From: Streptomyces sp. NBC_00425
GTDB taxonomy: Bacteria > Actinomycetota > Actinomycetes > Streptomycetales > Streptomycetaceae
Reading direction: 5' to 3'
NCBI RefSeq assembly: GCF_036030735.1
Contig: NZ_CP107928.1
Location: 4,712,001-4,776,000 of the forward strand
Length of the DNA: 64,000 bases
The position numbers were made by a program, and so were the translations under genes. The notes under the pieces are model-generated. The model was not told where the DNA came from, searched no databases, and worked only from the letters and a program-made list of their open reading frames with translations. This document shows, one piece after another, positions 1-64,000 of this stretch. Within the stretch, counting starts at the first letter, position 1, and every line of letters begins with the position of its first letter.

Positions 1-794
1 TCTTCGCTCTGGCCGTCGCCGGAGCGGGCACGGCGCCCGCGGTCGCGGCGCCCGATCCGACGCTCAAGGCCGTCAGCCTCTCCGGCACCGTGGCGCTCAG
101 CAACTGCTCCGGCTCGCTCGTCCGCTTCCCGAACTCCGTGGACACCGACCCGGCGCTGGTGCTCTCCAACGGCCACTGCAGCAGCCTCATGGACCCGGGA
201 GTGGTCATCACCAACCGGGCGGCCAACCGGCCGTTCAGCCTGCTCGACGCCTCAGGCGCCCAGGTCGCCACACTGAAGGCTGCCAAGCTGGCGTACGGGA
301 CGATGACCGACACGGACGTGGCGGTCTACGAACTCACCACCACCTACGCGGCTGTCAAGAGTTCGTACGGGGTGTCCCCGCTGACCGTGCGGGACACGCA
401 CCCGACCGCCGGTACCGCCATCACCGTGGCGTCCGGCCCCTGGAAGAAGCTCCTCGACTGCGAGCTCGACGGGTTCGTGCACCGCCTCAAGGAGGGCAAG
501 TGGACCTGGAAGGACTCGATCCGCTACACCTCCGCCTGTCAGACCATCGGCGGCACCTCCGGCTCTCCGGTGATCGACCAGGCCACCGGTGAGGTCGTCG
601 CCGTCCACAACACCGGCAACGAGAACGGGGCGTCCTGCACGTTGGACAACCCATGCGAGGTGGATGAGAGGGGCAACGTCACCGTCCGCAAGGGCATCAA
701 CTACGCAGCGCAGACCTACCAGATCCCGGCCTGCTTCACGACCGGCAACCAGCTGAACCTGAGCGCCGCCGGGTGCACCCTGCCGAAGCCTTAG
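1..794 (+). CDS. secreted trypsin-like serine protease, 5' end cut by window
   Basis: The reading frame is open from the first bases of the window. It begins inside a signal peptide (hydrophobic stretch ending in an Ala-rich cleavage region, then APDPTLKAVSLSG), so the true start lies upstream. A chymotrypsin-fold triad is visible: His in SNGHCSS (near base 174), Asp in TDTDVAV, and Ser in GGTSGSPVID. Paired cysteines suggest disulfides in an exported enzyme. The internal GTG at base 90 would remove the signal peptide and is not the likely start. The substrate is unknown. A strong hairpin follows the stop codon, and the next gene converges on it. Confidence 0.85.
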   Translation, partial: FALAVAGAGTAPAVAAPDPTLKAVSLSGTVALSNCSGSLVRFPNSVDTDPALVLSNGHCSSLMDPGVVITNRAANRPFSLLDASGAQVATLKAAKLAYGTMTDTDVAVYELTTTYAAVKSSYGVSPLTVRDTHPTAGTAITVASGPWKKLLDCELDGFVHRLKEGKWTWKDSIRYTSACQTIGGTSGSPVIDQATGEVVAVHNTGNENGASCTLDNPCEVDERGNVTVRKGINYAAQTYQIPACFTTGNQLNLSAAGCTLPKP

Positions 795-868
795 CGCTCC
801 GCGGGGTCGGCCCATTCCGGTCCGCGGGTGCGTGAGGGCCGCTGCTCGCGCACCCGCGGCGGAGCGCT
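793..868 (+). terminator. nested hairpin after the serine protease gene
   Basis: Two nested inverted repeats start at the stop codon: outer arms of 10 bases (793-802 and 859-868) and inner arms of 11 bases (822-832 and 849-859). There is no U-tract, which is usual for terminators in high-GC actinobacteria. Confidence 0.6.
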
Positions 869-930
869 AGTCGATACCGTCCCGCGGCCCGAGGGCGCTG
901 CGGCGGGGCGCGCCGGACGGCCCGCCCGCC

Positions 931-1012
931 CGTCCGTGCGTCCGTGCGTCCGTGCGTCCGTGCGTCCGTGCGTCCGTGCGTCCGTGCGTCCGTGCGTCCG
1001 TGCGTCCGTGCG
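931..1012. repeat. 8-bp tandem repeat, ten copies
   Basis: Ten perfect head-to-tail copies of CGTCCGTG lie in the non-coding gap between the two converging protease genes. Because the unit is not a multiple of three, it reads as pseudo-protein in every frame; those open frames are artefacts. It is a likely variable-number locus formed by replication slippage. The rest of the 795-1200 gap holds only the two hairpins listed separately. Confidence 0.9.
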
Positions 1013-1134
1013 CCGACCGCCCTCTGTCGCGTATCGCGAGAGGCCGTCCGCCAGGACGTGCGCGATCCCGGTGGGCAGCCGCGCGGCGCTCGGAAGTGTC
1101 CGTCCAAGAACTCTTGGAGAGGTCCCGCCAGTCG

Positions 1135-1174
1135 ACGGCCGCGCCGGTCCCGAATTCGGGACCGGCGCGGCCGT
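1135..1174. terminator. 40-bp perfect palindrome between convergent genes
   Basis: The arms 1135-1154 and 1155-1174 are exact reverse complements with no loop, centred on GAATTC. Its place between the ends of two converging genes suggests a bidirectional transcription terminator. Confidence 0.7.
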
Positions 1175-1200
1175 GTGACGCGTCCGGGTCACGATGACGC

Positions 1201-2847
1201 TCAGTTCACGTTGACCGCGCTCCAGGCCGCCGCGACCGTGTCGTACTCCGTGCTGCCCGCGCCGTAGAGGTCGCGGGCGGCGTTCAGGGTGGCCGTCCGC
1301 GCGCCGGCGTACTTCGTCGTGGACGTCATGTAGACGGTCAGTGCGCGGTACCAGATCGCGCCGAGCTTGGCGCGGCCGATGCCCGTGACCGTCAAGCCGT
1401 TGTACGTCGGGGAGTTGTAGGTGACCCCGTTGACGGTCTTGGTGCCGCTGCCCTCCGCGAGGAGGTAGGCGAAGTGGTTGGCGACGCCGGACGAGAAGTG
1501 GACGCTGCGGTTGGCGAGGGAACCGCTCCAGTAGTCCGCGGAGTCGCCGTCCCTGCTGGGCTTGTCCATGTAGCGCAGGGCGTCGCGCCCCAAGCCGGAG
1601 CGGACGACCTTCTCGCCGATCAGGTAGTCGCCGGGGTCCTGCGGGTTCGCCGCGTAGAACTCGACCAGTGTTCCGAAGATGTCGGACGTCGCCTCGTTCA
1701 GACCGCCGGACTCGCCCGAGTAGACCAGTCCGGCGGTTCTCGAGGTCACACCGTGGGACATCTCGTGGGCGGCCACGTCCAGCCCGACCATCGGCCCGAA
1801 GTGGACGCCGTTACCGTCGCCGTACGTCATGCAGAAGCAGTCGTCGGTCCAATACGCGTTGGAGAGTTTGTTGCCGTAGTGGACGCGGTTGTAGGAGCCC
1901 CTGCCGTCGTTGGCGATGCCGTTGCGGCCGTGGACGTCCTTGTAGTAGTCCCAGGTCATGGCGCTGCCGTACTGGGCGTCGAGGGCGACTGTCGAGCGGT
2001 CGGCGGTCGTGCCCGTGCCCCAGTGGTCGTCGTCGTCCGTGAAGAGGGTCAGGGGGACACGGCTGCTGCACGTGCCGCCGCCGCACACGTCCGTCTTGTC
2101 GGCCGCGTCACCGGTGTAGGTGTCGCCGCGCGTGGGGTCCTTGAGCTGGTACGTCGATCCCGAGAGGGTCGTCTCCAGCGGGACGGTGCCGCTGTACAGG
2201 GACTGACCGTCGCCGGCGACGGTCTCCATGGTGTCCCAGGCGTCGAGCTGGGCGCCGGTGCGCGCGTCGGACAGCACCTCGCGGGCGGCCGGGTTGCCGA
2301 GCGCGTCCAGGGCGGCGACGTTCGTGCGCCAGGCCAGTCTTGGGGCACCGTGCAGAGCGTCGACGACGAGTTGGGGTCTGGCCTTCACCTGCTTCAGCGT
2401 CTCGCCGGGCCTGGCCGAGCGCAGGGCGTTCACGGCGACGTCGGCCGCCTTGGGGGCCGACACCTTGGGGGTGGTGCTCGGCAGCGAGATCGCCGCCCTC
2501 GCCGCCCGGTCAGCGCCGCGGTACGTTCCGTCGGGTGCCAGATGGACGACGAAGTCGCCGCCGAGCACGGGGAGTTGGCGGTAGGTACGGTTGTACCGGA
2601 CGTGCTGGGCGCCGTCCTTGTCCACGACCACGTCACTCACGGAGGTGTCCTGCGCGGAGGTGAGGCCCAGGACCGCGGCCCGGTCGGCGAGGACCGCCGC
2701 CGCGTTGTCGAGGGCGGTGGCACGCGTCGGCCTGTCGGCGGCGTCGGCGGCCGGGGAGAGTGCGGCGGCCAGCAGCGTGGCGGTGGTGGCGGCGATGCCG
2801 GCGGCGGCGAGACGGGAACCTCGGACGTGCTGCCGTATCCGACTCAT
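1201..2847 (-). CDS. secreted M4 (thermolysin-like) metallopeptidase
   Basis: A zinc endopeptidase exported as a pre-pro-enzyme. The N-terminus MSRIRQHVRGSRLAAAG is followed by a hydrophobic signal peptide ending SPAADA. Next come FTP/PepSY-like propeptide regions, then the peptidase M4 domain with the zinc/catalytic motif HEMSH near residue 360 and the third zinc ligand in GLNEATSDIFG about 20 residues later. The C-terminal M4 helical domain ends in a typical GAGSTEYDTVAAAWSAVNV. I chose the ATG that opens the signal peptide; an AGGAG lies 12-13 bases upstream. An in-frame extension to base 2955 adds a non-signal-like, Pro-rich stretch and is unlikely. Probably nutritional or developmental proteolysis. 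Confidence 0.92.
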   Translation of the reverse strand: MSRIRQHVRGSRLAAAGIAATTATLLAAALSPAADAADRPTRATALDNAAAVLADRAAVLGLTSAQDTSVSDVVVDKDGAQHVRYNRTYRQLPVLGGDFVVHLAPDGTYRGADRAARAAISLPSTTPKVSAPKAADVAVNALRSARPGETLKQVKARPQLVVDALHGAPRLAWRTNVAALDALGNPAAREVLSDARTGAQLDAWDTMETVAGDGQSLYSGTVPLETTLSGSTYQLKDPTRGDTYTGDAADKTDVCGGGTCSSRVPLTLFTDDDDHWGTGTTADRSTVALDAQYGSAMTWDYYKDVHGRNGIANDGRGSYNRVHYGNKLSNAYWTDDCFCMTYGDGNGVHFGPMVGLDVAAHEMSHGVTSRTAGLVYSGESGGLNEATSDIFGTLVEFYAANPQDPGDYLIGEKVVRSGLGRDALRYMDKPSRDGDSADYWSGSLANRSVHFSSGVANHFAYLLAEGSGTKTVNGVTYNSPTYNGLTVTGIGRAKLGAIWYRALTVYMTSTTKYAGARTATLNAARDLYGAGSTEYDTVAAAWSAVNVN

Positions 2848-3074
2848 CAGTGTCTTCTGTCTCCTGGAGAAATGCCTGGGGGCGCGTGCGGGGCGGGCAC
2901 CCGGGGGGCAGATAAGAGGCGCCGGGGGCAGCGCCGATCTTGTGCTGGCATTCAAGAGGACAGAGACATGTCATGTCCATACCCAATGGACGTGGGCACG
3001 AGAAGGCGGCGACGGGAGAGAATCGCTTCCGTTCCTGGGCGTACGGGTCTGTCCCTGGACGTACGGGACCGTCC

Positions 3075-3260
3075 CCTCCGAGACATCGACGGTTTCGCCT
3101 TCTGCCGTTCGCTGCCGGAGCGCGCGGGCGTCGTCGCCGTCCCGAACGCGGTCTTCTACGACCACAAGGACGAGGGGGCGCCCTTCGTACGATTCGCGTT
3201 CTGCAAACGGACCGACGTCCTCGACAAGGCCGTAGCCCGCCTCGGACGGCGCCTCCTGAC
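3075..3260 (+). pseudogene. C-terminal remnant of a PLP-dependent aminotransferase
   Basis: About 60 codons read DGFAFCRSLPERAGVVAVP...NAVFYDHKDEGAPFVRFAFCKR. This matches the end of class I/II aminotransferases of the kynurenine/DapC-like type, where the last Arg-containing block (RFAFCK) contacts the substrate carboxylate. Everything upstream (PLP lysine domain) is missing and the flanks do not continue the family, so it is a relic. The rest of the 2848-3469 gap shows no gene. Confidence 0.65.
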
Positions 3261-3469
3261 CGCGCCGGCGCGCCCGCCCACAGCCTCCGCCTCGGTTCCC
3301 TCACCCCGGAGGACGGCGTACGACTGCATTGCGTCCGCCGCCACCACCGACGGGCAGGCTGATTCAAGCCAGGTATTGTGGAGGTAAAGCGAGCCCCAAG
3401 GCACATCTTCGCAGGTCCGACGACGAGAACGAGTGCGAGCTCGCTCCTGCCACTGGCCAATTCCATGAC

Positions 3470-3501
3470 GATCAAGTGATCCATGGTGTGGTCAAGTGAT
3501 C
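3470..3501. promoter_or_regulatory. paired TCAAGTGATC sites, possible operator
   Basis: TCAAGTGATC occurs twice with its starts exactly 20 bases apart, about two helical turns. The first copy is part of the palindrome GATCA-AG-TGATC. It lies about 210 bases upstream of the small secreted-protein gene and could bind a regulator of that locus. No regulator gene is adjacent. Confidence 0.35.
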
Positions 3502-3600
3502 GATTTGCAGATAGCGTGCAAGCGTGCCAGGCACTCGAAGGTTGAACTGCCGAGCACCATCGGACTCCTCATCGACCGTGCGGAGTCCGGAAGATTTCTG

Positions 3601-3708
3601 TAATCGGGGGAATGAAGTCCGGGGGGACCTTTCGGTTTCCACGCCTGTGCAGGTCGCCCATGTGGGCTTCCTTCCCCTTGCGACGACGCAAGGTAGGGTG
3701 TAACTCGA
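3601..3708 (+). promoter_or_regulatory. leader of the secreted-protein gene (copy A of a duplicated leader)
   Basis: This untranslated region closely resembles bases 4607-4709: an ATCGGGGGAA-type start, the shared block CTTTCGGTTTCCACGCCTGT, then GTGGGCTTCCT-like and CCCCTTGCGA-like blocks, ending just before an ATGAA(T/C)CGCA start codon context. Self-complementary pieces (for example GAAGCCC with GGGCTTC in copy B) suggest a folded RNA leader. Conservation of non-coding DNA in two places argues for a regulatory role or for a recent duplication. Confidence 0.5.
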
Positions 3709-4137
3709 ATGAATCGCAATACTCTGCGGATGGCGGCGGTTTCGGCTGTCACCGCCGTTGCTCTCGGCGGTACCGCCGGCCTGGCCCAGGCTTCCGAGGC
3801 CCGTGCAGCCGCACCTCAGACCGTCTCGGTCACGCAGCAGGTCGACGCCCAGCAGGCCGCGCGTACCCTGCTGGCGAGCCCGCTGGCCGTCAACCTCTCG
3901 GCCGTCGAGCGGACCGAGCTGAACGCGATCGCCAGTGGCGAGCGCGCAGAAGCCCGCATCAGCTGGAGCGCCATCAGGGCTGCCTTCAGCAGGGTCGCCG
4001 GCTTCGCGAGGGCCATCGCCGGCACGTACACGAAGTTCAAGGAGTGGTACGACGCCCTGTCCTGGTGGCAGAAGGCCCCGCTGAGGGCCATCACTCCCGG
4101 CCTGACGCTCCTGGACATCTACAACGCTCTCCACTGA
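3709..4137 (+). CDS. small secreted protein with amphipathic, Trp-rich C-terminus
   Basis: 142 residues. It begins MNRNTLRMAAVSAVTAVALG, a signal peptide with cleavage expected after AQA or at SEARAAA. The mature part has a helical, basic C-terminal half with aromatic clusters (KFKEWYDALSWWQKAPLRAI) ending LLDIYNALH. There are no cysteines, so lantibiotic-type rings are excluded. I do not recognise the family. A small membrane protein and a two-component ABC exporter follow on the same strand. That context fits an exported bioactive peptide with an immunity or transport system, but the function is inference. The start is supported by the signal peptide and by the same start context in the duplicated copy. 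Confidence 0.7.
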   Translation: MNRNTLRMAAVSAVTAVALGGTAGLAQASEARAAAPQTVSVTQQVDAQQAARTLLASPLAVNLSAVERTELNAIASGERAEARISWSAIRAAFSRVAGFARAIAGTYTKFKEWYDALSWWQKAPLRAITPGLTLLDIYNALH

Positions 4138-4267
4138 TGACGGCTGATCAGGGGACTCTTTCGCTTGCACTCTCCGGCTGACCGCCTGAGCGAGTGAGTG
4201 GCGTCGGTGGGGTTCGCCCAGGTGGACCCCACCAGCGCGAGACCAAGGAAACGATGGAGCATCAAGG

Positions 4268-4543
4268 ATGACCGACACCGTGTCCCCCCGCGCAGCCACC
4301 GAAGGCACGTGGGCGCTACCCCTTCTGGCCCTCGCGCCGTTGACTGCCATCAGACTCCTCGCGGACCCCTCCGCGCCATGGCCCATCATTTCGTGGGGGA
4401 TATTCGCCCTGGCTGTCTCGTTGGTGGCCATTGGATGGGCAGCGGTGTTCCGCCACGGGATGGGCAGGCCTGCGGCACGAGGCACGTGCATTCTTGTGCA
4501 CGTGGTTCTGGTCTGGCATTTCATTTCTCTGGTGCAGCAATAG
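4268..4543 (+). CDS. small integral membrane protein, about three TM helices
   Basis: 91 residues, mostly hydrophobic: segments around ALPLLALAPLTAIRLL, PIISWGIFALAVSLVAIGWA and CILVHVVLVWHFISLV. An upstream GGAG about nine bases before the ATG sets the start. It sits between the secreted-protein gene and the ABC exporter genes, all on the plus strand, so it may be an immunity or accessory membrane protein for that locus. No family recognised. Confidence 0.6.
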   Translation: MTDTVSPRAATEGTWALPLLALAPLTAIRLLADPSAPWPIISWGIFALAVSLVAIGWAAVFRHGMGRPAARGTCILVHVVLVWHFISLVQQ

Positions 4544-4606
4544 GCCAGAGAATGCAGCAGTGAACCAGGGCCGACACATTCACGATATTCGCCGCGTAGT
4601 CAAATG

Positions 4607-4709
4607 AAGCGTATCGGGGGAAGAAGCCCGGAGGGCCTTTCGGTTTCCACGCCTGTCCAGGCTCTCGCGTGGGCTTCCTCCCCCTTGCGATGACGCAACA
4701 GAAGCGTAC
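4607..4709 (+). promoter_or_regulatory. leader copy B, ahead of the ABC transporter genes
   Basis: Imperfect duplicate of the leader in front of the secreted-protein gene. It keeps the exact 20-base block CTTTCGGTTTCCACGCCTGT and the order of the flanking blocks. GAAGCCC near its start can pair with GGGCTTC near its end. It probably drives the exporter genes in step with the secreted-protein gene. Confidence 0.5.
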
Positions 4710-4799
4710 ATGAACCGCAGCAATCTGAGTACGGCTGCTTTTTCGGTCAAAGTCTCCACCGACCGGCCGGTTGGCCGACCGCTTGAAGGAATCTTCGCA
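4710..4799 (+). pseudogene. truncated duplicate start of the secreted-protein gene
   Basis: Directly after leader copy B the frame opens MNRSNLSTAAFSVKVSTDRP, matching MNRNTLRMAAVSAVT at the start of the secreted protein, then loses similarity. It runs in frame into the ABC ATPase. The signal-peptide hydrophobic core is not preserved. Either it is a relic of a duplicated structural gene, or it is an N-terminal extension of the ATPase. Confidence 0.5.
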
Positions 4800-5714
4800 G
4801 TGAAGAAGGGTGACGCACTCGTCGAGGCCAGGAGTCTCGGCCATTCGTTCGGCGCCAAACGGGTCGTGGATGACGTTTCACTGACCCTCCGTGCTGGTGA
4901 GGTGACCGGCTTCGTCGGAGCCAACGGAGCGGGTAAGACGACGACGATCCAGCTCATGCTGGGCCTCGTGCAGGGTGAAGGGCGAACCCTGTTTCTCGGC
5001 AGACCGCTGCACGAGTGGGGCGCGCCCGGGACTGTCGTCGGCGCGGTACTGGGAGGCGTTGCGGGCCACCCCCAGCACCGCCTGCGCGCCCATTTGCGCA
5101 TGGTGGCGGCCGGATCAGCAGTGCCGGACGAACGCGTCGACGAGCTGCTGGAGACTGTGGGGCTGGTCGATGCCGGCCGGCTGAAGCTGTCCGAACTGTC
5201 CCTGGGCATGGCCCAGCGCGCGGGCATCGCACAGGCGCTGCTGGGTGATCCGCCCGTGCTGGTCCTCGACGAGCCCGCGAACGGGCTCGATCCCCATTCG
5301 ATCCGCTGGCTGCGGGAATTCCTGCGTGCCCAGGCGGCGCAGGGGCGGGCGGTGCTGGTGTCGAGTCACCTCCTGGGAGAGATGGAACAGTTGGCCGATC
5401 AGGCGGTGGTGCTGAGCCTCGGCCGCGTCGTGGCGGCCGCGCCCATGACCGAGGTGCTTGCCCGGGCGGCCGGTCGGCGCGTGGTGATCATCGAGACACC
5501 GGAACTACCCGCACTGACCCGGCTGCTGGCAGAACACGGTGGTCACCTCTCGCCCACCGGCGGGCCGGGCGCGACCGTCACGGGGCTGGACCGTGCACGG
5601 ATCGCCACGCTCGCCATGGAAGGCGGGGTGCCGTTGTACTGGCTGCAAGAGGAAAGGCCGTCTCTGGAGGACTTCTATCTGGGCGTAGCGGAAGAGGAGT
5701 TCAGGATCTCGTGA
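4800..5714 (+). CDS. ABC transporter ATP-binding protein
   Basis: ATPase subunit of an ABC-2 type exporter on the inner face of the membrane. Visible motifs are Walker A GANGAGKTTTIQL, signature LSLGMAQRAGIAQAL, Walker B VLVLDEPANGLDP and the switch His in VSSHLL. The C-terminal region resembles the drug/peptide exporter ATPases. I prefer the GTG start (VKKGDALVEARSLGHSF) because a GAAGGA lies about nine bases upstream and the fold begins there. An in-frame ATG at 4710 would add the duplicated leader-peptide relic. Its stop codon overlaps the start of the permease gene (GTGA), so the two are translationally coupled. Confidence 0.9.
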   Translation: MKKGDALVEARSLGHSFGAKRVVDDVSLTLRAGEVTGFVGANGAGKTTTIQLMLGLVQGEGRTLFLGRPLHEWGAPGTVVGAVLGGVAGHPQHRLRAHLRMVAAGSAVPDERVDELLETVGLVDAGRLKLSELSLGMAQRAGIAQALLGDPPVLVLDEPANGLDPHSIRWLREFLRAQAAQGRAVLVSSHLLGEMEQLADQAVVLSLGRVVAAAPMTEVLARAAGRRVVIIETPELPALTRLLAEHGGHLSPTGGPGATVTGLDRARIATLAMEGGVPLYWLQEERPSLEDFYLGVAEEEFRIS

Positions 5715-6577
5715 CATCTGTCGTACTGAAGGCTCCGGTTGCCGTCAGGCCCACCGAGGCGTTTCGCAGGGCGTGCCGGTACGAATGGCGGCATCTGGCC
5801 GAACTGCGCTCGACGTGGATCTTGCTCGGCGTGGTGGCGGTCCTGAGTCTGCTGACCGGGATCACTGTCCTGCTCGACCTGCGCGGACAAAGCGCGGTCA
5901 GCTCCGCGACCGTGGCGGACACGATCGCGTGGACCCCGCTGGCGACGCAGATCCCGGCCCTGTGCTTCTTCGTCCTGGTGTTGGGCACCGGGCCGGTCTC
6001 GACCGACCTCCTGTCAGGCGCCGGACGGACAACCTGGCTGGCTGTGAACGGGCGTCGCACCGCATATGCGGCAAAGTGTGCGGTCGGCTTCGCCGTCGGC
6101 TCCGGTGTGGCCGCCATCAGCGCCCTGACGGGAGGGCTTTCCTGCGCGGTGACTCTGGCGGTGGCCGGTGCCCCCCAGCCTGGATGGACAGAGATCCTCG
6201 CGCCTGCCGCACGGTTCGTCGGGTGGATGGGCTGCTGGGCGCTGCTCTGCATGGCCATGGTCGCCGTACTGCGAAGCCGTATCGCCTCAGTGCTGTTCCT
6301 GGTCCTGTGGCCGCTTCTCGGCGAGCGCCTCACGGGCGTGCTGCTCGGATACGTCCCGGGACTGGAGGGCGCGAAGAACTGGCTGCCGTTCGCGGCGGGG
6401 CGAGCGATGCTCACCGATCTGTCGACCGTCTCGGGCGAGGACAAGGCGTTTGCACGGGCACTGGTCGGCTCCCACCTGTCCACGTCGGTCGCCGTAGCAG
6501 TGTTCTTCCTGTACACCGCGGTCTTTACGGCCGTGGGACTGTGGGCGTACTGCCGGAGGGACGCCCGAGCGGGCTGA
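5711..6577 (+). CDS. ABC-2 type permease, membrane subunit
   Basis: 288 residues with about six hydrophobic segments (for example WILLGVVAVLSLLTGITVLLD, IPALCFFVLVLGTGPVSTDL, SVAVAVFFLYTAVFTAVGLWAY). The N-terminal FRRACRYEWRHLAELRSTW is typical of ABC-2 permeases with a conserved element before TM1. The GTG start overlaps the ATPase stop by four bases. With the ATPase it should form an exporter, plausibly for the small secreted protein encoded upstream or for self-protection. A 17-bp-arm hairpin terminates the operon. Confidence 0.85.
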   Translation: MTSVVLKAPVAVRPTEAFRRACRYEWRHLAELRSTWILLGVVAVLSLLTGITVLLDLRGQSAVSSATVADTIAWTPLATQIPALCFFVLVLGTGPVSTDLLSGAGRTTWLAVNGRRTAYAAKCAVGFAVGSGVAAISALTGGLSCAVTLAVAGAPQPGWTEILAPAARFVGWMGCWALLCMAMVAVLRSRIASVLFLVLWPLLGERLTGVLLGYVPGLEGAKNWLPFAAGRAMLTDLSTVSGEDKAFARALVGSHLSTSVAVAVFFLYTAVFTAVGLWAYCRRDARAG

Positions 6578-6666
6578 CCGCATCTCCCGCCCCGCGGCGC
6601 ACCGACGGAGATCAGTCGGCCTGCGGCGGTCGACTTCGGGATCCTGTTCGGGCTGCCCGAACGGAA

Positions 6667-6703
6667 ACGGGCGTCCGTCCACAGGGTGTGGACGGACGCC
6701 CGT
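6667..6703. terminator. bidirectional hairpin terminator
   Basis: Perfect 17-bp arms (6667-6683 and 6687-6703) around a GGG loop, between the convergent permease and YbjN genes. Confidence 0.8.
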
Positions 6704-6727
6704 CGACGTACAGGCAGGTCGCCGGTG

Positions 6728-7273
6728 CTACTCGGCGCCCTCGGCGCCGTCCTCGGGCTTCTCGCCGGCCTCGTTGACGGCCGACTCCAGGCCCAGCTGC
6801 TCCACGAGCCACTTGTCGAACTCGATGGCCGCGCGCACCCAGCTCACCGTCGAGGAGACGAACAGCTCGATGTTGACCCCGGCGCCGATCAGCAGCTGCG
6901 CCTCGCCGATGAGGCGGACGGTGCCGTCGTCGTGGGTGTGGGTGTAGACCTTCGGCCACAGGGTGCGGCGGTTCCAGTCGTCGATCGACTCGAGCAGCTG
7001 CACCTTGTCGTCGATCTTGTGGGCCCGGTCGAAGAACGTCCGCACCGAGTAGACCGCCTGGTCACCCTCGCCGCGGAACATGAAGTACGTACGGAACTCC
7101 TCCCACGGCGCCGCGAGGTCACCCTCGTCGTCGACGACGTACTTCAGCTCCATCTGGTCGAGGAGCTGCTTCACGAGGTCCTGATCCGGGACGACGGGGC
7201 CCGCCGGTCCACCCTGGGGCTCCGGCTCTGGCTGGCCCCCGAAGTTCGGAATCGAGGACGGGTCGATGCTCAC
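6728..7273 (-). CDS. YbjN domain protein
   Basis: Member of the YbjN/type III secretion chaperone-like fold family common in actinobacteria; its molecular role is not established. The core runs from about residue 30 (DLVKQLLDQMELKYVVDDEG) through FRTYFMFRGEGDQAVYSV and LLIGAGVNIELFVSSTVSWV, and the C-terminus is acidic. I chose the GTG giving VSIDPSSIPNFGG because GAAGGGAA lies eight bases upstream; the longer ORF start has no such site. Single gene, divergent from the next one. Confidence 0.8.
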   Translation of the reverse strand: MSIDPSSIPNFGGQPEPEPQGGPAGPVVPDQDLVKQLLDQMELKYVVDDEGDLAAPWEEFRTYFMFRGEGDQAVYSVRTFFDRAHKIDDKVQLLESIDDWNRRTLWPKVYTHTHDDGTVRLIGEAQLLIGAGVNIELFVSSTVSWVRAAIEFDKWLVEQLGLESAVNEAGEKPEDGAEGAE

Positions 7274-7414
7274 CGTGATTTTCCCTTCGTACGGATCCTG
7301 CCATCCTCCCCCATGCGGGGAGGGGGGTGGCAAGCCCCGCCGGGGCTGTCAGCCGTGAGCTGACATGATCCGGCCTGTCGTACCAAGGGGCGGTGAAGAA
7401 TGGAGGGGGATCGC

Positions 7415-7945
7415 ATGGAGAAGAACGAGCGAAGCGATACGGGCGAGCGGCCGGGGGCGGACGTGCGGCCGGGGCCCGCGGGCCGGACCAGGTGGGGTCT
7501 GGTGGCGGCGATCCTGGCTCTTCCGGTGCTGGTGGTGGTCGGCCTGCTGGTGCTGGTGGGCGTCTGGGTGCTGACCGACGACGAGGAGACGGACGGGACC
7601 CGTCTGAAGGACGTGCCCTGCGCCCAGGCGCTGGCGTTCGGCGGGGCCGAGCTGCCGACGGACGTCCGGGACGCGAAGTGCACGGTGCAGTCCTGGTTGG
7701 ACACCGATTACCAGGCCGACTTCCGCATGCCTCGCGGGGGCGTGAGCGCCTGGCTGACGGACGCCTACCCCGAGGCGCCACGGCCGGGGGGCCCGGGCAC
7801 CGAGGCCTGCGGGTCCGGCGTGGACTACTGCTTCCAGCTCGACGTCACCCAGCGTCCGGGGGTGGAGGCCTACTACGTCAACGTGAACGTGACGTACGAG
7901 AACGCCGAGACCGCGCGGGTGCGGTACTCGGCGTTCACGACATGA
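7415..7945 (+). CDS. membrane-anchored protein with extracytoplasmic Cys-containing domain
   Basis: 176 residues. A charged cytoplasmic N-terminus is followed by one TM helix (LVAAILALPVLVVVGLLVLV) and an outside domain with four cysteines (DVPCAQAL, DAKCTVQ, EACGSGVDYCFQL) that could form two disulfides. The ATG at 7415 has GGAGGGGG just upstream; an earlier in-frame ATG at 7400 overlaps that site. No family recognised. Confidence 0.7.
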   Translation: MEKNERSDTGERPGADVRPGPAGRTRWGLVAAILALPVLVVVGLLVLVGVWVLTDDEETDGTRLKDVPCAQALAFGGAELPTDVRDAKCTVQSWLDTDYQADFRMPRGGVSAWLTDAYPEAPRPGGPGTEACGSGVDYCFQLDVTQRPGVEAYYVNVNVTYENAETARVRYSAFTT

Positions 7946-7992
7946 CCTGAGCGGGAGCGAGGGAAGACGGGCGGGGGAGGCGGGCGGGGACG

Positions 7993-10596
<2,604 letters not shown>

Positions 10597-10657
10597 GTTC
10601 GCTGTCTCCTCCTTGCGTCAGCGCTCTCCCGGTACTGACTCAGTCAGCGTACACAAA

Positions 10658-10678
10658 GTTGAGTCTATTCCGCTCAAG
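10658..10678. promoter_or_regulatory. HAIR box (HspR operator) upstream of clpB
   Basis: GTTGAGT-N7-GCTCAAG, one mismatch per arm from the HAIR consensus CTTGAGT-N7-ACTCAAG recognised by HspR in Streptomyces. It lies between the divergent clpB and flavin-protein genes. Confidence 0.8.
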
Positions 10679-10745
10679 GTGTTCTCCTGTTCTCCCGTGT
10701 TCCCCTGGCGTGCGCCGCGGAACCGGGAGGCAGTAGGTTCCGGGC

Positions 10746-11159
10746 ATGGCCACACCTCCCCGGGACCCGGGCGCGCCGGACGCGCCCTATCTCGCCTTCT
10801 GGCGCGAACGACACCTGTGCACGCTGACCACGTCGCGTCCGGACGGCAGTCCGCACGTGGTGCCGGTCGGCGTCACCTACGACCCCGAGCACCGCCTCGC
10901 CCGGGTCATCGCCGACGGGGCGAGCAGGAAGGTGCGCAACGTCCTGGCAGCAGAGCCGGGCGGGGCGCGGGTCGCGGTGTGCCAGATGGAGGGCCGGCGC
11001 TGGGCCACGCTGGAGGGTCTGGCCTTCGTCCGCGCGGACCGGGAGCGGGTCGCGGAGGCGGAGCGCCGGTACGCGCAGCGCTACGGGCGCGAGCCCAGGC
11101 CGAACCCCACGCGTGTGGTGATCGAGATCGAGCTGACCCGGGCGATGGGACGCGGCTGA
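10746..11159 (+). CDS. pyridoxamine-5'-phosphate-oxidase-fold protein, probable F420/flavin-dependent
   Basis: 137 residues of split beta-barrel fold: [29 protein letters not shown], then [15 protein letters not shown] and [19 protein letters not shown]. This arrangement fits the F420-dependent Rv1155-like group (TIGR03618) better than true PdxH. It probably reduces or binds a small cofactor or substrate with F420; the substrate is unknown. A terminator hairpin follows. Confidence 0.8.
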
Positions 11160-11289
11160 CCCGGCCGGGGCGGACGGGGTCGCCCCGGCCCGGGCCGATG
11201 AGGCTGCGGTGGCCGGGTGACCGAAACCCGTCCCGTCGATTTCCGGCCAAGGCTCAAGCGGGCGTATACCGGAAATATCCCCGGAAACT

Positions 11290-11330
11290 GCAGCGGCGTC
11301 ACCGTGTTCAGGTCACGGTGACGCCGCTGC
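11290..11330. terminator. bidirectional hairpin terminator
   Basis: Perfect 17-bp arms (11290-11306 and 11314-11330) with a seven-base loop, between two convergent transcription units. Confidence 0.8.
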
Positions 11331-11374
11331 GGGGGGGAAGCACCTGAGCGATCTTTTACGACGGGGGAATCGCG

Positions 11375-11710
11375 TCAGGCACTGCGGGGGGTGGCTGAGA
11401 TGGTCTTCAGGGGCAGAGCCTCGGGCTCCACCAGCCTGTGGTCACGCTGGTCCAGATTCACAAAGATCATTCCGTACCGGATGGCGCACCGCACGGGCTG
11501 CGGCGCCCCCCGGGGCTTGCGCAGGCACCGGTAGGCCCGTACGTCCTCGTCCTCGTCGCGGGTCACCACCACCGGCTCGCCGAACACCGTCACCATCAAC
11601 GAGTCACCACTGTGGGGGATGGCGGTGACCAGATCGATGAAGTGCCAGCCGGAGCGGTAGGCGGTGGCCATTTCGCGGCGGAAGGAGCGGTCGTCGGGTG
11701 GCGTGGTCAT
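11375..11710 (-). CDS. degenerate Rieske-like protein coupled to the DSTW-repeat gene
   Basis: 111 residues. YRSGWHFIDLVTAIPHSGDS, LMVTVFGEPVVVTRDEDEDV and RAYRCLRKPRGAPQ follow the N-terminal Rieske domain of ring-hydroxylating oxygenases, and IFVNLD resembles the start of their catalytic domain. The [2Fe-2S] signature C-x-H...C-x2-H is altered: both Cys remain (CLR and CAIR) but both His are Arg and the spacing is short, so cluster binding is doubtful. The catalytic domain is absent. Its ATG overlaps the stop of the repeat-protein gene (ATGA), so the two are translationally coupled and likely function together. Similarity to Rieske is my reading of the sequence; the actual role is unknown. 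Confidence 0.65.
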   Translation of the reverse strand: MTTPPDDRSFRREMATAYRSGWHFIDLVTAIPHSGDSLMVTVFGEPVVVTRDEDEDVRAYRCLRKPRGAPQPVRCAIRYGMIFVNLDQRDHRLVEPEALPLKTISATPRSA

Positions 11711-12057
11711 GACTCGGCGACCCACGTGCTGTCGCGAGGCGTGATCCACGTACTGTCACCCAGCGCCGCCGCCGTGACGACCCAAGTGCTGTCGGCAGGC
11801 GCGGTCCAGGTGCTGTCCGCCGGAGCGGCCCAGGTGCTGTCGGCGGGCGCGACCCACGTGCTGTCCGCCGGAGCGACCCAGGTGCTGTCACCGGCCGTCA
11901 CGACGGTGCCGGCACCCGGACTCCAGGTACTGTCGCCCGCCGTGTCGCCCGTCGTCCCCGCAAGGCCGCTCAGAGCTCCGAAGGCCAAGGCGGCGGAGAA
12001 GGCTGCGGCGAGCGCCGAGCGAAGCATTCTCTTATGCATAGTCGGCTTCGTCCTCAT
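11707..12057 (-). CDS. secreted protein with eight DSTW repeats
   Basis: 116 residues. A basic start (MRTKPTMHKRMLRSALAAAF) and an Ala-rich hydrophobic core form a signal peptide with cleavage expected near LAGTTG. The rest is low-complexity: eight copies of the tetrapeptide DSTW separated by short Ala/Pro/Val linkers, four of them in the regular unit DSTW-x-APA. There is almost no other content, so the repeats themselves are presumably the functional part, either as a multi-core peptide precursor or as a surface repeat protein. GGAGAGG lies about ten bases before the chosen ATG. It is coupled by ATGA to the Rieske-like gene and divergent from a LuxR-type regulator. Confidence 0.75.
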   Translation of the reverse strand: MRTKPTMHKRMLRSALAAAFSAALAFGALSGLAGTTGDTAGDSTWSPGAGTVVTAGDSTWVAPADSTWVAPADSTWAAPADSTWTAPADSTWVVTAAALGDSTWITPRDSTWVAES

Positions 12058-12169
12058 TTGAAGGTCACCTCTCCCCCGTCGACTACGACGATGGCCCATT
12101 CGGGCACGTCATGGCCACACAATCGATGCATCATGTTCCTGCACGTTCAGGACCCTGGGGGGTGGAGAT

Positions 12170-13153
12170 TTGACGAAAAATGAGGCAAAGCCGACACATC
12201 CTCATGCGACCACTGAGCTGTGCGAGGAAGGTCGCCGTCTCTACGGGAACGCTCTTCGGACGGGCCGGGTGGCCCGTGCGGACGTGGAGCCTGCTCCGTG
12301 TCTGATGGAGTTCGCCCTGCTCCACGCGGACCCCGACGACGCGAACTGGCTCCGTCCGGTGCCCCCGTCGATCGCCCTGTCCCAGCTGCTCAACCCGATC
12401 GAGCGCGAGATCACGCAGCGCAGACGGCTGTCGGTGGAACTCGCCGACGCTTTCGAGCCGTTCATGACCCTCAGCGCACAGCCGACGCCGACCACGCACT
12501 CCATCACGGTGCTGGAGGGCGTCGACCGGATCAACGCGGCGCTCGACCTGGCCACGTCCCAGTGCCAGACCGAGATGCTCACCGTCCAGCCGAGCCGGCG
12601 CCGCCTCGAGCACACCCTCGTCCAGGGGCTCGAACGCGACCGCCCGCTGATCGAACGCGGATGCCGCATCCGGACGCTCTACCAGCACACGGCCCGCTAC
12701 AGCCCCGAGACGCTGGCGTACGTCTCGCAGTTCACCGACGGCAAGGTGGAGTACCGCACCATCGACGAACTCGTGGAACGGCTGATCATCTGCGACGAGA
12801 CCGTGGCCTTCATCCCGACCCGGGACGACGGCCAGGTCGCCCTCGAGCTCCGGCACCCCGGGCTCGTCCGCTACCTGATCAAGGTCTTCGAGTTCATGTG
12901 GGGCCGCGCGGTGCCGCTGGCCACCGGCGCCCCCTACGAGACCGCGCCCGACGGCATCACGGACATCCAGCACTCCATCGCCAAGCTCCTGGTCGAGGGG
13001 CACGTCGACGAGGCGATCGCCCGCCGGCTGGGCATGAACGTACGCACCTGCCGTGCCCACATCGCCAAGCTCGCCACCGCGCTGGGCAGTGGCAGCCGCG
13101 CCCAACTCGGCTTCCTCATCGCCCAGTCGGGAATCCTCAAGCAGCAGCCCTGA
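12170..13153 (+). CDS. LuxR-HTH regulator with PLD/TrmB-like sensor region (paralogue 1)
   Basis: 327 residues. The N-terminal ELCEEGRRLYGNALRTGRV and CLMEFALLHADPDDANWL are typical of a Streptomyces regulator family. The middle (LIERGCRIRTLYQHT ... YRTIDELVERLIICDETVAFIP) resembles the phospholipase-D-like/TrmB sensing domain. The C-terminal LuxR-type HTH is SIAKLLVEGHVDEAIARRLG plus MNVRTCRAHIAKLATALGS. TTG is the only reasonable start, with a GGGGGG tract upstream. It is divergent from the DSTW/Rieske-like pair and may control it; two paralogues follow. Confidence 0.8.
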   Translation: MTKNEAKPTHPHATTELCEEGRRLYGNALRTGRVARADVEPAPCLMEFALLHADPDDANWLRPVPPSIALSQLLNPIEREITQRRRLSVELADAFEPFMTLSAQPTPTTHSITVLEGVDRINAALDLATSQCQTEMLTVQPSRRRLEHTLVQGLERDRPLIERGCRIRTLYQHTARYSPETLAYVSQFTDGKVEYRTIDELVERLIICDETVAFIPTRDDGQVALELRHPGLVRYLIKVFEFMWGRAVPLATGAPYETAPDGITDIQHSIAKLLVEGHVDEAIARRLGMNVRTCRAHIAKLATALGSGSRAQLGFLIAQSGILKQQP

Positions 13154-13181
13154 CGTCCGCCCGAAAAAACGAAGGTCTTGC

Positions 13182-13379
13182 ATGACGACACCGGAGCACC
13201 GGTACGGCCCGGAGGAACCGTGCGCGGCGGCGGCCCGGGACCCGCACGCCCGGCGTCCGCACGCCCGGCGTCCGCACCCTCCGCGCCCGTATCTCCGCCG
13301 GCGCCCGTACGTCCGGCGCCCGGCCGGCCGGCCCCTCGGGCGGTCCGGCGCCCACGAACCGCAGGGAGCACCGCAGTGA
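13182..13379 (+). CDS. small Arg/Pro-rich ORF coupled to the next regulator
   Basis: 65 codons. It starts at an ATG with GAAGG six bases upstream and ends in a GTGA overlap with the following regulator gene. Its third codon positions are much richer in G/C than those of the overlapping in-frame extension of the regulator, so this frame looks like the one translated. The N-terminus TPEHRYGPEEPCAAA resembles the start of the downstream regulator (PHPDHGVEDLCAAG), then turns into RRPH/RRP repeats. It may be a relic of a duplicated regulator start or a leader peptide. Confidence 0.45.
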   Translation: MTTPEHRYGPEEPCAAAARDPHARRPHARRPHPPRPYLRRRPYVRRPAGRPLGRSGAHEPQGAPQ

Positions 13380-14416
13380 GCGCGCCGCCGCACCCCGACC
13401 ACGGCGTGGAGGACCTGTGCGCCGCCGGCACGCGGCTCTACGAGCAGGCCCTGCGCTGCGGACGCGTCAAGACCGAGGAGGCCGAGACGGCGGCCCCGTG
13501 CCTGCTCGCCCTCGGCCTGCTCCACCCCACCGTGGACGACCTGGCCCAACTCGAGCCGGTGGCCCCGGCCGTCGCCCTGCACCGGCTGCTGCGCGCCTCG
13601 GAGGCCCGGATCGCCGAGGAACGGCGCCGTGAGGAACGGCTGTCGACGCTCTTCGCGCCCATGATGCACATCGAAGGACAGAGCGCCGCGCCGTCCGGCC
13701 CCGCCTCGCTGCGCATCCTCAGCGGCACGGAGCGGATCAACGAGGCCATCACCGAGGCGATGGCCGAGGCGACGAGCGAGGTGCTCTGCATCCAGCCGCA
13801 CGTCCACTACAGCGGCCCGCGCGGCGAGCGGGCCCAGCCCGTCGCGATGGACCGCGACCAGGCCCTGCTCGACCGGGGCTGCCGCATCCGCACCCTCTAC
13901 CAGCACACCCAGCGTCACCAGCCGCTGGTGCTGGCCCGCTACGAGCAGCTCCGGGGGGACGCGGAGGCGCGCACCCTGGACGAGGTCACCGACCGCCTCA
14001 TCGTCATCGACGGCACGGTCGCCTTCATCCCCGCCGGCGAGGACGGCCGACTGGCCATGGAAGTCCGCCACCCCGCCCTTCTGACCTACTTCACCACCAC
14101 CTTCGACCGGCTCTGGCGGCTGGCCCTCCCGATGTACCCGCAGGCGGTCCACCGGCTGTCCCGGGGCGGCGTCACACCCCGGCAGCAGGCCATCGCGGCC
14201 CTTCTGGTCGAGGGCCACACCGACGCCGTCATCGCCGACCGCCTCGGCATGAACATCCGCACCGCGCGCGTCCACATCGCCAAGCTCGCCGCCACCCTCG
14301 GCAGCGAGAGCCGCGCCCAACTCGGCTACCTCATCGGGCAGTCGGGAATCCTCGACCGGGACCAGCGCCGCGGCCGCGCGCAGACGCCCGAGCAGGAGGA
14401 GGAACCGGAGCGATAG
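13376..14416 (+). CDS. LuxR-HTH regulator, paralogue 2
   Basis: 346 residues from the GTG. The family layout matches paralogue 1: GVEDLCAAGTRLYEQALRCG, CLLALGLLHPTVDDL, LLDRGCRIRTLYQHTQRH, RTLDEVTDRLIVIDGTVAFIP, and a C-terminal HTH (QQAIAALLVEGHTDAVIADR with LGMNIRTARVHIAKLAATLG). I prefer the GTG start (VSAPPHPDHG) because AGGGAG lies seven bases upstream and the stop of the small ORF overlaps it. A TTG 66 codons earlier would add a Pro-rich stretch with poor codon bias. Target genes unknown. Confidence 0.8.
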   Translation: MSAPPHPDHGVEDLCAAGTRLYEQALRCGRVKTEEAETAAPCLLALGLLHPTVDDLAQLEPVAPAVALHRLLRASEARIAEERRREERLSTLFAPMMHIEGQSAAPSGPASLRILSGTERINEAITEAMAEATSEVLCIQPHVHYSGPRGERAQPVAMDRDQALLDRGCRIRTLYQHTQRHQPLVLARYEQLRGDAEARTLDEVTDRLIVIDGTVAFIPAGEDGRLAMEVRHPALLTYFTTTFDRLWRLALPMYPQAVHRLSRGGVTPRQQAIAALLVEGHTDAVIADRLGMNIRTARVHIAKLAATLGSESRAQLGYLIGQSGILDRDQRRGRAQTPEQEEEPER

Positions 14417-14482
14417 CCGGAGCGCCGGCCCGTGAGGCGGCCGGAGCAGTGGCCGGCTCAAGAGACGGCCCGCAGCGGTGGC

Positions 14483-15757
14483 CTACGACGGGGCGGGCGC
14501 CGCGGAAGAACCGGATCCCGGCGCGGGAGCACCGACGGAGGCGCCCGTCCCCGCCGCCCCGCCCGACACGCCCGTCTCCGTCGGCCCGTGCGGCGCGCTC
14601 GCGCTCTCCGTCGCCCCTCCACCCGGCCCGCCCGTCTCCGCCGGCCCGTGCGGCGCGCTCGCGCTCTCCGTCGCCCCTCCACCCGGCCCGCCCGTCTCCG
14701 TCGGCCCGTGCGGCGCGCTCGCGCTCTCCGTCGCCCCGCCCGGCGCTCCCGTCCCCGCCGCACCTTCGCCCTCTCCCGACGGACGGTCGAGGCCCACCTG
14801 GGCTATGCGCACGCCCAGTTGGGTCCGGCTCGCCGCGCCCAGGGTCTCCGAGAGCCGGGCGATATGGGCCCGGCAGGTGCGGACGCTGATGCCGAGCCGC
14901 TCGGCGATCACCGCGTCCTGGTGGCCCTCCGCCAGCAGCGCGGCGATGGACTGCTCGCGGTGCGAGATGCCCTCGATGCGGGTGTCGGGGAGCGGAGCGG
15001 TCAGCGGGACGCCCAGCCGCCAGAGCCGCTCGAAGACCGTCACCAGGTAGGAGATCAGGGCCGGGTGGCGCAGCTCCAGGGCCATGGTGCGGTCGGTGTT
15101 GGCGGGGATGAAGGCGACCGTCCGGTCGAAGAGGATCAGCCGGTCGATGACCTCGTCCAGGGTGCGCGCCTCGACCGTGTCGCCCATCAGCTCCAGGTAG
15201 TTGAGCAGGCCCTGACCGTGCCGGGCGACATGGTTGTAGAGGTCCCGCATGCGCACACCGCGGCCACGCAGCTCCAGCGCGCGGTGCAGGCCCTCCGACA
15301 GCTCGTGCTCACGCCGGATGCCGCCGGGCTGCACGGTGAGCACCTCGGTCGTGCACGCCTCGGTCGCCGCGTCGAGGGCGGCCTGGATGCGTGAGGCTCC
15401 GTCCAGGACGCGGATGGCCGTGCCCTCGCCGGCGCTCGTGCCGCGCGCGGGACCGCCCAGACCGGCGTACCACTCGAAGGCGGCGACCGCCGAGCCCATC
15501 CGCCGTTGACTGGCGCTCACCTCGTCGTAGACTCCGCGCAGAAGACGGGTCATGACCTCCTGCGGGGAGGTCGGCACCAGCCACTCCATGTCGTCGGGGT
15601 CCGGGTGCAGGAGGGCCAGCTCCAGGAGGCAGGGAACCGCCTCGGAGTCGGTGCGTGCCACCCGACCGCGCCGTACGGCCCGGGAATACACGCGATCCCC
15701 GGCCTCGCACAGTCGGTCGGCACCGTGTGGATGCTCCTGCGCCCCGTGCCTGGCCAT
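14483..15757 (-). CDS. LuxR-HTH regulator, paralogue 3, with repeat tail
   Basis: 424 residues. It starts MARHGAQEHPHGADRLCEAG and follows the same plan as its two neighbours (CLLELALLHPDPDDMEWLVP, GRGVRMRDLYNHVARHG, RTLDEVIDRLILFDRTVAFIP), with the HTH in QSIAALLAEGHQDAVIAERL plus GISVRTCRAHIARL. Unlike them it carries a tail of about 95 residues made of near-identical 20-residue units (GGATESASAPHGPTETG-type). The in-frame extension upstream to 16084 has no family similarity and is not used. It is convergent with paralogue 2. Confidence 0.8.
   Translation of the reverse strand: MARHGAQEHPHGADRLCEAGDRVYSRAVRRGRVARTDSEAVPCLLELALLHPDPDDMEWLVPTSPQEVMTRLLRGVYDEVSASQRRMGSAVAAFEWYAGLGGPARGTSAGEGTAIRVLDGASRIQAALDAATEACTTEVLTVQPGGIRREHELSEGLHRALELRGRGVRMRDLYNHVARHGQGLLNYLELMGDTVEARTLDEVIDRLILFDRTVAFIPANTDRTMALELRHPALISYLVTVFERLWRLGVPLTAPLPDTRIEGISHREQSIAALLAEGHQDAVIAERLGISVRTCRAHIARLSETLGAASRTQLGVRIAQVGLDRPSGEGEGAAGTGAPGGATESASAPHGPTETGGPGGGATESASAPHGPAETGGPGGGATESASAPHGPTETGVSGGAAGTGASVGAPAPGSGSSAAPAPS
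14571..14740. repeat. 60-bp tandem repeat in the tail of regulator 3
   Basis: Three head-to-tail copies of a 60-bp unit, the first two differing at very few bases and the third diverging in its last quarter. They encode the Ala/Pro/Thr-rich tail, and the period of 60 keeps the frame open. Confidence 0.85.
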
Positions 15758-16178
15758 CGCGCATCCCACCCCCGCCGTACGCCGCTTCCGGAGCGCAACT
15801 ATGCGCGGCCCGGACGAGGTCCGCAACACGGCTCCTCCGGTCCGAGGCTGGAAAAACCACCCGTCTGTGCGATTTTCTCCCAGCCTCCTCCCCTCACGTT
15901 GCAACAAGCTGACGGTGGTGCAGGACGGCTGCTGCGGTGCATCGTTGATTCCGCTTCCCCCCGGGTGCTCCGCACACGGGGGAGACGCAACCGACCCGGC
16001 CGGGCCACGGGGGAGTCCGGCCGGGCAGCCCGAGGGGGGCGAGGACGGGGGAACCACGGGGGAACCACGGGGGAAAGCGAGCACCGGCCCGGCGCGGTAT
16101 GCGCCGGGCCGGTGATCTTCTCGCCGGGGTCTTCGCCAGGGCCCGCCGCAGCCGCAGGGGCGGGCGTCGGCCGAAGGC
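15758..16178. other. intergenic region with regulator-3 promoter and lipoprotein terminator
   Basis: The left part must hold the promoter of regulator 3. The hairpin at 16083-16113 (13-bp arms, five-base loop) ends the lipoprotein gene. A short GGGGGAACCAC-type direct repeat occurs near 16045-16075. I see no further gene. Confidence 0.6.
16083..16113 (-). terminator. hairpin terminator after the sugar-binding lipoprotein gene
   Basis: Perfect 13-bp arms (16083-16095 and 16101-16113), 65 bases past the stop codon. Confidence 0.7.
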
Positions 16179-17288
16179 TCAGATCAGGTTGAGGGCCTCG
16201 CAGGCGGACCTGTACTTGGCGGTGCAGATGTCGGATGCCTTGTAGATGCCGTCCGCGATGACGGTCTGCTGGATGTTCTTCTTCGTCAGCGCGACCACCG
16301 TGACCAGCTTGGCCGGAATGGCCTTGTTGGTCGGGCTGTCGACCGTGTCGCGGGTGAGGGCCTCGAACTGGAGGTCACGTCCCTGGACCTTGGCGACGGC
16401 GGCCTCGGCGGCGGCCTCGGCCATCGCCGGGTAGGGCTTGTAGACGCTCATGAACTGCTCGCCGGTGATGATCCGCTGCACGGCGGGCAGTTCGGCGTCC
16501 TGACCGGTGATCGGGGGCAGGTCGGTGTCCTTGACGCCCGCCGCCTCCAGGGCCTTGATGATGCCGCCGGCCATGGCGTCGTTGGCGGAGTAGACGCCGG
16601 CGATGTTGGACTTGCCGATCGCCGCGATCGCCTTCGTCATGCTGGCCTGGGCGACCTCGGGGCTCCACTTGTCGGTGTCGTACGACTTTGCGATCGTGAC
16701 CCGTCCGCTGATCTCGCTGAGCGCGCCCGCCTTGAACTGGCCGGCGTTCGGGTCCGCGGGCGAGCCGTTCACCATGACGATCTTGTCGGAGACGTCGACG
16801 TTCGGGATGGCCTCGACGAGGCTGCGTCCCTGCACCTCGCCGACGAGCTCGTTGTCGAAGGAGACGTACGCGTCGATCGGGCCCTGGGCGAGGCGGTCGT
16901 AGGCGATGACCGGGATGTTCGCCTCCTTGGCCTTCTTCACCATGGGCGCGATCGCCTTCGCGTCGACGGCGTCCAGCAGAATGATGTCGACCTTGTCGTC
17001 AATCATCTTCTGCATCTGCCGGTCCTGGGTCTTCTCGTCCGAGGCGGCGTTCGCGTAGTCGGTCCTGCCCTGGTTCTCCGTGAGAGCCGCGACCTTCTTC
17101 TTGATGATCGGGTAGTCGAACTCCGCGTACCGGGTGTTCGTCTCCTCCGGCATCAGCACGCCCACCGTGATCGCGTTGCTCCGGGTCGGTGTCGCACTGC
17201 CGGTCTTCTCCGAGGCCCCCAGCATCCCGCACCCGGCAAGTGAGAGGGACATCGCGGAGGCGACGACGGCTATGGCGATACGACGCAT
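16179..17288 (-). CDS. sugar ABC transporter substrate-binding lipoprotein
   Basis: 369 residues. The signal peptide with lipobox LAGC (Cys near residue 20) predicts lipid anchoring outside the membrane. The mature part is a type I periplasmic-binding fold of the ChvE/XylF/RbsB group: VGVLMPEETNTRYAEFD, DIILLDAVDAKAIAPMV, IPVIAYDRLAQGP, YVSFDNELVGEVQG, GVYSANDAMAGGIIKAL and PPITGQDAELPAVQRI. The best guess is xylose-like sugar binding. No permease or ATPase gene is nearby, so it is an orphan that may feed another transporter or act as a sensor subunit. Confidence 0.88.
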   Translation of the reverse strand: MRRIAIAVVASAMSLSLAGCGMLGASEKTGSATPTRSNAITVGVLMPEETNTRYAEFDYPIIKKKVAALTENQGRTDYANAASDEKTQDRQMQKMIDDKVDIILLDAVDAKAIAPMVKKAKEANIPVIAYDRLAQGPIDAYVSFDNELVGEVQGRSLVEAIPNVDVSDKIVMVNGSPADPNAGQFKAGALSEISGRVTIAKSYDTDKWSPEVAQASMTKAIAAIGKSNIAGVYSANDAMAGGIIKALEAAGVKDTDLPPITGQDAELPAVQRIITGEQFMSVYKPYPAMAEAAAEAAVAKVQGRDLQFEALTRDTVDSPTNKAIPAKLVTVVALTKKNIQQTVIADGIYKASDICTAKYRSACEALNLI

Positions 17289-17606
17289 TTCGGGTGCTCA
17301 CTTCAGGTGCGTTCGGGGCGTTGCGGACCGGGGTGCGGCATTGGTGACCCGGGTATCTGAGAAGCCAACGCGGCGGCGACCGCCGTCGTCAAGCAGAACC
17401 GCTTAACGAAGGAGCAACGTCACACTCCGCTCAGGGTGTGAAGACACATGGAGACGAAGCGGAGGCCCTGAAAAGGTCTGACCGGACAAATCGGGCTAAG
17501 GGCGGGCCAAGGAACCGCAGGGCCGACGCGGGCGGCCGCGGGCCGACGAGGACCTCTCCGAGACCTCGACGGCGTCGGCGCCGGCCCCCGCGGCGACCCG
17601 ACCCGC
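17289..17606. other. intergenic, no gene seen
   Basis: Holds the upstream region of the lipoprotein gene and the end of the calpain operon. No convincing ORF, RNA or strong hairpin. Confidence 0.5.
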
Positions 17607-17855
17607 CTAGTCGGTCTTCTTCAGGACGACGCACCAGTCGTCGCTGCCGGGGTTCTCCACCCGGTCGACCTTCCAGTTCTCGGCCCGGACGGCGAAGGAG
17701 TCACCCACTTCGAGGGTGTACCTGCGCTCGTCGTCCGCAGCCACTCCCAACCGCACCGTCAGCGGCACCCCGGGACGGGCGTCCACATGAATGACCCCGA
17801 ATTGAATCCCGTCCTCGAACGCGGGAATTCCGTGGACGAGCCTGACTTCGGACAT
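17607..17855 (-). CDS. small beta-rich protein, last gene of the HerA-calpain operon
   Basis: 82 residues starting MSEVRLVHGIPAFEDGIQFG; core VIHVDARPGVPLTVRLGVAA, YTLEVGDSFAVRAENWKVDR and DDWCVVLKKTD. It looks like a single beta-sandwich domain found in small Streptomyces proteins (possibly a DUF such as DUF6406; not certain). I chose the second ATG, eight bases after GGAG; an ATG two codons earlier overlaps the calpain stop (TGATG). Either start indicates translational coupling, so it probably works with the calpain-like protein, for instance as inhibitor or partner. Confidence 0.65.
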   Translation of the reverse strand: MSEVRLVHGIPAFEDGIQFGVIHVDARPGVPLTVRLGVAADDERRYTLEVGDSFAVRAENWKVDRVENPGSDDWCVVLKKTD

Positions 17856-17860
17856 GACCA

Positions 17861-19996
17861 TCACTCCAGTGTGACATAGCTGGGCTTTATGTATTTCTTG
17901 AACTCGGAAACCGTCAGTTCTTCGGGGTGGTTGATGTTGTGTGGATTCCTCAGGTGGAAGTGGCCCCGGTCGTCCACCTCGGTCACCTCGTAGGCATGCC
18001 CCGAAATGAGGTCCTTGGCCAGGGGCGCCTCGCTTCTCTTCGTCGACACCGTACCCACGAGAACAGGGCAGTTGTCCGCGAGTTTCCCCCGGATGTCCTC
18101 GATCAGCTGACGGTCCGCGCTGCGTCCCTGCATGTCGTATCCGCTGGGGAATTCCACGACGGACGAGGGGCGGCCCGTCAGCTGGGTGAGCACCTCGGCA
18201 CGCTCGTTGCCGTAACTGCCGTTGTCCAGTCGCACATACCCCCGGGTGCCGGCATCCGCCTGGGAGTGCTGCCGGTCCCACTTCGCCCGGCGTTCGTCGT
18301 CCCATGTCTGGTCAACGCCGGCGATCGCCTTCTCCAGAATCGCCGGCCAGGCCACTCCCACTTCGGCCGTCCGCGCGAACCCCGCCTTTCCGGGTTCCTC
18401 CGAGAACACCGGCAGTTCGGGGGTGACGGTGAGCCGGACGGGCCGCCCGGTCGGCTCGTAGCGACCCCGCAAGGCCGCGTATTTCGTCTCGTGAAGAGTC
18501 ACCTCGTAGTCGCCGTCCTCGCGTTCCCGCACGGCGTCGCGAATGGTGTCCGGCAGATGTCCGGCGACGGCGCCCATGGTGGAGATCATGCCGCAGTCGC
18601 CGATACTGCCCTGGTGCGTCTGCTCCCGTCGCGGCGCACCGTCGAACAGCGGGACACGCGTGCCGTCTTCGCGTTCCAGCGGATTTCCGTACCGATCCGG
18701 ACGCGCGTTCAGGGCCTGCGGGTTGTGGAAGTCCGGCCGGTCCACGACGGACTGGACCTCCGTCGGCTTGTCCGGGCCCCGCACCGCGGCGACGGCATCC
18801 TTGAAACGCCCCATGAGGCCACGTCCCGACGACTGGTCGGCCTCCTCGTCCGCCGGCGCGCCCTCCGCCGCCCCGGCCGACTCGTCCTGGGCCTCTGCGT
18901 CCTCACCGGCCTGCTCTTCCGACGATCCCTCGCCTGCCTCTTCGCCTCCGACGGCCCCCTCGCCCTCCTCGACCGTGTCCGGCGCGGCGTCCTCGTCCGA
19001 CGGCTCCGACAGCTCCGCCGGGTCCGCCGGCACGGGCGAATCCGACGACTCCAGCAGCTCAGAGGGCTCCGCCGGGTCCGCCGGGTCCGCCGGGTCCGCC
19101 GGGTCCGCCGGGTCCGCCGGGTCAGATGGCTCCGGCTGCTCAGACGGCTCCGCCGCGTCTGCCGGGTCCGCCGGCGCGGGCGAATCCGACGACTCCAGCA
19201 GCTCAGAGGGCTCCGCCGGGTCCGCCGGGTCAGATGGCTCCGGCTGCTCAGACGGCTCCGCCGCGTCTGCCGGGTCCGCCGGCTCGAACGGCTCCGGCTG
19301 CTCCGGCTCGTCGTCCGGTGTCTCGCTCGCCTCCGCCGGCTCTTCCGCCGGCTCCTCCGCCCGCACGTCGACGTCGTCGTCCCCGGACAGTTCATCGGGT
19401 TCTCCGGTGGCCCGGTCGCGGGCGCTGCTCTCCGCAGCCGCGAGACCGGCCTCGTCCACCGTCGTCCGGGGCCCGTCCGCCTCCGCGTCGCCGTCGGCAT
19501 CCGACGGTTCCCTCTCCGCACTCTCAGCGCGTGCGCCCTCGGACTCCGCGAGTTCCTCCGGTGCCCCCGACGCTTCGGGCTCCTCCGGCTCCTCCGGCTC
19601 CTCCGGTGCTTCGAGTTCCTCCGGCTCCCCCGGTTCCCCCGGTTCCCCCGGTTCCCCCGGTTCCCCCGGTTCCCCCGGTTCCCCCGGTTCCCCCGGTTCC
19701 CCCGGTTCCTCCGGCGCCTCGGACTCCTCGGGTTCCTCCGGCGCTTCGAGTGCTTCGGGTGCCTCGTCCGGTGACTCCGGTTGCTCCGCCTGCTCGGGTT
19801 GTTCCGGTTGTTGCGGCCGGTCGCTCAGGTCTCGGGAGGGGGCGTCCGGCGACGCCGCGGAGTCGTCACCCCTCGGTTCCTCGGGCTCTCCCGTCGCTTC
19901 CGCCCGCCAACCCGGCGGGCCGTCGGTCTGCTCCGGAGGCAGAACCGGAGGCAGATCCGGAGCCACCGGACGTTCGCTTTCGTGAATTTCACTCAC
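17861..19996 (-). CDS. calpain-like cysteine protease with long acidic repeat region
   Basis: 711 residues. The first 430 or so are low-complexity and strongly acidic: Pro/Glu runs with eight consecutive GEP units, then Asp/Pro/Ala runs (DPA repeats). The C-terminal 280 residues form a C2 (calpain) peptidase core: QGSIGDCGMI with the catalytic Cys near residue 468, SGHAYEV with the His near 668, and RNPHN with the Asn near 683, all in the right order. There is no signal peptide or TM segment, so it is cytoplasmic unless exported by another route. The GTG start (VSEIHESERPVAPDLPP) overlaps the end of the HerA-type ATPase gene by eight bases. The acidic region may be an intrinsically disordered tether. 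Substrate unknown. Confidence 0.85.
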   Translation of the reverse strand: MSEIHESERPVAPDLPPVLPPEQTDGPPGWRAEATGEPEEPRGDDSAASPDAPSRDLSDRPQQPEQPEQAEQPESPDEAPEALEAPEEPEESEAPEEPGEPGEPGEPGEPGEPGEPGEPGEPGEPEELEAPEEPEEPEEPEASGAPEELAESEGARAESAEREPSDADGDAEADGPRTTVDEAGLAAAESSARDRATGEPDELSGDDDVDVRAEEPAEEPAEASETPDDEPEQPEPFEPADPADAAEPSEQPEPSDPADPAEPSELLESSDSPAPADPADAAEPSEQPEPSDPADPADPADPADPADPAEPSELLESSDSPVPADPAELSEPSDEDAAPDTVEEGEGAVGGEEAGEGSSEEQAGEDAEAQDESAGAAEGAPADEEADQSSGRGLMGRFKDAVAAVRGPDKPTEVQSVVDRPDFHNPQALNARPDRYGNPLEREDGTRVPLFDGAPRREQTHQGSIGDCGMISTMGAVAGHLPDTIRDAVREREDGDYEVTLHETKYAALRGRYEPTGRPVRLTVTPELPVFSEEPGKAGFARTAEVGVAWPAILEKAIAGVDQTWDDERRAKWDRQHSQADAGTRGYVRLDNGSYGNERAEVLTQLTGRPSSVVEFPSGYDMQGRSADRQLIEDIRGKLADNCPVLVGTVSTKRSEAPLAKDLISGHAYEVTEVDDRGHFHLRNPHNINHPEELTVSEFKKYIKPSYVTLE
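19019..19703. repeat. in-frame repeats within the calpain-like gene
   Basis: Eight exact copies of the nonamer GGTTCCCCC at 19632-19703 encode (GEP)8. A six-copy GGGTCCGCC array near 19070-19125 encodes DPA repeats. A block of about 130 bases is repeated between roughly 19035 and 19290 (SELLESSDSP...SEQPEPSDPADP units). All are multiples of three, so length variants would stay in frame. Confidence 0.85.
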
Positions 19997-22775
19997 TTCC
20001 GTCCCCCGTGCTGCTCTCGGCGGTGTCCGGCCGTCGGATCGAGCGTGCGAAGCACGACAGCGTGCGCGCGAACCGGCCGCGCCACTCCTGCGACGTGTCC
20101 GCGCAGCCCACGATCCCCTCCAGCACCGACGGCTCGTGACGCCCGTGGTAGTACACCCGCGTCCGCGTCCCCTTCCGCGCCTTGAAGCGGGGCTCGCCGA
20201 CCGGGCACGGGTCCAGCCCGTCCAGTTGGGCCCGCATCGCCGCCGCCACATGCTCGGCGAGCGCGCCCGGGCGGGAAGGAGCGCCGGCCCGGCTGTGCAC
20301 CGCCGCGTCCACGGCCTGGCCGATGGCGCAGTCCAGCAGGCGGCCCCGGTACGGCTCCAGTTCGCGCCGCATCGCCTCGCCCGGCAACGGCGTCGTCCAG
20401 CCCAGCAGATGGGCCGCCACCGTCATCTCGGCCCACAGCGTGACCCGCAGTTCGGCCTGTTCCGTCAGCCGCTGGGCCCGGCGCAGGTCGCGCAGTGTGC
20501 ACGGGGCCGTCGAGCAGTCGGGCGCGCACGCGCGACTGCGCGGACCCGTCATGCCCGCCGCCGACGCCGGCCTGATCGCCCCCGCGTCCTCGCGGTCCGT
20601 CCCGTCCAGCATCCGCACGAGCAGCGGATAGTCCATGCCGTCCGTGAAGACGGCCGCCTCGCCCGGCCGCAACGTGACCAGGTACTCGGACTGGGCCCGC
20701 GTGATGTTCATCGTCGCGCCGACCGCCTCCCGGTCGTCCTGTGCGGGCAGCCGGTGGACGATCTTCGCCGCCGTGTTCTTGATGACGTCGGGCAGCAGCT
20801 TGCTCGGGATCTGGTCGGCAACGACCAGCCCCTCGCCGTACGCCCGGATCTCCGCCAGCAGGCCCGCGAACATCTCGACGGCGTGGGCGCTCGCGCCGCC
20901 CTCCTCGGCGCGGCGCAGCAGGCGGTGCGCCTCCTCGAAGACCGTCAGGTGGCGCAGCGGGAAGCTCAGCCGACGGGTGACCCGCTGTTCCATGCGCAGA
21001 TACTCGACGAGCCTGATGAGGATCGTGCCCATCAGGAACGCCTTGTCCTTGTCGTCGCCGACGTCCTCGATCTCGAAGACCACGTTGCGCTTCAGCAGCT
21101 CGCCGAAGTCGAGCGGTCGGCCGCCCTCGAGGAAGCGGCCGGTCGTGCCGAGGCGCAGACCCGCCAGGCGGATCCTGATGAAGCCCTGGACGTTGTCGGC
21201 GACCTCCTTGCCGTAGCCGATGTCCGCGACGACCCGCAGCGCCGTGTGCTCCAGGTCCTCGAGGGTCGGGTAGCGCGGTTCGGCGCCGGGGAACGTCGGC
21301 TCGCCGAGCGTCAGGTCCCAGCCCAGATCCTCGTAGCAGCGGGTCAGCGCGGCGCTCAGGACCTGCGGGAACGGTTCCTGCGGGTCGAAGGAGGCCAGGA
21401 AGAGGGAGCGCACCATGTCCAGGTGCGTCTGGAGCGGGAAGCGCTCGCCGTTCGTGTACGCGGACGGCTCCAGGGGGTTCAGACCGGCCGGGAGGGACTC
21501 CGGATCGCCCGGCTTGACCACCACGACCTCGGCGGCGTCCCCGAGCCGCGCCGACATGAAGCGGTACTCGGCCTTGGCCGGTTCCACCACCAGCCAGGGG
21601 ATGCCCGCGTGCGTCGCCGACTCGAGGAGGCCGCGTACGGTCTGCGACTTGCCGCCGCCGGTCGCCCCGCACACGAACGTGTGCCGGTTGAGGGTGGAGC
21701 GGGTCAGTTCGAGGGCGCCGACGGGACTGCGGTTGCGGTCCAGCACGGAGCCGAGCCGGACGGGCGCCGCCCCGGGCGGCGCGGGACGGTCCGAGGTCTC
21801 GGGGGTGACGTCGAACTCCGGGCGCAGGGCGAACCGTACGCCGGGAATCTCCTGGGCCGGCGGCCGGGCCAGGGCCGCCAGCAGGTCCGAACCGGCGAGG
21901 CAGGGGTACTCCTCCGGGGCCGGGAGGGCCCCGCCGAGGGCGGTGGCCAGGTCGCCGACCCGCCCGGTCGGACGCAGCGCGTACGGCAAACCCTCCAGGT
22001 CCGCCGAAGCGCACAGCAGCGCCGCCACCCGGGTCGCCTCCTCGGGCGTCCGGCCGCCGGCCAGCAGCCGTATGCGCCACAGTCCGGTGGCCGACGCCTT
22101 GGCCAGCTCCTTGTGGCGGCGCTCGAGTCGGGCCGCGGCGATGGCGTATTCGGGCGAGCTCTCCGCCTTGGCCTGTGCCCTGCGCCGTTCGTCGGCCACG
22201 TCACCGGTGAGTTCGCCGAGCTCCGCGGGCGGCACCGGCTCGGCGAACACCAGCCAGGCGAAGGGCTCCTGCCACACCCCGAGGAGACAGTCCTCCAGGG
22301 TGGGCCGCCGGCGGGCGGACGCGGTGTCCACCGGCCTCGGCTCGTCGTCGACGAGCAGTCCGTCGGACACGCCGGCGACCGCGCTCCAGCAGGGGAAGGC
22401 GGTCATCAGGGCGGCCGCCGTGCCCGCCGGCCGGCGCACGCCACGCGCGCCCGCGGGCAGCCTCAGCAGGGACGCCGTCCCGTCGGCCGGGTCCGTGCGG
22501 CCGCCCAGCAGGTCGGCGCCGCCGACGAGGACGTCCAGCGGACCGTCGGCCGCCGTCCGCGCCCAGCCGACCAGCACCGCGCCGCCCGTCGGGTCGTGCG
22601 GGTGCGGGGCGTGATGGGCGGAGACCAGGGCGGCGAGGCGCTGCGCGCGCAGCTCGTCCTCACCGCCGGACGGCCGGTCCTCGGAGGGCCGCTGCCGCGG
22701 GACCTCGCGCAGCAGCGCGGTCTCCAGGCTCGCGAACCGCTGCCATGTGCCGCCGCCCGGTGCGTGGTCCGTCAT
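19989..22775 (-). CDS. HerA/VirB4-type ATPase (DUF87-like)
   Basis: 928 residues. Walker A FVCGATGGGKSQTV lies near residue 365-375, and the Walker B/HerA-type signature LTVFEEAHRLLRR near residue 605-615. VVVKPGDPESLPAGLNPLEP and VVADQIPSKLLPDVIKNTAAKI are further HerA-family blocks. The N-terminal 300 residues are not recognised. A C-terminal CAPDCSTAPC cluster could bind metal. HerA-type ATPases form hexamers that pump DNA or, in secretion-linked forms, proteins. It is the first gene of an operon with the calpain-like protease and a small protein, divergent from an M48 protease and a TraD-like membrane protein. Confidence 0.85.
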   Translation of the reverse strand: MTDHAPGGGTWQRFASLETALLREVPRQRPSEDRPSGGEDELRAQRLAALVSAHHAPHPHDPTGGAVLVGWARTAADGPLDVLVGGADLLGGRTDPADGTASLLRLPAGARGVRRPAGTAAALMTAFPCWSAVAGVSDGLLVDDEPRPVDTASARRRPTLEDCLLGVWQEPFAWLVFAEPVPPAELGELTGDVADERRRAQAKAESSPEYAIAAARLERRHKELAKASATGLWRIRLLAGGRTPEEATRVAALLCASADLEGLPYALRPTGRVGDLATALGGALPAPEEYPCLAGSDLLAALARPPAQEIPGVRFALRPEFDVTPETSDRPAPPGAAPVRLGSVLDRNRSPVGALELTRSTLNRHTFVCGATGGGKSQTVRGLLESATHAGIPWLVVEPAKAEYRFMSARLGDAAEVVVVKPGDPESLPAGLNPLEPSAYTNGERFPLQTHLDMVRSLFLASFDPQEPFPQVLSAALTRCYEDLGWDLTLGEPTFPGAEPRYPTLEDLEHTALRVVADIGYGKEVADNVQGFIRIRLAGLRLGTTGRFLEGGRPLDFGELLKRNVVFEIEDVGDDKDKAFLMGTILIRLVEYLRMEQRVTRRLSFPLRHLTVFEEAHRLLRRAEEGGASAHAVEMFAGLLAEIRAYGEGLVVADQIPSKLLPDVIKNTAAKIVHRLPAQDDREAVGATMNITRAQSEYLVTLRPGEAAVFTDGMDYPLLVRMLDGTDREDAGAIRPASAAGMTGPRSRACAPDCSTAPCTLRDLRRAQRLTEQAELRVTLWAEMTVAAHLLGWTTPLPGEAMRRELEPYRGRLLDCAIGQAVDAAVHSRAGAPSRPGALAEHVAAAMRAQLDGLDPCPVGEPRFKARKGTRTRVYYHGRHEPSVLEGIVGCADTSQEWRGRFARTLSCFARSIRRPDTAESSTGDGSE

Positions 22776-23198
22776 ATCCGCTCGGTCCGTCCGGCACTTC
22801 CCGCGCGTCCGGCAGGTGCGGGGTGTTCGGCGCGTCCGGCGCGTTCTCGCCGCTGCTCGGCGGGTTCGCTCCGGGGAATGGTGACGGGCTCGTGCGCGAG
22901 CGGTCTTCTGGGCAACGTCTCCCCCGTTGTCGATCTTGCGGCACCACCCTAGAGGCAGCGGTGAACGCGGCCAAGCCTTGCAACTGTGACGTCACTTCCC
23001 CTCATTCCAGGTGGACTTGGGAAGTCGATTCGTGCACCATGTGTCGGCTGCTGATCAATGACTGACATCCGCTTCGGCGGCCACGGGGGCGAGTTCAATC
23101 ATCAGAGGCATGTCTTCTGCCGTCCGCGGGACGGTCATTTCTCACCTGTCCACAAGTGAGCGCCTTCATGGTGCCCATCTCCCTCAGGGCGAACCCAT
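22776..23198. promoter_or_regulatory. divergent promoter region with GTGACGTCAC palindrome
   Basis: This 423-bp gap must contain the promoters of both divergent operons. The perfect 10-bp palindrome GTGACGTCAC at 22986-22995 lies mid-gap and is a candidate shared operator. No ORF seen. Confidence 0.4.
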
Positions 23199-24620
23199 AT
23201 GACCCATCCCGTTGACCCTCGCCAACCCCAGAACCCGTACGGGTACGGGGGCCCCGGGCATCCCGACGCCCCGTCCGGTCCGCCGCAGGATCCGGCCTAC
23301 CCACCGGGTCCCCCCGCGCCTCCCGTCCCGCCGCAGCAGGCGCCGTACCAGGCCGCGCCGCCCCACCAGCAGCCTCCGTACCCGCAACCGCCGTACCCGC
23401 AACCGCCGTACCAGCAACCGCCGTACCAGGCCGCGCCACCGCAGCAACCCCCGTACCAGCAGCCTCCCTACCAGGCCGCGCCACCGCAGCAACCCCCGTA
23501 CCAGCAGCCGCCGTACCAGCAGGCTCCGCACCACACGACGGCTCAGCCGCCCCAGTTCACGCCCCAGCCGCCCGCGTACGGTCAGCACCCCCCGCACGCG
23601 GCGTCGCAGCAGCATCCGTTCGCACCCCAGCAGCCCTTCGCACCCCAGCAGTCATTCGCGCCGCAGCAGCATCCGCAGCAGGCGCCGTCCCAGGCACCGC
23701 CGTTGGCGTATCCCCAGCAGCCGTACGCGCCGGTGCCGAACGCTCCCGGCGTTCCGCAGGTGCGCCGCAGCGCCGACGCCACCTCGGTGGCCAGGCTGCT
23801 GCTCAACGTGCCGCTCTTCCTGGGCAGTCTCCTGGTGGTGTGGCTGATCTCCCAGGCTCTGCCCAGCGGTCTGGACGTCGTCCTCGTGGTCGCCTGGCTG
23901 GCCTCCGGCGCCCTGGTGTTCCACCGGCCCACCGAACGCGGCCTCGCGAGGCTGCTGTTCAAGATGCGGCCGCCCACCGGCGCCGAACTGGCCGCGCTCC
24001 AGCCGATCTGGGACGACGTCACGCGCCGCGCCGGGATCGACGGCAGCCAGTACACACTGTGGCTGGAGGACACGGACGAGCTCAACGCCTCCGCCGCCGC
24101 GGGGCACATCGTCGGTGTGACGCGCGGCGCGATGCGGCAGCCGCCCCAGCAGTTGGCGGCCGTCCTCGCCCACGAGCTGGGGCATCACGTCGGCGGTCAT
24201 TCCTGGGCCCTGCTGCTCGGCATCTGGTACGCCGTGCCGGTCCGGATGTTCATGACCGTCGTCAAGTTCGTGACGCGCTTCCTGTTCTTCTTCACCGCCG
24301 AACTCTCCTGCCTGGCGGCCGGCGTCTTCGTCGTCGTCTTCGGCGCCTTCGCCGTCGCGACCTTCCTCGCCTTCCCGCCCGCCGTCGTCCTCTACGCGAT
24401 CCCGTTCCTGCTCGCCTGGGCCGGCCGGCAGGGCGAACTGCGGGCGGACCGGTTCGCCGGTCAGCTCGGGTACGGACCCCTGTTGATCTCCGTGTTCGCG
24501 GGCTGGCAGGCCGAGGGCCATGACGACGCCGCCCGCAAGGAGAGCCCCGTCGCCCGGCTCATGTCCTCGCATCCGCCGCTCCACCAGCGCATCCGCGCGC
24601 TCGAGACCTTCGTCGCCTGA
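23199..24620 (+). CDS. M48-family membrane metalloprotease with Pro/Gln-rich N-terminus
   Basis: 473 residues. Residues 1-185 are low-complexity PQQPPYQQPPYQAAP-type repeats. Two hydrophobic segments follow (around 200-240), then the HtpX/M48 domain with zinc motif AHELGHHVGG near residue 325, two more TM segments (about 345-400), and the third ligand Glu in GELRADRFAGQLG near 412. The end (SSHPPLHQRIRALETF) is typical of M48 peptidases. Such enzymes cut misfolded or regulatory membrane proteins. It starts the plus-strand half of the divergent cluster; the next gene follows after 19 bases. Confidence 0.88.
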   Translation: MTHPVDPRQPQNPYGYGGPGHPDAPSGPPQDPAYPPGPPAPPVPPQQAPYQAAPPHQQPPYPQPPYPQPPYQQPPYQAAPPQQPPYQQPPYQAAPPQQPPYQQPPYQQAPHHTTAQPPQFTPQPPAYGQHPPHAASQQHPFAPQQPFAPQQSFAPQQHPQQAPSQAPPLAYPQQPYAPVPNAPGVPQVRRSADATSVARLLLNVPLFLGSLLVVWLISQALPSGLDVVLVVAWLASGALVFHRPTERGLARLLFKMRPPTGAELAALQPIWDDVTRRAGIDGSQYTLWLEDTDELNASAAAGHIVGVTRGAMRQPPQQLAAVLAHELGHHVGGHSWALLLGIWYAVPVRMFMTVVKFVTRFLFFFTAELSCLAAGVFVVVFGAFAVATFLAFPPAVVLYAIPFLLAWAGRQGELRADRFAGQLGYGPLLISVFAGWQAEGHDDAARKESPVARLMSSHPPLHQRIRALETFVA

Positions 24621-24639
24621 CAGGCCGGGAGCCTCACGC

Positions 24640-26838
24640 ATGACTGTCGAAAGCACCGAGACCGGACAGCTCGGCCGCTACCTGCGCCTCTTCGACGCGG
24701 GTCCGCGTCTCGGCTGGGTCCACCGCGACCCCGAGTCGCTGCGCCGGCCGTTCGTCGAGCCGGAACCCCGGCGTCAGCAGGTGGAGGTCGGATACGAGAA
24801 CCGGGCCACCGCCGCACGGCTCGACCACGAGGAACGACGCGGATCCGCCCTGAAGGTCGGCGGCGGTGTCGCTGCGGCCTGCTTCGTGCTGAGCTACTTC
24901 GCCGGACCCGTCATGGCGGTCCTCGGCGTCGTCGCGATCGTCGTCGCCCTCGCCCGGATGGCCCTCGCCGCCCAGCGGCTCAGCTCGGCCACCGGTCACC
25001 TCACCACCCAACAGGCCGCCCTGGAGCAGCACTTCCAGTCCTCCTGGCAGATGTGGCAGCAGCGCCGGCACCACCACGAGAGCGGGCAGGAGGAGTGGGT
25101 CCGCGGCCTGGACGCGTGGGGTTCGCTGCCCCTCGGCGCCGACATCCGGCGCCTGGACGTCTTCGGCGGCAGCCAGCGCGGCCGCGAGGGCTTCCTCACC
25201 GTCTTCGGGGCCTCCACGCTCCAGGACCGGCCGGTGATCGTCGTCGATCTGACGCAGGCCCTGGTGTGCCGGGAGCTGTCCGTCCTCGCCGAGGCCGCCG
25301 GAGTGCCCGTCGACGTCCAGCTGCTGCCCAGCCGGATGGCCGAGAGCAGCATCGTCGGCGGGCTGGGCCCCCACGAGCTGGTGCACGCGCTGGTCGAGGC
25401 GGTCCACGGCGACAGCCCCGAGGCGGGCCGCGCCGATCGCGCCGTCGACACCCGCATCCTCACCCAACTGTGCGGCGCCCTCGGCGACGACGTCTCGGTG
25501 GCCCGGCTGGGCGCGGGACTGCGCGTCCTGATGGGCGAGGCAGACGACACCGCCTGCCTCGGCCGGGACGAACGCAACCGGATCGCGGACGACCTGCTCA
25601 ACGACAAGAACAAGGACCAGGTGCGGGACAGCCTCTTCCGCCTGGTCTCCTTCGTGCACCCGCTGGAGCGGCTGGGCACCGCCCGCGAGGGGCGCGGCCC
25701 CGGCTATCTCACCTGTCTCGCCCTGGACTTCGGCGCGGGCTCGGCGAGCACGGAACTGCTGGCCGACCTGGCCGTGCAGAGCGTGACGCGGCGGCTGGCC
25801 TCCTTCCAGGAGACCGCTCCGGCCGTGCTCGTGGCGCTGGGCGAGCAGGGCCTGCAGCGACGCCACCTGGAACAGCTGGCGCAGGTCTGCGAGCGCCGCG
25901 GGTCCCCACTCGTCCTGCTGCAGCCGCACCTGAGGGACGCCGCCGAGCAGATGATCGGCGGCGGCACCGTCGCCTTCATGAAGCTCGGCAACCACCAGGA
26001 GGCCAACGTCGCTGCGGACTTCATCGGCCGCGAGCACTCCTTCGTCCTGCACTCGCTGACCGACACCGAGGGCAGGACCGTCAACACCTCCGTCGCCGAG
26101 ACGGTCGGCTCCTCCGTCAGCAGGGGGACGACCCACAGCGAGTCCGTCACCCGCGGACGCAACTGGGGCAGCAGCAGCTCCACCAGCTACCAGGGCGGAT
26201 CCAACCCGTTCTCGTCGTCGTCCTCCACCAGCTCGGGCGGCAGCCACAGCACGACGACGGGCACCTCCACCAGCGTCACCCACACCAGCAACGAGTCCAC
26301 GACCCGCACCACCGGCGACAGCGACAGCACCAGCCTCGCGACCGGACGGCAGCGCGTCTACGAGTACGTGCTGGAGCCGACGCAGCTGCAGGCGCTCGCC
26401 GAGTTCAGTCTGCTGGTGGTGGAGCGTCGGGCCGGCGGCGCCGTGCTCGTGCACCCCGCCGACTGCAACCCCAACATCGTCCTGCTGGACCGGGTCAGCA
26501 CGGCGCCCCTCCCGCAGTTCGACCCGGCGCCCGCGACGCAGATCCCGGCGCACCACCCCGCGCCGCAGCACCCCTACCCCGCCGCGCCGCAGCACCCGTA
26601 TGCACCCACCGCCCACCCCGCGGCGCCGCCGCAGCCGTACGCGCCCGCCGGGCAGCAGCCGTATCCGGCCGCGCCCGCGCAGCCCTACACCCCCGGCTTC
26701 CAGCCCGCGGCGCCCCAGCAGCCCGAGCAGCCGCAGTGGCCGTCGTACGGGCACCCGCACCAGCCCGGCGGTGGCGGCGACTGGACCCAGGGGCCGCCCG
26801 CGAACTGGCCCGGACAGCAGCCGGGAACCCACCGGTGA
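24640..26838 (+). CDS. membrane protein resembling a coupling ATPase without Walker A
   Basis: 732 residues. Two adjacent TM helices lie at about residues 65-110. The large soluble region then keeps features of TraD/HerA-like ATPases: VIVVDLTQALVCRELSVLAE, and APAVLVALGEQGLQRRHLEQ with LAQVCERRGSPLVLLQPHLR followed by FMKLGNHQEANVAADFIG. I find no GxxGxGK[ST] loop, so it is probably inactive as an ATPase. A Ser/Thr-rich stretch (about 500-570) and a Pro/Tyr/Gln-rich tail follow. The ATG has GGGAG eight bases upstream. It probably assembles with the divergently encoded HerA ATPase. The ATPase-like assignment is inference; the membrane topology is clear. Confidence 0.6.
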   Translation: MTVESTETGQLGRYLRLFDAGPRLGWVHRDPESLRRPFVEPEPRRQQVEVGYENRATAARLDHEERRGSALKVGGGVAAACFVLSYFAGPVMAVLGVVAIVVALARMALAAQRLSSATGHLTTQQAALEQHFQSSWQMWQQRRHHHESGQEEWVRGLDAWGSLPLGADIRRLDVFGGSQRGREGFLTVFGASTLQDRPVIVVDLTQALVCRELSVLAEAAGVPVDVQLLPSRMAESSIVGGLGPHELVHALVEAVHGDSPEAGRADRAVDTRILTQLCGALGDDVSVARLGAGLRVLMGEADDTACLGRDERNRIADDLLNDKNKDQVRDSLFRLVSFVHPLERLGTAREGRGPGYLTCLALDFGAGSASTELLADLAVQSVTRRLASFQETAPAVLVALGEQGLQRRHLEQLAQVCERRGSPLVLLQPHLRDAAEQMIGGGTVAFMKLGNHQEANVAADFIGREHSFVLHSLTDTEGRTVNTSVAETVGSSVSRGTTHSESVTRGRNWGSSSSTSYQGGSNPFSSSSSTSSGGSHSTTTGTSTSVTHTSNESTTRTTGDSDSTSLATGRQRVYEYVLEPTQLQALAEFSLLVVERRAGGAVLVHPADCNPNIVLLDRVSTAPLPQFDPAPATQIPAHHPAPQHPYPAAPQHPYAPTAHPAAPPQPYAPAGQQPYPAAPAQPYTPGFQPAAPQQPEQPQWPSYGHPHQPGGGGDWTQGPPANWPGQQPGTHR

Positions 26839-26898
26839 CCCGGACCGCCCGGCCGACGGCGACCGGCTGACTCGTACACCCCCGCGGTCCGACCGCCG

Positions 26899-26942
26899 CA
26901 CGGAACGGGGCCCGGAGGAAAACCTCCGGGCCCCGTTCCGTG
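26899..26942. terminator. strong bidirectional terminator
   Basis: Perfect 20-bp arms (26899-26918 and 26923-26942) around AAAA, between the plus-strand membrane gene and the end of the dnaK operon. Confidence 0.9.
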
Positions 26943-26962
26943 CCTCGTTCGGGCGGTGCGTC

Positions 26963-27427
26963 TCAGTCGGGCGTCGAATGCTGCCGCTTCGGACGCCAGA
27001 CCACCAGCGCGCTGGTCTGCTGCACCTCCTGGTACGGCACCAGGTCCCGCCGGTAGGAGGCGTGCACCGCCGCCTCCCGCTGCTGCATGGCCGCCGCCGC
27101 GCCGTCGAGCGCGGCCTCCAGCTCCGCGGCCCTGGCCTGGAGCGCGGCCACCTGGTTCTCCAGCTCGATGATCCGCTTGATGCCGGCGAGGTTGATCCCC
27201 TCGTCCTGCGACAACTGCTGGACGGTGCGCAGCAGTTCGATGTCGCGGGCCGAGTAACGGCGGCCCCGGCCGGCGGTGCGGTCGGGGGAGACCAGGCCCA
27301 GACGGTCGTACTGACGCAGGGTCTGCGGGTGCAGGCCGGAGAGCTGGGCCGCCACCGAGATGACGTAGACCGGGGTCTCCTGAGTCAGTTCATACGGGTT
27401 ACGCCGACGGCCGTCCATCACTCTCAA
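26963..27427 (-). CDS. hspR: HspR, MerR-family heat-shock repressor
   Basis: 154 residues. The N-terminal MerR helix-turn-helix reads VYVISVAAQLSGLHPQTLRQ followed by YDRLGLVSPDRTAGRGRRYS, and a coiled coil follows (about 90-115, AALQARAAELEAAL). HspR binds HAIR inverted repeats together with DnaK and represses the dnaK operon and clpB; matching HAIR boxes are present upstream of both here. Its ATG overlaps the dnaJ stop (ATGA). It is the last gene of the operon, giving autoregulation. Confidence 0.96.
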   Translation of the reverse strand: MRVMDGRRRNPYELTQETPVYVISVAAQLSGLHPQTLRQYDRLGLVSPDRTAGRGRRYSARDIELLRTVQQLSQDEGINLAGIKRIIELENQVAALQARAAELEAALDGAAAAMQQREAAVHASYRRDLVPYQEVQQTSALVVWRPKRQHSTPD

Positions 27428-28599
27428 GCTCCCTTCGCGGCCTCGAACAGCTCCGCCCGCGGATCCTCGCCCGCGGTCGCCTCGCGATACGCCTCCAGTG
27501 CGTCACGAGCCTTCCCCGACAGGTCCTTCGGGACACTCACCTCGACGGTGACCAGCAGGTCGCCGCGGGTGCCGTCCTTGCGGACAGCGCCCTTGCCGCG
27601 CGCCCGCATGGTGCGGCCGTTGGGCGTGCCGGGCGGGAGTTTCAGGGTCAGCGACGGGCCGCCGAGCGTGGGCACCTTGACCTCGCCGCCGAGGGCCGCC
27701 TCGGTGAACGTCACCGGCACGGTCACCGTCAGGTTGTCGTCCTTGCGGCCGAACACCGGGTGGGCGCCGACGTGGACGACCACGTAGAGGTCGCCCGCCG
27801 GGCCGCCGCGCTCGCCCGGGGCGCCCTTGCCGCGCAGCCGGATGCGCTGGTTGTCCGTCACTCCCGCGGGGATGCGGACCTGCATGGTCCGCGACGACTT
27901 GGCACGGCCGCTGCCCTTGCAGTCCAGGCAGGGGTGCTCGGCGATCAGGCCGCGGCCCTTGCAGTCGGGGCAGGGGTCGGTCAGCGAGAAGCCGCCGCCC
28001 GAGCCCCGGGCCACCTGGCCGGTGCCGACGCAGGTCGGGCACACGCGCGGTGTGCCGTTCTTGTCGCCGGTTCCCGAGCACGCCTTGCACGGGGACTGCG
28101 AGGACATCCGCAGCGGGACGGTCGCGCCCTCGATCGCCTCCGTGAACGTGAGCGTGACCTCGGTGTCGATGTCCTGGCCGCGCCGGGGCTGGGTACGGGT
28201 CGTGCCCGCGCCGCCGCGGTTGAACAGGCCGCCGAACACGTCCCCGATGCCGCCGCCGAAGCCGCCCTGGGCGCCTCCGCCCTGGGCGCCGCCTCCGAAG
28301 AGGTCGCCCAGGTCGAAGTTGAAGGAGCCGCCCGCGCCCGGGCCCGGACGGAAGCCGCCGTTGCCGAAGAGGGCGCGTGCCTCGTCGTACTCCTTGCGCT
28401 TCTTGGGGTCGCCGAGGACGTCGTTCGCCTCGGAGATCTCCTTGAAGCGCTCCTCCGCCTTGACGTTGCCCTTGTTGGCGTCCGGGTGGTACTCGCGGGC
28501 GAGCTTCCGGTACGCCTTCTTGATCTCGGCCTCGGTGGCGTCCTTGGGGACGCCGAGGACCTTGTAGAAGTCCTTCTCGATGAAGTCCTTGGTGCTCAT
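27424..28599 (-). CDS. dnaJ: DnaJ co-chaperone
   Basis: 391 residues. The J domain has the HPD motif (AREYHPDANKG), followed by a Gly/Phe-rich linker (about 75-130). There are four zinc motifs (CKACSGTG, CPTCVGTG, CPDCKGRG, CLDCKGSG) and the C-terminal substrate-binding domains. It delivers clients to DnaK and stimulates its ATPase. AGGAGG precedes the ATG. It lies in the dnaK-grpE-dnaJ-hspR operon, 39 bases after grpE. Confidence 0.98.
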   Translation of the reverse strand: MSTKDFIEKDFYKVLGVPKDATEAEIKKAYRKLAREYHPDANKGNVKAEERFKEISEANDVLGDPKKRKEYDEARALFGNGGFRPGPGAGGSFNFDLGDLFGGGAQGGGAQGGFGGGIGDVFGGLFNRGGAGTTRTQPRRGQDIDTEVTLTFTEAIEGATVPLRMSSQSPCKACSGTGDKNGTPRVCPTCVGTGQVARGSGGGFSLTDPCPDCKGRGLIAEHPCLDCKGSGRAKSSRTMQVRIPAGVTDNQRIRLRGKGAPGERGGPAGDLYVVVHVGAHPVFGRKDDNLTVTVPVTFTEAALGGEVKVPTLGGPSLTLKLPPGTPNGRTMRARGKGAVRKDGTRGDLLVTVEVSVPKDLSGKARDALEAYREATAGEDPRAELFEAAKGA

Positions 28600-28638
28600 C
28601 CTCGACGTCCCTCCTTCCGCCTGCTCATCCGTTCAAGC

Positions 28639-29295
28639 TCAGCCCTCGTCCGGGCCACCGCTCTCCTTGTCGTCGCCCGCCTCCGCCTCGTCGCCCTTCG
28701 CCGCCTGCGCGCCGGGCTGCGGTTCGGCGACGGCCACCCGCGCGGGGCGGATGGTGCGCTCGCCGATCCGATACCCCGGCTGCAGAATCGCCACGCACGT
28801 CGTCTCGGTGACGTCGGGTGCGTAACTGTGCATCAGGGCTTCGTGGATCGTCGGGTCGAAGGGCTCGCCCTCCTTGCCGAACTGCTGCAGGCCCATCTTC
28901 GCCGCGACGGTCTCCAGCGATTCGCCCACGGACTTGAAGCCGCCGACGAACTCGCCGTGTTCCCGCGCGCGGCCGATGTCGTCGAGCACGGGCAGGAGCT
29001 CGGTCAGGAGGTTCGCGACGGCGATCTCCTTGACCGCGATCCGGTCGCGCTCGACCCGGCGGCGGTAGTTCTGGTACTCGGCCTGGAGGCGCTGGAGATC
29101 GGCGGTGCGCTCGCCGAGGGCGGTGCGCACCTGGTCCAGCTGGGCCACCAGACCGGCTGTCTGGTTCGCGTCCCCGGCCGGGGCCGCCCCGTCCGCCGGA
29201 GCGGACGAGGAGGCGGCCTTCGGCTCGGCGTCTTCAGGGGTGGCGCCGGAGGGGACGTCGGGCTTCTCCTCGAAGCCCGGGGTCTCCTCCGTCAC
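28639..29295 (-). CDS. grpE: GrpE nucleotide exchange factor
   Basis: 218 residues. An acidic disordered N-terminus is followed by a long coiled coil ([20 protein letters not shown] ... [13 protein letters not shown]) and a C-terminal beta domain ([40 protein letters not shown]). It exchanges ADP for ATP on DnaK. The GTG start overlaps the dnaK stop (GTGA), indicating coupling. Confidence 0.97.
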
Positions 29296-31130
29296 GCGGC
29301 ACCGTCCTTGCGCTCGTCGTCCACGATCTCGGCGTCCACGACGTCGTCGTCGGCCTTCGGGGCGTCACCCTGCGGGGCGTCGGCGCCGGGCGCGGCCTGG
29401 GCGTCGGCGTACATGGCCTGGCCGACCTTCTGCGAGACCGCGGCGACCTTCTCGGTGGCCGTGCGGATCTCGGCGGTGTCCTCGCCCTTGAGCGCGGCCT
29501 TCAGCTCCTCGACGGCGGCCTCGACCTCGGTCTTGACCTCGCCGGGGACCTTGTCCTCGTTGTCCTTGAGGAACTTCTCCGTCTGGTAGACGAGCTGCTC
29601 GCCCTGGTTGCGGGCCTCGGCGGCCTCGCGGCGGCGGTGGTCCTCGTCCGCGTACTGCTCGGCCTCCTGGCGCATGCGGTCGACCTCGTCCTTCGGCAGC
29701 GAGGAGCCGCCGGTGACCGTCATCTTCTGCTCCTTGCCCGTGCCGAGGTCCTTCGCGGTCACGTGCATGATGCCGTTGGCGTCGATGTCGAAGGCGACCT
29801 CGATCTGCGGGACGCCGCGGGGCGCCGGCGGCAGACCGGTCAGCTCGAACATGCCGAGCTTCTTGTTGTAGGCCGCGATCTCGCGCTCACCCTGGTAGAC
29901 CTGGATCTGCACCGACGGCTGGTTGTCCTCGGCCGTGGTGAAGATCTCCGAACGCTTCGTCGGGATCGTGGTGTTGCGCTCGATCAGCTTGGTCATGATG
30001 CCGCCCTTGGTCTCGATGCCGAGGGACAGCGGGGTGACGTCGAGGAGCAGGACGTCCTTGACCTCGCCCTTGAGGACACCGGCCTGGAGCGCGGCGCCGA
30101 TGGCGACGACCTCGTCCGGGTTCACGCCCTTGTTGGCGTCCTGACCGCCGGTCAGCTCCTTGACGAGCTCGGCGACGGCGGGCATCCGGGTCGAACCGCC
30201 GACGAGAACGACGTGGTCGATCTCGGAGAGGTTGATGCCGGCGTCCTTGATGACGTTGTGGAACGGCGTCTTGCAGCGCTCCAGAAGGTCGGCCGTCAGC
30301 TGCTGGAACTGGGCGCGGGTGAGCTTCTCGTCCAGGTGCAGCGGACCCTCGGCGGACGCCGTGATGTAGGGCAGGTTGATCGAGGTCTCGGTGGACGAGG
30401 ACAGCTCGATCTTCGCCTTCTCGGCGGCCTCGCGCAGACGCTGCAGCGCCATCTTGTCCTTGGCGAGGTCCACGCCGTGGCCGGCCTTGAACTGCTGCAC
30501 CAGGTAGTCGACGACACGCTGGTCCCAGTCGTCGCCGCCGAGGTGGTTGTCGCCGTTGGTGGCCTTCACCTCGACGACGCCGTCACCGATCTCCAGGAGG
30601 GACACGTCGAAGGTGCCGCCGCCGAGGTCGAAGACGAGGATCGTCTGGTCGTCCTTGTCGAGGCCGTACGCGAGCGCGGCCGCGGTGGGCTCGTTGACGA
30701 TGCGCAGGACGTTGAGACCGGCGATCTCGCCGGCTTCCTTCGTCGCCTGGCGCTCGGAGTCGTTGAAGTACGCCGGGACGGTGATGACCGCGTCGGCCAC
30801 CTTCTCGCCCAGGTAGGCCTCCGCGTCGCGCTTGAGCTTCTGCAGGATGAAGGCGCTCATCTGCTGCGGGTTGAAGTTCTTCCCGTCGAGCTCGATCGTC
30901 CAGTCCGTGCCCATGTGGCGCTTCACGGAGCGGATGGTCCGGTCCACGTTCGTGACCGCCTGCCGCTTCGCGACCTCGCCGACGAGGACTTCACCGTTCT
31001 TCGCGAAGGCGACGACGGACGGCGTGGTCCTGGCACCCTCGGCGTTGGTGATGACGGTGGGCTCGCCGCCCTCCAGAACGCTGACGACGGAGTTGGTTGT
31101 GCCCAGGTCGATGCCGACCGCACGTGCCAT
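29292..31130 (-). CDS. dnaK: DnaK (Hsp70) chaperone
   Basis: 612 residues. N-terminal ATPase domain with [20 protein letters not shown] and the phosphate-binding block [16 protein letters not shown]; linker [16 protein letters not shown]; substrate-binding beta domain; and helical lid ending in an acidic tail. GGAGGA lies eight bases before the ATG. Two HAIR boxes upstream show HspR control. In Streptomyces DnaK also acts as HspR co-repressor. Confidence 0.99.
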
Positions 31131-31150
31131 GGTGATCTTCCTCCAGCTGA

Positions 31151-31171
31151 CTTGAGTGGAACGGACTCAAG
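31151..31171. promoter_or_regulatory. HAIR box 1 of the dnaK operon
   Basis: CTTGAGT-GGAACGG-ACTCAAG, a perfect match to the HspR operator consensus, 20 bases upstream of the dnaK start codon. Confidence 0.95.
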
Positions 31172-31202
31172 TGTGCACGAAGCTCACCGCCCGGTCAACA
31201 GA

Positions 31203-31223
31203 CCTGAGTCGAACGCACTCAAC
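31203..31223. promoter_or_regulatory. HAIR box 2 of the dnaK operon
   Basis: CCTGAGT-CGAACGC-ACTCAAC, one mismatch per arm from the HspR consensus, its start 52 bases from box 1 (about five helical turns). It lies just beyond the 3' end of the neighbouring membrane-protein gene. Confidence 0.85.
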
Positions 31224-31225
31224 TC

Positions 31226-32428
31226 TTATCCGTTCCTTACACGCAAGGATCCGTTGACCTGCGTCGACACAGCGCGTCCCGCCCGTCGTTCACCGGATTC
31301 CGGGTGATGTGCGCGGCCCTCGGATTGACGCCGCGGCGCATACACGGGCGCGCGCCGCGCCTCCCGGGAGGCGCGGGCCTGCGGCGTCCGCCGGGCGCGG
31401 CCGGCGCCCCGGAGCCGGCGTCCACGCGCGCGTGGCGGCCCGTACACCGGGACCCGCAGCAGCCCGAGCACGACGACGAGTGCCCCGCCCGCGACCCATG
31501 ACACCGCCTGCACGTCGACCACCGCGGCGTGCACCAGCACCCCCGTGAGCACCGCGCCGAAGGCCGCGAGACCGAGGAGCACGGCCGCGCCCTGGGCGGT
31601 GAGCCCGAGCCGCCGCAGCCGGTGGGCGAGATGGTCCGGCGCGCCGCGCAGCAGGGGCCGTCCGGCCAGCCGCCGCGACACCGCCACCAGCAGGACGTCC
31701 GCTCCGCCGACCGCGGTGAGCGCGAACAGCACCCCGGCGCCGACGACCGGATCGTGCCCCGCGCGGGCGAAGACGGCGGCCGAGGCGAGCAGGAAGCCCG
31801 CGAAGAGCGAGCCGCAGGCCCCCAGGGCGACACGCGCGGGGGGCCAGTTGTGCATCAGGAAGCCGGTCAGCGCGGCGGCGAGCACGCTGAGCAGCACCAC
31901 CAGACCGTCCATGACCTCGACGGCGACACACGCGGCGACCCCGAACGCGGTGAGCACGCCGACCGTCCCGGCGACGCCGTCGGCGTGGTCGAGCGCCCGG
32001 AAGGCGAGGGCGACGAAGGTGATCCAGCCGACGCCCACCGCCGCGGAGACCACCCCGGCGACCGTCCCGGCGTCCCCGTACATCTCCCCGTACGGCACCA
32101 CGAAGGTCGCCGCGACGGCCGTGCCGACGACCAGGAAGCGGGTCTTGAGCCGGCACACGTCCGCGACCAGCCCGAGCGCGGCGACGGCGCCGGCCGCGAC
32201 GAGCAGGACCTCGATGCCGTCCCCGAGGGGCGCGACGCCCGTCCGGTCGCCGGCGGCCGCGACGGCACAGGTGGTGAGCACGACGGCGGCGCCGCCGGAC
32301 AGGGGCACGCGCCGCTGTCGCTGCCGTCGGTCGGTCAGACCGAGACGCAGGGCGGGCACGCGCAGCAGCGCGGCGAGGACGGCGGCGAGGAGCAGGGCGG
32401 CGGTGGCGGCAGCGATCCCGTAGAGCAC
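31226..32428 (-). CDS. WecA/MraY-like polytopic membrane protein, catalytic residues altered
   Basis: 400 residues with about ten TM helices and a basic cytoplasmic tail of about 75 residues. It follows polyprenyl-phosphate sugar-1-phosphate transferases: RQRRVPLSGGAAVVLTT (cf. P-x-GG), RALDHADGVAG in place of the DNxDGLAxG catalytic motif, HNWPPARVALGACGSLFAGF in place of N...FMGDxGS, and APDHLAHRLRRLG as the HxxH-type loop. The key Asn of DN is His and the Asp of GD is Ala, so activity may be lost or altered. GTG start. Its 3' end comes within three bases of a HAIR box of the dnaK operon, which reads the same way downstream. Confidence 0.7.
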   Translation of the reverse strand: MLYGIAAATAALLLAAVLAALLRVPALRLGLTDRRQRQRRVPLSGGAAVVLTTCAVAAAGDRTGVAPLGDGIEVLLVAAGAVAALGLVADVCRLKTRFLVVGTAVAATFVVPYGEMYGDAGTVAGVVSAAVGVGWITFVALAFRALDHADGVAGTVGVLTAFGVAACVAVEVMDGLVVLLSVLAAALTGFLMHNWPPARVALGACGSLFAGFLLASAAVFARAGHDPVVGAGVLFALTAVGGADVLLVAVSRRLAGRPLLRGAPDHLAHRLRRLGLTAQGAAVLLGLAAFGAVLTGVLVHAAVVDVQAVSWVAGGALVVVLGLLRVPVYGPPRARGRRLRGAGRARRTPQARASREARRAPVYAPRRQSEGRAHHPESGERRAGRAVSTQVNGSLRVRNG

Positions 32429-32449
32429 GGATATAAATTAGTCATAAAT

Positions 32450-32464
32450 GTACCAATTTGGTAC
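32450..32464. promoter_or_regulatory. AT-rich palindrome in the divergent promoter region
   Basis: GTACCA-ATT-TGGTAC sits in an unusually AT-rich stretch between the divergent membrane-protein and Fe-S-protein genes. It is a candidate operator; no assignment possible. Confidence 0.35.
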
Positions 32465-32636
32465 GAATAACACGGCCGGATTGCGCCTTGTTTCTGAGGC
32501 AACCCTCAGCGACTCAGATCACTCCGCCCCCCGCTACAGTGCGACGCAGAATAAGGGGTACTCTCAGACGGACTGCATAAGTTACCGCTTAGTAATCTCT
32601 GATCGAAGTCCCCTCGCAGGCCCGAGGAGCCCCCGA

Positions 32637-34928
32637 ATGCAACTCGCCGCGATCATCGTGTCGCTGGTCCTGACCGTGGTCGGCGTCGCGCTGCTCGCAC
32701 GCGCCATCGGTCAGTTCGTCCGGTACTTCAAACTGGGCCAGCCGGTCCCGGCCGGCGCCCGGACCGACAACCCCTACGCGCGCAGCGTGACCCTGGTACG
32801 GGAGTTCCTCGGCCACACGCGGATGAACCGCTGGGGCATCGTCGGCTTCGCCCACTGGTTCGTCGCCATCGGCTTCCTGACACTGCCGCCGACCCTGGCG
32901 CAGGCGTTCGGCCAGCTGTTCCAGGCCGACTGGACACTCCCCTGGATCGGCGAGTTCCTGCCGTTCGAGCTGTACATCGAGTTCATCGGCGTGATGACGA
33001 TCCTCGGCATCGCCGTGCTCATCGTGATCCGCCTGCTGAACCTGCCGTCGCGTCCGGGCCGCAAGTCCCGCTTCGCGGGCTCCAAGGCGGGCCAGGCGTA
33101 CTTCGTCGAGTACGTCATCCTCACCATCGGCCTCGCCATCTACACCCTGCGCGGCCTCGAGGGCGCGATCCACCACGTGGACCACTACGAGGCCGCGTAC
33201 TTCGCCTCGTACCCCCTGGTGCTGGCCTTCAAGGGACTGAGCGTCCCCACCCTCCAGACGCTGGTCTACTTCACCGCGATGGTGAAGATCGGCACCTCGT
33301 TCATCTGGATGATCGTGGTCTCGCTCAACACCAACATGGGCGTGGCCTGGCACCGCTTCCTGGCGTTCCCGAACATCTGGTTCAAGCGCGAGGCGACCGG
33401 CGGGACGGCCCTCGGCGGTCTGCAGCCGATGACGTCCGGCGGCAAGCCGATCGACTTCACCGACCCCGGCGACGACGACGTCTTCGGCGTCTCCCAGGTC
33501 GAGCAGTTCTCCTGGAAGGGCCTGCTGGACTTCTCCACCTGCACCGAGTGCGGCCGCTGTCAGTCGCAGTGCCCCGCCTGGAACACCGGCAAGCCGCTCT
33601 CCCCCAAGCTCCTCATCATGTCGCTGCGCGACCACGCGCACGCCAAGGCCCCGTACCTGCTGGCCGGCGGCGGCAAGACGATGGAGGGCGAGGAGAAGGC
33701 CTCCGAGGAGCAGCTCAAGGACGTCCCCGCGACCGCTCTCGCCGAGGCCGAGCGGCCCCTCATCGGCACCGCCGAGGAGAACGGCGTCATCGACCCGGAC
33801 GTCCTGTGGTCCTGCACCACCTGCGGCGCCTGCGTCGAGCAGTGCCCCGTCGACATCGAGCACGTCGACCACATCGTCGACATGCGCCGCTACCAGGTGA
33901 TGATCGAGTCCGCGTTCCCGTCCGAGGCGGGCACGATGCTCAAGAACCTGGAGAAGAAGGGCAACCCCTGGGGCCTGGCCAAGAAGCAGCGCCTGGAGTG
34001 GCTGAAGGAGGTCGACTTCGAGGTGCCGGTCGTCGGCCAGGACATCGAGGACCTGACCGAGGTCGAGTACCTGTACTGGGTCGGCTGCGCCGGCGCCCTC
34101 GAGGACCGCGCCAAGAAGACGACGAAGGCCTTCGCCGAACTGCTGCACATCGCGGGCGTCAAGTTCGCGATCATGGGCGGCGACGAGAAGTGCACCGGTG
34201 ACTCCGCCCGCCGCCTCGGCAACGAGCCCCTCTTCCAGGAGCTCGGCATGGAGAACGTCATGGCGCTGAACATGGCGTTCGGCGAGGAGCTGGACGACGA
34301 CGGCAAGGTCGTCCCGGAGTCCGCCAAGCCGAAGTCGGCGAAGAAGATCGTCGCCACCTGCCCGCACTGCCTCAACACGATCGGCAACGAGTACCCGCAG
34401 CTCGGCGGCGACTACGAGGTCATCCACCACACCCAGCTGCTCCAGCACCTGGTGGACGAGGGCAAGCTGATCCCGGTGACCCCGGTCGAGGGCATCATCA
34501 CGTACCACGACCCCTGCTACCTGGGCCGGCACAACAAGATCTACACGCCGCCGCGCGACATCATCGCGAGCGTCCCGGGTCTGCGCAACGAGGAGATGCA
34601 CCGCCACAAGGAGCGCGGCTTCTGCTGCGGCGCGGGCGGCGCACGGATGTGGATGGAGGAGCGGATCGGCAAGCGCATCAACAACGAGCGCGTCGACGAA
34701 GCCCTCTCCCTCAACCCCGACATCGTCTCCACCGCCTGCCCGTTCTGCCTCGTCATGCTGACCGACTCGGTCAACGGCAAGAAGAACGAGGGCAAGGCCA
34801 AGGAGTCCATCCAGGTCGTGGACGTCTCCCAGCTCCTCCTGGAGTCGGTCAAGACGCCGGTCGACGACGAGCCCCCGGCGGGCGAGTCGGAGACCGAGAG
34901 CGAGCCGGAGCCCCAGCCGGTGAAGTGA
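32637..34928 (+). CDS. membrane-bound Fe-S oxidoreductase (HdrD/GlpC-like, CCG domains)
   Basis: 763 residues. The N-terminal part has about five TM helices with histidines (HWFVAIGF, IHHVDHYEAAYF) of NarI-like type. Two 4Fe-4S motifs follow (CTECGRCQSQCPAW and CTTCGACVEQCPVDIEHVDH). The C-terminal half carries cysteine-rich CCG domains (CPHCLNTIGNEYP, YHDPCYLGRHN, CCGAGGARMWMEE, CPFCLVMLTD). It is a conserved actinobacterial protein that presumably passes electrons between quinone and a soluble partner; the donor is unknown. GAGGAG eight bases before the ATG fixes the start. An in-frame extension to 32448 covers promoter DNA. Confidence 0.9.
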   Translation: MQLAAIIVSLVLTVVGVALLARAIGQFVRYFKLGQPVPAGARTDNPYARSVTLVREFLGHTRMNRWGIVGFAHWFVAIGFLTLPPTLAQAFGQLFQADWTLPWIGEFLPFELYIEFIGVMTILGIAVLIVIRLLNLPSRPGRKSRFAGSKAGQAYFVEYVILTIGLAIYTLRGLEGAIHHVDHYEAAYFASYPLVLAFKGLSVPTLQTLVYFTAMVKIGTSFIWMIVVSLNTNMGVAWHRFLAFPNIWFKREATGGTALGGLQPMTSGGKPIDFTDPGDDDVFGVSQVEQFSWKGLLDFSTCTECGRCQSQCPAWNTGKPLSPKLLIMSLRDHAHAKAPYLLAGGGKTMEGEEKASEEQLKDVPATALAEAERPLIGTAEENGVIDPDVLWSCTTCGACVEQCPVDIEHVDHIVDMRRYQVMIESAFPSEAGTMLKNLEKKGNPWGLAKKQRLEWLKEVDFEVPVVGQDIEDLTEVEYLYWVGCAGALEDRAKKTTKAFAELLHIAGVKFAIMGGDEKCTGDSARRLGNEPLFQELGMENVMALNMAFGEELDDDGKVVPESAKPKSAKKIVATCPHCLNTIGNEYPQLGGDYEVIHHTQLLQHLVDEGKLIPVTPVEGIITYHDPCYLGRHNKIYTPPRDIIASVPGLRNEEMHRHKERGFCCGAGGARMWMEERIGKRINNERVDEALSLNPDIVSTACPFCLVMLTDSVNGKKNEGKAKESIQVVDVSQLLLESVKTPVDDEPPAGESETESEPEPQPVK

Positions 34929-35188
34929 CCCGCGCACCGGCCCGTGAACCGGCCGGTGAGCAACCCGGACGGCCCTGCCGACGCCCCCGTGTCCCACCCG
35001 GACGCGGGGGCGTCGCCGTTCCCCTCCGCCGTGCGTCCACACCCCTACGACACCCCGTGACACTCCCTGAAGAACCACCGACTCCAGCCCCGTTACTCCC
35101 CTTAGGGGATGTCACAGGTCGGCAGCAAAGCCGTGCGCGAACGGCGGCCCCGGCACGTCACCCCGCGGGAGCAGGTACGTTCGAAGAC

Positions 35189-36244
35189 GTGGCTGGATTC
35201 AGGATCGGACGCGGCGGCCGGGACAACCGAGCCCCGCAAACGCGACCGCAACACCCTCCGTACGGGCAGCAGGCGCCCCAGGGACCGTCGCGGCCCTCAG
35301 GACCGTCGGGTCCCGCGGGGCCGTCGGGTCCCGCGGGGCCGTCGGGTCCCGCGGGGCCGTCGGGTCCCCCCGGGCCGTCCTACGGCTACCCGTCGGCCCA
35401 GCAGCCGTACCCGCAGCGCCCGCAGTACGGCGGCGCGGGCGGCGGCCAGTGGCCGCAGGCGAACGGCGGCGGCCACGGCGGCCGGAGCGGCGACGAGCCG
35501 GAGTACTTCGGCGGTGACGCGCCGTACGGCGCCCCGGGCGGACACGGCGGACACGGCGGACACGGCGGCGTCCCGCACGACCCGTACGCCGCGAACAACC
35601 CGGGCCACACCCAGGCCTTCTCGATCGACGACCACCAGCAGTACGACCAGTACAACCAGGGCGGCACCTACCACGCCGGGGCGGCGCCCGCCGGCCCGGT
35701 CGGTCCGCGCCTGCACTGGAAGGCGCTGCTGAAGGGCATCGTCCTCGCCCCCCAGCAGACCTTCCACCAGATGCGGGACTACACGATGTGGGGCCCCGCC
35801 CTCGTCGTCACGTTCCTCTACGGCCTGCTCGCGGTCTTCGGCTTCGACGGCGCCCGCTCGGACGCCATAAACGCGACGCTCTCCAACGCGATCCCGATCG
35901 TCCTGACGACGGCCGTCGCGATGGTGCTGAGCTCGTTCGTGCTGGGCGTGGTCACCCACACGCTGGCCCGTCAGCTCGGCGGTGACGGCGCATGGCAGCC
36001 CACCGTCGGCCTCTCCATGCTGATCATGTCCCTGACTGACGCACCGCGGCTGGTCGTCGCGATGTTCTTCGGCGGCGACGCGTCGTTCGTGCAGCTGCTC
36101 GGCTGGGCGACGTGGGTGGCCGCCGGCGCCCTGCTGACCATGATGGTCAGCCGCTCCCACGACCTGCCGTGGCCGAAGGCGCTCGGCGCGTCGTCGATCC
36201 AGCTGATCGCGCTGCTGTCGATCGTGAAGCTGGGCACGTTCTAG
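35189..36244 (+). CDS. Yip1-family membrane protein with collagen-like linker
   Basis: 351 residues. The N-terminal half is disordered: GPSGPAGPSGPAGPSGP-type collagen-like triplets, then Gly/His/Tyr-rich sequence. The C-terminal half has about five TM helices (HWKALLKGIVLAPQQTFHQM; ALVVTFLYGLLAVFGF; IPIVLTTAVAMVLSSFVLGV; LGWATWVAAGALLTMMV; SSIQLIALLSIVKLGTF) and fits the Yip1 domain. Start taken as the GTG giving VAGFRIGRGGRDNRAPQ, a common N-terminus in Streptomyces orthologues. Role unknown. A strong hairpin ends it. Confidence 0.8.
   Translation: MAGFRIGRGGRDNRAPQTRPQHPPYGQQAPQGPSRPSGPSGPAGPSGPAGPSGPAGPSGPPGPSYGYPSAQQPYPQRPQYGGAGGGQWPQANGGGHGGRSGDEPEYFGGDAPYGAPGGHGGHGGHGGVPHDPYAANNPGHTQAFSIDDHQQYDQYNQGGTYHAGAAPAGPVGPRLHWKALLKGIVLAPQQTFHQMRDYTMWGPALVVTFLYGLLAVFGFDGARSDAINATLSNAIPIVLTTAVAMVLSSFVLGVVTHTLARQLGGDGAWQPTVGLSMLIMSLTDAPRLVVAMFFGGDASFVQLLGWATWVAAGALLTMMVSRSHDLPWPKALGASSIQLIALLSIVKLGTF
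35303..35374. repeat. 18-bp collagen-like repeat
   Basis: Three perfect copies of an 18-bp unit and a fourth variant copy, encoding GPSGPA triplets in the Yip1-like gene. Confidence 0.85.
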
Positions 36245-36271
36245 GACGGACCCCGACGCCTCCGGCAGTCA

Positions 36272-36315
36272 CGTGAAAGGGCCCCCGCCGACGAGAAGGC
36301 GGGGGCCCTTTCACG
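36272..36315 (+). terminator. hairpin terminator after the Yip1-like gene
   Basis: Perfect 18-bp arms (36272-36289 and 36298-36315), eight-base loop, with runs of A and T near the base of the stem. Confidence 0.85.
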
Positions 36316-36495
36316 CGCCCGGCTTCACGCGCCCGGCTTCCCGCCCCCGGCTTCACGCCCGGCACCGTAGCCGAGAGCGACGGACCACGCATCCCGGACG
36401 GGTGCAAATGTCACATCAACCGCATGTCGCACCAGAATGACTACAGAGAGTCAGTTAGCGTGACGGCTCCCTACCACCTCTTACTGGGAGTGCGC

Positions 36496-37281
36496 GTGAA
36501 AGCTCGCTTTGGCCTGAGGCGGGGACCGGTGCTCATGGCCGCCCTGCTGGTCGCCGTCATCGCCATGATCCTTCCGGGTACCGCCGTCGCCGGCACCGAC
36601 GGCGGCCGCGCCCTCGCCGACCACTGGGGCGTGATCACCCGCAACACGATCGGCTCCCCCGTCGCCGCGCTGCGCAACGGGCCGTACGGCTCGTTCGGCG
36701 TGACCGGCACGTCCGCACGGCCGCCGTACGGCCGGGGCAGTCTCGGCATCGAGGTGGTGGGCGCCGCTCCGGGAGTGAACCCGCCGGTCGTCGAGAAGGT
36801 CGACTTCGGCAACGAGGTGGACTTCTACGGAAAGTCGCTGCTGAGCCTGCGTCGAGCGGGATTCCACGTCTTCCAGACCGGCGAGAACATCTCGTACGGC
36901 GGAGTGACGAACATGCCGAACATCAGGATCGAGATCGACCCGAACCTGAACAGCACCTCCGACTACTCCTCTCTGGTGTGGCTGCCGGCGGCGTCGCCGA
37001 CCGTGAACAGCTGGAGCCCGTTCCTCGACGCGACGACGACCGGGGGCTGGTTCCTCACGGGCAACGCGGGCGCCGTGACGGGTTGCGCGCTCGCCACCCC
37101 GTGCACCTTCAGCGCGCTCAAGGCCGCGTTCACGTCGCGCAACGCCAGGCCGACCGTCCTGACGGTCTCGGTGGGCAAGGGACGTGACTTCATGTGGACC
37201 GGCGCGGTCGACGGCCTGCGACTCAACGACTACGTCTACGACTTCGAGCCGGACGGTGTGAAGGCGCTGCACAAGAGGTGA
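36496..37281 (+). CDS. secreted protein of unknown function
   Basis: 261 residues. Signal peptide VKARFGLRRGPVLMAALLVA ... GTAVAG. The mature region begins TDGGRALADHWGVITRNTIGS and is Gly/Asn/Ser-rich with beta-strand character (FGNEVDFYGKSLLSL, NMPNIRIEIDPNL, YSSLVWLPAASPTVN). One Cys pair (GCALATPCTF) may form a disulfide. GGGAG five bases before the GTG supports this start over ones further upstream. It resembles a family of actinobacterial exported proteins, but I cannot name it. Confidence 0.75.
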   Translation: MKARFGLRRGPVLMAALLVAVIAMILPGTAVAGTDGGRALADHWGVITRNTIGSPVAALRNGPYGSFGVTGTSARPPYGRGSLGIEVVGAAPGVNPPVVEKVDFGNEVDFYGKSLLSLRRAGFHVFQTGENISYGGVTNMPNIRIEIDPNLNSTSDYSSLVWLPAASPTVNSWSPFLDATTTGGWFLTGNAGAVTGCALATPCTFSALKAAFTSRNARPTVLTVSVGKGRDFMWTGAVDGLRLNDYVYDFEPDGVKALHKR

Positions 37282-37490
37282 GAGTCACCGGGCTCTCACC
37301 GAGAGCCTCCTGAGGGCCGTCCGCAGGGGGCTTGGAGGATCTTCCCCCCAAAGCCCCCCGGAACGGCCCGAGTCCGCAGACGGCTCGGAGAACCCACGAG
37401 CAACTCGTACAACCCCTCTCCCTCTTCACGGGTCCGATCGAGCGGCACGCGCACCCGCGCGCACCTCTCCGCTCGTCACGAGGGACCTCC

Positions 37491-39746
37491 TTGGCTTCCG
37501 TACACACCGCCCGACGCCGACTCGGCGCCTGCGTCGCCACCGTTCTCGCCGTGACGGTCGGCGCCGGACTGCCGGCCGCTCCCGCGGCCGTGGCCGATCC
37601 CGCCGCGACGACCGCTCCCGTCGCGTCGACCGGGGCCGTCGCCACCACCGCCGGCGAGGCGGATCTGCCCCTCGGGGCCGACGTCGTCAGCACCGGCGAC
37701 ACCGGCTACCTCACCTCCCGGGTGGACGACTCCGGAGGCAGGGTTCTGGAGTGGCACAGGTACGCCGACGGCTCGGTGCTGCCGATCAGCACGGGCGCCG
37801 TGGGTCACGACAGCGCCTCCGACGTCGTCGTGACCGGCGACGGCGGCGGCACGGTCCATCTGCGGGACATGCGCGAAGGCGCGGCCTGGTCCGCGTCCTA
37901 CGACCTCGCGACCGAGTTCGCCCCCGGCGCGACACTCGTCGGAGTGGTCGGGGACAGCCTCTTCGTGAAGGTTCCGACCGGCAGCGGGGGCTACCAGGAG
38001 CTGTGGCAGCTCTCCCACGTCGACGGCGTCTCCCGGAAGACGAAACGCTCGGCCAACCCCTACAGCACGGACTTCAAGGTCGTCGCGTCCACGAGCGACG
38101 TGCTGATCGTCCTGAGCAGCAACCGGGTCTTCCCCAGCTCGTCGACCTTCCGGACCGAGTACTGGAAGACGCGCACGACCCTCGACGGCGACGCGGTGAT
38201 CGAGTCGGGCAGCAGGGCGAACATCGCCCCGTGGACCCAGGCCTCCACGGGCGCCCGCACCGCCGACTACGAGGCATGGGTCGAGTACCGGGCCGGCGCC
38301 ACCGAACTCGTCGTGGAGGGAACGCGCGTCCACCGCAGGTTCGCCCTGGACAGCTCCCTGAGCGGCGCCGTCATCGCCGGCATCACCAGGGACACCCTGC
38401 TCTACGGGGCCCCGGGCAGGGCGGCCGACGGGACGCCGAGCCCGCTGTACGCCCGGAGCGTCACCGACTCCACGGCCGCGCCGTACACCCTGCTGGAGCA
38501 CTTCTCCAGCGTGGCCCACGCGCCGGACGGCAGCCTGCTCGTGCGCGGCGCCACGGCCGACACCGACGGACTGTTCCGCGTCCGGGAGGGCGACGGCGGC
38601 CTGCCGGGCCTCACCCTCGTGGCGGACACGGGCCGGCTCAAGGCCGTCGAGGTGACCGGGTCGACGGTGCCCACCGCGGTGAGCCTGGAGAAGCCGGGCA
38701 CCACGGTCCCGCTGGAGTGGACGCTGTCCCGCGCGAACGCCACCGTGGACCTCACGCTCACCCACACGGCCACCGGCGGGAAGCTCACCGAGCGCCTGTC
38801 CCGGCCGGCCTCCGACGGCCGCTTCGGCTTCGTCTGGAACGGCCTCCTGGACGGCGTCAGCGCCCCGAACGGCGCCTACACCTGGCAGATCACCGCCACC
38901 CCGGCCGACGGCGTCGGCGCCCCGGCGACCGCCCGGGGGAGCATCCAGGTCTCGCGCCGGGCCGACCCGCACGACTTCACCGACAACGGCTCCACGGACG
39001 TCCTCGCCCGGGACGCCTCGGGCGTGCTGTGGCGGGACGACCTCTTCGACTGGTCGTCGGACGGCCGGGTGACCGTGGCCAGGCGGACGAGGGTCGGCAG
39101 CGGTTGGCAGGCCTACAACCAGATCGCGGCCGTGGGGAACATCGCCGGCACCCCGACGGGCGACCTCGTCGCGCGCGACGCCGCCGGCGTCCTGTGGATG
39201 TACCAGGGCAACGGCAGGGGCGGCTTCGCCACGCGCGTCAAGGTCAGCGCCGGCTGGCAGTCCTACAAGAAGATCACCGGTGGCAGCGACCTCACCGGGG
39301 ACGGCCGACCGGACCTCCTCGCCGCCGACGCCTCCGGCGTCCTGTGGCTCCACAAGAACACCGGCAGCTCGTCCGCCCCCTTCGCCGCCCGCGTCCGGCT
39401 CGGCGGCGGCTGGCAGATCTACGACCGGATCACCGCCGTCGGCGACATCGCGGGCAGCACGGCCGGCGACCTCGTGGCCCGTGACACCGCCGGCGTCCTG
39501 TGGATGTACCAGGGCAACGGCAAGGGCGGCTTCACCGCCCGGGTCAGGATCGGTTCCGGCTGGAAGGCCTTCGCGCACCTCGTCGCCGCCGGCGACGTCG
39601 ACGCCGACGGCCGCCCCGACCTGATCGCCCACGGCCCGAACGGCACGTACGTCTACCGCTCGACCGGCTCGGCCACAGCGCCGCTCGGCCGGCTGACGAC
39701 CGACCTCTACACGGGCGAGGGCGCCAGGTTCGACACCGTCCTCTGA
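37491..39746 (+). CDS. secreted FG-GAP/VCBS repeat protein
   Basis: 751 residues. TTG start with GAGGGA upstream; signal peptide LGACVATVLAVTVGAGLPAA ... AVADP. The first 450 residues form a probable beta-propeller or sheet domain. FlgD-like Ig fold at about 470-545 (NGAYTWQITATPADG). Then come five or six VCBS/FG-GAP units of about 50 residues (DNGSTDVLARDASGVLWR, GDLVARDAAGVLWMYQGNG, GDGRPDLLAADASGVLWLH, DVDADGRPDLIAHGPNGTY). It is an extracellular scaffold-like protein, abundant in Streptomyces; ligand unknown. A short run of ATGTGCC repeats lies just downstream. Confidence 0.85.
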   Translation: MASVHTARRRLGACVATVLAVTVGAGLPAAPAAVADPAATTAPVASTGAVATTAGEADLPLGADVVSTGDTGYLTSRVDDSGGRVLEWHRYADGSVLPISTGAVGHDSASDVVVTGDGGGTVHLRDMREGAAWSASYDLATEFAPGATLVGVVGDSLFVKVPTGSGGYQELWQLSHVDGVSRKTKRSANPYSTDFKVVASTSDVLIVLSSNRVFPSSSTFRTEYWKTRTTLDGDAVIESGSRANIAPWTQASTGARTADYEAWVEYRAGATELVVEGTRVHRRFALDSSLSGAVIAGITRDTLLYGAPGRAADGTPSPLYARSVTDSTAAPYTLLEHFSSVAHAPDGSLLVRGATADTDGLFRVREGDGGLPGLTLVADTGRLKAVEVTGSTVPTAVSLEKPGTTVPLEWTLSRANATVDLTLTHTATGGKLTERLSRPASDGRFGFVWNGLLDGVSAPNGAYTWQITATPADGVGAPATARGSIQVSRRADPHDFTDNGSTDVLARDASGVLWRDDLFDWSSDGRVTVARRTRVGSGWQAYNQIAAVGNIAGTPTGDLVARDAAGVLWMYQGNGRGGFATRVKVSAGWQSYKKITGGSDLTGDGRPDLLAADASGVLWLHKNTGSSSAPFAARVRLGGGWQIYDRITAVGDIAGSTAGDLVARDTAGVLWMYQGNGKGGFTARVRIGSGWKAFAHLVAAGDVDADGRPDLIAHGPNGTYVYRSTGSATAPLGRLTTDLYTGEGARFDTVL

Positions 39747-39951
39747 CCGTCCCCCGGCCCGCCCGGACGACCCGCGCTGCCGCCGCGGTCCGGGGGCAGC
39801 ATCCGTGTGCCGTGTGCCATGTGCCATGTGCCATGTGCCGCGCGCCGTCGAACCCCGTCCGACGGCCGTCGACGACACCGGGTGCTGTTCCCCGCTCCCC
39901 ATGGACGCCGTTTTGCCGGAACGGCAACAGGAGTCGCGTGACCGGGACACC

Positions 39952-40659
39952 ATGAGTGACGGTGGGCGCGTGACCGACGACATCGCAGGACCCCCCGCGT
40001 CCGACATCCCCTCCGGCATCCTTGCGGCCGCCGACGGCTACCTCGGAGACCCCGCCGTGCGGGCGGAGTGGGACGACCGGTACGCCGACCGGCACCAGTT
40101 GTGGAGCGGCCGGCCCAACGGCGCCCTCGTCGCCGAGGTCGCCGGGCTCACACCCGGGCGGGTGCTCGACGTCGGCTGCGGCGAGGGCGCGGACGCCGTC
40201 TGGCTCGCGCGCGGCGGCTGGGACGTGACCGCGCTCGAGGTCTCGGGCGTCGCGCTGGAGCGGGCGGCGGGGCACGCGCGGGACGCCGGCGTCACCGTTC
40301 GCTGGGTGCACGCCGAACTCACCGAAGCGGCGCTCCCGCCGGCCTCCTTCGACCTGGTCTCCGCGCAGTACCCGGCCCTGCTGCGCACCCCCGGCGCCGC
40401 AGCCGAGCGGGCGCTGCTCGCGGCCGTCGCGCCGGGCGGCGTGCTGCTGCTCGTCCACCACGCGGGGATGGACGAGCAGCAGCCCCACGACAGCGGCTTC
40501 GACCCCGCCGACTACGTCTGGCCCTCGATGGTCGCCGCTCTGCTCGACGACGACTGGTGCGTGGAGGCGGACGAGCGGCGGCCACGGGTGGCCCCCGAGG
40601 GCGGCGCCGGCGCGCACCACCACGACGACGTGGTGCTCCGGGCCCGCCGACTGCGCTGA
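39952..40659 (+). CDS. class I SAM-dependent methyltransferase
   Basis: 235 residues. SAM-binding motif I is VLDVGCGEGADAVWLA, followed by WDVTALEVSGVALERAAGHA and FDLVSAQYPALL (motif II region). The N-terminal WDDRYADRHQLWSGRPNGAL is characteristic of thiopurine/tellurite-type small methyltransferases common in actinobacteria. The substrate is unknown. The exact start is uncertain: in-frame alternatives are ATG 39901 and GTG 39970. Confidence 0.85.
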   Translation: MSDGGRVTDDIAGPPASDIPSGILAAADGYLGDPAVRAEWDDRYADRHQLWSGRPNGALVAEVAGLTPGRVLDVGCGEGADAVWLARGGWDVTALEVSGVALERAAGHARDAGVTVRWVHAELTEAALPPASFDLVSAQYPALLRTPGAAAERALLAAVAPGGVLLLVHHAGMDEQQPHDSGFDPADYVWPSMVAALLDDDWCVEADERRPRVAPEGGAGAHHHDDVVLRARRLR

Positions 40660-40783
40660 CGACATCGAGGGCGTAGGGGAAGCCCCCGGCTTCAAGCGGG
40701 ACGGCTACGACTACCGGGCAGTGAAGGCGTGCCTCGGCCGGTCTGGCATCCACATCACGGGACGCCGGACGCTCAGCCCGCGT

Positions 40784-41167
40784 TCAGTGGGTGAGGAGCC
40801 ACCAGATCCGGTCGTACGAGGCGACGTGGAAGAGGACCAGAATCGCCAGGCCCCAGATCGCGGTGCGCCGCATGTGAGCCGTGTGCAATGCAGCCACGGC
40901 ACCGAGGAAGACGGCGAGTTCGAGCACCAACCGCACCGGTCCAGGAGTCTCGACCTCGGTGTCCCCGGAACGCGCCTCGTCGCCCGAGACGGCGAAGGCC
41001 CCCCATGCCCAGCCGATGACGACGGGTACGGCGACGACCAGGATCCAGCGCCACGGGGACGCCGTCGTCCGCCAGGCCCACAACGCGAACGAACCCAGGG
41101 CAGCCAGTTCGAGCATGAACCGGAGACCGAGCATGACCGGGTTGTAGGCCAGGGCAACGGTTATCAC
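40784..41167 (-). CDS. YrdB-family membrane protein (DUF2568)
   Basis: 127 residues, four TM helices (PVMLGLRFMLELAALGSFAL, WILVVAVPVVIGWAWGAFAV, LVLELAVFLGAVAALHTA, AIWGLAILVLFHVASY), with the YrdB-type N-terminus NPVMLGLRFMLELAAL. GGAGG seven bases before the GTG supports this start. Function unknown. The 298-bp gap to the next fragment shows no gene. Confidence 0.8.
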   Translation of the reverse strand: MITVALAYNPVMLGLRFMLELAALGSFALWAWRTTASPWRWILVVAVPVVIGWAWGAFAVSGDEARSGDTEVETPGPVRLVLELAVFLGAVAALHTAHMRRTAIWGLAILVLFHVASYDRIWWLLTH

Positions 41168-41465
41168 TGCTGTGCCTCCACAGTGGTTGTCGTCGTGCAA
41201 TCAGCAAGATCGACGTCCGGGCGACGCACCAGCAGGCGGTAACCCCCTGGCGTTCCATCGGGACGCCATTCTCGATCTTCACCCCGGCTCGCACCAGCGC
41301 GACGAGGTGCAACGCGGTTCGCTGCTCGGCGACTTGCGCAGGTGCCCCCCTGCGCATTTCCGGAGACCCCTCCACCACGGCTGAAGAGCGTGTCGCCGCC
41401 GGCGATCTGTGGCCGACTCCCCCGCACTCTCCGCCCTCACCCACAGAGTGCGCGAAACCCGCGGC

Positions 41466-41598
41466 TCAGAGCGCTTCCCCGGATGGAACGACCGGCTCCC
41501 CCGCCCTACGCACCACCGGCAGAACACTCCACGGGAAGTTGATCCAGTCGTCCGTGCGCTTCCACACGTACTCGCACTTCACGAGTGACTGCGACTCT
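41466..41598 (-). pseudogene. C-terminal fragment of a phosphoribosyltransferase
   Basis: The frame ends SQSLVKCEYVWKRTDDWINF followed by PWSVLPVVRRAGEPV. This matches the C-terminus of an actinobacterial xanthine/hypoxanthine-type phosphoribosyltransferase whose N-terminal half lies about 4.1 kb away (45751-45981), on the same strand and in the right order. About 50-60 central residues, including the PRPP-binding loop, are missing, so the gene is dead. Confidence 0.75.
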
Positions 41599-41600
41599 GC

Positions 41601-41924
41601 CACTGCTACCGCGACCTCAAGATGCGCCGGGAGGCCGTCGAGCAAGCCCAGCGAGCGGTGGCCAGCACTGATCCGAAATACGCCCGCACCCTCGGTTTCT
41701 GCCGCATGGTGCTGGCCCAGAGCCAGCTGCTGAACGGAGAACTGGAGGCCGCCGTCACCGCCGCGAGTCTGGCAGTCGACGGCGGCGAATCTCTCCAGTC
41801 CTCCCGCTTTCAGCGCTACGTAAATGACTTTCAGAAGGAAGTCAGCATTCACGCCTCTAACCCGGCCGTCTCATCTTTCAACGAGAAAGTTCGCGAGGCA
41901 CTTTCGCGACTAGACGAAGAATGA
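41601..41924 (+). pseudogene. C-terminal TPR fragment of an XRE-type regulator
   Basis: The frame HCYRDLKMRREAVEQAQRAV ... RTLGFCRMVLAQSQLLNGEL ... SLQSSRFQRYVNDFQKEV is the tetratricopeptide C-terminus of a Streptomyces helix-turn-helix/TPR regulator family. The DNA-binding and central parts are missing. Its first codons abut the broken phosphoribosyltransferase fragment, marking the recombination junction near base 41600. Confidence 0.6.
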
Positions 41925-42026
41925 TACCAACTAGCAAAATTGCAGCTCGAACTCACATGATCACTGAGGCCGCATCTGCACTACGCCCGTCCTCTTTCCG
42001 AACCGGGATGTCCCTTGACTTAGGGG

Positions 42027-43430
42027 TCAGCTGGTCTTCAGAAGGTGCCCGCCGCTGTCATATACCTGGCCGGTGACAGCGTTCACGCGGTACATGTCAA
42101 CCACTGCCGCCTCCTGCGAAGCTTCACCCTTTCCAGTGCTGAGCCACGCCACGTTCACCAGCCAATTCGGCTGCCAGTTTCCGTCTCGCTCGACCGCTTT
42201 TACCGTGACTGCTTTAGCGTGAAATTCTGCATCAGTGTTTCCATTGTTGCGAATTTGTACCGCTACCGCCTTGTTTACCGCCTTTTCGGCCTGACCGGCG
42301 TCGAGTTTGACCTTGGGAAAGCTTGCCCGGGTCGGCCCAAGGGTGACGTCAACCTGAGATACACGCCCGACCCTGTCTATCTGGACGTCCAACATCCTGG
42401 GCATCAGAACGTTGTTGTGAACCCATCTCCAGGCCGTGATCCAGCCAAGTTCGGCGTTCTCGCCTACGGGGACCGTTTGTATCATGGTGGCGTCCATCGC
42501 CCACGGATACTTTCGCTGGGCGTACGACTTCGTGATACGAGAGGCTGCTGCATCGCTGGACGGGGCTTTCACGCCTTCCACCGGGTATCCCATGATGGTA
42601 GGCCGATCGCTGTTCTCCAGCTGTACGTTCAGGTGCTTCTTGTCCGGCCAGGAAAGGCTGCCGGTGCCGAAGTCTTCGGCGTGTCCCTCTTCACGGCTGT
42701 GCACGTTGAAGATGATGTTGGTGCATGAGGAGTCCCCACACGGCTGCTCATGCAGCTGCCCGATCTTGTAACGGTCTCCGAATGCCTCTTTCACGGCGGC
42801 CTCAACGGCCCGCTTCTGTCCGGAGTCTGCGTCGGCGAGGCTGCTGCCGTCATCGTTCGTGAGGTCGAGCATCGGGCGCGCGAATCCGGATCCGAGGAGG
42901 AGCAGCGCCGCGAAGGCGATCAACGTCCCCTTCATGCCCGCCTGCCAGGCGAGCGAGTGGCGGTTCGCGAGAACAATCGCAACGATTGCGAGCCCTACCA
43001 AACCTCCGATGATATTCATCTCGGCGTCCGAACTGTCGCATACGCGCCCTAGGCCATTGACGGTGGCCTGGGTGAACTCGATGGCCAGGGGCAGCGCGAT
43101 GACGCCGAATAGGACTGGCAGCGGGCGACGTATGGCCAAGAGAGCACATACGCCGACGGGCACCATCATGGCAAGGTCCCACAACCCTTGCGTGGTGCGG
43201 AAAGGCTCGGCGATCTCATGGTTAAGGACGCATGCGCCGCTGGCCGAGCCACCGCCCATAAAAGTGACACCGAGGACGCCGGTGAGAACAAAGGCGAGTC
43301 CGGACCACCATACTCCGTGAGGGTTGCTCCGTTTATGGGCGAGCGTCCACGCTGTGCCGCCGCAAATAAGGCCGATGAATGTACACACGGCCAGATAGCC
43401 GATGTGGTGCTGGAAGGTCGCGGAAAACAC
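42027..43430 (-). CDS. VanZ-domain membrane protein with long extracytoplasmic C-terminus
   Basis: 467 residues. The N-terminal 190 residues carry about six TM helices with the VanZ pattern (ACVLNHEIAEPFRTTQGLWD, PLAIEFTQATVNGLGRVCDS, NIIGGLVGLAIVAIVL). VanZ proteins are linked to glycopeptide tolerance and other membrane functions. The C-terminal 270 residues are soluble, hydrophilic and low in identifiable motifs, with one Cys pair (QPCGDSSCTN). The base composition is more AT-rich than the flanks, consistent with transfer. GTG start. Confidence 0.7.
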   Translation of the reverse strand: MFSATFQHHIGYLAVCTFIGLICGGTAWTLAHKRSNPHGVWWSGLAFVLTGVLGVTFMGGGSASGACVLNHEIAEPFRTTQGLWDLAMMVPVGVCALLAIRRPLPVLFGVIALPLAIEFTQATVNGLGRVCDSSDAEMNIIGGLVGLAIVAIVLANRHSLAWQAGMKGTLIAFAALLLLGSGFARPMLDLTNDDGSSLADADSGQKRAVEAAVKEAFGDRYKIGQLHEQPCGDSSCTNIIFNVHSREEGHAEDFGTGSLSWPDKKHLNVQLENSDRPTIMGYPVEGVKAPSSDAAASRITKSYAQRKYPWAMDATMIQTVPVGENAELGWITAWRWVHNNVLMPRMLDVQIDRVGRVSQVDVTLGPTRASFPKVKLDAGQAEKAVNKAVAVQIRNNGNTDAEFHAKAVTVKAVERDGNWQPNWLVNVAWLSTGKGEASQEAAVVDMYRVNAVTGQVYDSGGHLLKTS

Positions 43431-43478
43431 GGCGCGGTTCCTTGCGTGGTCAGGTCGAGGCGAGCGGGACTGGGGGCA

Positions 43479-43504
43479 AGGCCCCGCCCTGACGGGCGGG
43501 GCCT
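43479..43504 (-). terminator. hairpin terminator after the small secreted protein
   Basis: Perfect 11-bp arms (43479-43489 and 43494-43504) with loop TGAC, 14 bases past the stop codon. Confidence 0.75.
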
Positions 43505-43517
43505 ATGGGGCTCTGGT

Positions 43518-43928
43518 TCAGCAGTGCGAGGTAGGCGTCTGGTACGTGCTGCCAGCGCTCATCAGGCCGATTATGTTCGAGCAGTAGGCGTTTTCCCCCA
43601 GCGCCCACGTGCGGAGCCTCGTCTGGCCTGAGCTGATGGAGCCGACGCTGGTGTAGTGGCTGGTCCCCGAGCGCGAGTAACCAAGCTTGATGGAGATAGC
43701 AGATCCACCGGACTTGTAGTACTCGGTGCCGACGATGCCGCTCGAACCCTGCTTAACGGCCAGGATGCCGTTGTCGAGCGTGCTGCACCGATGCATGGGC
43801 TCGTTGCTGGCGGCGTAGCCAGAACTGTCACAGTAGGTGATGGCCGAGGCGGTCGGCGCGCTGACCATGACAGATCCTGCTGCTATAACAAGGGCGGTGA
43901 GAGTGACGTTGGCAATTCTGCGACGCAT
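43518..43928 (-). CDS. small secreted protein with four mature cysteines
   Basis: 136 residues. Signal peptide MRRRIANVTLTALVIAAGSV ... APTASA. The mature domain of about 105 residues is Ser/Thr/Gly/Tyr-rich and has four Cys (ITYCDSSGY, HRCSTLDNG, AYCSNIIG, SHC), which fits two disulfides. AGGGG five bases before the ATG supports this start. No family recognised. It is carried on the inserted segment next to the VanZ gene. Confidence 0.65.
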   Translation of the reverse strand: MRRRIANVTLTALVIAAGSVMVSAPTASAITYCDSSGYAASNEPMHRCSTLDNGILAVKQGSSGIVGTEYYKSGGSAISIKLGYSRSGTSHYTSVGSISSGQTRLRTWALGENAYCSNIIGLMSAGSTYQTPTSHC

Positions 43929-44585
43929 GGGATCCCCTATGTAATGCACATGTCAACCTCGCCGCTGCACGGAGAGGCGGTGCTGGGTGAAGGTCTTGTG
44001 ATCACCCGATCACATGCCGAATCCCCAGTAAAGATCATTTGACTATTTCATGGGATTCACCTGAGCTTCCTCTGAGGTTCGATCCGTTAGGGGCTGTTTT
44101 CGGTCGTGATCAAAGCCGACTTTCAGGCCACGGACGGAATGCCGGCGCGGTAGGACGTTGGTGTGACGCGTGCACAACTCACCGCAGAGGGAGCCTGGCC
44201 CTATCCGGGAACCCGCCGGAACTCTCCGCTCGGTATAGAGCGTAAAGAGAATCGCCCCAGACCCGATGACGCCGAAGAGAACCATCCCTATCGGAGCAGC
44301 CCTGGTCTTCTATGGGATTTTCCAAGTCGCGCCGCCTCATGTCTTGCTCTGCGGGGACACCACATACCGGGCGGGTCTGAGATGCGGATACGGCCACACC
44401 GAACCCGGTAAGAAGCGAAGGTCTGGAACGATACTGAAGATAAGGTCTTGGTGAGCAAATCTTCGTACGCTTGACTAAATCGCAGCTCCAGGAAGCAAGC
44501 AACCCGGGATCTCGTTCAAGGGTCCTCCTTCATCCGGCTCAAAGGTGTGACAGAGCTGGACCAAGGATCCGCAATGCTGCGGAAG
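43929..44585. other. gene-poor gap, possible IS5-type transposase relic
   Basis: No intact gene. From the GTG at 44162 the frame begins VTRAQLTAE, like the VTRAQLTDAEW start of actinobacterial IS5-family transposases, but the rest is scrambled. A candidate element end (GGGGCTGTTTTCGG) lies about 70 bases upstream. The assignment is weak. Confidence 0.3.
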
Positions 44586-45501
44586 CTACCAAGGACGCCA
44601 GTCGCGTGGGGCACCTTCGTTGCGAAGCCCAGAAATGCGCCGGCGATACTCGGCTGACGTTGCCTCGTCTTCCTGAACGTTCTGCATCAGCCACGTGGTC
44701 ATGCCGAACTCTTGGATGCCGCGCAACGTCTCGTATCCCTGCCAGTCGTACAGGTCGCGTCCATAGGCAGCCACAAACTCGGCGTACTGTTCATCGGTCT
44801 GCCAGCCAAGGCTGTGATGCTCCACCGCCGTGACCATCAGGTCCCACTCCGGATGGTCGTAGCAGAAGGCTTCGAAGTCGATCAGGGTCACTCGCCCGTG
44901 ATCGTCCACCATGAGGTTCTGCACGTGGGCATCCCCATGCACCGGCCCCTTCCGCGTCTCGAACCGCAACTCGGCGTACCGGTCCTGAAGCTCCCGCCAT
45001 CGCTTCCGCAGGAAGGTCCTGTCGTCGTCCGGAATCACGGCCCGGTCGAGCCGCAGCTGTTGCTTGTCGAACGGTGCGAAGGACGGGAGTACGAGCCCAT
45101 CAGGGACAGTCAGTGAGTGAAGATCCCGCAGGATCCCGCCCAGCTCTCCATACGTCGCCTTGCGGTCGCCCTCGATGATCAGATGCCAGAACGTCACCGG
45201 GTGGCCATCGATCAAAAGCGGCTGCTCCAGGTCGTCGATGATGCGAGCAGCCGGGAACCCCTCCGCGGCCAGCCAGCGCGACACCGCCACTTCTGTGCGG
45301 GCCGTACGCAGCCACTCTTCCCCCCGCGCCACCCGCACGATGGACTGGAACGGAGGAAAGCCGGAACAACGCGTTTTCTCCGAGGCGGATCAGCTCTGCA
45401 CCTCTGTCGTCGAGCCCCGCAGCCCGGCACGCGGTAACCATCACTCGCGTTGCCCTCGCCGACGTGAACCCCTCTTGCGTTCGAGCAGCGTCAGCCGCCA
45501 T
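44586..45501 (-). pseudogene. frameshifted aminoglycoside-phosphotransferase-family gene
   Basis: The downstream part contains the kinase-like motifs GPVHGDAHVQNLMV (HGDxHxxN) and LIDFEAFCYDHPEWDLM. The upstream part, in another frame, reads CRAAGLDDRGAELIRLGENA followed by LFRLSS, the expected N-terminus. The frames join if one extra base is removed near 45342, turning PV-HRAGG into PV-IVRVARGEEWL. It is a single-base frameshift or sequencing error. Members phosphorylate small substrates, often antibiotics or choline-like compounds; the substrate here is unknown. Confidence 0.75.
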
Positions 45502-45750
45502 GCCCGTACCAGCTCCCCTAGTCGCGCGCGATCAACCGGCGCACGCTCAGGGGTGACCAACCCCGCGTACACCGGACACAAGCACGACCGTACCCAGAGC
45601 CCCCAAGTCACGACGAGAGGGCATCTAGGGGTCAGCACCTACTCAGCACACGGACCATGATCAGTGACAATCAACGCAAACGAGCAGCAAGATTAAAGTA
45701 ACCCTACAGGCCACCTCATCTGCCCGTTTGCCGAGGTCAGTCACTGAGTG

Positions 45751-45981
45751 CTAAGCAGCCAGCCCGAAGTACTCGACGTTCACCAGGTGGAGGTTCTTGC
45801 AGTCGAGGGCGTAGGCGAGCCCGCCGGCGACGAAGACGCCCCCACGGGCGATGCTCAGCACGACGTCCGGGACGAACCCGTCGTCCGCGATGGTCTGCGC
45901 GAGCTCCCGGACGGCCGTCCCGAACTGCTCGTAGGTGAGGTTCTCGCGCGCCGGCTCCGCGCCGTCCGGACCGCCGCTCAC
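45751..45981 (-). pseudogene. N-terminal fragment of the broken phosphoribosyltransferase
   Basis: 77 codons: ENLTYEQFGTAVRELAQTIA, GFVPDVVLSIARGGVFVAGG and LAYALDCKNLHLVNVE, then an abrupt end (YFGLAA-stop). This is the N-terminal half of a purine-type phosphoribosyltransferase; the PRPP loop would follow. The GTG start overlaps the dcd stop (GTGA), so it was the second gene of a dcd operon. Its C-terminus lies at 41466-41598. Confidence 0.8.
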
Positions 45982-46553
45982 ACCTGGGTCCGGTGGAAGT
46001 TCAGGAACGACCGGGACGCCGTCGGCCCGCGCTGTCCCTGGTACCGGGAGCCGTAGCGGTCGCTGCCGTACGGGAACTCGGCCGGCGAGCTGAGCCGGAA
46101 CATGCACAGCTGCCCGATCTTCATACCGGGCCACAGCTTGATCGGCAGGGTGGCGAGGTTGGACAGCTCCAGCGTCACGTGCCCGGAGAAACCGGGGTCG
46201 ATGAACCCCGCGGTGGAGTGGGTGACCAGCCCGAGCCGCCCGAGCGAACTCTTGCCCTCGAGTCGCGAGGCGAGATCGTCGGGAAGGCTGACGACCTCAT
46301 ACGTGGAGGCGAGCACGAACTCCCCGGGGTGGAGGATGAACGGCTCGTCGCCCTCGGGCTCCACCAGCCGGGTCAGGTCGGCCTGCTCCACGGACGGGTC
46401 GATGTGCGGGTAGCGGTGGTTCTCGAACACCCGGAAGTAACGGTCGAGTCGCACGTCGATGCTCGACGGCTGCACCATGGATTCGTCGTAGGGATCGATC
46501 CGTACCCGTCCGGCGTCGATCTCGGCCCGGATGTCCTTGTCTGAGAGAAGCAC
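45978..46553 (-). CDS. dcd: dCTP deaminase
   Basis: 191 residues, full length. It deaminates dCTP to dUTP (or on to dUMP in bifunctional forms) for thymidylate synthesis. Key blocks: [56 protein letters not shown] and [16 protein letters not shown], and the C-terminal [15 protein letters not shown] nucleotide-binding tail. Its stop codon overlaps the start of the broken phosphoribosyltransferase gene. Confidence 0.97.
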
Positions 46554-46634
46554 GTCCCGAGGATACGCAAGGCGCGCGGAGCGACCACCATCGGACGACT
46601 CCGCGCGCCAGGGCCTGCCGTTCTCCGCCCGCCG

Positions 46635-46802
46635 CTACCGCTTCTCGAGCGTCACCGGCACGGCACTGCGCAACCGGGCACACCGAGGACACCGGACGAG
46701 CCGTCCGGGACCGAGCCGCTCGGCCTGCTGCATCGGGAACGAAGCGGTGCTGAACACGTGCCCGTCGGCACAACGGACGACGGTGCGCTCCATCAAGTCC
46801 AT
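46635..46802 (-). CDS. small zinc-ribbon-like protein
   Basis: 55 residues. MDLMERTVVRCADGHVFSTA starts it, and VRCPRCARLRSAVPV ends it. The C...H and CPRC residues suggest one zinc site. GAAGGG is placed well for this ATG. Small actinobacterial proteins of this kind are common; role unknown. Confidence 0.65.
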   Translation of the reverse strand: MDLMERTVVRCADGHVFSTASFPMQQAERLGPGRLVRCPRCARLRSAVPVTLEKR

Positions 46803-47066
46803 GAGTCCCTTCCCCAAGAGCCGCGTCCGGCTGCTGCTCGCCGGACACCGAAAGCCACATTACGGGACGAACGGGACGACCCTCCAGGCGGCACTCCGAC
46901 CCCGCCCGACCCCACTTCCACGCGACCACCGTACGCCCCAACTCCGGTCGCCCACACACCGATCCCTCCCCCGGAACGCAGGCGGACCCCGAGGCTTCAT
47001 CGCCCGGGGCCCGGCATGAGGTAGAGTGACGGAGCGTTCCGACGCCGGTTCAGACCGACGTCTTAC

Positions 47067-47140
47067 GCGGGTGTAGTTTAATGGTAGAACATCAGCTTCC
47101 CAAGCTGAGAGCGCGAGTTCGATTCTCGTCACCCGCTCCA
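47067..47140 (+). tRNA. tRNA-Gly (anticodon CCC)
   Basis: Complete 74-base cloverleaf: acceptor GCGGGTG paired with CACCCGC, anticodon stem TCAGC/GCTGA enclosing TTCCCAA (anticodon CCC), T-arm CGAGT-TCGATTC-TCG, and encoded CCA. Its 3' half is the attachment site of an integrated element. A GGCCC...GGGCC hairpin follows immediately. Confidence 0.93.
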
Positions 47141-47256
47141 TGAAGAAGGCCCAGGTCAGAGACCCGGGCCTTTGTGCTGTGCTCTGCGATCACTCGCCGC
47201 GTGCCAGATTCGTGCCAGAAGGCTTGTCCGGGACCCTCCCGGCCGCGGCGGCCCGC
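47093..47256. repeat. left direct repeat: tRNA 3' half plus integrase end (attL side)
   Basis: 164 bases identical to 55739-55902. The match starts in the anticodon stem of tRNA-Gly, covers the tRNA 3' end and the hairpin, and extends into the 3' end of the integrase gene. The true att core is probably within the tRNA part. The remaining identity reflects the homologous integrase end of a second element. Confidence 0.9.
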
Positions 47257-48359
47257 ACCTTCCGTACGGTGGCGTCGAGACCGGCAGCGACTTCCTGCTG
47301 TCGGTCGTCGTCGGAGTGCTGGTAGATCAGCGCGGCCTTCTCGGAGGACTGGCCGGCGCGGACCATCGTGTCCTTGAGCGTGGCACCGGATCGGGTGGAC
47401 AGGGTGTGCCCCGTGTGGCGGAGGTCGTAGAACCGGAAGCCCTCGGGCATACCGACGGTCTCCCGAGCCTTCCGCCACCTTCGCCCGAAAGTGCTGCGCC
47501 GGAAGGGAGCACCCTTCTCCCCCACGAACAGCAGTCCGTCGGGCCCCGGCTCCGCGAATGACTCCAGATGCCAACGGAGCTCCCGGTGGAGGAACGCGGG
47601 AAGAATCACAGTCCGGGTCCCGGCCTCCGACTTGGTGTCGCCCTGGACGCGTCGCCCGTTCATCCGTTCTGGCTCGGCGAGGCGTACGCGGACGCGGAGG
47701 TTGTCGAGGTCGACGTCACGGCGGCGCAGGCCGGCCAGCTCCTCCGGCCGCATCGGACCGTAGGCACCGAGGTAGACCATGAGCCGCCATCGCATCCCCA
47801 CCGCTTCGGCGAGCGCGTCGACCTGGGCGACAGTGGCGATACGCCGCTCAGCCGCCCTCTCCTTGCCTGCGCCCTTGATCCGGCACGGATTGCGCTGGAT
47901 CAGCTCGTCGTCCACGGCCGTCTCCATGACGGCCTTGAGGAGCCGGTACGCCTTGGCGGTCATCGTCTTGGCACCCGTGACCCGCAGCCGGTCTGCACGC
48001 CACTCACGAACGCGCGGGGCGGTGATCTCGTCCAGGTCCAAGTCCGCGAAGGCGAACAGGTGCTTGTCGAGGAGGTACCGGTACAGGTCCCGTGTCAGCG
48101 GGGCCAGTTCGCGTTCCTCCACCCACTTGTCCGCGTAGGCCCGGAAGCTCACCGCGCCCGCTTCGGGGTCCCGCCAGTCTCCCCGGCGGATCTCCGTCTG
48201 CTTCTCGGCAAGCCAGTCGTCGGCATCGGCGTTCGTCTCGAAGGTGAACGGAGCTGGCCGCATGACGCCGTCCGGGCCGGGATAGCGCGCCTGGTACCGG
48301 CCGGAGGGAAGCCGACGGATCGCACCGAAGCGACGCCGCCGCCCCTTGTCGTTCGCCAT
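47190..48359 (-). CDS. int: tyrosine recombinase integrase
   Basis: 389 residues. N-terminal AP2-like arm-binding region (RYQARYPGPDGVMRPAPFTF), SAM-like core-binding domain (SFRAYADKWVEERELAPLTR) and catalytic domain: Arg I in GPMRPEELAGLRRRDV, box II YDLRHTGHTL and nucleophile Tyr in AALIYQHSD. The usual His residues of box II are replaced (YDLR; GQSS), as I recall for Streptomyces integrases of this subgroup. GGAGG eight bases before the ATG; the excisionase stop overlaps it (TGATG). It lies directly beside the tRNA att site, so it should drive integration into tRNA-Gly. Confidence 0.93.
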   Translation of the reverse strand: MANDKGRRRRFGAIRRLPSGRYQARYPGPDGVMRPAPFTFETNADADDWLAEKQTEIRRGDWRDPEAGAVSFRAYADKWVEERELAPLTRDLYRYLLDKHLFAFADLDLDEITAPRVREWRADRLRVTGAKTMTAKAYRLLKAVMETAVDDELIQRNPCRIKGAGKERAAERRIATVAQVDALAEAVGMRWRLMVYLGAYGPMRPEELAGLRRRDVDLDNLRVRVRLAEPERMNGRRVQGDTKSEAGTRTVILPAFLHRELRWHLESFAEPGPDGLLFVGEKGAPFRRSTFGRRWRKARETVGMPEGFRFYDLRHTGHTLSTRSGATLKDTMVRAGQSSEKAALIYQHSDDDRQQEVAAGLDATVRKVRAAAAGRVPDKPSGTNLARGE

Positions 48360-48572
48360 CAGGCAGCCCTCCCGTAGCGGGCACGGGGTCGCCTCAGCGG
48401 CTGCACCGTGTGCGAGTCGACGAACTCCGCCACCGCGCTCTCCGGGATGCGCACGTGGCGACCGACCTTCACGTACCGGATGCGCCGTTCCTCGATGAGT
48501 CGCCGGGGGGAAGCGGGCGGAGGTACCGAGCAGCTCTGCGACCTGGTCGACGGACAGGTAGCGGTCGTTCAT
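48359..48572 (-). pseudogene. xis: excisionase / HTH protein with a frameshift in a C6 run
   Basis: MNDRYLSVDQVAELLGTSAR opens a MerR-like excisionase. After FP the frame is lost, but one base over it continues RRLIEERRIRYVKVGRHVRI then PESAVAEFVDSHTVQPLRRP, exactly as expected. The break falls in six cytosines (48505-48510 on the plus strand are G6); five would restore the frame. Its stop overlaps the integrase start. It may be inactivation, a sequencing error or slippage. Confidence 0.75.
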
Positions 48573-49430
48573 GTGGTCGGCTCTCCTTCCGTTCCGGGGG
48601 CGGGTTCGAGTGATGCGGACAGCCAGGCCTCGGCACGGGCGAGGCCAGTTCCGGCGAAGACCCAGTGCGAGAGGACGAGGGTGGTTTCCGTCGGCTCCGT
48701 CTCGACGGGCGCAGCGACTTGTGCGCGACGCCAGTCCGCACGAGCTGTGCGCAACGCGCCGAGGGTGGTGGAGTAGCGGCGGGACTTGGAGAGGTGGCCG
48801 CGGAAGCCGAGCATGTGCGCCCAGGCGCGTAAACGGAGCTCGGCGAGCTCGGGGCGCGCGCCGAGGGTCCAAGCCACGCGGATCATGCGTCGGGCGTGGT
48901 CGGAGATGCGTGCTTGGGCCAGCTCGGCGAGGAACTTGAGCGGGCGGTCGAGAGTGCCGGTCGCCGTCTCGGCACCCTTGGTGGCGTACTTCGCGATGTA
49001 CGAGGCGACGGCTCGTTCGGTGAGTTCCTGGCCGTCGTCGAAGTCGGCGGATCGGATCGTGCGGACGTCGAGTTGGCGGCCGAAGGCGAAGGCGTGTGCG
49101 CGACCGTCGATGGTCGGGCCGTCGACGCGGGCGGCGGTGGCTGCTGCCTGGATGGCGTCTGTCAGGAGCTCTGCCGTCGCCCACGCGGGCGGCGTCGTCC
49201 GTCGGTGCGGCGGTTGTGGACCGGGCCAAAGCCGGGGGCGGTGAAGGTGGCGAAGACGCGCGGGTGTGTGGCGACCTGGTCCGACGTTCCCTTGCCGCCG
49301 CGCAGTCCGGCAGTGATCAGGTGGTACGTGTCGCGGCGGTAGGTCTCGGCGCAGGCGGGGCAGCGGGTAGCGCGGCGGTTGTTGCAGCGGATGAGGAGTT
49401 GGCCGGCCGGGAGGGCGGTCGAATCGAGGC
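48569..49430 (-). pseudogene. RepSA-type replication initiator, internally deleted
   Basis: The N-terminal part reads LIRCNNRRATRCPACAETYR, then HPRVFATFTAPGFGPVHNRR, typical of pSAM2-like RepSA proteins. A different frame further on reads QELTERAVASYIAKYATKGA, then LAELRLRAWAHMLGFRGHLS and KSRRYSTTLGALRTARADWR, the family C-terminus. The total is well under the usual 450-550 residues and the middle, including the nickase region, is missing. Confidence 0.7.
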
Positions 49431-49443
49431 TAGGCTCGGGCTC

Positions 49444-49839
49444 GTGAGCGCGGAAGCCCAAGTCATGGCGAATCACCGTGTCCACGTCGTACCTGTCATC
49501 TTGGCTCTGGCCAATCCACCGTGGCAGCGGGACGTGTGGCTCGACCCTTCGGAGTTCGAGAACATCGACCACGTCTTCCACACGCTCTTCGATGACTTCT
49601 GTGACGCCGATGAGCCCGAGCGGTTTCTCGGCATCAGCCTGAGAACGGAGGAAGAGGTAACCCTCATGCGGGCCCTCGGCGTCGTGCTCAACGCTGCCGC
49701 CGCGGAGGCACCCCACGACACCGACGCTGAGTACCTTCAGGCATCGGCCTGGCCCGAAGTCGTGGCCATCGCCGGACGCCTCGCTCAGGTCATGGTCTCG
49801 AACGACCTGCGTTTGCTGAGCTGTGGGCAGCATCCGTGA
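49444..49839 (+). CDS. small conserved protein, possibly SCO4402-like
   Basis: 131 residues from a GTG, or 124 from an ATG seven codons later. Core: WQRDVWLDPSEFENIDHVFH, TLFDDFCDADEPERFLGISL, EEVTLMRALGVVLNAAAAEA and YLQASAWPEVVAIAGRLAQV. The order resembles the small Streptomyces SCO4402-type family (from memory, not checked). Probably alpha/beta, cytoplasmic. Function unknown; often found on accessory DNA near polymorphic-toxin-like proteins. Confidence 0.6.
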   Translation: MSAEAQVMANHRVHVVPVILALANPPWQRDVWLDPSEFENIDHVFHTLFDDFCDADEPERFLGISLRTEEEVTLMRALGVVLNAAAAEAPHDTDAEYLQASAWPEVVAIAGRLAQVMVSNDLRLLSCGQHP

Positions 49840-49984
49840 GTGTCTAACTGCGTGACAACACCCACGCACAGCAGCGAACGAGCGTGGACGTCTACGGACC
49901 ATCACCACAGGTGAACCGCGTCGCAGCCCAAGGCAGAGCCCTCGCCCAAGTTGCTTCGGACGAAGAGGTCATGGACCCCGCTAT

Positions 49985-50293
49985 TCAGTACGGCCGAGGG
50001 ATTTCGTGCTGCTGCAGTGCGTCCTCGTAACGCGTCAGCAGAGCGTCGAGGCCCACCAGGAGCAGGCCGGCTGAGTCCCGCGCGTCGACCAGGTCGCCCC
50101 GCCCGCACGCTTCCACCACCTCGGCCAGGTCACTACGAAGGATCTGAAGGGAGTCGCATTGCATCAACACACCCGGGAACTTCCGGCCAGGCAGGCGAAC
50201 CACAGCATCGTTGCCACCATCAGTGAACAGTTCTGCCTCAACGCGCTCCATCACACCATCCGACCTGACATCAACGACGGCGTACACAGGCAA
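49985..50293 (-). CDS. small conserved actinobacterial protein (DUF6959-like)
   Basis: 102 residues. MERVEAELFTDGGNDAVVRL, PGRKFPGVLMQCDSLQILRS, DLAEVVEACGRGDLVDARDS. I recall such sequences as DUF6959 but could not check. Cytoplasmic, with no motif suggesting catalysis. The start may be the internal ATG at residue 15 (MERVEAEL). Confidence 0.6.
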   Translation of the reverse strand: MPVYAVVDVRSDGVMERVEAELFTDGGNDAVVRLPGRKFPGVLMQCDSLQILRSDLAEVVEACGRGDLVDARDSAGLLLVGLDALLTRYEDALQQHEIPRPY

Positions 50294-50390
50294 CCTTGAG
50301 CGGCCGGACGCGCAGGGCGAGCGAGGGCATCAAGGCTCCCGGGTGGCCGGTGAAGCGAACTCCTAAAGCGGTGCTCACCCTCTGCTGCGC

Positions 50391-50720
50391 TCAGGGCGAG
50401 GGCGTGAAGCCAGCGGAAAGGTCCAGGTGGAAAGGGGAGCCCGGAGCCGTTGGGGTCCAGCCCTCACGAAGAGCAAGCTGGATGGTCTGGGCAACGTCGG
50501 ATGGCAGTACGGGCTTGGCTTCGCGCCGGAACCAGTTGCTCGGGTGCGGCTGGTCGGTCGTGGCCACGAGCGTTGTCCCGGGGACGTCTGCGTGCTCGAC
50601 CGCGAACGCGCACGGTGTCCAGGCAAGAGCCTGGAAATAGGTTGGCCTGCGTCGCAATCGCCAGCGGTAAGCCGTACCGTCGACGACGATGCGTCGCGAT
50701 CCCTTGCGGCCCAGTGCCAT
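50391..50720 (-). CDS. small conserved hypothetical protein
   Basis: 109 residues: MALGRKGSRRIVVDGTAYRW, RLRRRPTYFQALAWTPCAFA, NWFRREAKPVLPSDVAQTIQ, LALREGWTPTAPGSPFHLDL. GAGGAG is close upstream of the ATG. This layout (short beta start plus VxxAIxxALxxGWxP) recurs in Streptomyces small proteins. No function known. Confidence 0.6.
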   Translation of the reverse strand: MALGRKGSRRIVVDGTAYRWRLRRRPTYFQALAWTPCAFAVEHADVPGTTLVATTDQPHPSNWFRREAKPVLPSDVAQTIQLALREGWTPTAPGSPFHLDLSAGFTPSP

Positions 50721-50944
50721 GGCTCCTCCTCGACTCGGAGATGCTAACCAGTCCGACTCGCCCGGGCGTCTCAGTTTCCGTCTCATTCAGCCCCGTTCAC
50801 GGCCGTTCATCGAGGACCGCGTGCCGAGCTCGCGTCACGGGGCAACCGCCCACGAACGCAGGTGAACGCCCCTGCACACCCCCCGCCGCCCCGCCACCAC
50901 AGTTGGAAAGCGTGCATCTAGGCCTGGCATGTGGTGCTCTGCGC

Positions 50945-51200
50945 GTCGCATCCAGTTGTGGCATGGGGCGGCCGGATGAGACCGGTCAGCGGATCGGTGC
51001 GGAACCCGAGCGAGGCCAGGACGCGCTGTGGCGCGTCGGCGATCCACTCGCCGATCGCCGTGACGGAGGCGCCGGCCAGAACGGCGGCGGCTGCGGCGGC
51101 CAGCAGAGCCGGCTACGGGTGACGGATACCGCGACAAGCCCGCGGGTCGGGCACCAAGGCCAGATACCTCCGCAGGTCAGCGGCCATTTCCAGCGGGATA
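50945..51200 (-). pseudogene. N-terminal remnant of an ISAs1-family transposase
   Basis: On the minus strand the frame reads ADLRRYLALVPDPRACRGIR, then a stop, then AAAAAVLAGASVTAIGEWIA and DAPQRVLASLGFRTDPLTGL. This is the conserved N-terminus of ISAs1/H-repeat transposases (LxxVPDxRxxRGxRH; AVLAGAxxxTAIGEW). An in-frame stop and loss of the catalytic domain make it a relic. The rest of the 50721-51673 gap shows nothing clear. Confidence 0.65.
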
Positions 51201-51673
51201 GGGCTGGAGGAGTCCCCAGTTGCTGCAGGCATAACGGCATCCGGGAAGATGGGCGCGCTGGCATGGACTCGCTCGGTGCTCGTACGGACTCGACACCCAC
51301 ATGATCACCAGCGGCCATGTCTGTCCTGATATCCAGGGTCACTCCGGAACGAAGCCGATAAACCAACACATCCTGCGCTCAACAGGCGAACCGTCCACCT
51401 CGCGACTTCTCAAAGACCCTGGGTACTGATCTCCGCAGCTCTGAGCTCCGGGGTAGTGGGGCGACCTTCAGAAAGGCCGTTTCGACGCCGTTTGAATGGC
51501 ATGCAATCATCAAAAAAGCGTCGAATTTACTACCACGAAACTTGCCCTTTATTGAAAAATTACGCGAACCTCTGGGGCTCCTCAATTCGGAATGATTCGC
51601 TTGACCTGGCGATCGAACCTGAGTGAGTGTTCTGGACATGCCAGCTCTCATCGGGGGAGGGGGCAGTGAAGGG

Positions 51674-52357
51674 ATGAACGTGCATCTCGATGTAAAGCGT
51701 GCCGCAGCAACCACCACGGCGGCATTGCTCGTACTCGGCCTGGGGGGCGGCGTTGCTTCGGCCGACGACATACCGGCAGACACCAGTGTCGTAGTCAACA
51801 CCGAACCGCCGCGGGCAACGGAACCGGCTGACACGGACGTTGTCGACGTTCCTGCGAGTCAGGTCAATGCCGAGCCTGACATCCCGGGTAACGGCGACAG
51901 CGGCCCCGGCAACCACCCAGGCGGCCAGATCTGCGACCGGACCGCCGTCTACACGCCGACCGCTAAGGGCAAGGACTACCACGTAGGTATCGGCGCCCCC
52001 AACGCCAACCACAACGGAACCAGTCACACGGCCAGGTCGTCGTTCACCGCCGAGGCGTCCGGGACCGTGGGCATCTCTATCAGCGCGGGTCTCTCCATCA
52101 CCATCGAGGCAATGATCGGCAAGATCGAGCAGAAATACAACGTTGACCTGTCCGCTTCGTTGACGGCCAAATTGGGCAACAACTTTCAGGTCGACACCCC
52201 GGCTCACAAGACAACACACGCGACCTACGGCGTCTACCGTCTGCGCAGCCAGGGTACGAGTTATGTGATCTATAGCAACTGCCAGACCTCGGCAAAGAAG
52301 ACCATCACCAGCTACACCCCCCACTACGTCGGCTGGTACATGTGGGAGACGAACTGA
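51674..52357 (+). CDS. secreted beta-rich protein, possible pore-forming-toxin fold
   Basis: 227 residues. MNVHLDVKRAAATTTAALLV starts a signal peptide ending VASADD, followed by an acidic/Pro linker. From about residue 85 the sequence alternates polar and small residues: SSFTAEASGTVGISISAGLS, then VDLSASLTAKLGNNFQVDTP and HATYGVYRLRSQGTSYVIYS. That pattern resembles the membrane-insertion region of aerolysin-type beta-pore proteins, but this is only a structural impression. Two Cys (GGQICDRT, YSNCQTS). A TTG/GTG upstream is possible. Its stop overlaps the next lipoprotein start (TGATG), so the two are coupled. Confidence 0.65.
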   Translation: MNVHLDVKRAAATTTAALLVLGLGGGVASADDIPADTSVVVNTEPPRATEPADTDVVDVPASQVNAEPDIPGNGDSGPGNHPGGQICDRTAVYTPTAKGKDYHVGIGAPNANHNGTSHTARSSFTAEASGTVGISISAGLSITIEAMIGKIEQKYNVDLSASLTAKLGNNFQVDTPAHKTTHATYGVYRLRSQGTSYVIYSNCQTSAKKTITSYTPHYVGWYMWETN

Positions 52358-52866
52358 TGCCACACACTGGCGCGTCGCTCCGCGGAGCGATATGCGCACT
52401 TACCGCTGCCATGGCTGTAACTGGCTGTGGCTCCCACGGGAGCAGCGCCACCGCCCCCAGTTCTTCAAGCGCTGCTGCGAGCGCGCCATCGCCCAAGGCG
52501 ACCACTCAGGGGCACGGTCTGTCGGTCGCGACAGCACCGAAACTTGCCTCTGACGGCATCACCGTGCTGACCTCCGGTACTCGAGTCACGGGCAGCGCCA
52601 TCTACCCGATCCCTGGTGGAATGAAAGCAGGGAAGACTCTGGCGATCGCCATCAACTGCCAGGGCCCGGGGCGGCTTCGGGTTCAGGTGCCGCCGACAGG
52701 GATCTCATTTCCCCTCCTGTGCGAAAAAGGGAAGGTGTTGCCCACGATGAACGAAATCCACATCAGTAAGGGGCGCGCCACCGCCTCGCTCCAGTTCGCG
52801 GCAGAACAGGAGGTCAAGTGGTCTTTCGCGGTTGGCTGGGATCCTGACCCGCCTGAGCAGCATTAA
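52357..52866 (+). CDS. lipoprotein coupled to the preceding secreted protein
   Basis: 169 residues. MPHTGASLRGAICALTAAMA with lipobox AVTGC near residue 25, then a Ser/Ala-rich linker and a beta domain (ITVLTSGTRVTGSAIYPIPG, KTLAIAINCQGPGRLRVQVP, RATASLQFAAEQEVKWSFAV). It is membrane-anchored on the outside. Translational coupling to a secreted protein suggests a partner or self-protection role (inference). No family recognised. Confidence 0.65.
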   Translation: MPHTGASLRGAICALTAAMAVTGCGSHGSSATAPSSSSAAASAPSPKATTQGHGLSVATAPKLASDGITVLTSGTRVTGSAIYPIPGGMKAGKTLAIAINCQGPGRLRVQVPPTGISFPLLCEKGKVLPTMNEIHISKGRATASLQFAAEQEVKWSFAVGWDPDPPEQH

Positions 52867-52934
52867 CTGTGCTGTGCGGCGAGAATCGATCCGCTTGAGA
52901 ACCGATTCCTTTGATGCGCGTCAGCCGTCAGCGT

Positions 52935-53246
52935 TCACTCACTCCATAGCGTGAAAGCCTGCTCAGCGTAGACATCGATCGGGTAACCGACGTAGATATC
53001 AGCAACAGCCACGGTTCCAGCCGAGTTCATCGAAGCGGGCCAGCCCAGATCCAGGGCTGGCCCCCTTCGAGGTCCCTCGCCGGATCGAGTAAGGAGCAGT
53101 TGCCGACGCCCGCCCCCACCACCAAAGCTGTTGTAGAAGGTGACCACGTCAGCTGGGATGAGGCTTCGCAGTCGGTAAGCATGGCGACAGAGCGTACGAC
53201 GCCGGAGCACCGGTGGACCATACGCGTGCGTGATCGGTCGGCGCAT
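52935..53246 (-). CDS. doubtful ORF
   Basis: 103 codons; the end (VAVADIYVGYPIDVYAEQAF-TLWSE) looks protein-like, the start (Arg-rich) does not. It may be the tail of a decayed gene. No family recognised. The rest of 52867-53692 holds only a long hairpin. Confidence 0.25.
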   Translation of the reverse strand: MRRPITHAYGPPVLRRRTLCRHAYRLRSLIPADVVTFYNSFGGGGGRRQLLLTRSGEGPRRGPALDLGWPASMNSAGTVAVADIYVGYPIDVYAEQAFTLWSE

Positions 53247-53412
53247 TCACCGTCGTGGCTGGCTGTCGTCGGCTGAGGTTCGTGCCACTGCCGTGCCAGA
53301 TGCAGCGGTCAGCCAGGGTCAACGGGGGTGTCTCTCGGTCACGTGCTCGGCAACCTAATAGGTATCGAAGCTCCAGGTCAGCGCCTGCGCTCCCCCGCCT
53401 CTCTCCTAAAAT

Positions 53413-53473
53413 GGTGGTCGGGTGGCTGTACAACAGCGAAGTACAGCAACCATCGCGACCAGCCCCGACCACC
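53413..53473. repeat. long interrupted hairpin
   Basis: GGTGGTCGGG (53413-53422) pairs exactly with CCCGACCACC (53464-53473). Inside it GGCTGTAC and GTACAGC form a second stem around a short loop. It is intergenic and could be a structured RNA, a terminator or the end of a mobile element. Confidence 0.5.
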
Positions 53474-53692
53474 ACCGGCCGGGAGCGACCGCCTGGTGTG
53501 CCTGACAGACCTCAGTGACCACCGTGCACATAGTTCGCAGCTAGGGACACACGTCGAGCGTCGACTTGGCTGCCGACGTACAACCATCCTGCTGCGCAGG
53601 TCATCTGATCACGCAGGTCAAGAGGTTGATCGAATCGCTCGGTCCGGCGTGGAGAAAGCACGGCGGGCCCTCATCTCTACTTGAGGAAGCAC

Positions 53693-55366
53693 ATGCATAG
53701 ACAGGTCACGCCCACGAGTCCCGTGATCTTGAAGAACGCCGCGCGAGCCGCGGCCATCAGCACCGCGATACTCGCCGGCATGGTCACAGCCCCCGGTCAG
53801 GCAAGCGCCGACACCACCGGGCCCGTGGTCTCGGAGATCGGCAAGATCCGAACCGACACCGGGCTCGAGCTCACCGCCGACATCGACGCCCCGGCCGGCG
53901 TCACCTCCGTGACGGCCACCATCACCGCAGGCACGGCCAACGTGCCCGACACCTTCGTCAGCACGGTCACCGACTTCCACCTCGTCTCCGGCACCGCCAC
54001 CTCCGGTACCTGGCAGAGCAGCGGCGCACTGGGACTCGACATCTACGCCGGGTACCGGGTCGCCATCACTGCGCAGGACAGCCAGGGCACGTTCTCCCTT
54101 CCCGGCCGCGGCATGCTCGACTACCGCCCCACGCCGGTCTTCCACGACACCGCCTACGAGCCCACGGCCCTCAGCTTCGAGCACCAGGACATCAACGTCA
54201 CCGGCCGGCTGACCGAGTACGACCCGGCCAGCGGCGACACCAGAACCCCGTGGCAGACCACCGCCGCCACCGGCGTCTTCGTCACCTGGGACGGGCACAC
54301 ATCGCCACGCAACGCAACGGCAGCAGACGGCACCTTCACCTTCACCGTCCACCCCGGCAACGTGCAGAACACCACCCTTCACGTCTTCGTCCCAGCCACA
54401 ACGACATACGCTCAGGGCCCGGACTCCGAGCCGGTCACCTCCGTCGACTCCCCCGTACGCATCACCCTGGACCGCACCGGCAGCACCGGCGCCCTGATCG
54501 GCAGCACGGAGGTCATCAGCGGAACCGCGGAACGCCAGGAGGAGGACGGCACCTGGGTGCCACTCGCCAACAGCCCGCTCCCGATCCAGGACGACACGGG
54601 CACACGAGCCGCCAGGGCGACCACCGACGCCACCGGGCGGTTCAGCGAGACCATGACCGTCACCAACTACACCACGATCTGGACCGTCAGCGACACCGGG
54701 CCGTTCCTCGCCCCTGCCAGCGTCAGATACACCGTCGCCAACCCCGTCGCGAAGGTGTCCCTGTACGTCAACAAGCCGACCGTCGACGCCAACTCCCGCC
54801 TGCACATCTCCGGACACCTGACTGTCCCCGACGTCCCGGGGCCGAGTAGCCGACGGGTCTACATCCAGCAGTCCAACGACGGCCACACCGACTGGACCAA
54901 CATCGGCACCACCACGATCGACACCTCCGCCGACGGCTTCGCCGCCTCCGTGCTCACCGTCACCAACCCCCACGGCTACTGGCGCTACTACTACCCCGGC
55001 GCCCCCGGCTTCACCGCCGCCTACAGCCCGGTCGTCCACGCCGTCCGCTATCAGACCGCCATCAGCGGCGGAAAGCCCAGCAGCACCCGGGTCACCAAGC
55101 GCCACACCGTGACCATCAGCGGCACCCTCAAGCAAAACGGCTACGGCTACTGGACCCCCCTGCCCAAGGCCACCGTCCAGATCCTCTTCCGCCCCTCCGG
55201 CAGCAGCACCTGGCACCTGATCACCAGCGCCCACACCAGCAGCACCGGCTACTTCGCCGCTCACCCCACCATCACCCGCTCCGGCACCTGGCGCGTCGCG
55301 TACAAGACCCCCGACCAAGTCCACGTCAACGCCTACGGCCCCATGGTCAAGGTCACCGCAATCTGA
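53693..55366 (+). CDS. large secreted protein with Ig-like/beta-sandwich repeats
   Basis: 557 residues. MHRQVTPTSPVILKNAARAA then AISTAILAGMVTAPGQASAD forms the signal peptide. The mature protein is Thr/Ser/Gly-rich and made of about five beta-sandwich units (VRITLDRTGSTGALIGSTEV; VSLYVNKPTVDANSRLHISG; YQTAISGGKPSSTRVTKRHT; VQILFRPSGSSTWHLITSAH). No Cys in the mature part. GAGGAAG precedes the ATG; a TTG four codons earlier is an alternative. It is probably an extracellular binding or structural protein and is the last cargo gene before the right att repeat. Confidence 0.75.
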   Translation: MHRQVTPTSPVILKNAARAAAISTAILAGMVTAPGQASADTTGPVVSEIGKIRTDTGLELTADIDAPAGVTSVTATITAGTANVPDTFVSTVTDFHLVSGTATSGTWQSSGALGLDIYAGYRVAITAQDSQGTFSLPGRGMLDYRPTPVFHDTAYEPTALSFEHQDINVTGRLTEYDPASGDTRTPWQTTAATGVFVTWDGHTSPRNATAADGTFTFTVHPGNVQNTTLHVFVPATTTYAQGPDSEPVTSVDSPVRITLDRTGSTGALIGSTEVISGTAERQEEDGTWVPLANSPLPIQDDTGTRAARATTDATGRFSETMTVTNYTTIWTVSDTGPFLAPASVRYTVANPVAKVSLYVNKPTVDANSRLHISGHLTVPDVPGPSSRRVYIQQSNDGHTDWTNIGTTTIDTSADGFAASVLTVTNPHGYWRYYYPGAPGFTAAYSPVVHAVRYQTAISGGKPSSTRVTKRHTVTISGTLKQNGYGYWTPLPKATVQILFRPSGSSTWHLITSAHTSSTGYFAAHPTITRSGTWRVAYKTPDQVHVNAYGPMVKVTAI

Positions 55367-55738
55367 CGAACTAAGCGGTGCCGAACAGCAGGCCACCGCG
55401 GCAGTCCCCCGACCATGAAGTGGTGTAGCCAATCAAGCTGGCAAAAACGCAGTTCACAACCGGATTCGGGGCTACTGGGGCCGTTTCTCGGACTGACACC
55501 CCGACAGCCCGAGACGTCGACCCAAGCCGCCATTGCGATCCGCAGGCAGCTGAGCGCTGCCAAGATCCCAAGCAGGATCGGCTATACCACCCGGCGGGAC
55601 GCCATCGCGCCCGTGCACCACAAGCGCACCAGATGCGGCGGGAAACTGCGGGGAACCACGGTCAGGTCGACCGGCTTCAGCGACGCCGCGGACCAGCCGG
55701 GCGACCAGATCAGGACAGCAGCGGGGCCGGTGTGCCCG
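55367..55738. other. right end of the integrated element, no gene
   Basis: Non-coding DNA between the last cargo gene and the right att repeat. No convincing ORF. Confidence 0.5.
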
Positions 55739-55902
55739 CAGCTTCCCAAGCTGAGAGCGCGAGTTCGATTCTCGTCACCCGCTCCATGAAGAAGGCCCAG
55801 GTCAGAGACCCGGGCCTTTGTGCTGTGCTCTGCGATCACTCGCCGCGTGCCAGATTCGTGCCAGAAGGCTTGTCCGGGACCCTCCCGGCCGCGGCGGCCC
55901 GC
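55739..55902. repeat. right direct repeat: tRNA-Gly 3' half plus integrase end (attR side)
   Basis: Identical over 164 bases to 47093-47256. It lacks the 5' half of the tRNA, so it is not a working tRNA gene. It marks the right boundary of the integrated element and the left boundary of an older one. Confidence 0.9.
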
Positions 55903-56102
55903 GCCTTCCGCACGGTGGCATCGAGGCCGGCGGCGACTTCCTGCTCCCCACCCGGTGAGCGCGACGTCCAGCAGCATCGCCAGCCCGGCACCGTCCCCGT
56001 TTCGGGACGTTGATCTCGTCCAGGTCCAGGTCCAAGTCCGCGAAGGCGAACAGGTGCTTGTCGAGGAGGTACCGGTACAGGTCCCGTGTCAGCGGGGCCG
56101 CG
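55849..56102 (-). pseudogene. integrase relic of a second, older element
   Basis: The integrase C-terminus (EVAAGLDATVRKARAAAAGR, then VPDKPSGTNLARG) is present beside the right repeat. After about 50 bases of unrelated sequence it resumes with the integrase core-binding region (PVPPRQAPVRLRGLG in the shifted frame; DNA match to about 48021-48112). The catalytic domain between has been deleted. It shows that a related element occupied the same tRNA. Confidence 0.75.
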
Positions 56103-56259
56103 CTGATTTATCACAGGGCGCCTGGAGGTGCATTCGGCCGCCCGCTATTGGGCCACCGGGCTGTCCGGTCGGCGGGGAGTGAACACCGGACAGGCCCTGG
56201 CGGATTCGGGCGCCGCTGGGCGCGGGGGTGGTCGGCTGGGGTGGCCCCGTCGCCGTCCG

Positions 56260-56412
56260 TCAGTCCACCAGATGCAACAGGACCGTGTCGGGGGACAGCA
56301 GCACGGCCTTGTCCAGCGGTCCTGAAGCGAGGAGGGGGCTGCCGGCGTCGGAAAACGGGATCGGCTGGTCGGAGAGGGTCACATGCCGCAGAGCGGGAGT
56401 GCGCCCCACCCG
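56260..56412 (-). pseudogene. C-terminal fragment of an unidentified gene
   Basis: About 50 codons read PALRHVTLSDQPIPFSDAGS and LDKAVLLSPDTVLLHLVD-stop with good codon bias but no start. It appears to be the 3' end of a truncated gene; family not recognised. Confidence 0.35.
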
Positions 56413-56424
56413 CTGTGAGGTCTC

Positions 56425-57420
56425 CTACGCGGGCGTCAGATGTACGAGGCGGCCGTGGTAGATGAGTGAGGCGGCCTGTTTCAGGCGGCGGACGCGGATG
56501 CTGACCTCGTAGGCGTCGATGCCGTCGATGGCGGCGACGTGGGTGGTGAGGTAGCGGTAGAAGTCCTCGGCGTCGCGGCAGATGACGCTGACCATCAGGT
56601 TGTGCCGGCCGCTGATGGCGCCGGCGAAGGCGACCTCGGCATGCCGGGCGAGTTCCTCGCCGGCCTGTTTGAGGCGGGCGGGGGCGACGCGCAGCCAGAG
56701 GGTGGCGTTGAGGGTGTGGCCCAGGCGCTCGGGCAGCAGTTCCACGTCGTAGAAGAGCGTGCCGGAAGTCTCCAGGGCCTCCAGGCGACGGGCGACTCGC
56801 GCGTTGGACCAGCCGGTGAGCTCGGCGAGGCGGGTGTGGGTGGTGCGGCCGTCCTCGGCGAGGGCGTCCAGCAGCGGGGTGTCCTCGTCCGTAGGGGGCC
56901 GCGGCGGCCCCGCGGGGGTGGGTGGCCGGTCACCGGTGAGCTGCCGTACCTGGTCAGGGGTGAGGCCGGCGCCGTAACCGGTCCATTCGCTGGTGCCGGT
57001 CTCGCCGAAGGGGTGCAGGAGCAGGTCGATGCTGACGTCGAGGACGGAGGCCGAGCGGGGCAGCTGGCGCAGCAGGACGTCGTCGCGGTGAGCCTCGACG
57101 GGGGAGCGGATCATGCAGATGATCTCCGAGCCGCCGGAAGCGAGGTTGGCGTAGGCGATGTCCGGCCGCTTGGCCAGGGAGTCCGCCAGGGGGCCGACCC
57201 GATCGGGGCGGGAACGAATGCGGGCCACCCAATGGGCCTGCCCGTACGCCGCAGGGTTGACCAGGCCGATCACCCGCATCACTCCGCTGCGGCGCAGCGC
57301 GTGGTAGCGGCGGGCAGCGGTCTGCTCCGACACGCCCGTCACCTCGCCGATGCGCCGGAACGGGGCGCGGGGTGCGCATTGGAGTGCGTGGAGGATTTTC
57401 CTGTCCACATCGTCGTTCAC
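56425..57420 (-). CDS. Lrp/AsnC-family regulator with tandem domains
   Basis: 331 residues, about twice the usual Lrp length: two HTH-plus-RAM units. First HTH VDRKILHALQCAPRAPFRRI with VTGVSEQTAARRYHALRRSG; second TPLLDALAEDGRTTHTRLAE with TGWSNARVARRLEALETSG. The AsnC ligand domains follow each. Tandem Lrp proteins of this kind often control a neighbouring transporter or catabolic gene. It is divergent from the O-demethylase/MFS genes and may regulate them in response to an aromatic or amino-acid ligand (inference). GTG start. Confidence 0.85.
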   Translation of the reverse strand: MNDDVDRKILHALQCAPRAPFRRIGEVTGVSEQTAARRYHALRRSGVMRVIGLVNPAAYGQAHWVARIRSRPDRVGPLADSLAKRPDIAYANLASGGSEIICMIRSPVEAHRDDVLLRQLPRSASVLDVSIDLLLHPFGETGTSEWTGYGAGLTPDQVRQLTGDRPPTPAGPPRPPTDEDTPLLDALAEDGRTTHTRLAELTGWSNARVARRLEALETSGTLFYDVELLPERLGHTLNATLWLRVAPARLKQAGEELARHAEVAFAGAISGRHNLMVSVICRDAEDFYRYLTTHVAAIDGIDAYEVSIRVRRLKQAASLIYHGRLVHLTPA

Positions 57421-57542
57421 GGGGGGAGTCTGTCATCCACCGGGACTGCAGTGGAGGCTTTTGTTCATCTCGGGCTGCAAAGTTCATGGTCACAGGCGGC
57501 GAGGCGGATGCTGGGGCGTCTCCTTGAAAGGACGTGACTCCC

Positions 57543-57620
57543 ATGAGCACGCGGTGGGTACCGCCGGTGGTCTGCCTCGGCACGTTCGTCCTGCTGATGC
57601 ACCTGACCGCGGCGGGTGTG
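57543..57620 (+). pseudogene. N-terminal stub of an MFS transporter
   Basis: After AAAGGA, an ATG opens MSTRWVPPVVCLGTFVLLMH, matching the first TM of DHA2-type MFS exporters (cf. LGTFxLLLDVTIVNVALP). The sequence then degenerates. It is a relic, perhaps of a duplicate of the complete MFS gene downstream. The rest of 57421-57885 holds only promoter DNA. Confidence 0.5.
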
Positions 57621-57885
57621 GGGCGACCCCGCCAGACGGCGTCGTGCACCGGTGCCCCCCGCATCCAGCGGGTTGTCGGTGACGTGGCTCCGGTGCCGGC
57701 GGCTGTGTTCACGGGCGTCTGCCGGTCGGCTGTCCGGCGGGGTGTCGCTGCCGCTCCCTGACCGGCCCGGAGTGTCCTCCTCGCATCCGCCGGGTGCTCC
57801 GGGCCATGAAGCGGCGCTGTGCCGACGAGCCGACCGCACCACGACACACGAGTAGCGCCTGATCATCAGAGAGGCATCCGTCCCC

Positions 57886-59205
57886 GTGCACTTCACCGTC
57901 GACGCCTTCCGCTCGACACCCCCGTTCGACATCCTCGCCAAGCTCTTCGGGCAGCCGGAGCACACCGACTGGCTCGACGAGAGCCTGTCGTGGAAGCAGA
58001 CCTGCTACATCGGCGACTGGTCGTTCCTGCCGCAGACCCTCTTCCGCGGCCCCGGCGTGCTCGAGCTGTTCTCGGGGATCTCGGTCAACTCCTTCCGAAA
58101 GTTCCCCCTGGGCGCCTCCAAGCACGTCGTGCAGACCAACACGCACGGCCATGTCATGAGCGAGGGCATCCTGACCCGGCTGGACGAGGAGGACTACGTC
58201 TTTCACGGGCCGGGCGGCGACTGGGCCCGGTACAACCTGGAGCAGGGCGACTGCAAGGCCACCGCAGAGGACGAGGACTGGTTCGTGTACCAGGTCTGCG
58301 GCCCCGCCTCGATCCCGCTGCTGCTGGATCTGACCGGCGACGATCGGCTGCTGGACACCCCGTACATGCACGCGGTGCCCACCACCCTCGCCGGGCACCG
58401 CGTCTGGGCTCTGCGCCAGGGCATGGCCGGCGAGGTCGGGTTCGAGCTGCAGGGCCCGCGCGAGATCGGCGGCGCCGTGTACGACGCGGTCGTTCAGGCC
58501 GGGCAGAAGTACGGCATCCGCCGCCTGGGCAACCGGGCCGCGCCCATCAACCACCTGGAGAACGCGGTTCCCACCCGGAACCTGGATTACCTGCCCGCCC
58601 TGTACGAGCCCGAGCAGGCCGACTTCCTCGCCCACCTGCTCAGCTCGCCCTGGCACATCCCGCGGGCGTTCATCGCCGGCAGCTTCCAGGGCGATTCGCT
58701 TCGCGACTACTACCGCGACCCGGTCGAGCTCGGCTGGACCAGGCAGATCAGCTTCGACCACACCTTCCTCGGCGATGCCGTCCTCAAGGAGCGGCTCGCC
58801 AAGCCCGCGCGGGTGCTGCGCACCCTGGTGTGGAACAGCGACGACGTCCTTGACGTGCACCGCTCGCTGTACGGCGACGGCCCGCACCCCACCTTCATGG
58901 ACATGCCCCGCGACCTGCGCGGCCACCTGTGGACGGACCGGGTGGAGCGCGACGGCATCCTCGTCGGCGCGGCCACCTCGCGCGGCTACAGCCACTACTT
59001 CCGCAAGATGCTCTCCCTGGCCGTGCTGAACGTCGCCGACGCCGAGATCGGTACGCAGGTCGACGTCGTCTGGGGTAATCCCGGCGACCCGGTCAAGCGC
59101 ATCCGGGCCACCGTCGCCAAGGCCCCCTTCAAACGCGTCCGTTCGCGCGCCGAGCTCCACGCCCACCTGGCCGCGTTCCGGGCCGGGTCCGGACCGGCCG
59201 CGTAA
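57886..59205 (+). CDS. tetrahydrofolate-dependent O-demethylase (LigM/DesA-like, GcvT fold)
   Basis: 439 residues. The GcvT-like aminomethyltransferase fold matches LigM/DesA, which move the methyl group of vanillate, syringate or 3-O-methylgallate to tetrahydrofolate. Family blocks: WLDESLSWKQTCYIGDWSFL, NTHGHVMSEGILTRLDEEDY, RQGMAGEVGFELQGPREIGG, RLGNRAAPINHLENAVPTRN, SFQGDSLRDYYRDPVELGWT and FLGDAVLKERL. GTG start with GAGAGG upstream. An MFS transporter follows, and an Lrp regulator is divergent. The substrate is probably a methoxylated aromatic acid (inference). Confidence 0.85.
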   Translation: MHFTVDAFRSTPPFDILAKLFGQPEHTDWLDESLSWKQTCYIGDWSFLPQTLFRGPGVLELFSGISVNSFRKFPLGASKHVVQTNTHGHVMSEGILTRLDEEDYVFHGPGGDWARYNLEQGDCKATAEDEDWFVYQVCGPASIPLLLDLTGDDRLLDTPYMHAVPTTLAGHRVWALRQGMAGEVGFELQGPREIGGAVYDAVVQAGQKYGIRRLGNRAAPINHLENAVPTRNLDYLPALYEPEQADFLAHLLSSPWHIPRAFIAGSFQGDSLRDYYRDPVELGWTRQISFDHTFLGDAVLKERLAKPARVLRTLVWNSDDVLDVHRSLYGDGPHPTFMDMPRDLRGHLWTDRVERDGILVGAATSRGYSHYFRKMLSLAVLNVADAEIGTQVDVVWGNPGDPVKRIRATVAKAPFKRVRSRAELHAHLAAFRAGSGPAA

Positions 59206-59365
59206 GCCGCGGAGAACCCCACCCACCGACGCCTGCGGGACGCCACCGGCAACATCCCGCAGGTCAGGGCTGCCCGCCCCCGGCACGGCGGCCCCCGTGC
59301 ACCGACCCCTGTCCCATCCAACCGACCGCGGCACACCACGCCGCACGGGAGAAAGCGGAATCTCC

Positions 59366-61048
59366 GTGAACGCCACCACAACGGCGATCAGGTCGACCGA
59401 CCGGCGGGCGGCCACCATCGTCATGGCCTGCCTCGGCGTGTTCGTCGCCTACCTGCCGATCACCACGGTCGCCGTCAGTCTGCCCGCGATCCAGCGGTCA
59501 CTGCACACCTCGACCGCCCAACTCTCCTGGGTCCAGGACGCGTTCGTCCTGCCCATGGCCGCGTTCATCATGACCGCCGGCGTCTTCGGTGACGTCCACG
59601 GCCGCAAGAAGGTCTTCCAGGCGGGCCTGTTCTGCTGTGCCGCCGGGGCGGCGGTCGCCCTGTGTGCGCAGAACATCCAGACACTGTGGGCCGGGCAGGC
59701 CCTGGCCGGTCTGGGCTCGGCCGCACTGCTGCCCACCACGCTGGCGCTGATCAGCCACGCGGCGCCCGACTTCCGCGAGCGCGGCAAGTTCATCGGCATG
59801 TGGGCCATGGCCATGCTCGCGGCCCTGGCCGTCGGCCCGGTCATCGCCGGCGTCATCCTCGAGCACTTCTCCTGGCGCTGGATCTACCTGCTGTCCGTCC
59901 CCCTCGCGCTGGTCGCGATGGCCGTCGCCGCCCCGCTGCTCACCGACTCGCGCGCCCCATGGGGGTCCCCCCGCTCGAGCGGAGCCGAGAGTGCGGGAGG
60001 ACGCAAGCTCGACTGGCCCGGCCAGATCACCGCGGCCGTCGCCGTCACCGCCCTGGTCTACGGCGTGATCGAGGGCGGCGCCGACTCCTTCACCGCCCCC
60101 AAGGTGATCGCCGCCCTGGCGCTGGGCGTCGTCACGCTGATCGCGTTCGTCGTGGCGGAGAAGCGCAGCGACAGCCCGATGCTGGACCTGGCGGTGTTCC
60201 GCAGCGCGGCCTTCACCGCCACCGCCCTCATCGCCCTGATCACCTTCCTCGGGCTGATCGGCTTCTTCTTCGTCCTCAGCCTGTACTTCGGCATGGTGCA
60301 GCAGCTCGGCACGCTGGAGGCGGGCGCGCGGCTGCTGCTCGTGCCGGTCGCGGCGATCGTGGGCGGAGCCCCGGCCGGACGGCTGATGCACCGCGTCTCC
60401 GCCCGCCTCATGATCACCACCGGACTGCTGCTGAGCGCCGCCTCCCTGCTGGCCCTGACGAACATCGACGCCGCCACCTCCTACGGCTCCATCGCCTGGC
60501 GTCTGATCGTGCTGGGCCTGGGCATGGGCCTGGTCACCACGCCGATGACGGCCACCGCGGTGGCCGCAGTGCCGCACCATTTGGCGGGCATGGCCTCGGC
60601 CGCCAACAACGCCTTCCGTCAGGTCGGCGGCGCGCTCGGCCCGGCCGTCCTGGGCGCCCTGCTGTCCACCCGCGCCGTGGGCAGCCTGCCCGGCCACCTC
60701 GCCGACGCCGGCGTGACCGGAACCCAGGCCCACACCATCGTCGCCACGGCGAAGGAGGGCGGCCTGGGCGCGGTCGCCGGGATGAACCTCGGCTCCACGG
60801 CCAACCAGGTCTACGGCGCCCTGGGCGACTCCCTCCTCGACGGCATGCGCCTGTGCCTCGTCGTGGCAGCCGTCCTGGCCCTGATAGCCGCGGCTTGCGC
60901 GGTCGTTCTGCTGCGCCGCCCCAAGCAGCAGACCAGCACCGGCGCGGCGCGGACCGCCGACGTGGCACAGCACGGCAACCCGGACGCCTGTGCCGAGAAC
61001 GCCCGGGCGGCCGGCACCGTCCAGCCCTTGGGACACCGCCGCAGCTGA
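59366..61048 (+). CDS. MFS transporter, DHA2 (EmrB/QacA) family, 14 TM
   Basis: 560 residues with 14 hydrophobic segments. Motif A GDVHGRKKVFQAG lies between TM2 and TM3, and the motif C-like GPVIAGVILEHFSWRWIYLL is typical of DHA2 exporters. The N-terminus is VNATTTAIRSTDRRAATIVM. A charged insertion after TM6 (DSRAPWGSPRSSGAESAGGR) is unusual in base pattern. It follows the O-demethylase gene and may export or import its substrate or product, or act in drug resistance. GTG start. Confidence 0.88.
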   Translation: MNATTTAIRSTDRRAATIVMACLGVFVAYLPITTVAVSLPAIQRSLHTSTAQLSWVQDAFVLPMAAFIMTAGVFGDVHGRKKVFQAGLFCCAAGAAVALCAQNIQTLWAGQALAGLGSAALLPTTLALISHAAPDFRERGKFIGMWAMAMLAALAVGPVIAGVILEHFSWRWIYLLSVPLALVAMAVAAPLLTDSRAPWGSPRSSGAESAGGRKLDWPGQITAAVAVTALVYGVIEGGADSFTAPKVIAALALGVVTLIAFVVAEKRSDSPMLDLAVFRSAAFTATALIALITFLGLIGFFFVLSLYFGMVQQLGTLEAGARLLLVPVAAIVGGAPAGRLMHRVSARLMITTGLLLSAASLLALTNIDAATSYGSIAWRLIVLGLGMGLVTTPMTATAVAAVPHHLAGMASAANNAFRQVGGALGPAVLGALLSTRAVGSLPGHLADAGVTGTQAHTIVATAKEGGLGAVAGMNLGSTANQVYGALGDSLLDGMRLCLVVAAVLALIAAACAVVLLRRPKQQTSTGAARTADVAQHGNPDACAENARAAGTVQPLGHRRS

Positions 61049-61502
61049 CCGGGCGGCAAGGGAAGGGGCATCGCCCGCGCCGGTCGCACGAGTCGCGGAC
61101 GGTGCCCCTGCCCTGCGGTGGATCCGGCAGCCACGTGCCGGCAGAGCCCGAGGGCGGGAGGACGCACATCACCAAGCAGCTGATGGGATACGCAGGATCA
61201 GCGTCTCCGGCGCCGCCCGCGCTGTCACCTCCTGGCTGCTGAAACAGATCCAGCCGTGAGCAAGGTGTTGCTTCACCGCCTTGTGGAGGGAGGCGGGGAG
61301 GACGACGGCCCGGACACGCGCGTCGGCGGTGACCAGCAGATGCTCGATCTCAAGCCGGTCGCAGGCCGGACGGACGAACCTCGTGGCGGGTGTTCGGCAG
61401 CCGGCGCCCGTGGCCGACACGGCCGCACTGCCAGGCGAGGGAATCAGCCGAAGTGAACCGCACGGGTTGGATCGCCTTCCCAGTGCTGATAGTGACGTTG
61501 TC
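61049..61502. other. intergenic, no gene assigned
   Basis: A minus-strand frame here (LEIEHLLVTADARVRAVVLP, then SLHKAVKQHLAHGWICF) looks somewhat protein-like but has no start or recognisable family. It must also hold the promoter of the methyltransferase gene that follows. Confidence 0.3.
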
Positions 61503-62303
61503 ATGGCCATGAATGTGATGGAACTTCACAGCATCAATCCTTGGGAAGTGTCCTTCCTGCGCGAGGAGGTGGGCGGCTACTTCACCCACGGCATCGTGTG
61601 CACGCCGGGCGCGACGGTACTCGACGTGGGCGCCAACATCGGCGTGTTCTCGGCGGCCGTGTACGAACGGCTGGACGGGGACGTGCGGATTTATGCCTTC
61701 GAGCCGTTGCCCCCACTCCACGCGACACTTGAGCGCAACGCTCGCGACTTCTTCAACGGGCGCCTGACCCCGCTCCCTTACGGCCTGGCGTCTCGCGAGG
61801 ACGAGCTCGATTTCAGCTACGTTCCGGCCGCCACGATCTTCTCTTCTTCCTCGCGAGATCAGGGGAACATCGAGGCTGAGCGGCGCCGGGTCACCGCAAG
61901 CATCGTCGAAATGATCAGTCAGGGCGGCCTGGGACCGGTCCTGCGCCGCGTACCCCTCCCCATTCTCACTGTTCTCGTCGGCCGCAAGCTGCGGGTGATG
62001 CGGCGCCTTGAGACGCACCGGGTGAAGGTCCGGACCCTGTCATCGGCGCTCGACGAGCAGGGCATCGACCGCATCGACCTGCTCAAGATCGATGTGGAAG
62101 GCGCCGAACTCGAGGTACTCAGGGGCATCGAGCAACGACACTGGCCGCTGGTCCGCCAGGCCGTGGTGGAGGTGGAGCGCTGGCGGCAGAACCGTGACGC
62201 GGTCTGCGCGACCCTCCTCACACACGGCTTCACAGTCAGCACCGAGCAGAACCCGGTGCAGCAGGCCGGCGACATAGGCATGGTGTTCGCGATCAGGCCC
62301 TGA
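61503..62303 (+). CDS. FkbM-family methyltransferase
   Basis: 266 residues. SAM-binding VLDVGANIGVFSAAVYERL and IYAFEPLPPLHATLERNARD, then the FkbM C-terminal signature RIDLLKIDVEGAELEVLRGI. FkbM enzymes O-methylate sugars or polyketides. The middle (RRVTASIVEMISQGGLGPVL) is less conserved. No biosynthetic cluster is visible around it. The start is uncertain: there is no clear ribosome site, and ATGs at 61503, 61509 and 61518 are all possible. Confidence 0.85.
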   Translation: MAMNVMELHSINPWEVSFLREEVGGYFTHGIVCTPGATVLDVGANIGVFSAAVYERLDGDVRIYAFEPLPPLHATLERNARDFFNGRLTPLPYGLASREDELDFSYVPAATIFSSSSRDQGNIEAERRRVTASIVEMISQGGLGPVLRRVPLPILTVLVGRKLRVMRRLETHRVKVRTLSSALDEQGIDRIDLLKIDVEGAELEVLRGIEQRHWPLVRQAVVEVERWRQNRDAVCATLLTHGFTVSTEQNPVQQAGDIGMVFAIRP

Positions 62304-63355
62304 CCGCGTGTGGCACCCGACACCCGGCACTCGGCGGTCGATGCATTTGCCGGTCTCCTCCGCCGGGCGGCCACTCAGGGGAGATCCACGCTGCTCCGGG
62401 AGAACCACGGCAGGTGCTCAGCCCACGGCACCCCCGAGCCAGCCCCACGTTCGGCAGACCCGCTCCGCGATCGGACGGTCTCAACCTCAACTACGCAGCG
62501 GTGATGCGGTGGGGCGACCGCCCGTTTGTCCACCGAGACCGGTCAGCCGTCCCTCCGTGTCCTCCGCACCAGGGACGGCAACCCGCTTCCCACGCAGAGC
62601 GCGGGCTGCCCGCCCGCCGCTGGCCATCAGCCGATCCGTCTGCTCATGCACCGACGCATCTCCGACCAGGCGCCGCTCAGGAGGCCAGCAGTCCATACGC
62701 GCCGAGAAGCGCTCCCCAGAGACTGCGAACGGGCAGCCGATGGTCACCACTCCGGGGCACCAGGGATTCGAACGGTCGGCGGCCTACAGCCGTGCACGTC
62801 GGAGCGGTCAGTCCCACCATTCGTCGCCGGTGTGCCAACGCCGCACCCACTCCTCGAGGCCGCACGCCCCGTCGCCGGGAGCCGGGCAGCCAGCCGAGCG
62901 GCCGTTTGTGACGCCCGACGGTTGACTGCTGTCCAGGCGCGACACGTCTCCGAAGTCGCTCGTTCGCTGCGCGAGGACTCCCCTGGCGGGTAGCCCGTCA
63001 GTCCGCCCTGCCCCTGGTGCCTGTCGACAGCCGCCTGGCTCGGTCCCGAGTTCCGAGCCGGGCCGCCCGGGAATTCGCCGAGGGAGGACAGGCCGCGCGG
63101 CCGGCGTCTGAACAGTGGCGGGCCTGTGTCAACGATCTTTGACCGCGAAGGAGATCAACTTGAACACCGAATTATCATGATTCAAGAAGCGCTGACCTGG
63201 GGTCTGCTTGCCGGGGAGCCTCGAAGCCGTGGGGAGAGACCGCACGCTGGCGGAGAGCCTGCCGCCTGCCTTCCCGTCCCAGAGAACCGCCCCGAACCAG
63301 TGACTTGGGCCTGAGGCGCCCCGTGGTGCCTGTTTGTTGTCAGGAGCAGGTTTGA
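62304..63355. other. one-kilobase gap without a recognisable gene
   Basis: Only short, unconvincing frames on either strand. A tRNA-like T-loop (GTTCGAATCC, minus strand, near 62770) lacks pairing stems. It is probably decayed accessory DNA. Confidence 0.5.
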
Positions 63356-63571
63356 GTGCCGCTCTTCACCATCCACGGGCGAGACACGCGCGAACTCGCC
63401 ACACGCCGACGCGTCGTCGTGTCGGAGGGGCCGAGCGACAAGGTCCGCGTCCGGTCCGAGGGCTTGCGCGTCGTGGACGGCGGCGCCGCCATCAGCGCCG
63501 TCTACGAGGACGAACTGCGGCGCACCGATGACCGCTGGCGCATCGCCAGGCACGCCATACACGTCAAGTGA
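63356..63571 (+). pseudogene. C-terminal remnant of a SnoaL/NTF2-like protein
   Basis: About 70 codons: VRSEGLRVVDGGAAISAVYE and DELRRTDDRWRIARHAIHVK. The ending (DELxRTxxGWRIAxRxIxVK) is typical of the last strands of SnoaL-like NTF2-fold proteins. The first half of the fold, including the usual helix pair, is missing. Confidence 0.55.
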
Positions 63572-63634
63572 CGCTTCAGGCCCCGATGGCCGACCTTCAC
63601 AGGTTCCCGTCCACAACCTGTGGGGGAAAGCACC

Positions 63635-63815
63635 TCAGGTGATGTCGTAGACATTGTGCTGGAGCAGATCGGTTGCGTGCCGGGCGATGGCCCGGTAGTC
63701 GGCGTCGCCGTGGAGGACGGCCAGGCCGTGGTGGGCGGCGGTGGCGGCGATGACGAGGTCCACCGCCGAGGCGCTGCGATGCTCCACGACAGTCCCGGCG
63801 TCGTCGAGCTGAAAG
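63635..63815 (-). pseudogene. C-terminal remnant of a VapC/PIN-domain toxin
   Basis: The frame reads ASAVDLVIAATAAHHGLAVL then HGDADYRAIARHATDLLQHN, the C-terminal third of a PIN-domain ribonuclease including the acidic pair in DLVIAA and HGDADY. The N-terminal part with the first Asp is absent, and no antitoxin gene is next to it. Confidence 0.6.
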
Positions 63816-63933
63816 AGTCCCCGGCTCGAGGCAACCTTTTGCGGAGCCTGTGACCACAAGGGAGCGGATCCGGCCAGTTTCGGTGTCTGGATCCGAACTT
63901 CCTGTGAACGGCATGCAAGGAGAGCACCTCCCC

Positions 63934-64000
63934 ATGAACAACCCCACGAACGGTGGGCGCCGCGGGCGTCACCGCCGTCGCTGGACCGCAACTGCTCTGC
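63934..64000 (+). CDS. start of a secreted protein, cut by the window end
   Basis: AAGGAG lies about 12 bases before an ATG that opens MNNPTNGGRRGRHRRRWTAT. The basic, twin-Arg-containing start turning into small hydrophobic residues looks like a signal peptide. Nothing more can be said. Confidence 0.5.
   Translation, partial: MNNPTNGGRRGRHRRRWTATAL

Follow-up and report, generated by a model that had tools for sequence, protein, structure and literature searches.

Polymorphic toxin systems join a constant part to exchangeable C-terminal tips, carry a small gene behind the toxin as the likely immunity gene, and exchange these parts as cassettes; the excerpted text of a 2012 survey counts at least eight secretory systems that they use and places their FtsK/HerA ATPases with type VII secretion (PMC3482391). 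An excerpt of a further account ties constant parts with variable effectors to trafficking (PMC7159879). HerA ATPases also occur in the antiphage systems HerA-SIR2, HerA-DUF4297 and HerA-NurA, where the HerA gene adjoins an effector gene, and partial texts describe HerA/FtsK capture systems (PMC12839542) and HerA-sirtuin systems (PMC9503650). The Streptomyces locus presented here resembles polymorphic toxin systems in its constant part, exchangeable tips, small gene behind the toxin and cassette exchange, but the trafficking routes named in the survey excerpt include no stand-alone HerA with a membrane pseudo-ATPase (PMC3482391). Like the antiphage systems, it has a HerA ATPase with an adjoining effector gene; it differs from them in its membrane pseudo-ATPase partner, in effectors from toxin families and in a HerA that does not reach the antiphage HerA models. 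The pseudo-ATPase, which we call P5, differs from the type IV secretion ATPases VirB4/TrwK and VirD4/TrwB in having no Walker A lysine, and no other type IV part occurs among the 25 commonest neighbour families. In type VII/ESX secretion with WXG100 toxins, the calpain-DUF6406 cassette of our locus serves as a toxin tip in one genome (G064), whereas here none of 33 proteins encoded behind HerA has a WXG match, and HerA and P5 are separate proteins.

The window, the whole 64,000-nucleotide stretch of Streptomyces sp. NBC_00425 DNA that we analysed, comes from a genome of 9.8 Mb on one contig. The block of interest (17547..26893, delimited by blastn against genome G013, locus L126) lies between hspR (26963-27427), with hspR-dnaJ-grpE-dnaK on that side, and a sugar-binding lipoprotein gene (16179-17288). 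All five genes reported in a preliminary description are present as open reading frames (ORFs) where it placed them. On the minus strand, the gene for a HerA-type ATPase (19989..22775) is followed by those for a calpain-tipped effector of 711 amino acids (17861..19996) and a DUF6406 protein of 84 amino acids (17607..17861). The plus strand encodes an M48 membrane metalloprotease (23199..24620) and, after 19 bp, P5, a two-TM, VirB4/VirD4-like protein with a Ser-rich insert and a Pro/Gln tail (24640..26838). For the calpain gene, whose long ORF spans 17861-20251, the likelier start is the GTG at 19996, which gives an 8-nt overlap with the HerA gene. P5 was placed at 24640 rather than 24520 because an aligned ortholog begins at MTVES; the ORF start at 24520 is too early, and the M48 and P5 genes do not overlap. 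Gene starts, and small genes other than those named, are approximate.

Between the two operons lies a divergent intergenic region of 423 bp (22776..23198), holding a single copy of the palindrome GTGACGTCAC (22986-22995). The region and its palindrome are as first described, but the palindrome was missing from the M48-HerA interval in all seven orthologous blocks checked and is therefore without support as a shared operator. Disordered tails had likewise been proposed for three proteins. That of P5 is backed by pLDDT below 50 at residues 638-649 and 654-732 of an AlphaFold2 model; the Pro/Gln-rich N-terminus of M48 and the acidic, Pro/Glu-rich N-terminal half of the calpain protein are called by composition only.

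The HerA protein is identified by matches to HerA_C (4.1e-7) and DUF87 (2.2e-5), by its relatives, and by a Walker A motif, GATGGGKS, at residue 370 and a Walker B motif, VFEEAH, at residue 612. From these motifs it looks active, yet hydropathy revealed no TM-like stretch. P5 has two such stretches and no Pfam match, and its AlphaFold2 model resembles the TrwB, VirB4 and HerA folds. The Walker A lysine is absent in 68 of 68 P5 sequences, confirming the early remark that the TM protein has no Walker A. Because a functional Walker A is missing while the fold is retained, we regard P5 as a pseudo-ATPase. The proposal of a membrane-linked pair, one translocase-like ATPase active-looking and one inactive, is thereby supported.

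Species genomes were scanned with an alignment built from three HerA sequences; 91 stretches were confirmed, and the best 80, whose titles are all actinobacterial, were kept. By tblastn, P5 was found (E<1e-8) at 69 of these best 80 of 91 loci. In 67 cases it lies no more than 3 kb from HerA, and the two genes may be divergent or follow each other in either order, P5-HerA or HerA-P5. It was missing at nine of the 80 and weak at two more, and several of these 11 contigs end near HerA. Four loci (L036, L043, L074 and L075), at which tblastn sees HerA though a GC3-based gene finder gave no HerA ORF, were left out of the slot-ORF counts below. In 296 genomes of the phylum searched without regard to adjacency, five have HerA (E<=1e-60) and four have P5 (E<=1e-15), all four being HerA genomes; the hypergeometric chance of this, calculated by hand with genomes taken as independent, is about 1.6e-8. 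In one genome (G373) HerA and P5 lie on different contigs, and in another (G003) a P5 of 31% identity is likewise not on the HerA contig. Across 52 loci the pairwise identities of the two proteins show a correlation of 0.94, a value reached in none of 2000 permutations and partly reflecting shared species history. Within the genus the P5 core was found in four of 101 genomes, one of them weak. HerA and P5 are thus co-inherited and not two independent operons: they form the constant core. A single five-part machine, as first envisaged, is not borne out, M48 and calpain-DUF6406 being variable.

The same holds for the idea that the two proteases are joint parts. M48 has a HELGH motif at residue 325, E413 and five TM-like stretches, and scores 67.1 bits against a cut-off of 20.3 (PF01435, 2.4e-18), which places it in peptidase family M48. 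It was found at 21 of the best 80 of 91 HerA loci and within 1.5 kb of P5 at 17 of the 80, and we treat it as an accessory part. Since calpain-DUF6406 is just one of many cassettes that can be exchanged, calpain and M48 do not form a fixed pair.

The block had been suspected to be an insertion beside hspR, and its presence and absence support this. hspR was found in 61 of 61 genomes of the genus searched. We compared about 12 kb on its 3' side in 20 of the 60 other genomes, mostly those with the best-scoring hspR, and in none of the 20 did HerA, P5, M48, calpain or DUF6406 lie beside hspR (E<=1e-5), so that the block is not universal there; a relative of the lipoprotein gene did so in 14. In the near-sister genome G013, in which hspR is 99% and the lipoprotein 97% identical, 474 bp separate these two genes. 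By blastn, homology to the window is lost at 26894 and picks up again at 17546, so that 9,347 bp of the window correspond to 61 bp in G013; beside hspR, 89 additional bp of G013 stand opposite 4 bp of the window. Because the distribution is patchy, the comparison favours gain of the block in the window over loss in G013.

Five more genomes carry the block at hspR (L023, L024, L025, L028 and L122); hspR fell within the fetched stretch at four of the best 80 of 91 HerA loci, besides the window and L122, and is therefore one of several sites of the system. The tips at this one site differ, with a Scabin-like domain in S. scabiei (L024) and calpain in the window, L023, L025, L028 (S. stelliscabiei) and L122. 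The hspR-P5 interval holds further genes at some loci. At L023 it contains a 931-codon ORF (L014:2476-5268) that has no Pfam match and was not seen at other loci among the best 80 of 91; its product includes the stretch HELGEL and has a Pro/Gln tail. Its 191-amino-acid neighbour has relatives in L024, L028 and L122 that stand without that ORF, like an orphan immunity gene. In L024 (3290-6081) and L028 (3214-6054), genes of clusters c15 and c41 (200-450 amino acids) lie between hspR and P5; they look alike by eye and are perhaps orphan immunity genes.

The position behind HerA is variable. We scanned 33 slot proteins with Pfam, from loci with a plausible ORF after HerA, one of them (L044) lying instead between P5 and HerA. 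Eight exceeded a Pfam cut-off, with six kinds of domain: Scabin-like (L024, 5.1e-37), ADPrib_exo_Tox (L031, 3.5e-28; plasmid pSCL4, L103, 2.1e-24), Zeta_toxin (L040, 3.2e-15; L078, 1.4e-38), YwqJ-deaminase (L097, 4.3e-6), XOO_2897-deaminase (L039, 3.5e-20) and RHS repeats with DUF6531 (L077, 1.7e-86). Peptidase_C70 (L060, 0.0094) and RelA_SpoT (L104, 4.4e-4) matched under cut-off, and 23 of the 33 had no informative Pfam match. NCBIfam returned nothing for ten proteins (nine slot proteins and the window calpain). No WXG/LXG match at E<=0.05 was found among the 33, so the slot proteins were not classed as type VII substrates. Different C-terminal toxin domains on carriers at one type of locus are the mark of polymorphic toxins, and the slot proteins, with calpain in the window and eight relatives, display it.

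Of 40 slot ORFs with a measured offset, 19 overlap the end of the HerA gene by 8, 4 or 1 nt, and in three plasmid copies the annotated slot gene starts 4 nt before that end. In the unselected set of ORFs that follow HerA, 22 of 63 had a bulky-residue fraction of at most 0.12 in their first 60 residues, as against 8.6% of 626 other ORFs. A set of 45 slot ORFs, falling into 33 C-terminal groups, was picked partly by this trait, and its N-terminal composition is therefore not independent evidence; about five of the ORFs are doubtful, and the doubtful genes at L033, L037, L056, L070 and L072 were kept in the count. PPPPP occurs within the first 45 residues of 10 of the 45, compared with 8 of 740 other ORFs, a background not purged of slot ORFs.

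Several slots hold a second gene behind the toxin. The YwqJ deaminase is followed by a MORN_2 protein, a likely toxin-antidote pair; a YwqJ-YwqK pair is known. The pSCL4 operon reads P5-HerA-ADP-ribosyltransferase, then a likely antidote of 134 amino acids. On a Nocardia plasmid a 725-residue slot protein precedes an ankyrin protein, again a likely antidote, and ankyrin immunity proteins (Imm-ank) are named among polymorphic-toxin immunity proteins in the survey excerpt (PMC3482391). On an S. antimycoticus plasmid (L104:9895-12766) the protein with the weak RelA_SpoT match is followed by a 94-amino-acid gene and an HD-domain gene. Elsewhere the position is filled differently: at 11 Actinomadura-type loci (e.g. 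L045, L053, L054 and L061) the place of a toxin is taken by a membrane protein of DUF1361 type, whose gene abuts that of HerA or overlaps it, at Frankia loci P5 or an opposite-strand gene comes after HerA, and at five loci a related acidic protein (cluster c16) lies upstream of HerA. Disordered-looking proteins after HerA at L063, L069, L046 and L095 appear by eye to end in one hydrophobic stretch, unlike the enzymatic tips.

In the window the slot holds the calpain gene. Its calpain domain (17966..18634, stretch 540-762 of the long ORF; PF00648, 5.2e-9) scores 36 bits against a Peptidase_C2 cut-off of 23.8, and its triad, C468, H667 and N684, retains Cys, His and Asn in 10 of 10 aligned calpains. 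Profile and triad place it in family C2 and predict a protease; the effector has no hydrophobic stretch. Calpain occurs in three of 101 genomes of the genus, with DUF6406 directly behind in all three. DUF6406 (PF19944, 1.1e-23 in the window) exceeds its cut-off in six of the 101: the same three, G088, where a short remnant of calpain is left, and G053 and G059, where no calpain is matched. G064 lacks a HerA match; there the calpain is the last domain of a 2393-amino-acid protein that carries a WXG100-like domain at its N-terminus (4.1e-13) and also has a toxin domain of the glutamine-deamidase kind (1.8e-50) and a sub-threshold deaminase match, and DUF6406 overlaps the end of this protein by 4 nt. 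The DUF6406 model is all-beta (pLDDT 90.9); a fold search gave no known protease-inhibitor fold and no telling match, and the name was not found in open-licence PMC literature.

HerA is 91% (L023) and 89% (L122) identical to the window protein; the calpain domain is 54% and 52% identical, respectively, and DUF6406 35% in both. Calpain fills the slot in the window, L023, L025, L026, L028, L029, L030, L036 and L122. Among the best 80 of 91 HerA loci, L036 (Microlunatus speluncae) is the one non-Streptomyces locus with a calpain tip, and tblastn found no DUF6406 behind that tip. At L025 (12766-16167) two successive calpain ORFs each have a DUF6406-like match behind them, which looks like the addition of a second cassette. 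The differing tips at the hspR site, the calpain-DUF6406 pair on a WXG100 protein and the calpain remnant with DUF6406 in G088 together indicate cassette exchange. Judged by domain content, the position behind HerA is a predicted toxin slot, and calpain with DUF6406 one exchangeable cassette among many. The pair is predicted to behave as toxin and immunity, with DUF6406 as the presumed protective partner.

The block is probably a polymorphic-toxin system, with HerA and P5 as its constant machine, a modular calpain effector, DUF6406 as immunity protein and delivery to another cell. This rests on the order of the genes, the co-inheritance of HerA and P5, the lost Walker A, the P5 fold, exchange of tips at one site and the calpain-DUF6406 pairing elsewhere. 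The preliminary description had offered secretion, quality control and defence; a secretion-type conflict system fits best, and intracellular defence is its rival. There, a membrane HerA-P5 complex would sense incoming DNA and free the toxin inside a cell undergoing infection or conjugation, which would be killed or halted, with DUF6406 as antitoxin. The PADLOC models HerA and mad8 match the window HerA (3.6e-17 and 8.8e-15), the HerA proteins of solved antiphage complexes match HerA by profile and P5 by fold, the effector's want of a hydrophobic stretch and the patchy distribution would suit such a role, and no channel family occurs among the 25 commonest of 107 neighbour families. We nevertheless consider defence unlikely, as RHS repeats, ADP-ribosyltransferases and deaminases are listed as exported polymorphic toxins in the survey excerpt (PMC3482391). 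The calpain-DUF6406 cassette also ends a WXG100 protein, and the NCBIfam antiphage HerA models NF042943 and NF042944 are far below cut-off (37.6 of 800 and 24.5 of 850 bits).

It is more improbable still that HerA and P5 are a minimal VirB4/VirD4-like DNA pump with toxin genes as passengers or recipient-control factors, even though known HerA relatives are DNA translocases and P5 has a fold like VirB4 and TrwB. Streptomyces TraB moves DNA without other known type IV subunits, according to an excerpted report (PMC12857230), which lends the idea some plausibility; yet the 25 commonest neighbour families include no relaxase or transfer family, P5 occurs in 19 plasmid records of which 16 are typed non-mobilizable (though 16 of the 19 are S. 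clavuligerus copies), and many loci have a slot gene that overlaps the stop of HerA. Quality control, in which HerA would unfold substrates for calpain and M48 with a heat-shock link through hspR, draws on the two proteases in the block and the adjoining hspR-dnaK genes. It is without support and very improbable: at the hspR site of L024 an ADP-ribosyltransferase-type tip stands in place of calpain, and among the best 80 of 91 HerA loci M48 is present at 21 and hspR at four.

In the polymorphic-toxin reading, the disordered-looking N-terminal half of the calpain effector would be a handle and its C-terminal protease the toxin, which DUF6406 would bind and silence in producer cells. HerA would be the motor, a soluble ATP-hydrolysing ring, and P5 its membrane dock and receptor, anchoring the machine through contact with HerA and, we infer, giving it polarity. 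Together they would grip the effector N-terminus first and feed it across the membrane, or onto it, toward another cell, the toxin tip being unfolded or released at the membrane. Where present, M48 may trim or release the effector there.

A scan of 132 of the 333 neighbour ORFs matched 107 Pfam families, the 25 commonest of which include no type VII secretion part and no type IV part such as VirB6, VirB8 or VirB10, and titles and abstract starts in the open-licence PMC literature yielded no description of HerA with a membrane pseudo-ATPase as a polymorphic-toxin machine. An excerpted report on S. albireticuli places an alarmone synthetase beside 'TrwB, TrwK, TrwI' and suggests type IV secretion (PMC12691689). 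Compared by description only, this locus is possibly the same machine under type IV names; the S. antimycoticus plasmid reads P5-HerA-664 amino acids, the last with the weak RelA_SpoT match (4.4e-4, under cut-off). A bolder proposal, which is a serious possibility though somewhat short of an even bet, is that HerA and P5 are an undescribed actinobacterial protein-export machine. An active soluble ring and a dead, membrane-anchored sister ring of VirB4/VirD4 stock would read a disordered, sometimes poly-proline N-terminal tag and deliver interchangeable toxins into neighbours.

If right, this would add a further polymorphic-toxin route in Streptomyces and other actinobacteria, and a live motor with a dead membrane twin would be a simple model of protein handling by VirB4/VirD4-type pumps. 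DUF6406 gains a testable role. Calpains are scattered, occurring in a minority of Streptomyces species, and have been called a puzzle in the excerpted text of an earlier report (PMC4631099); calpain as an exchangeable toxin tip offers a possible reason for this pattern.
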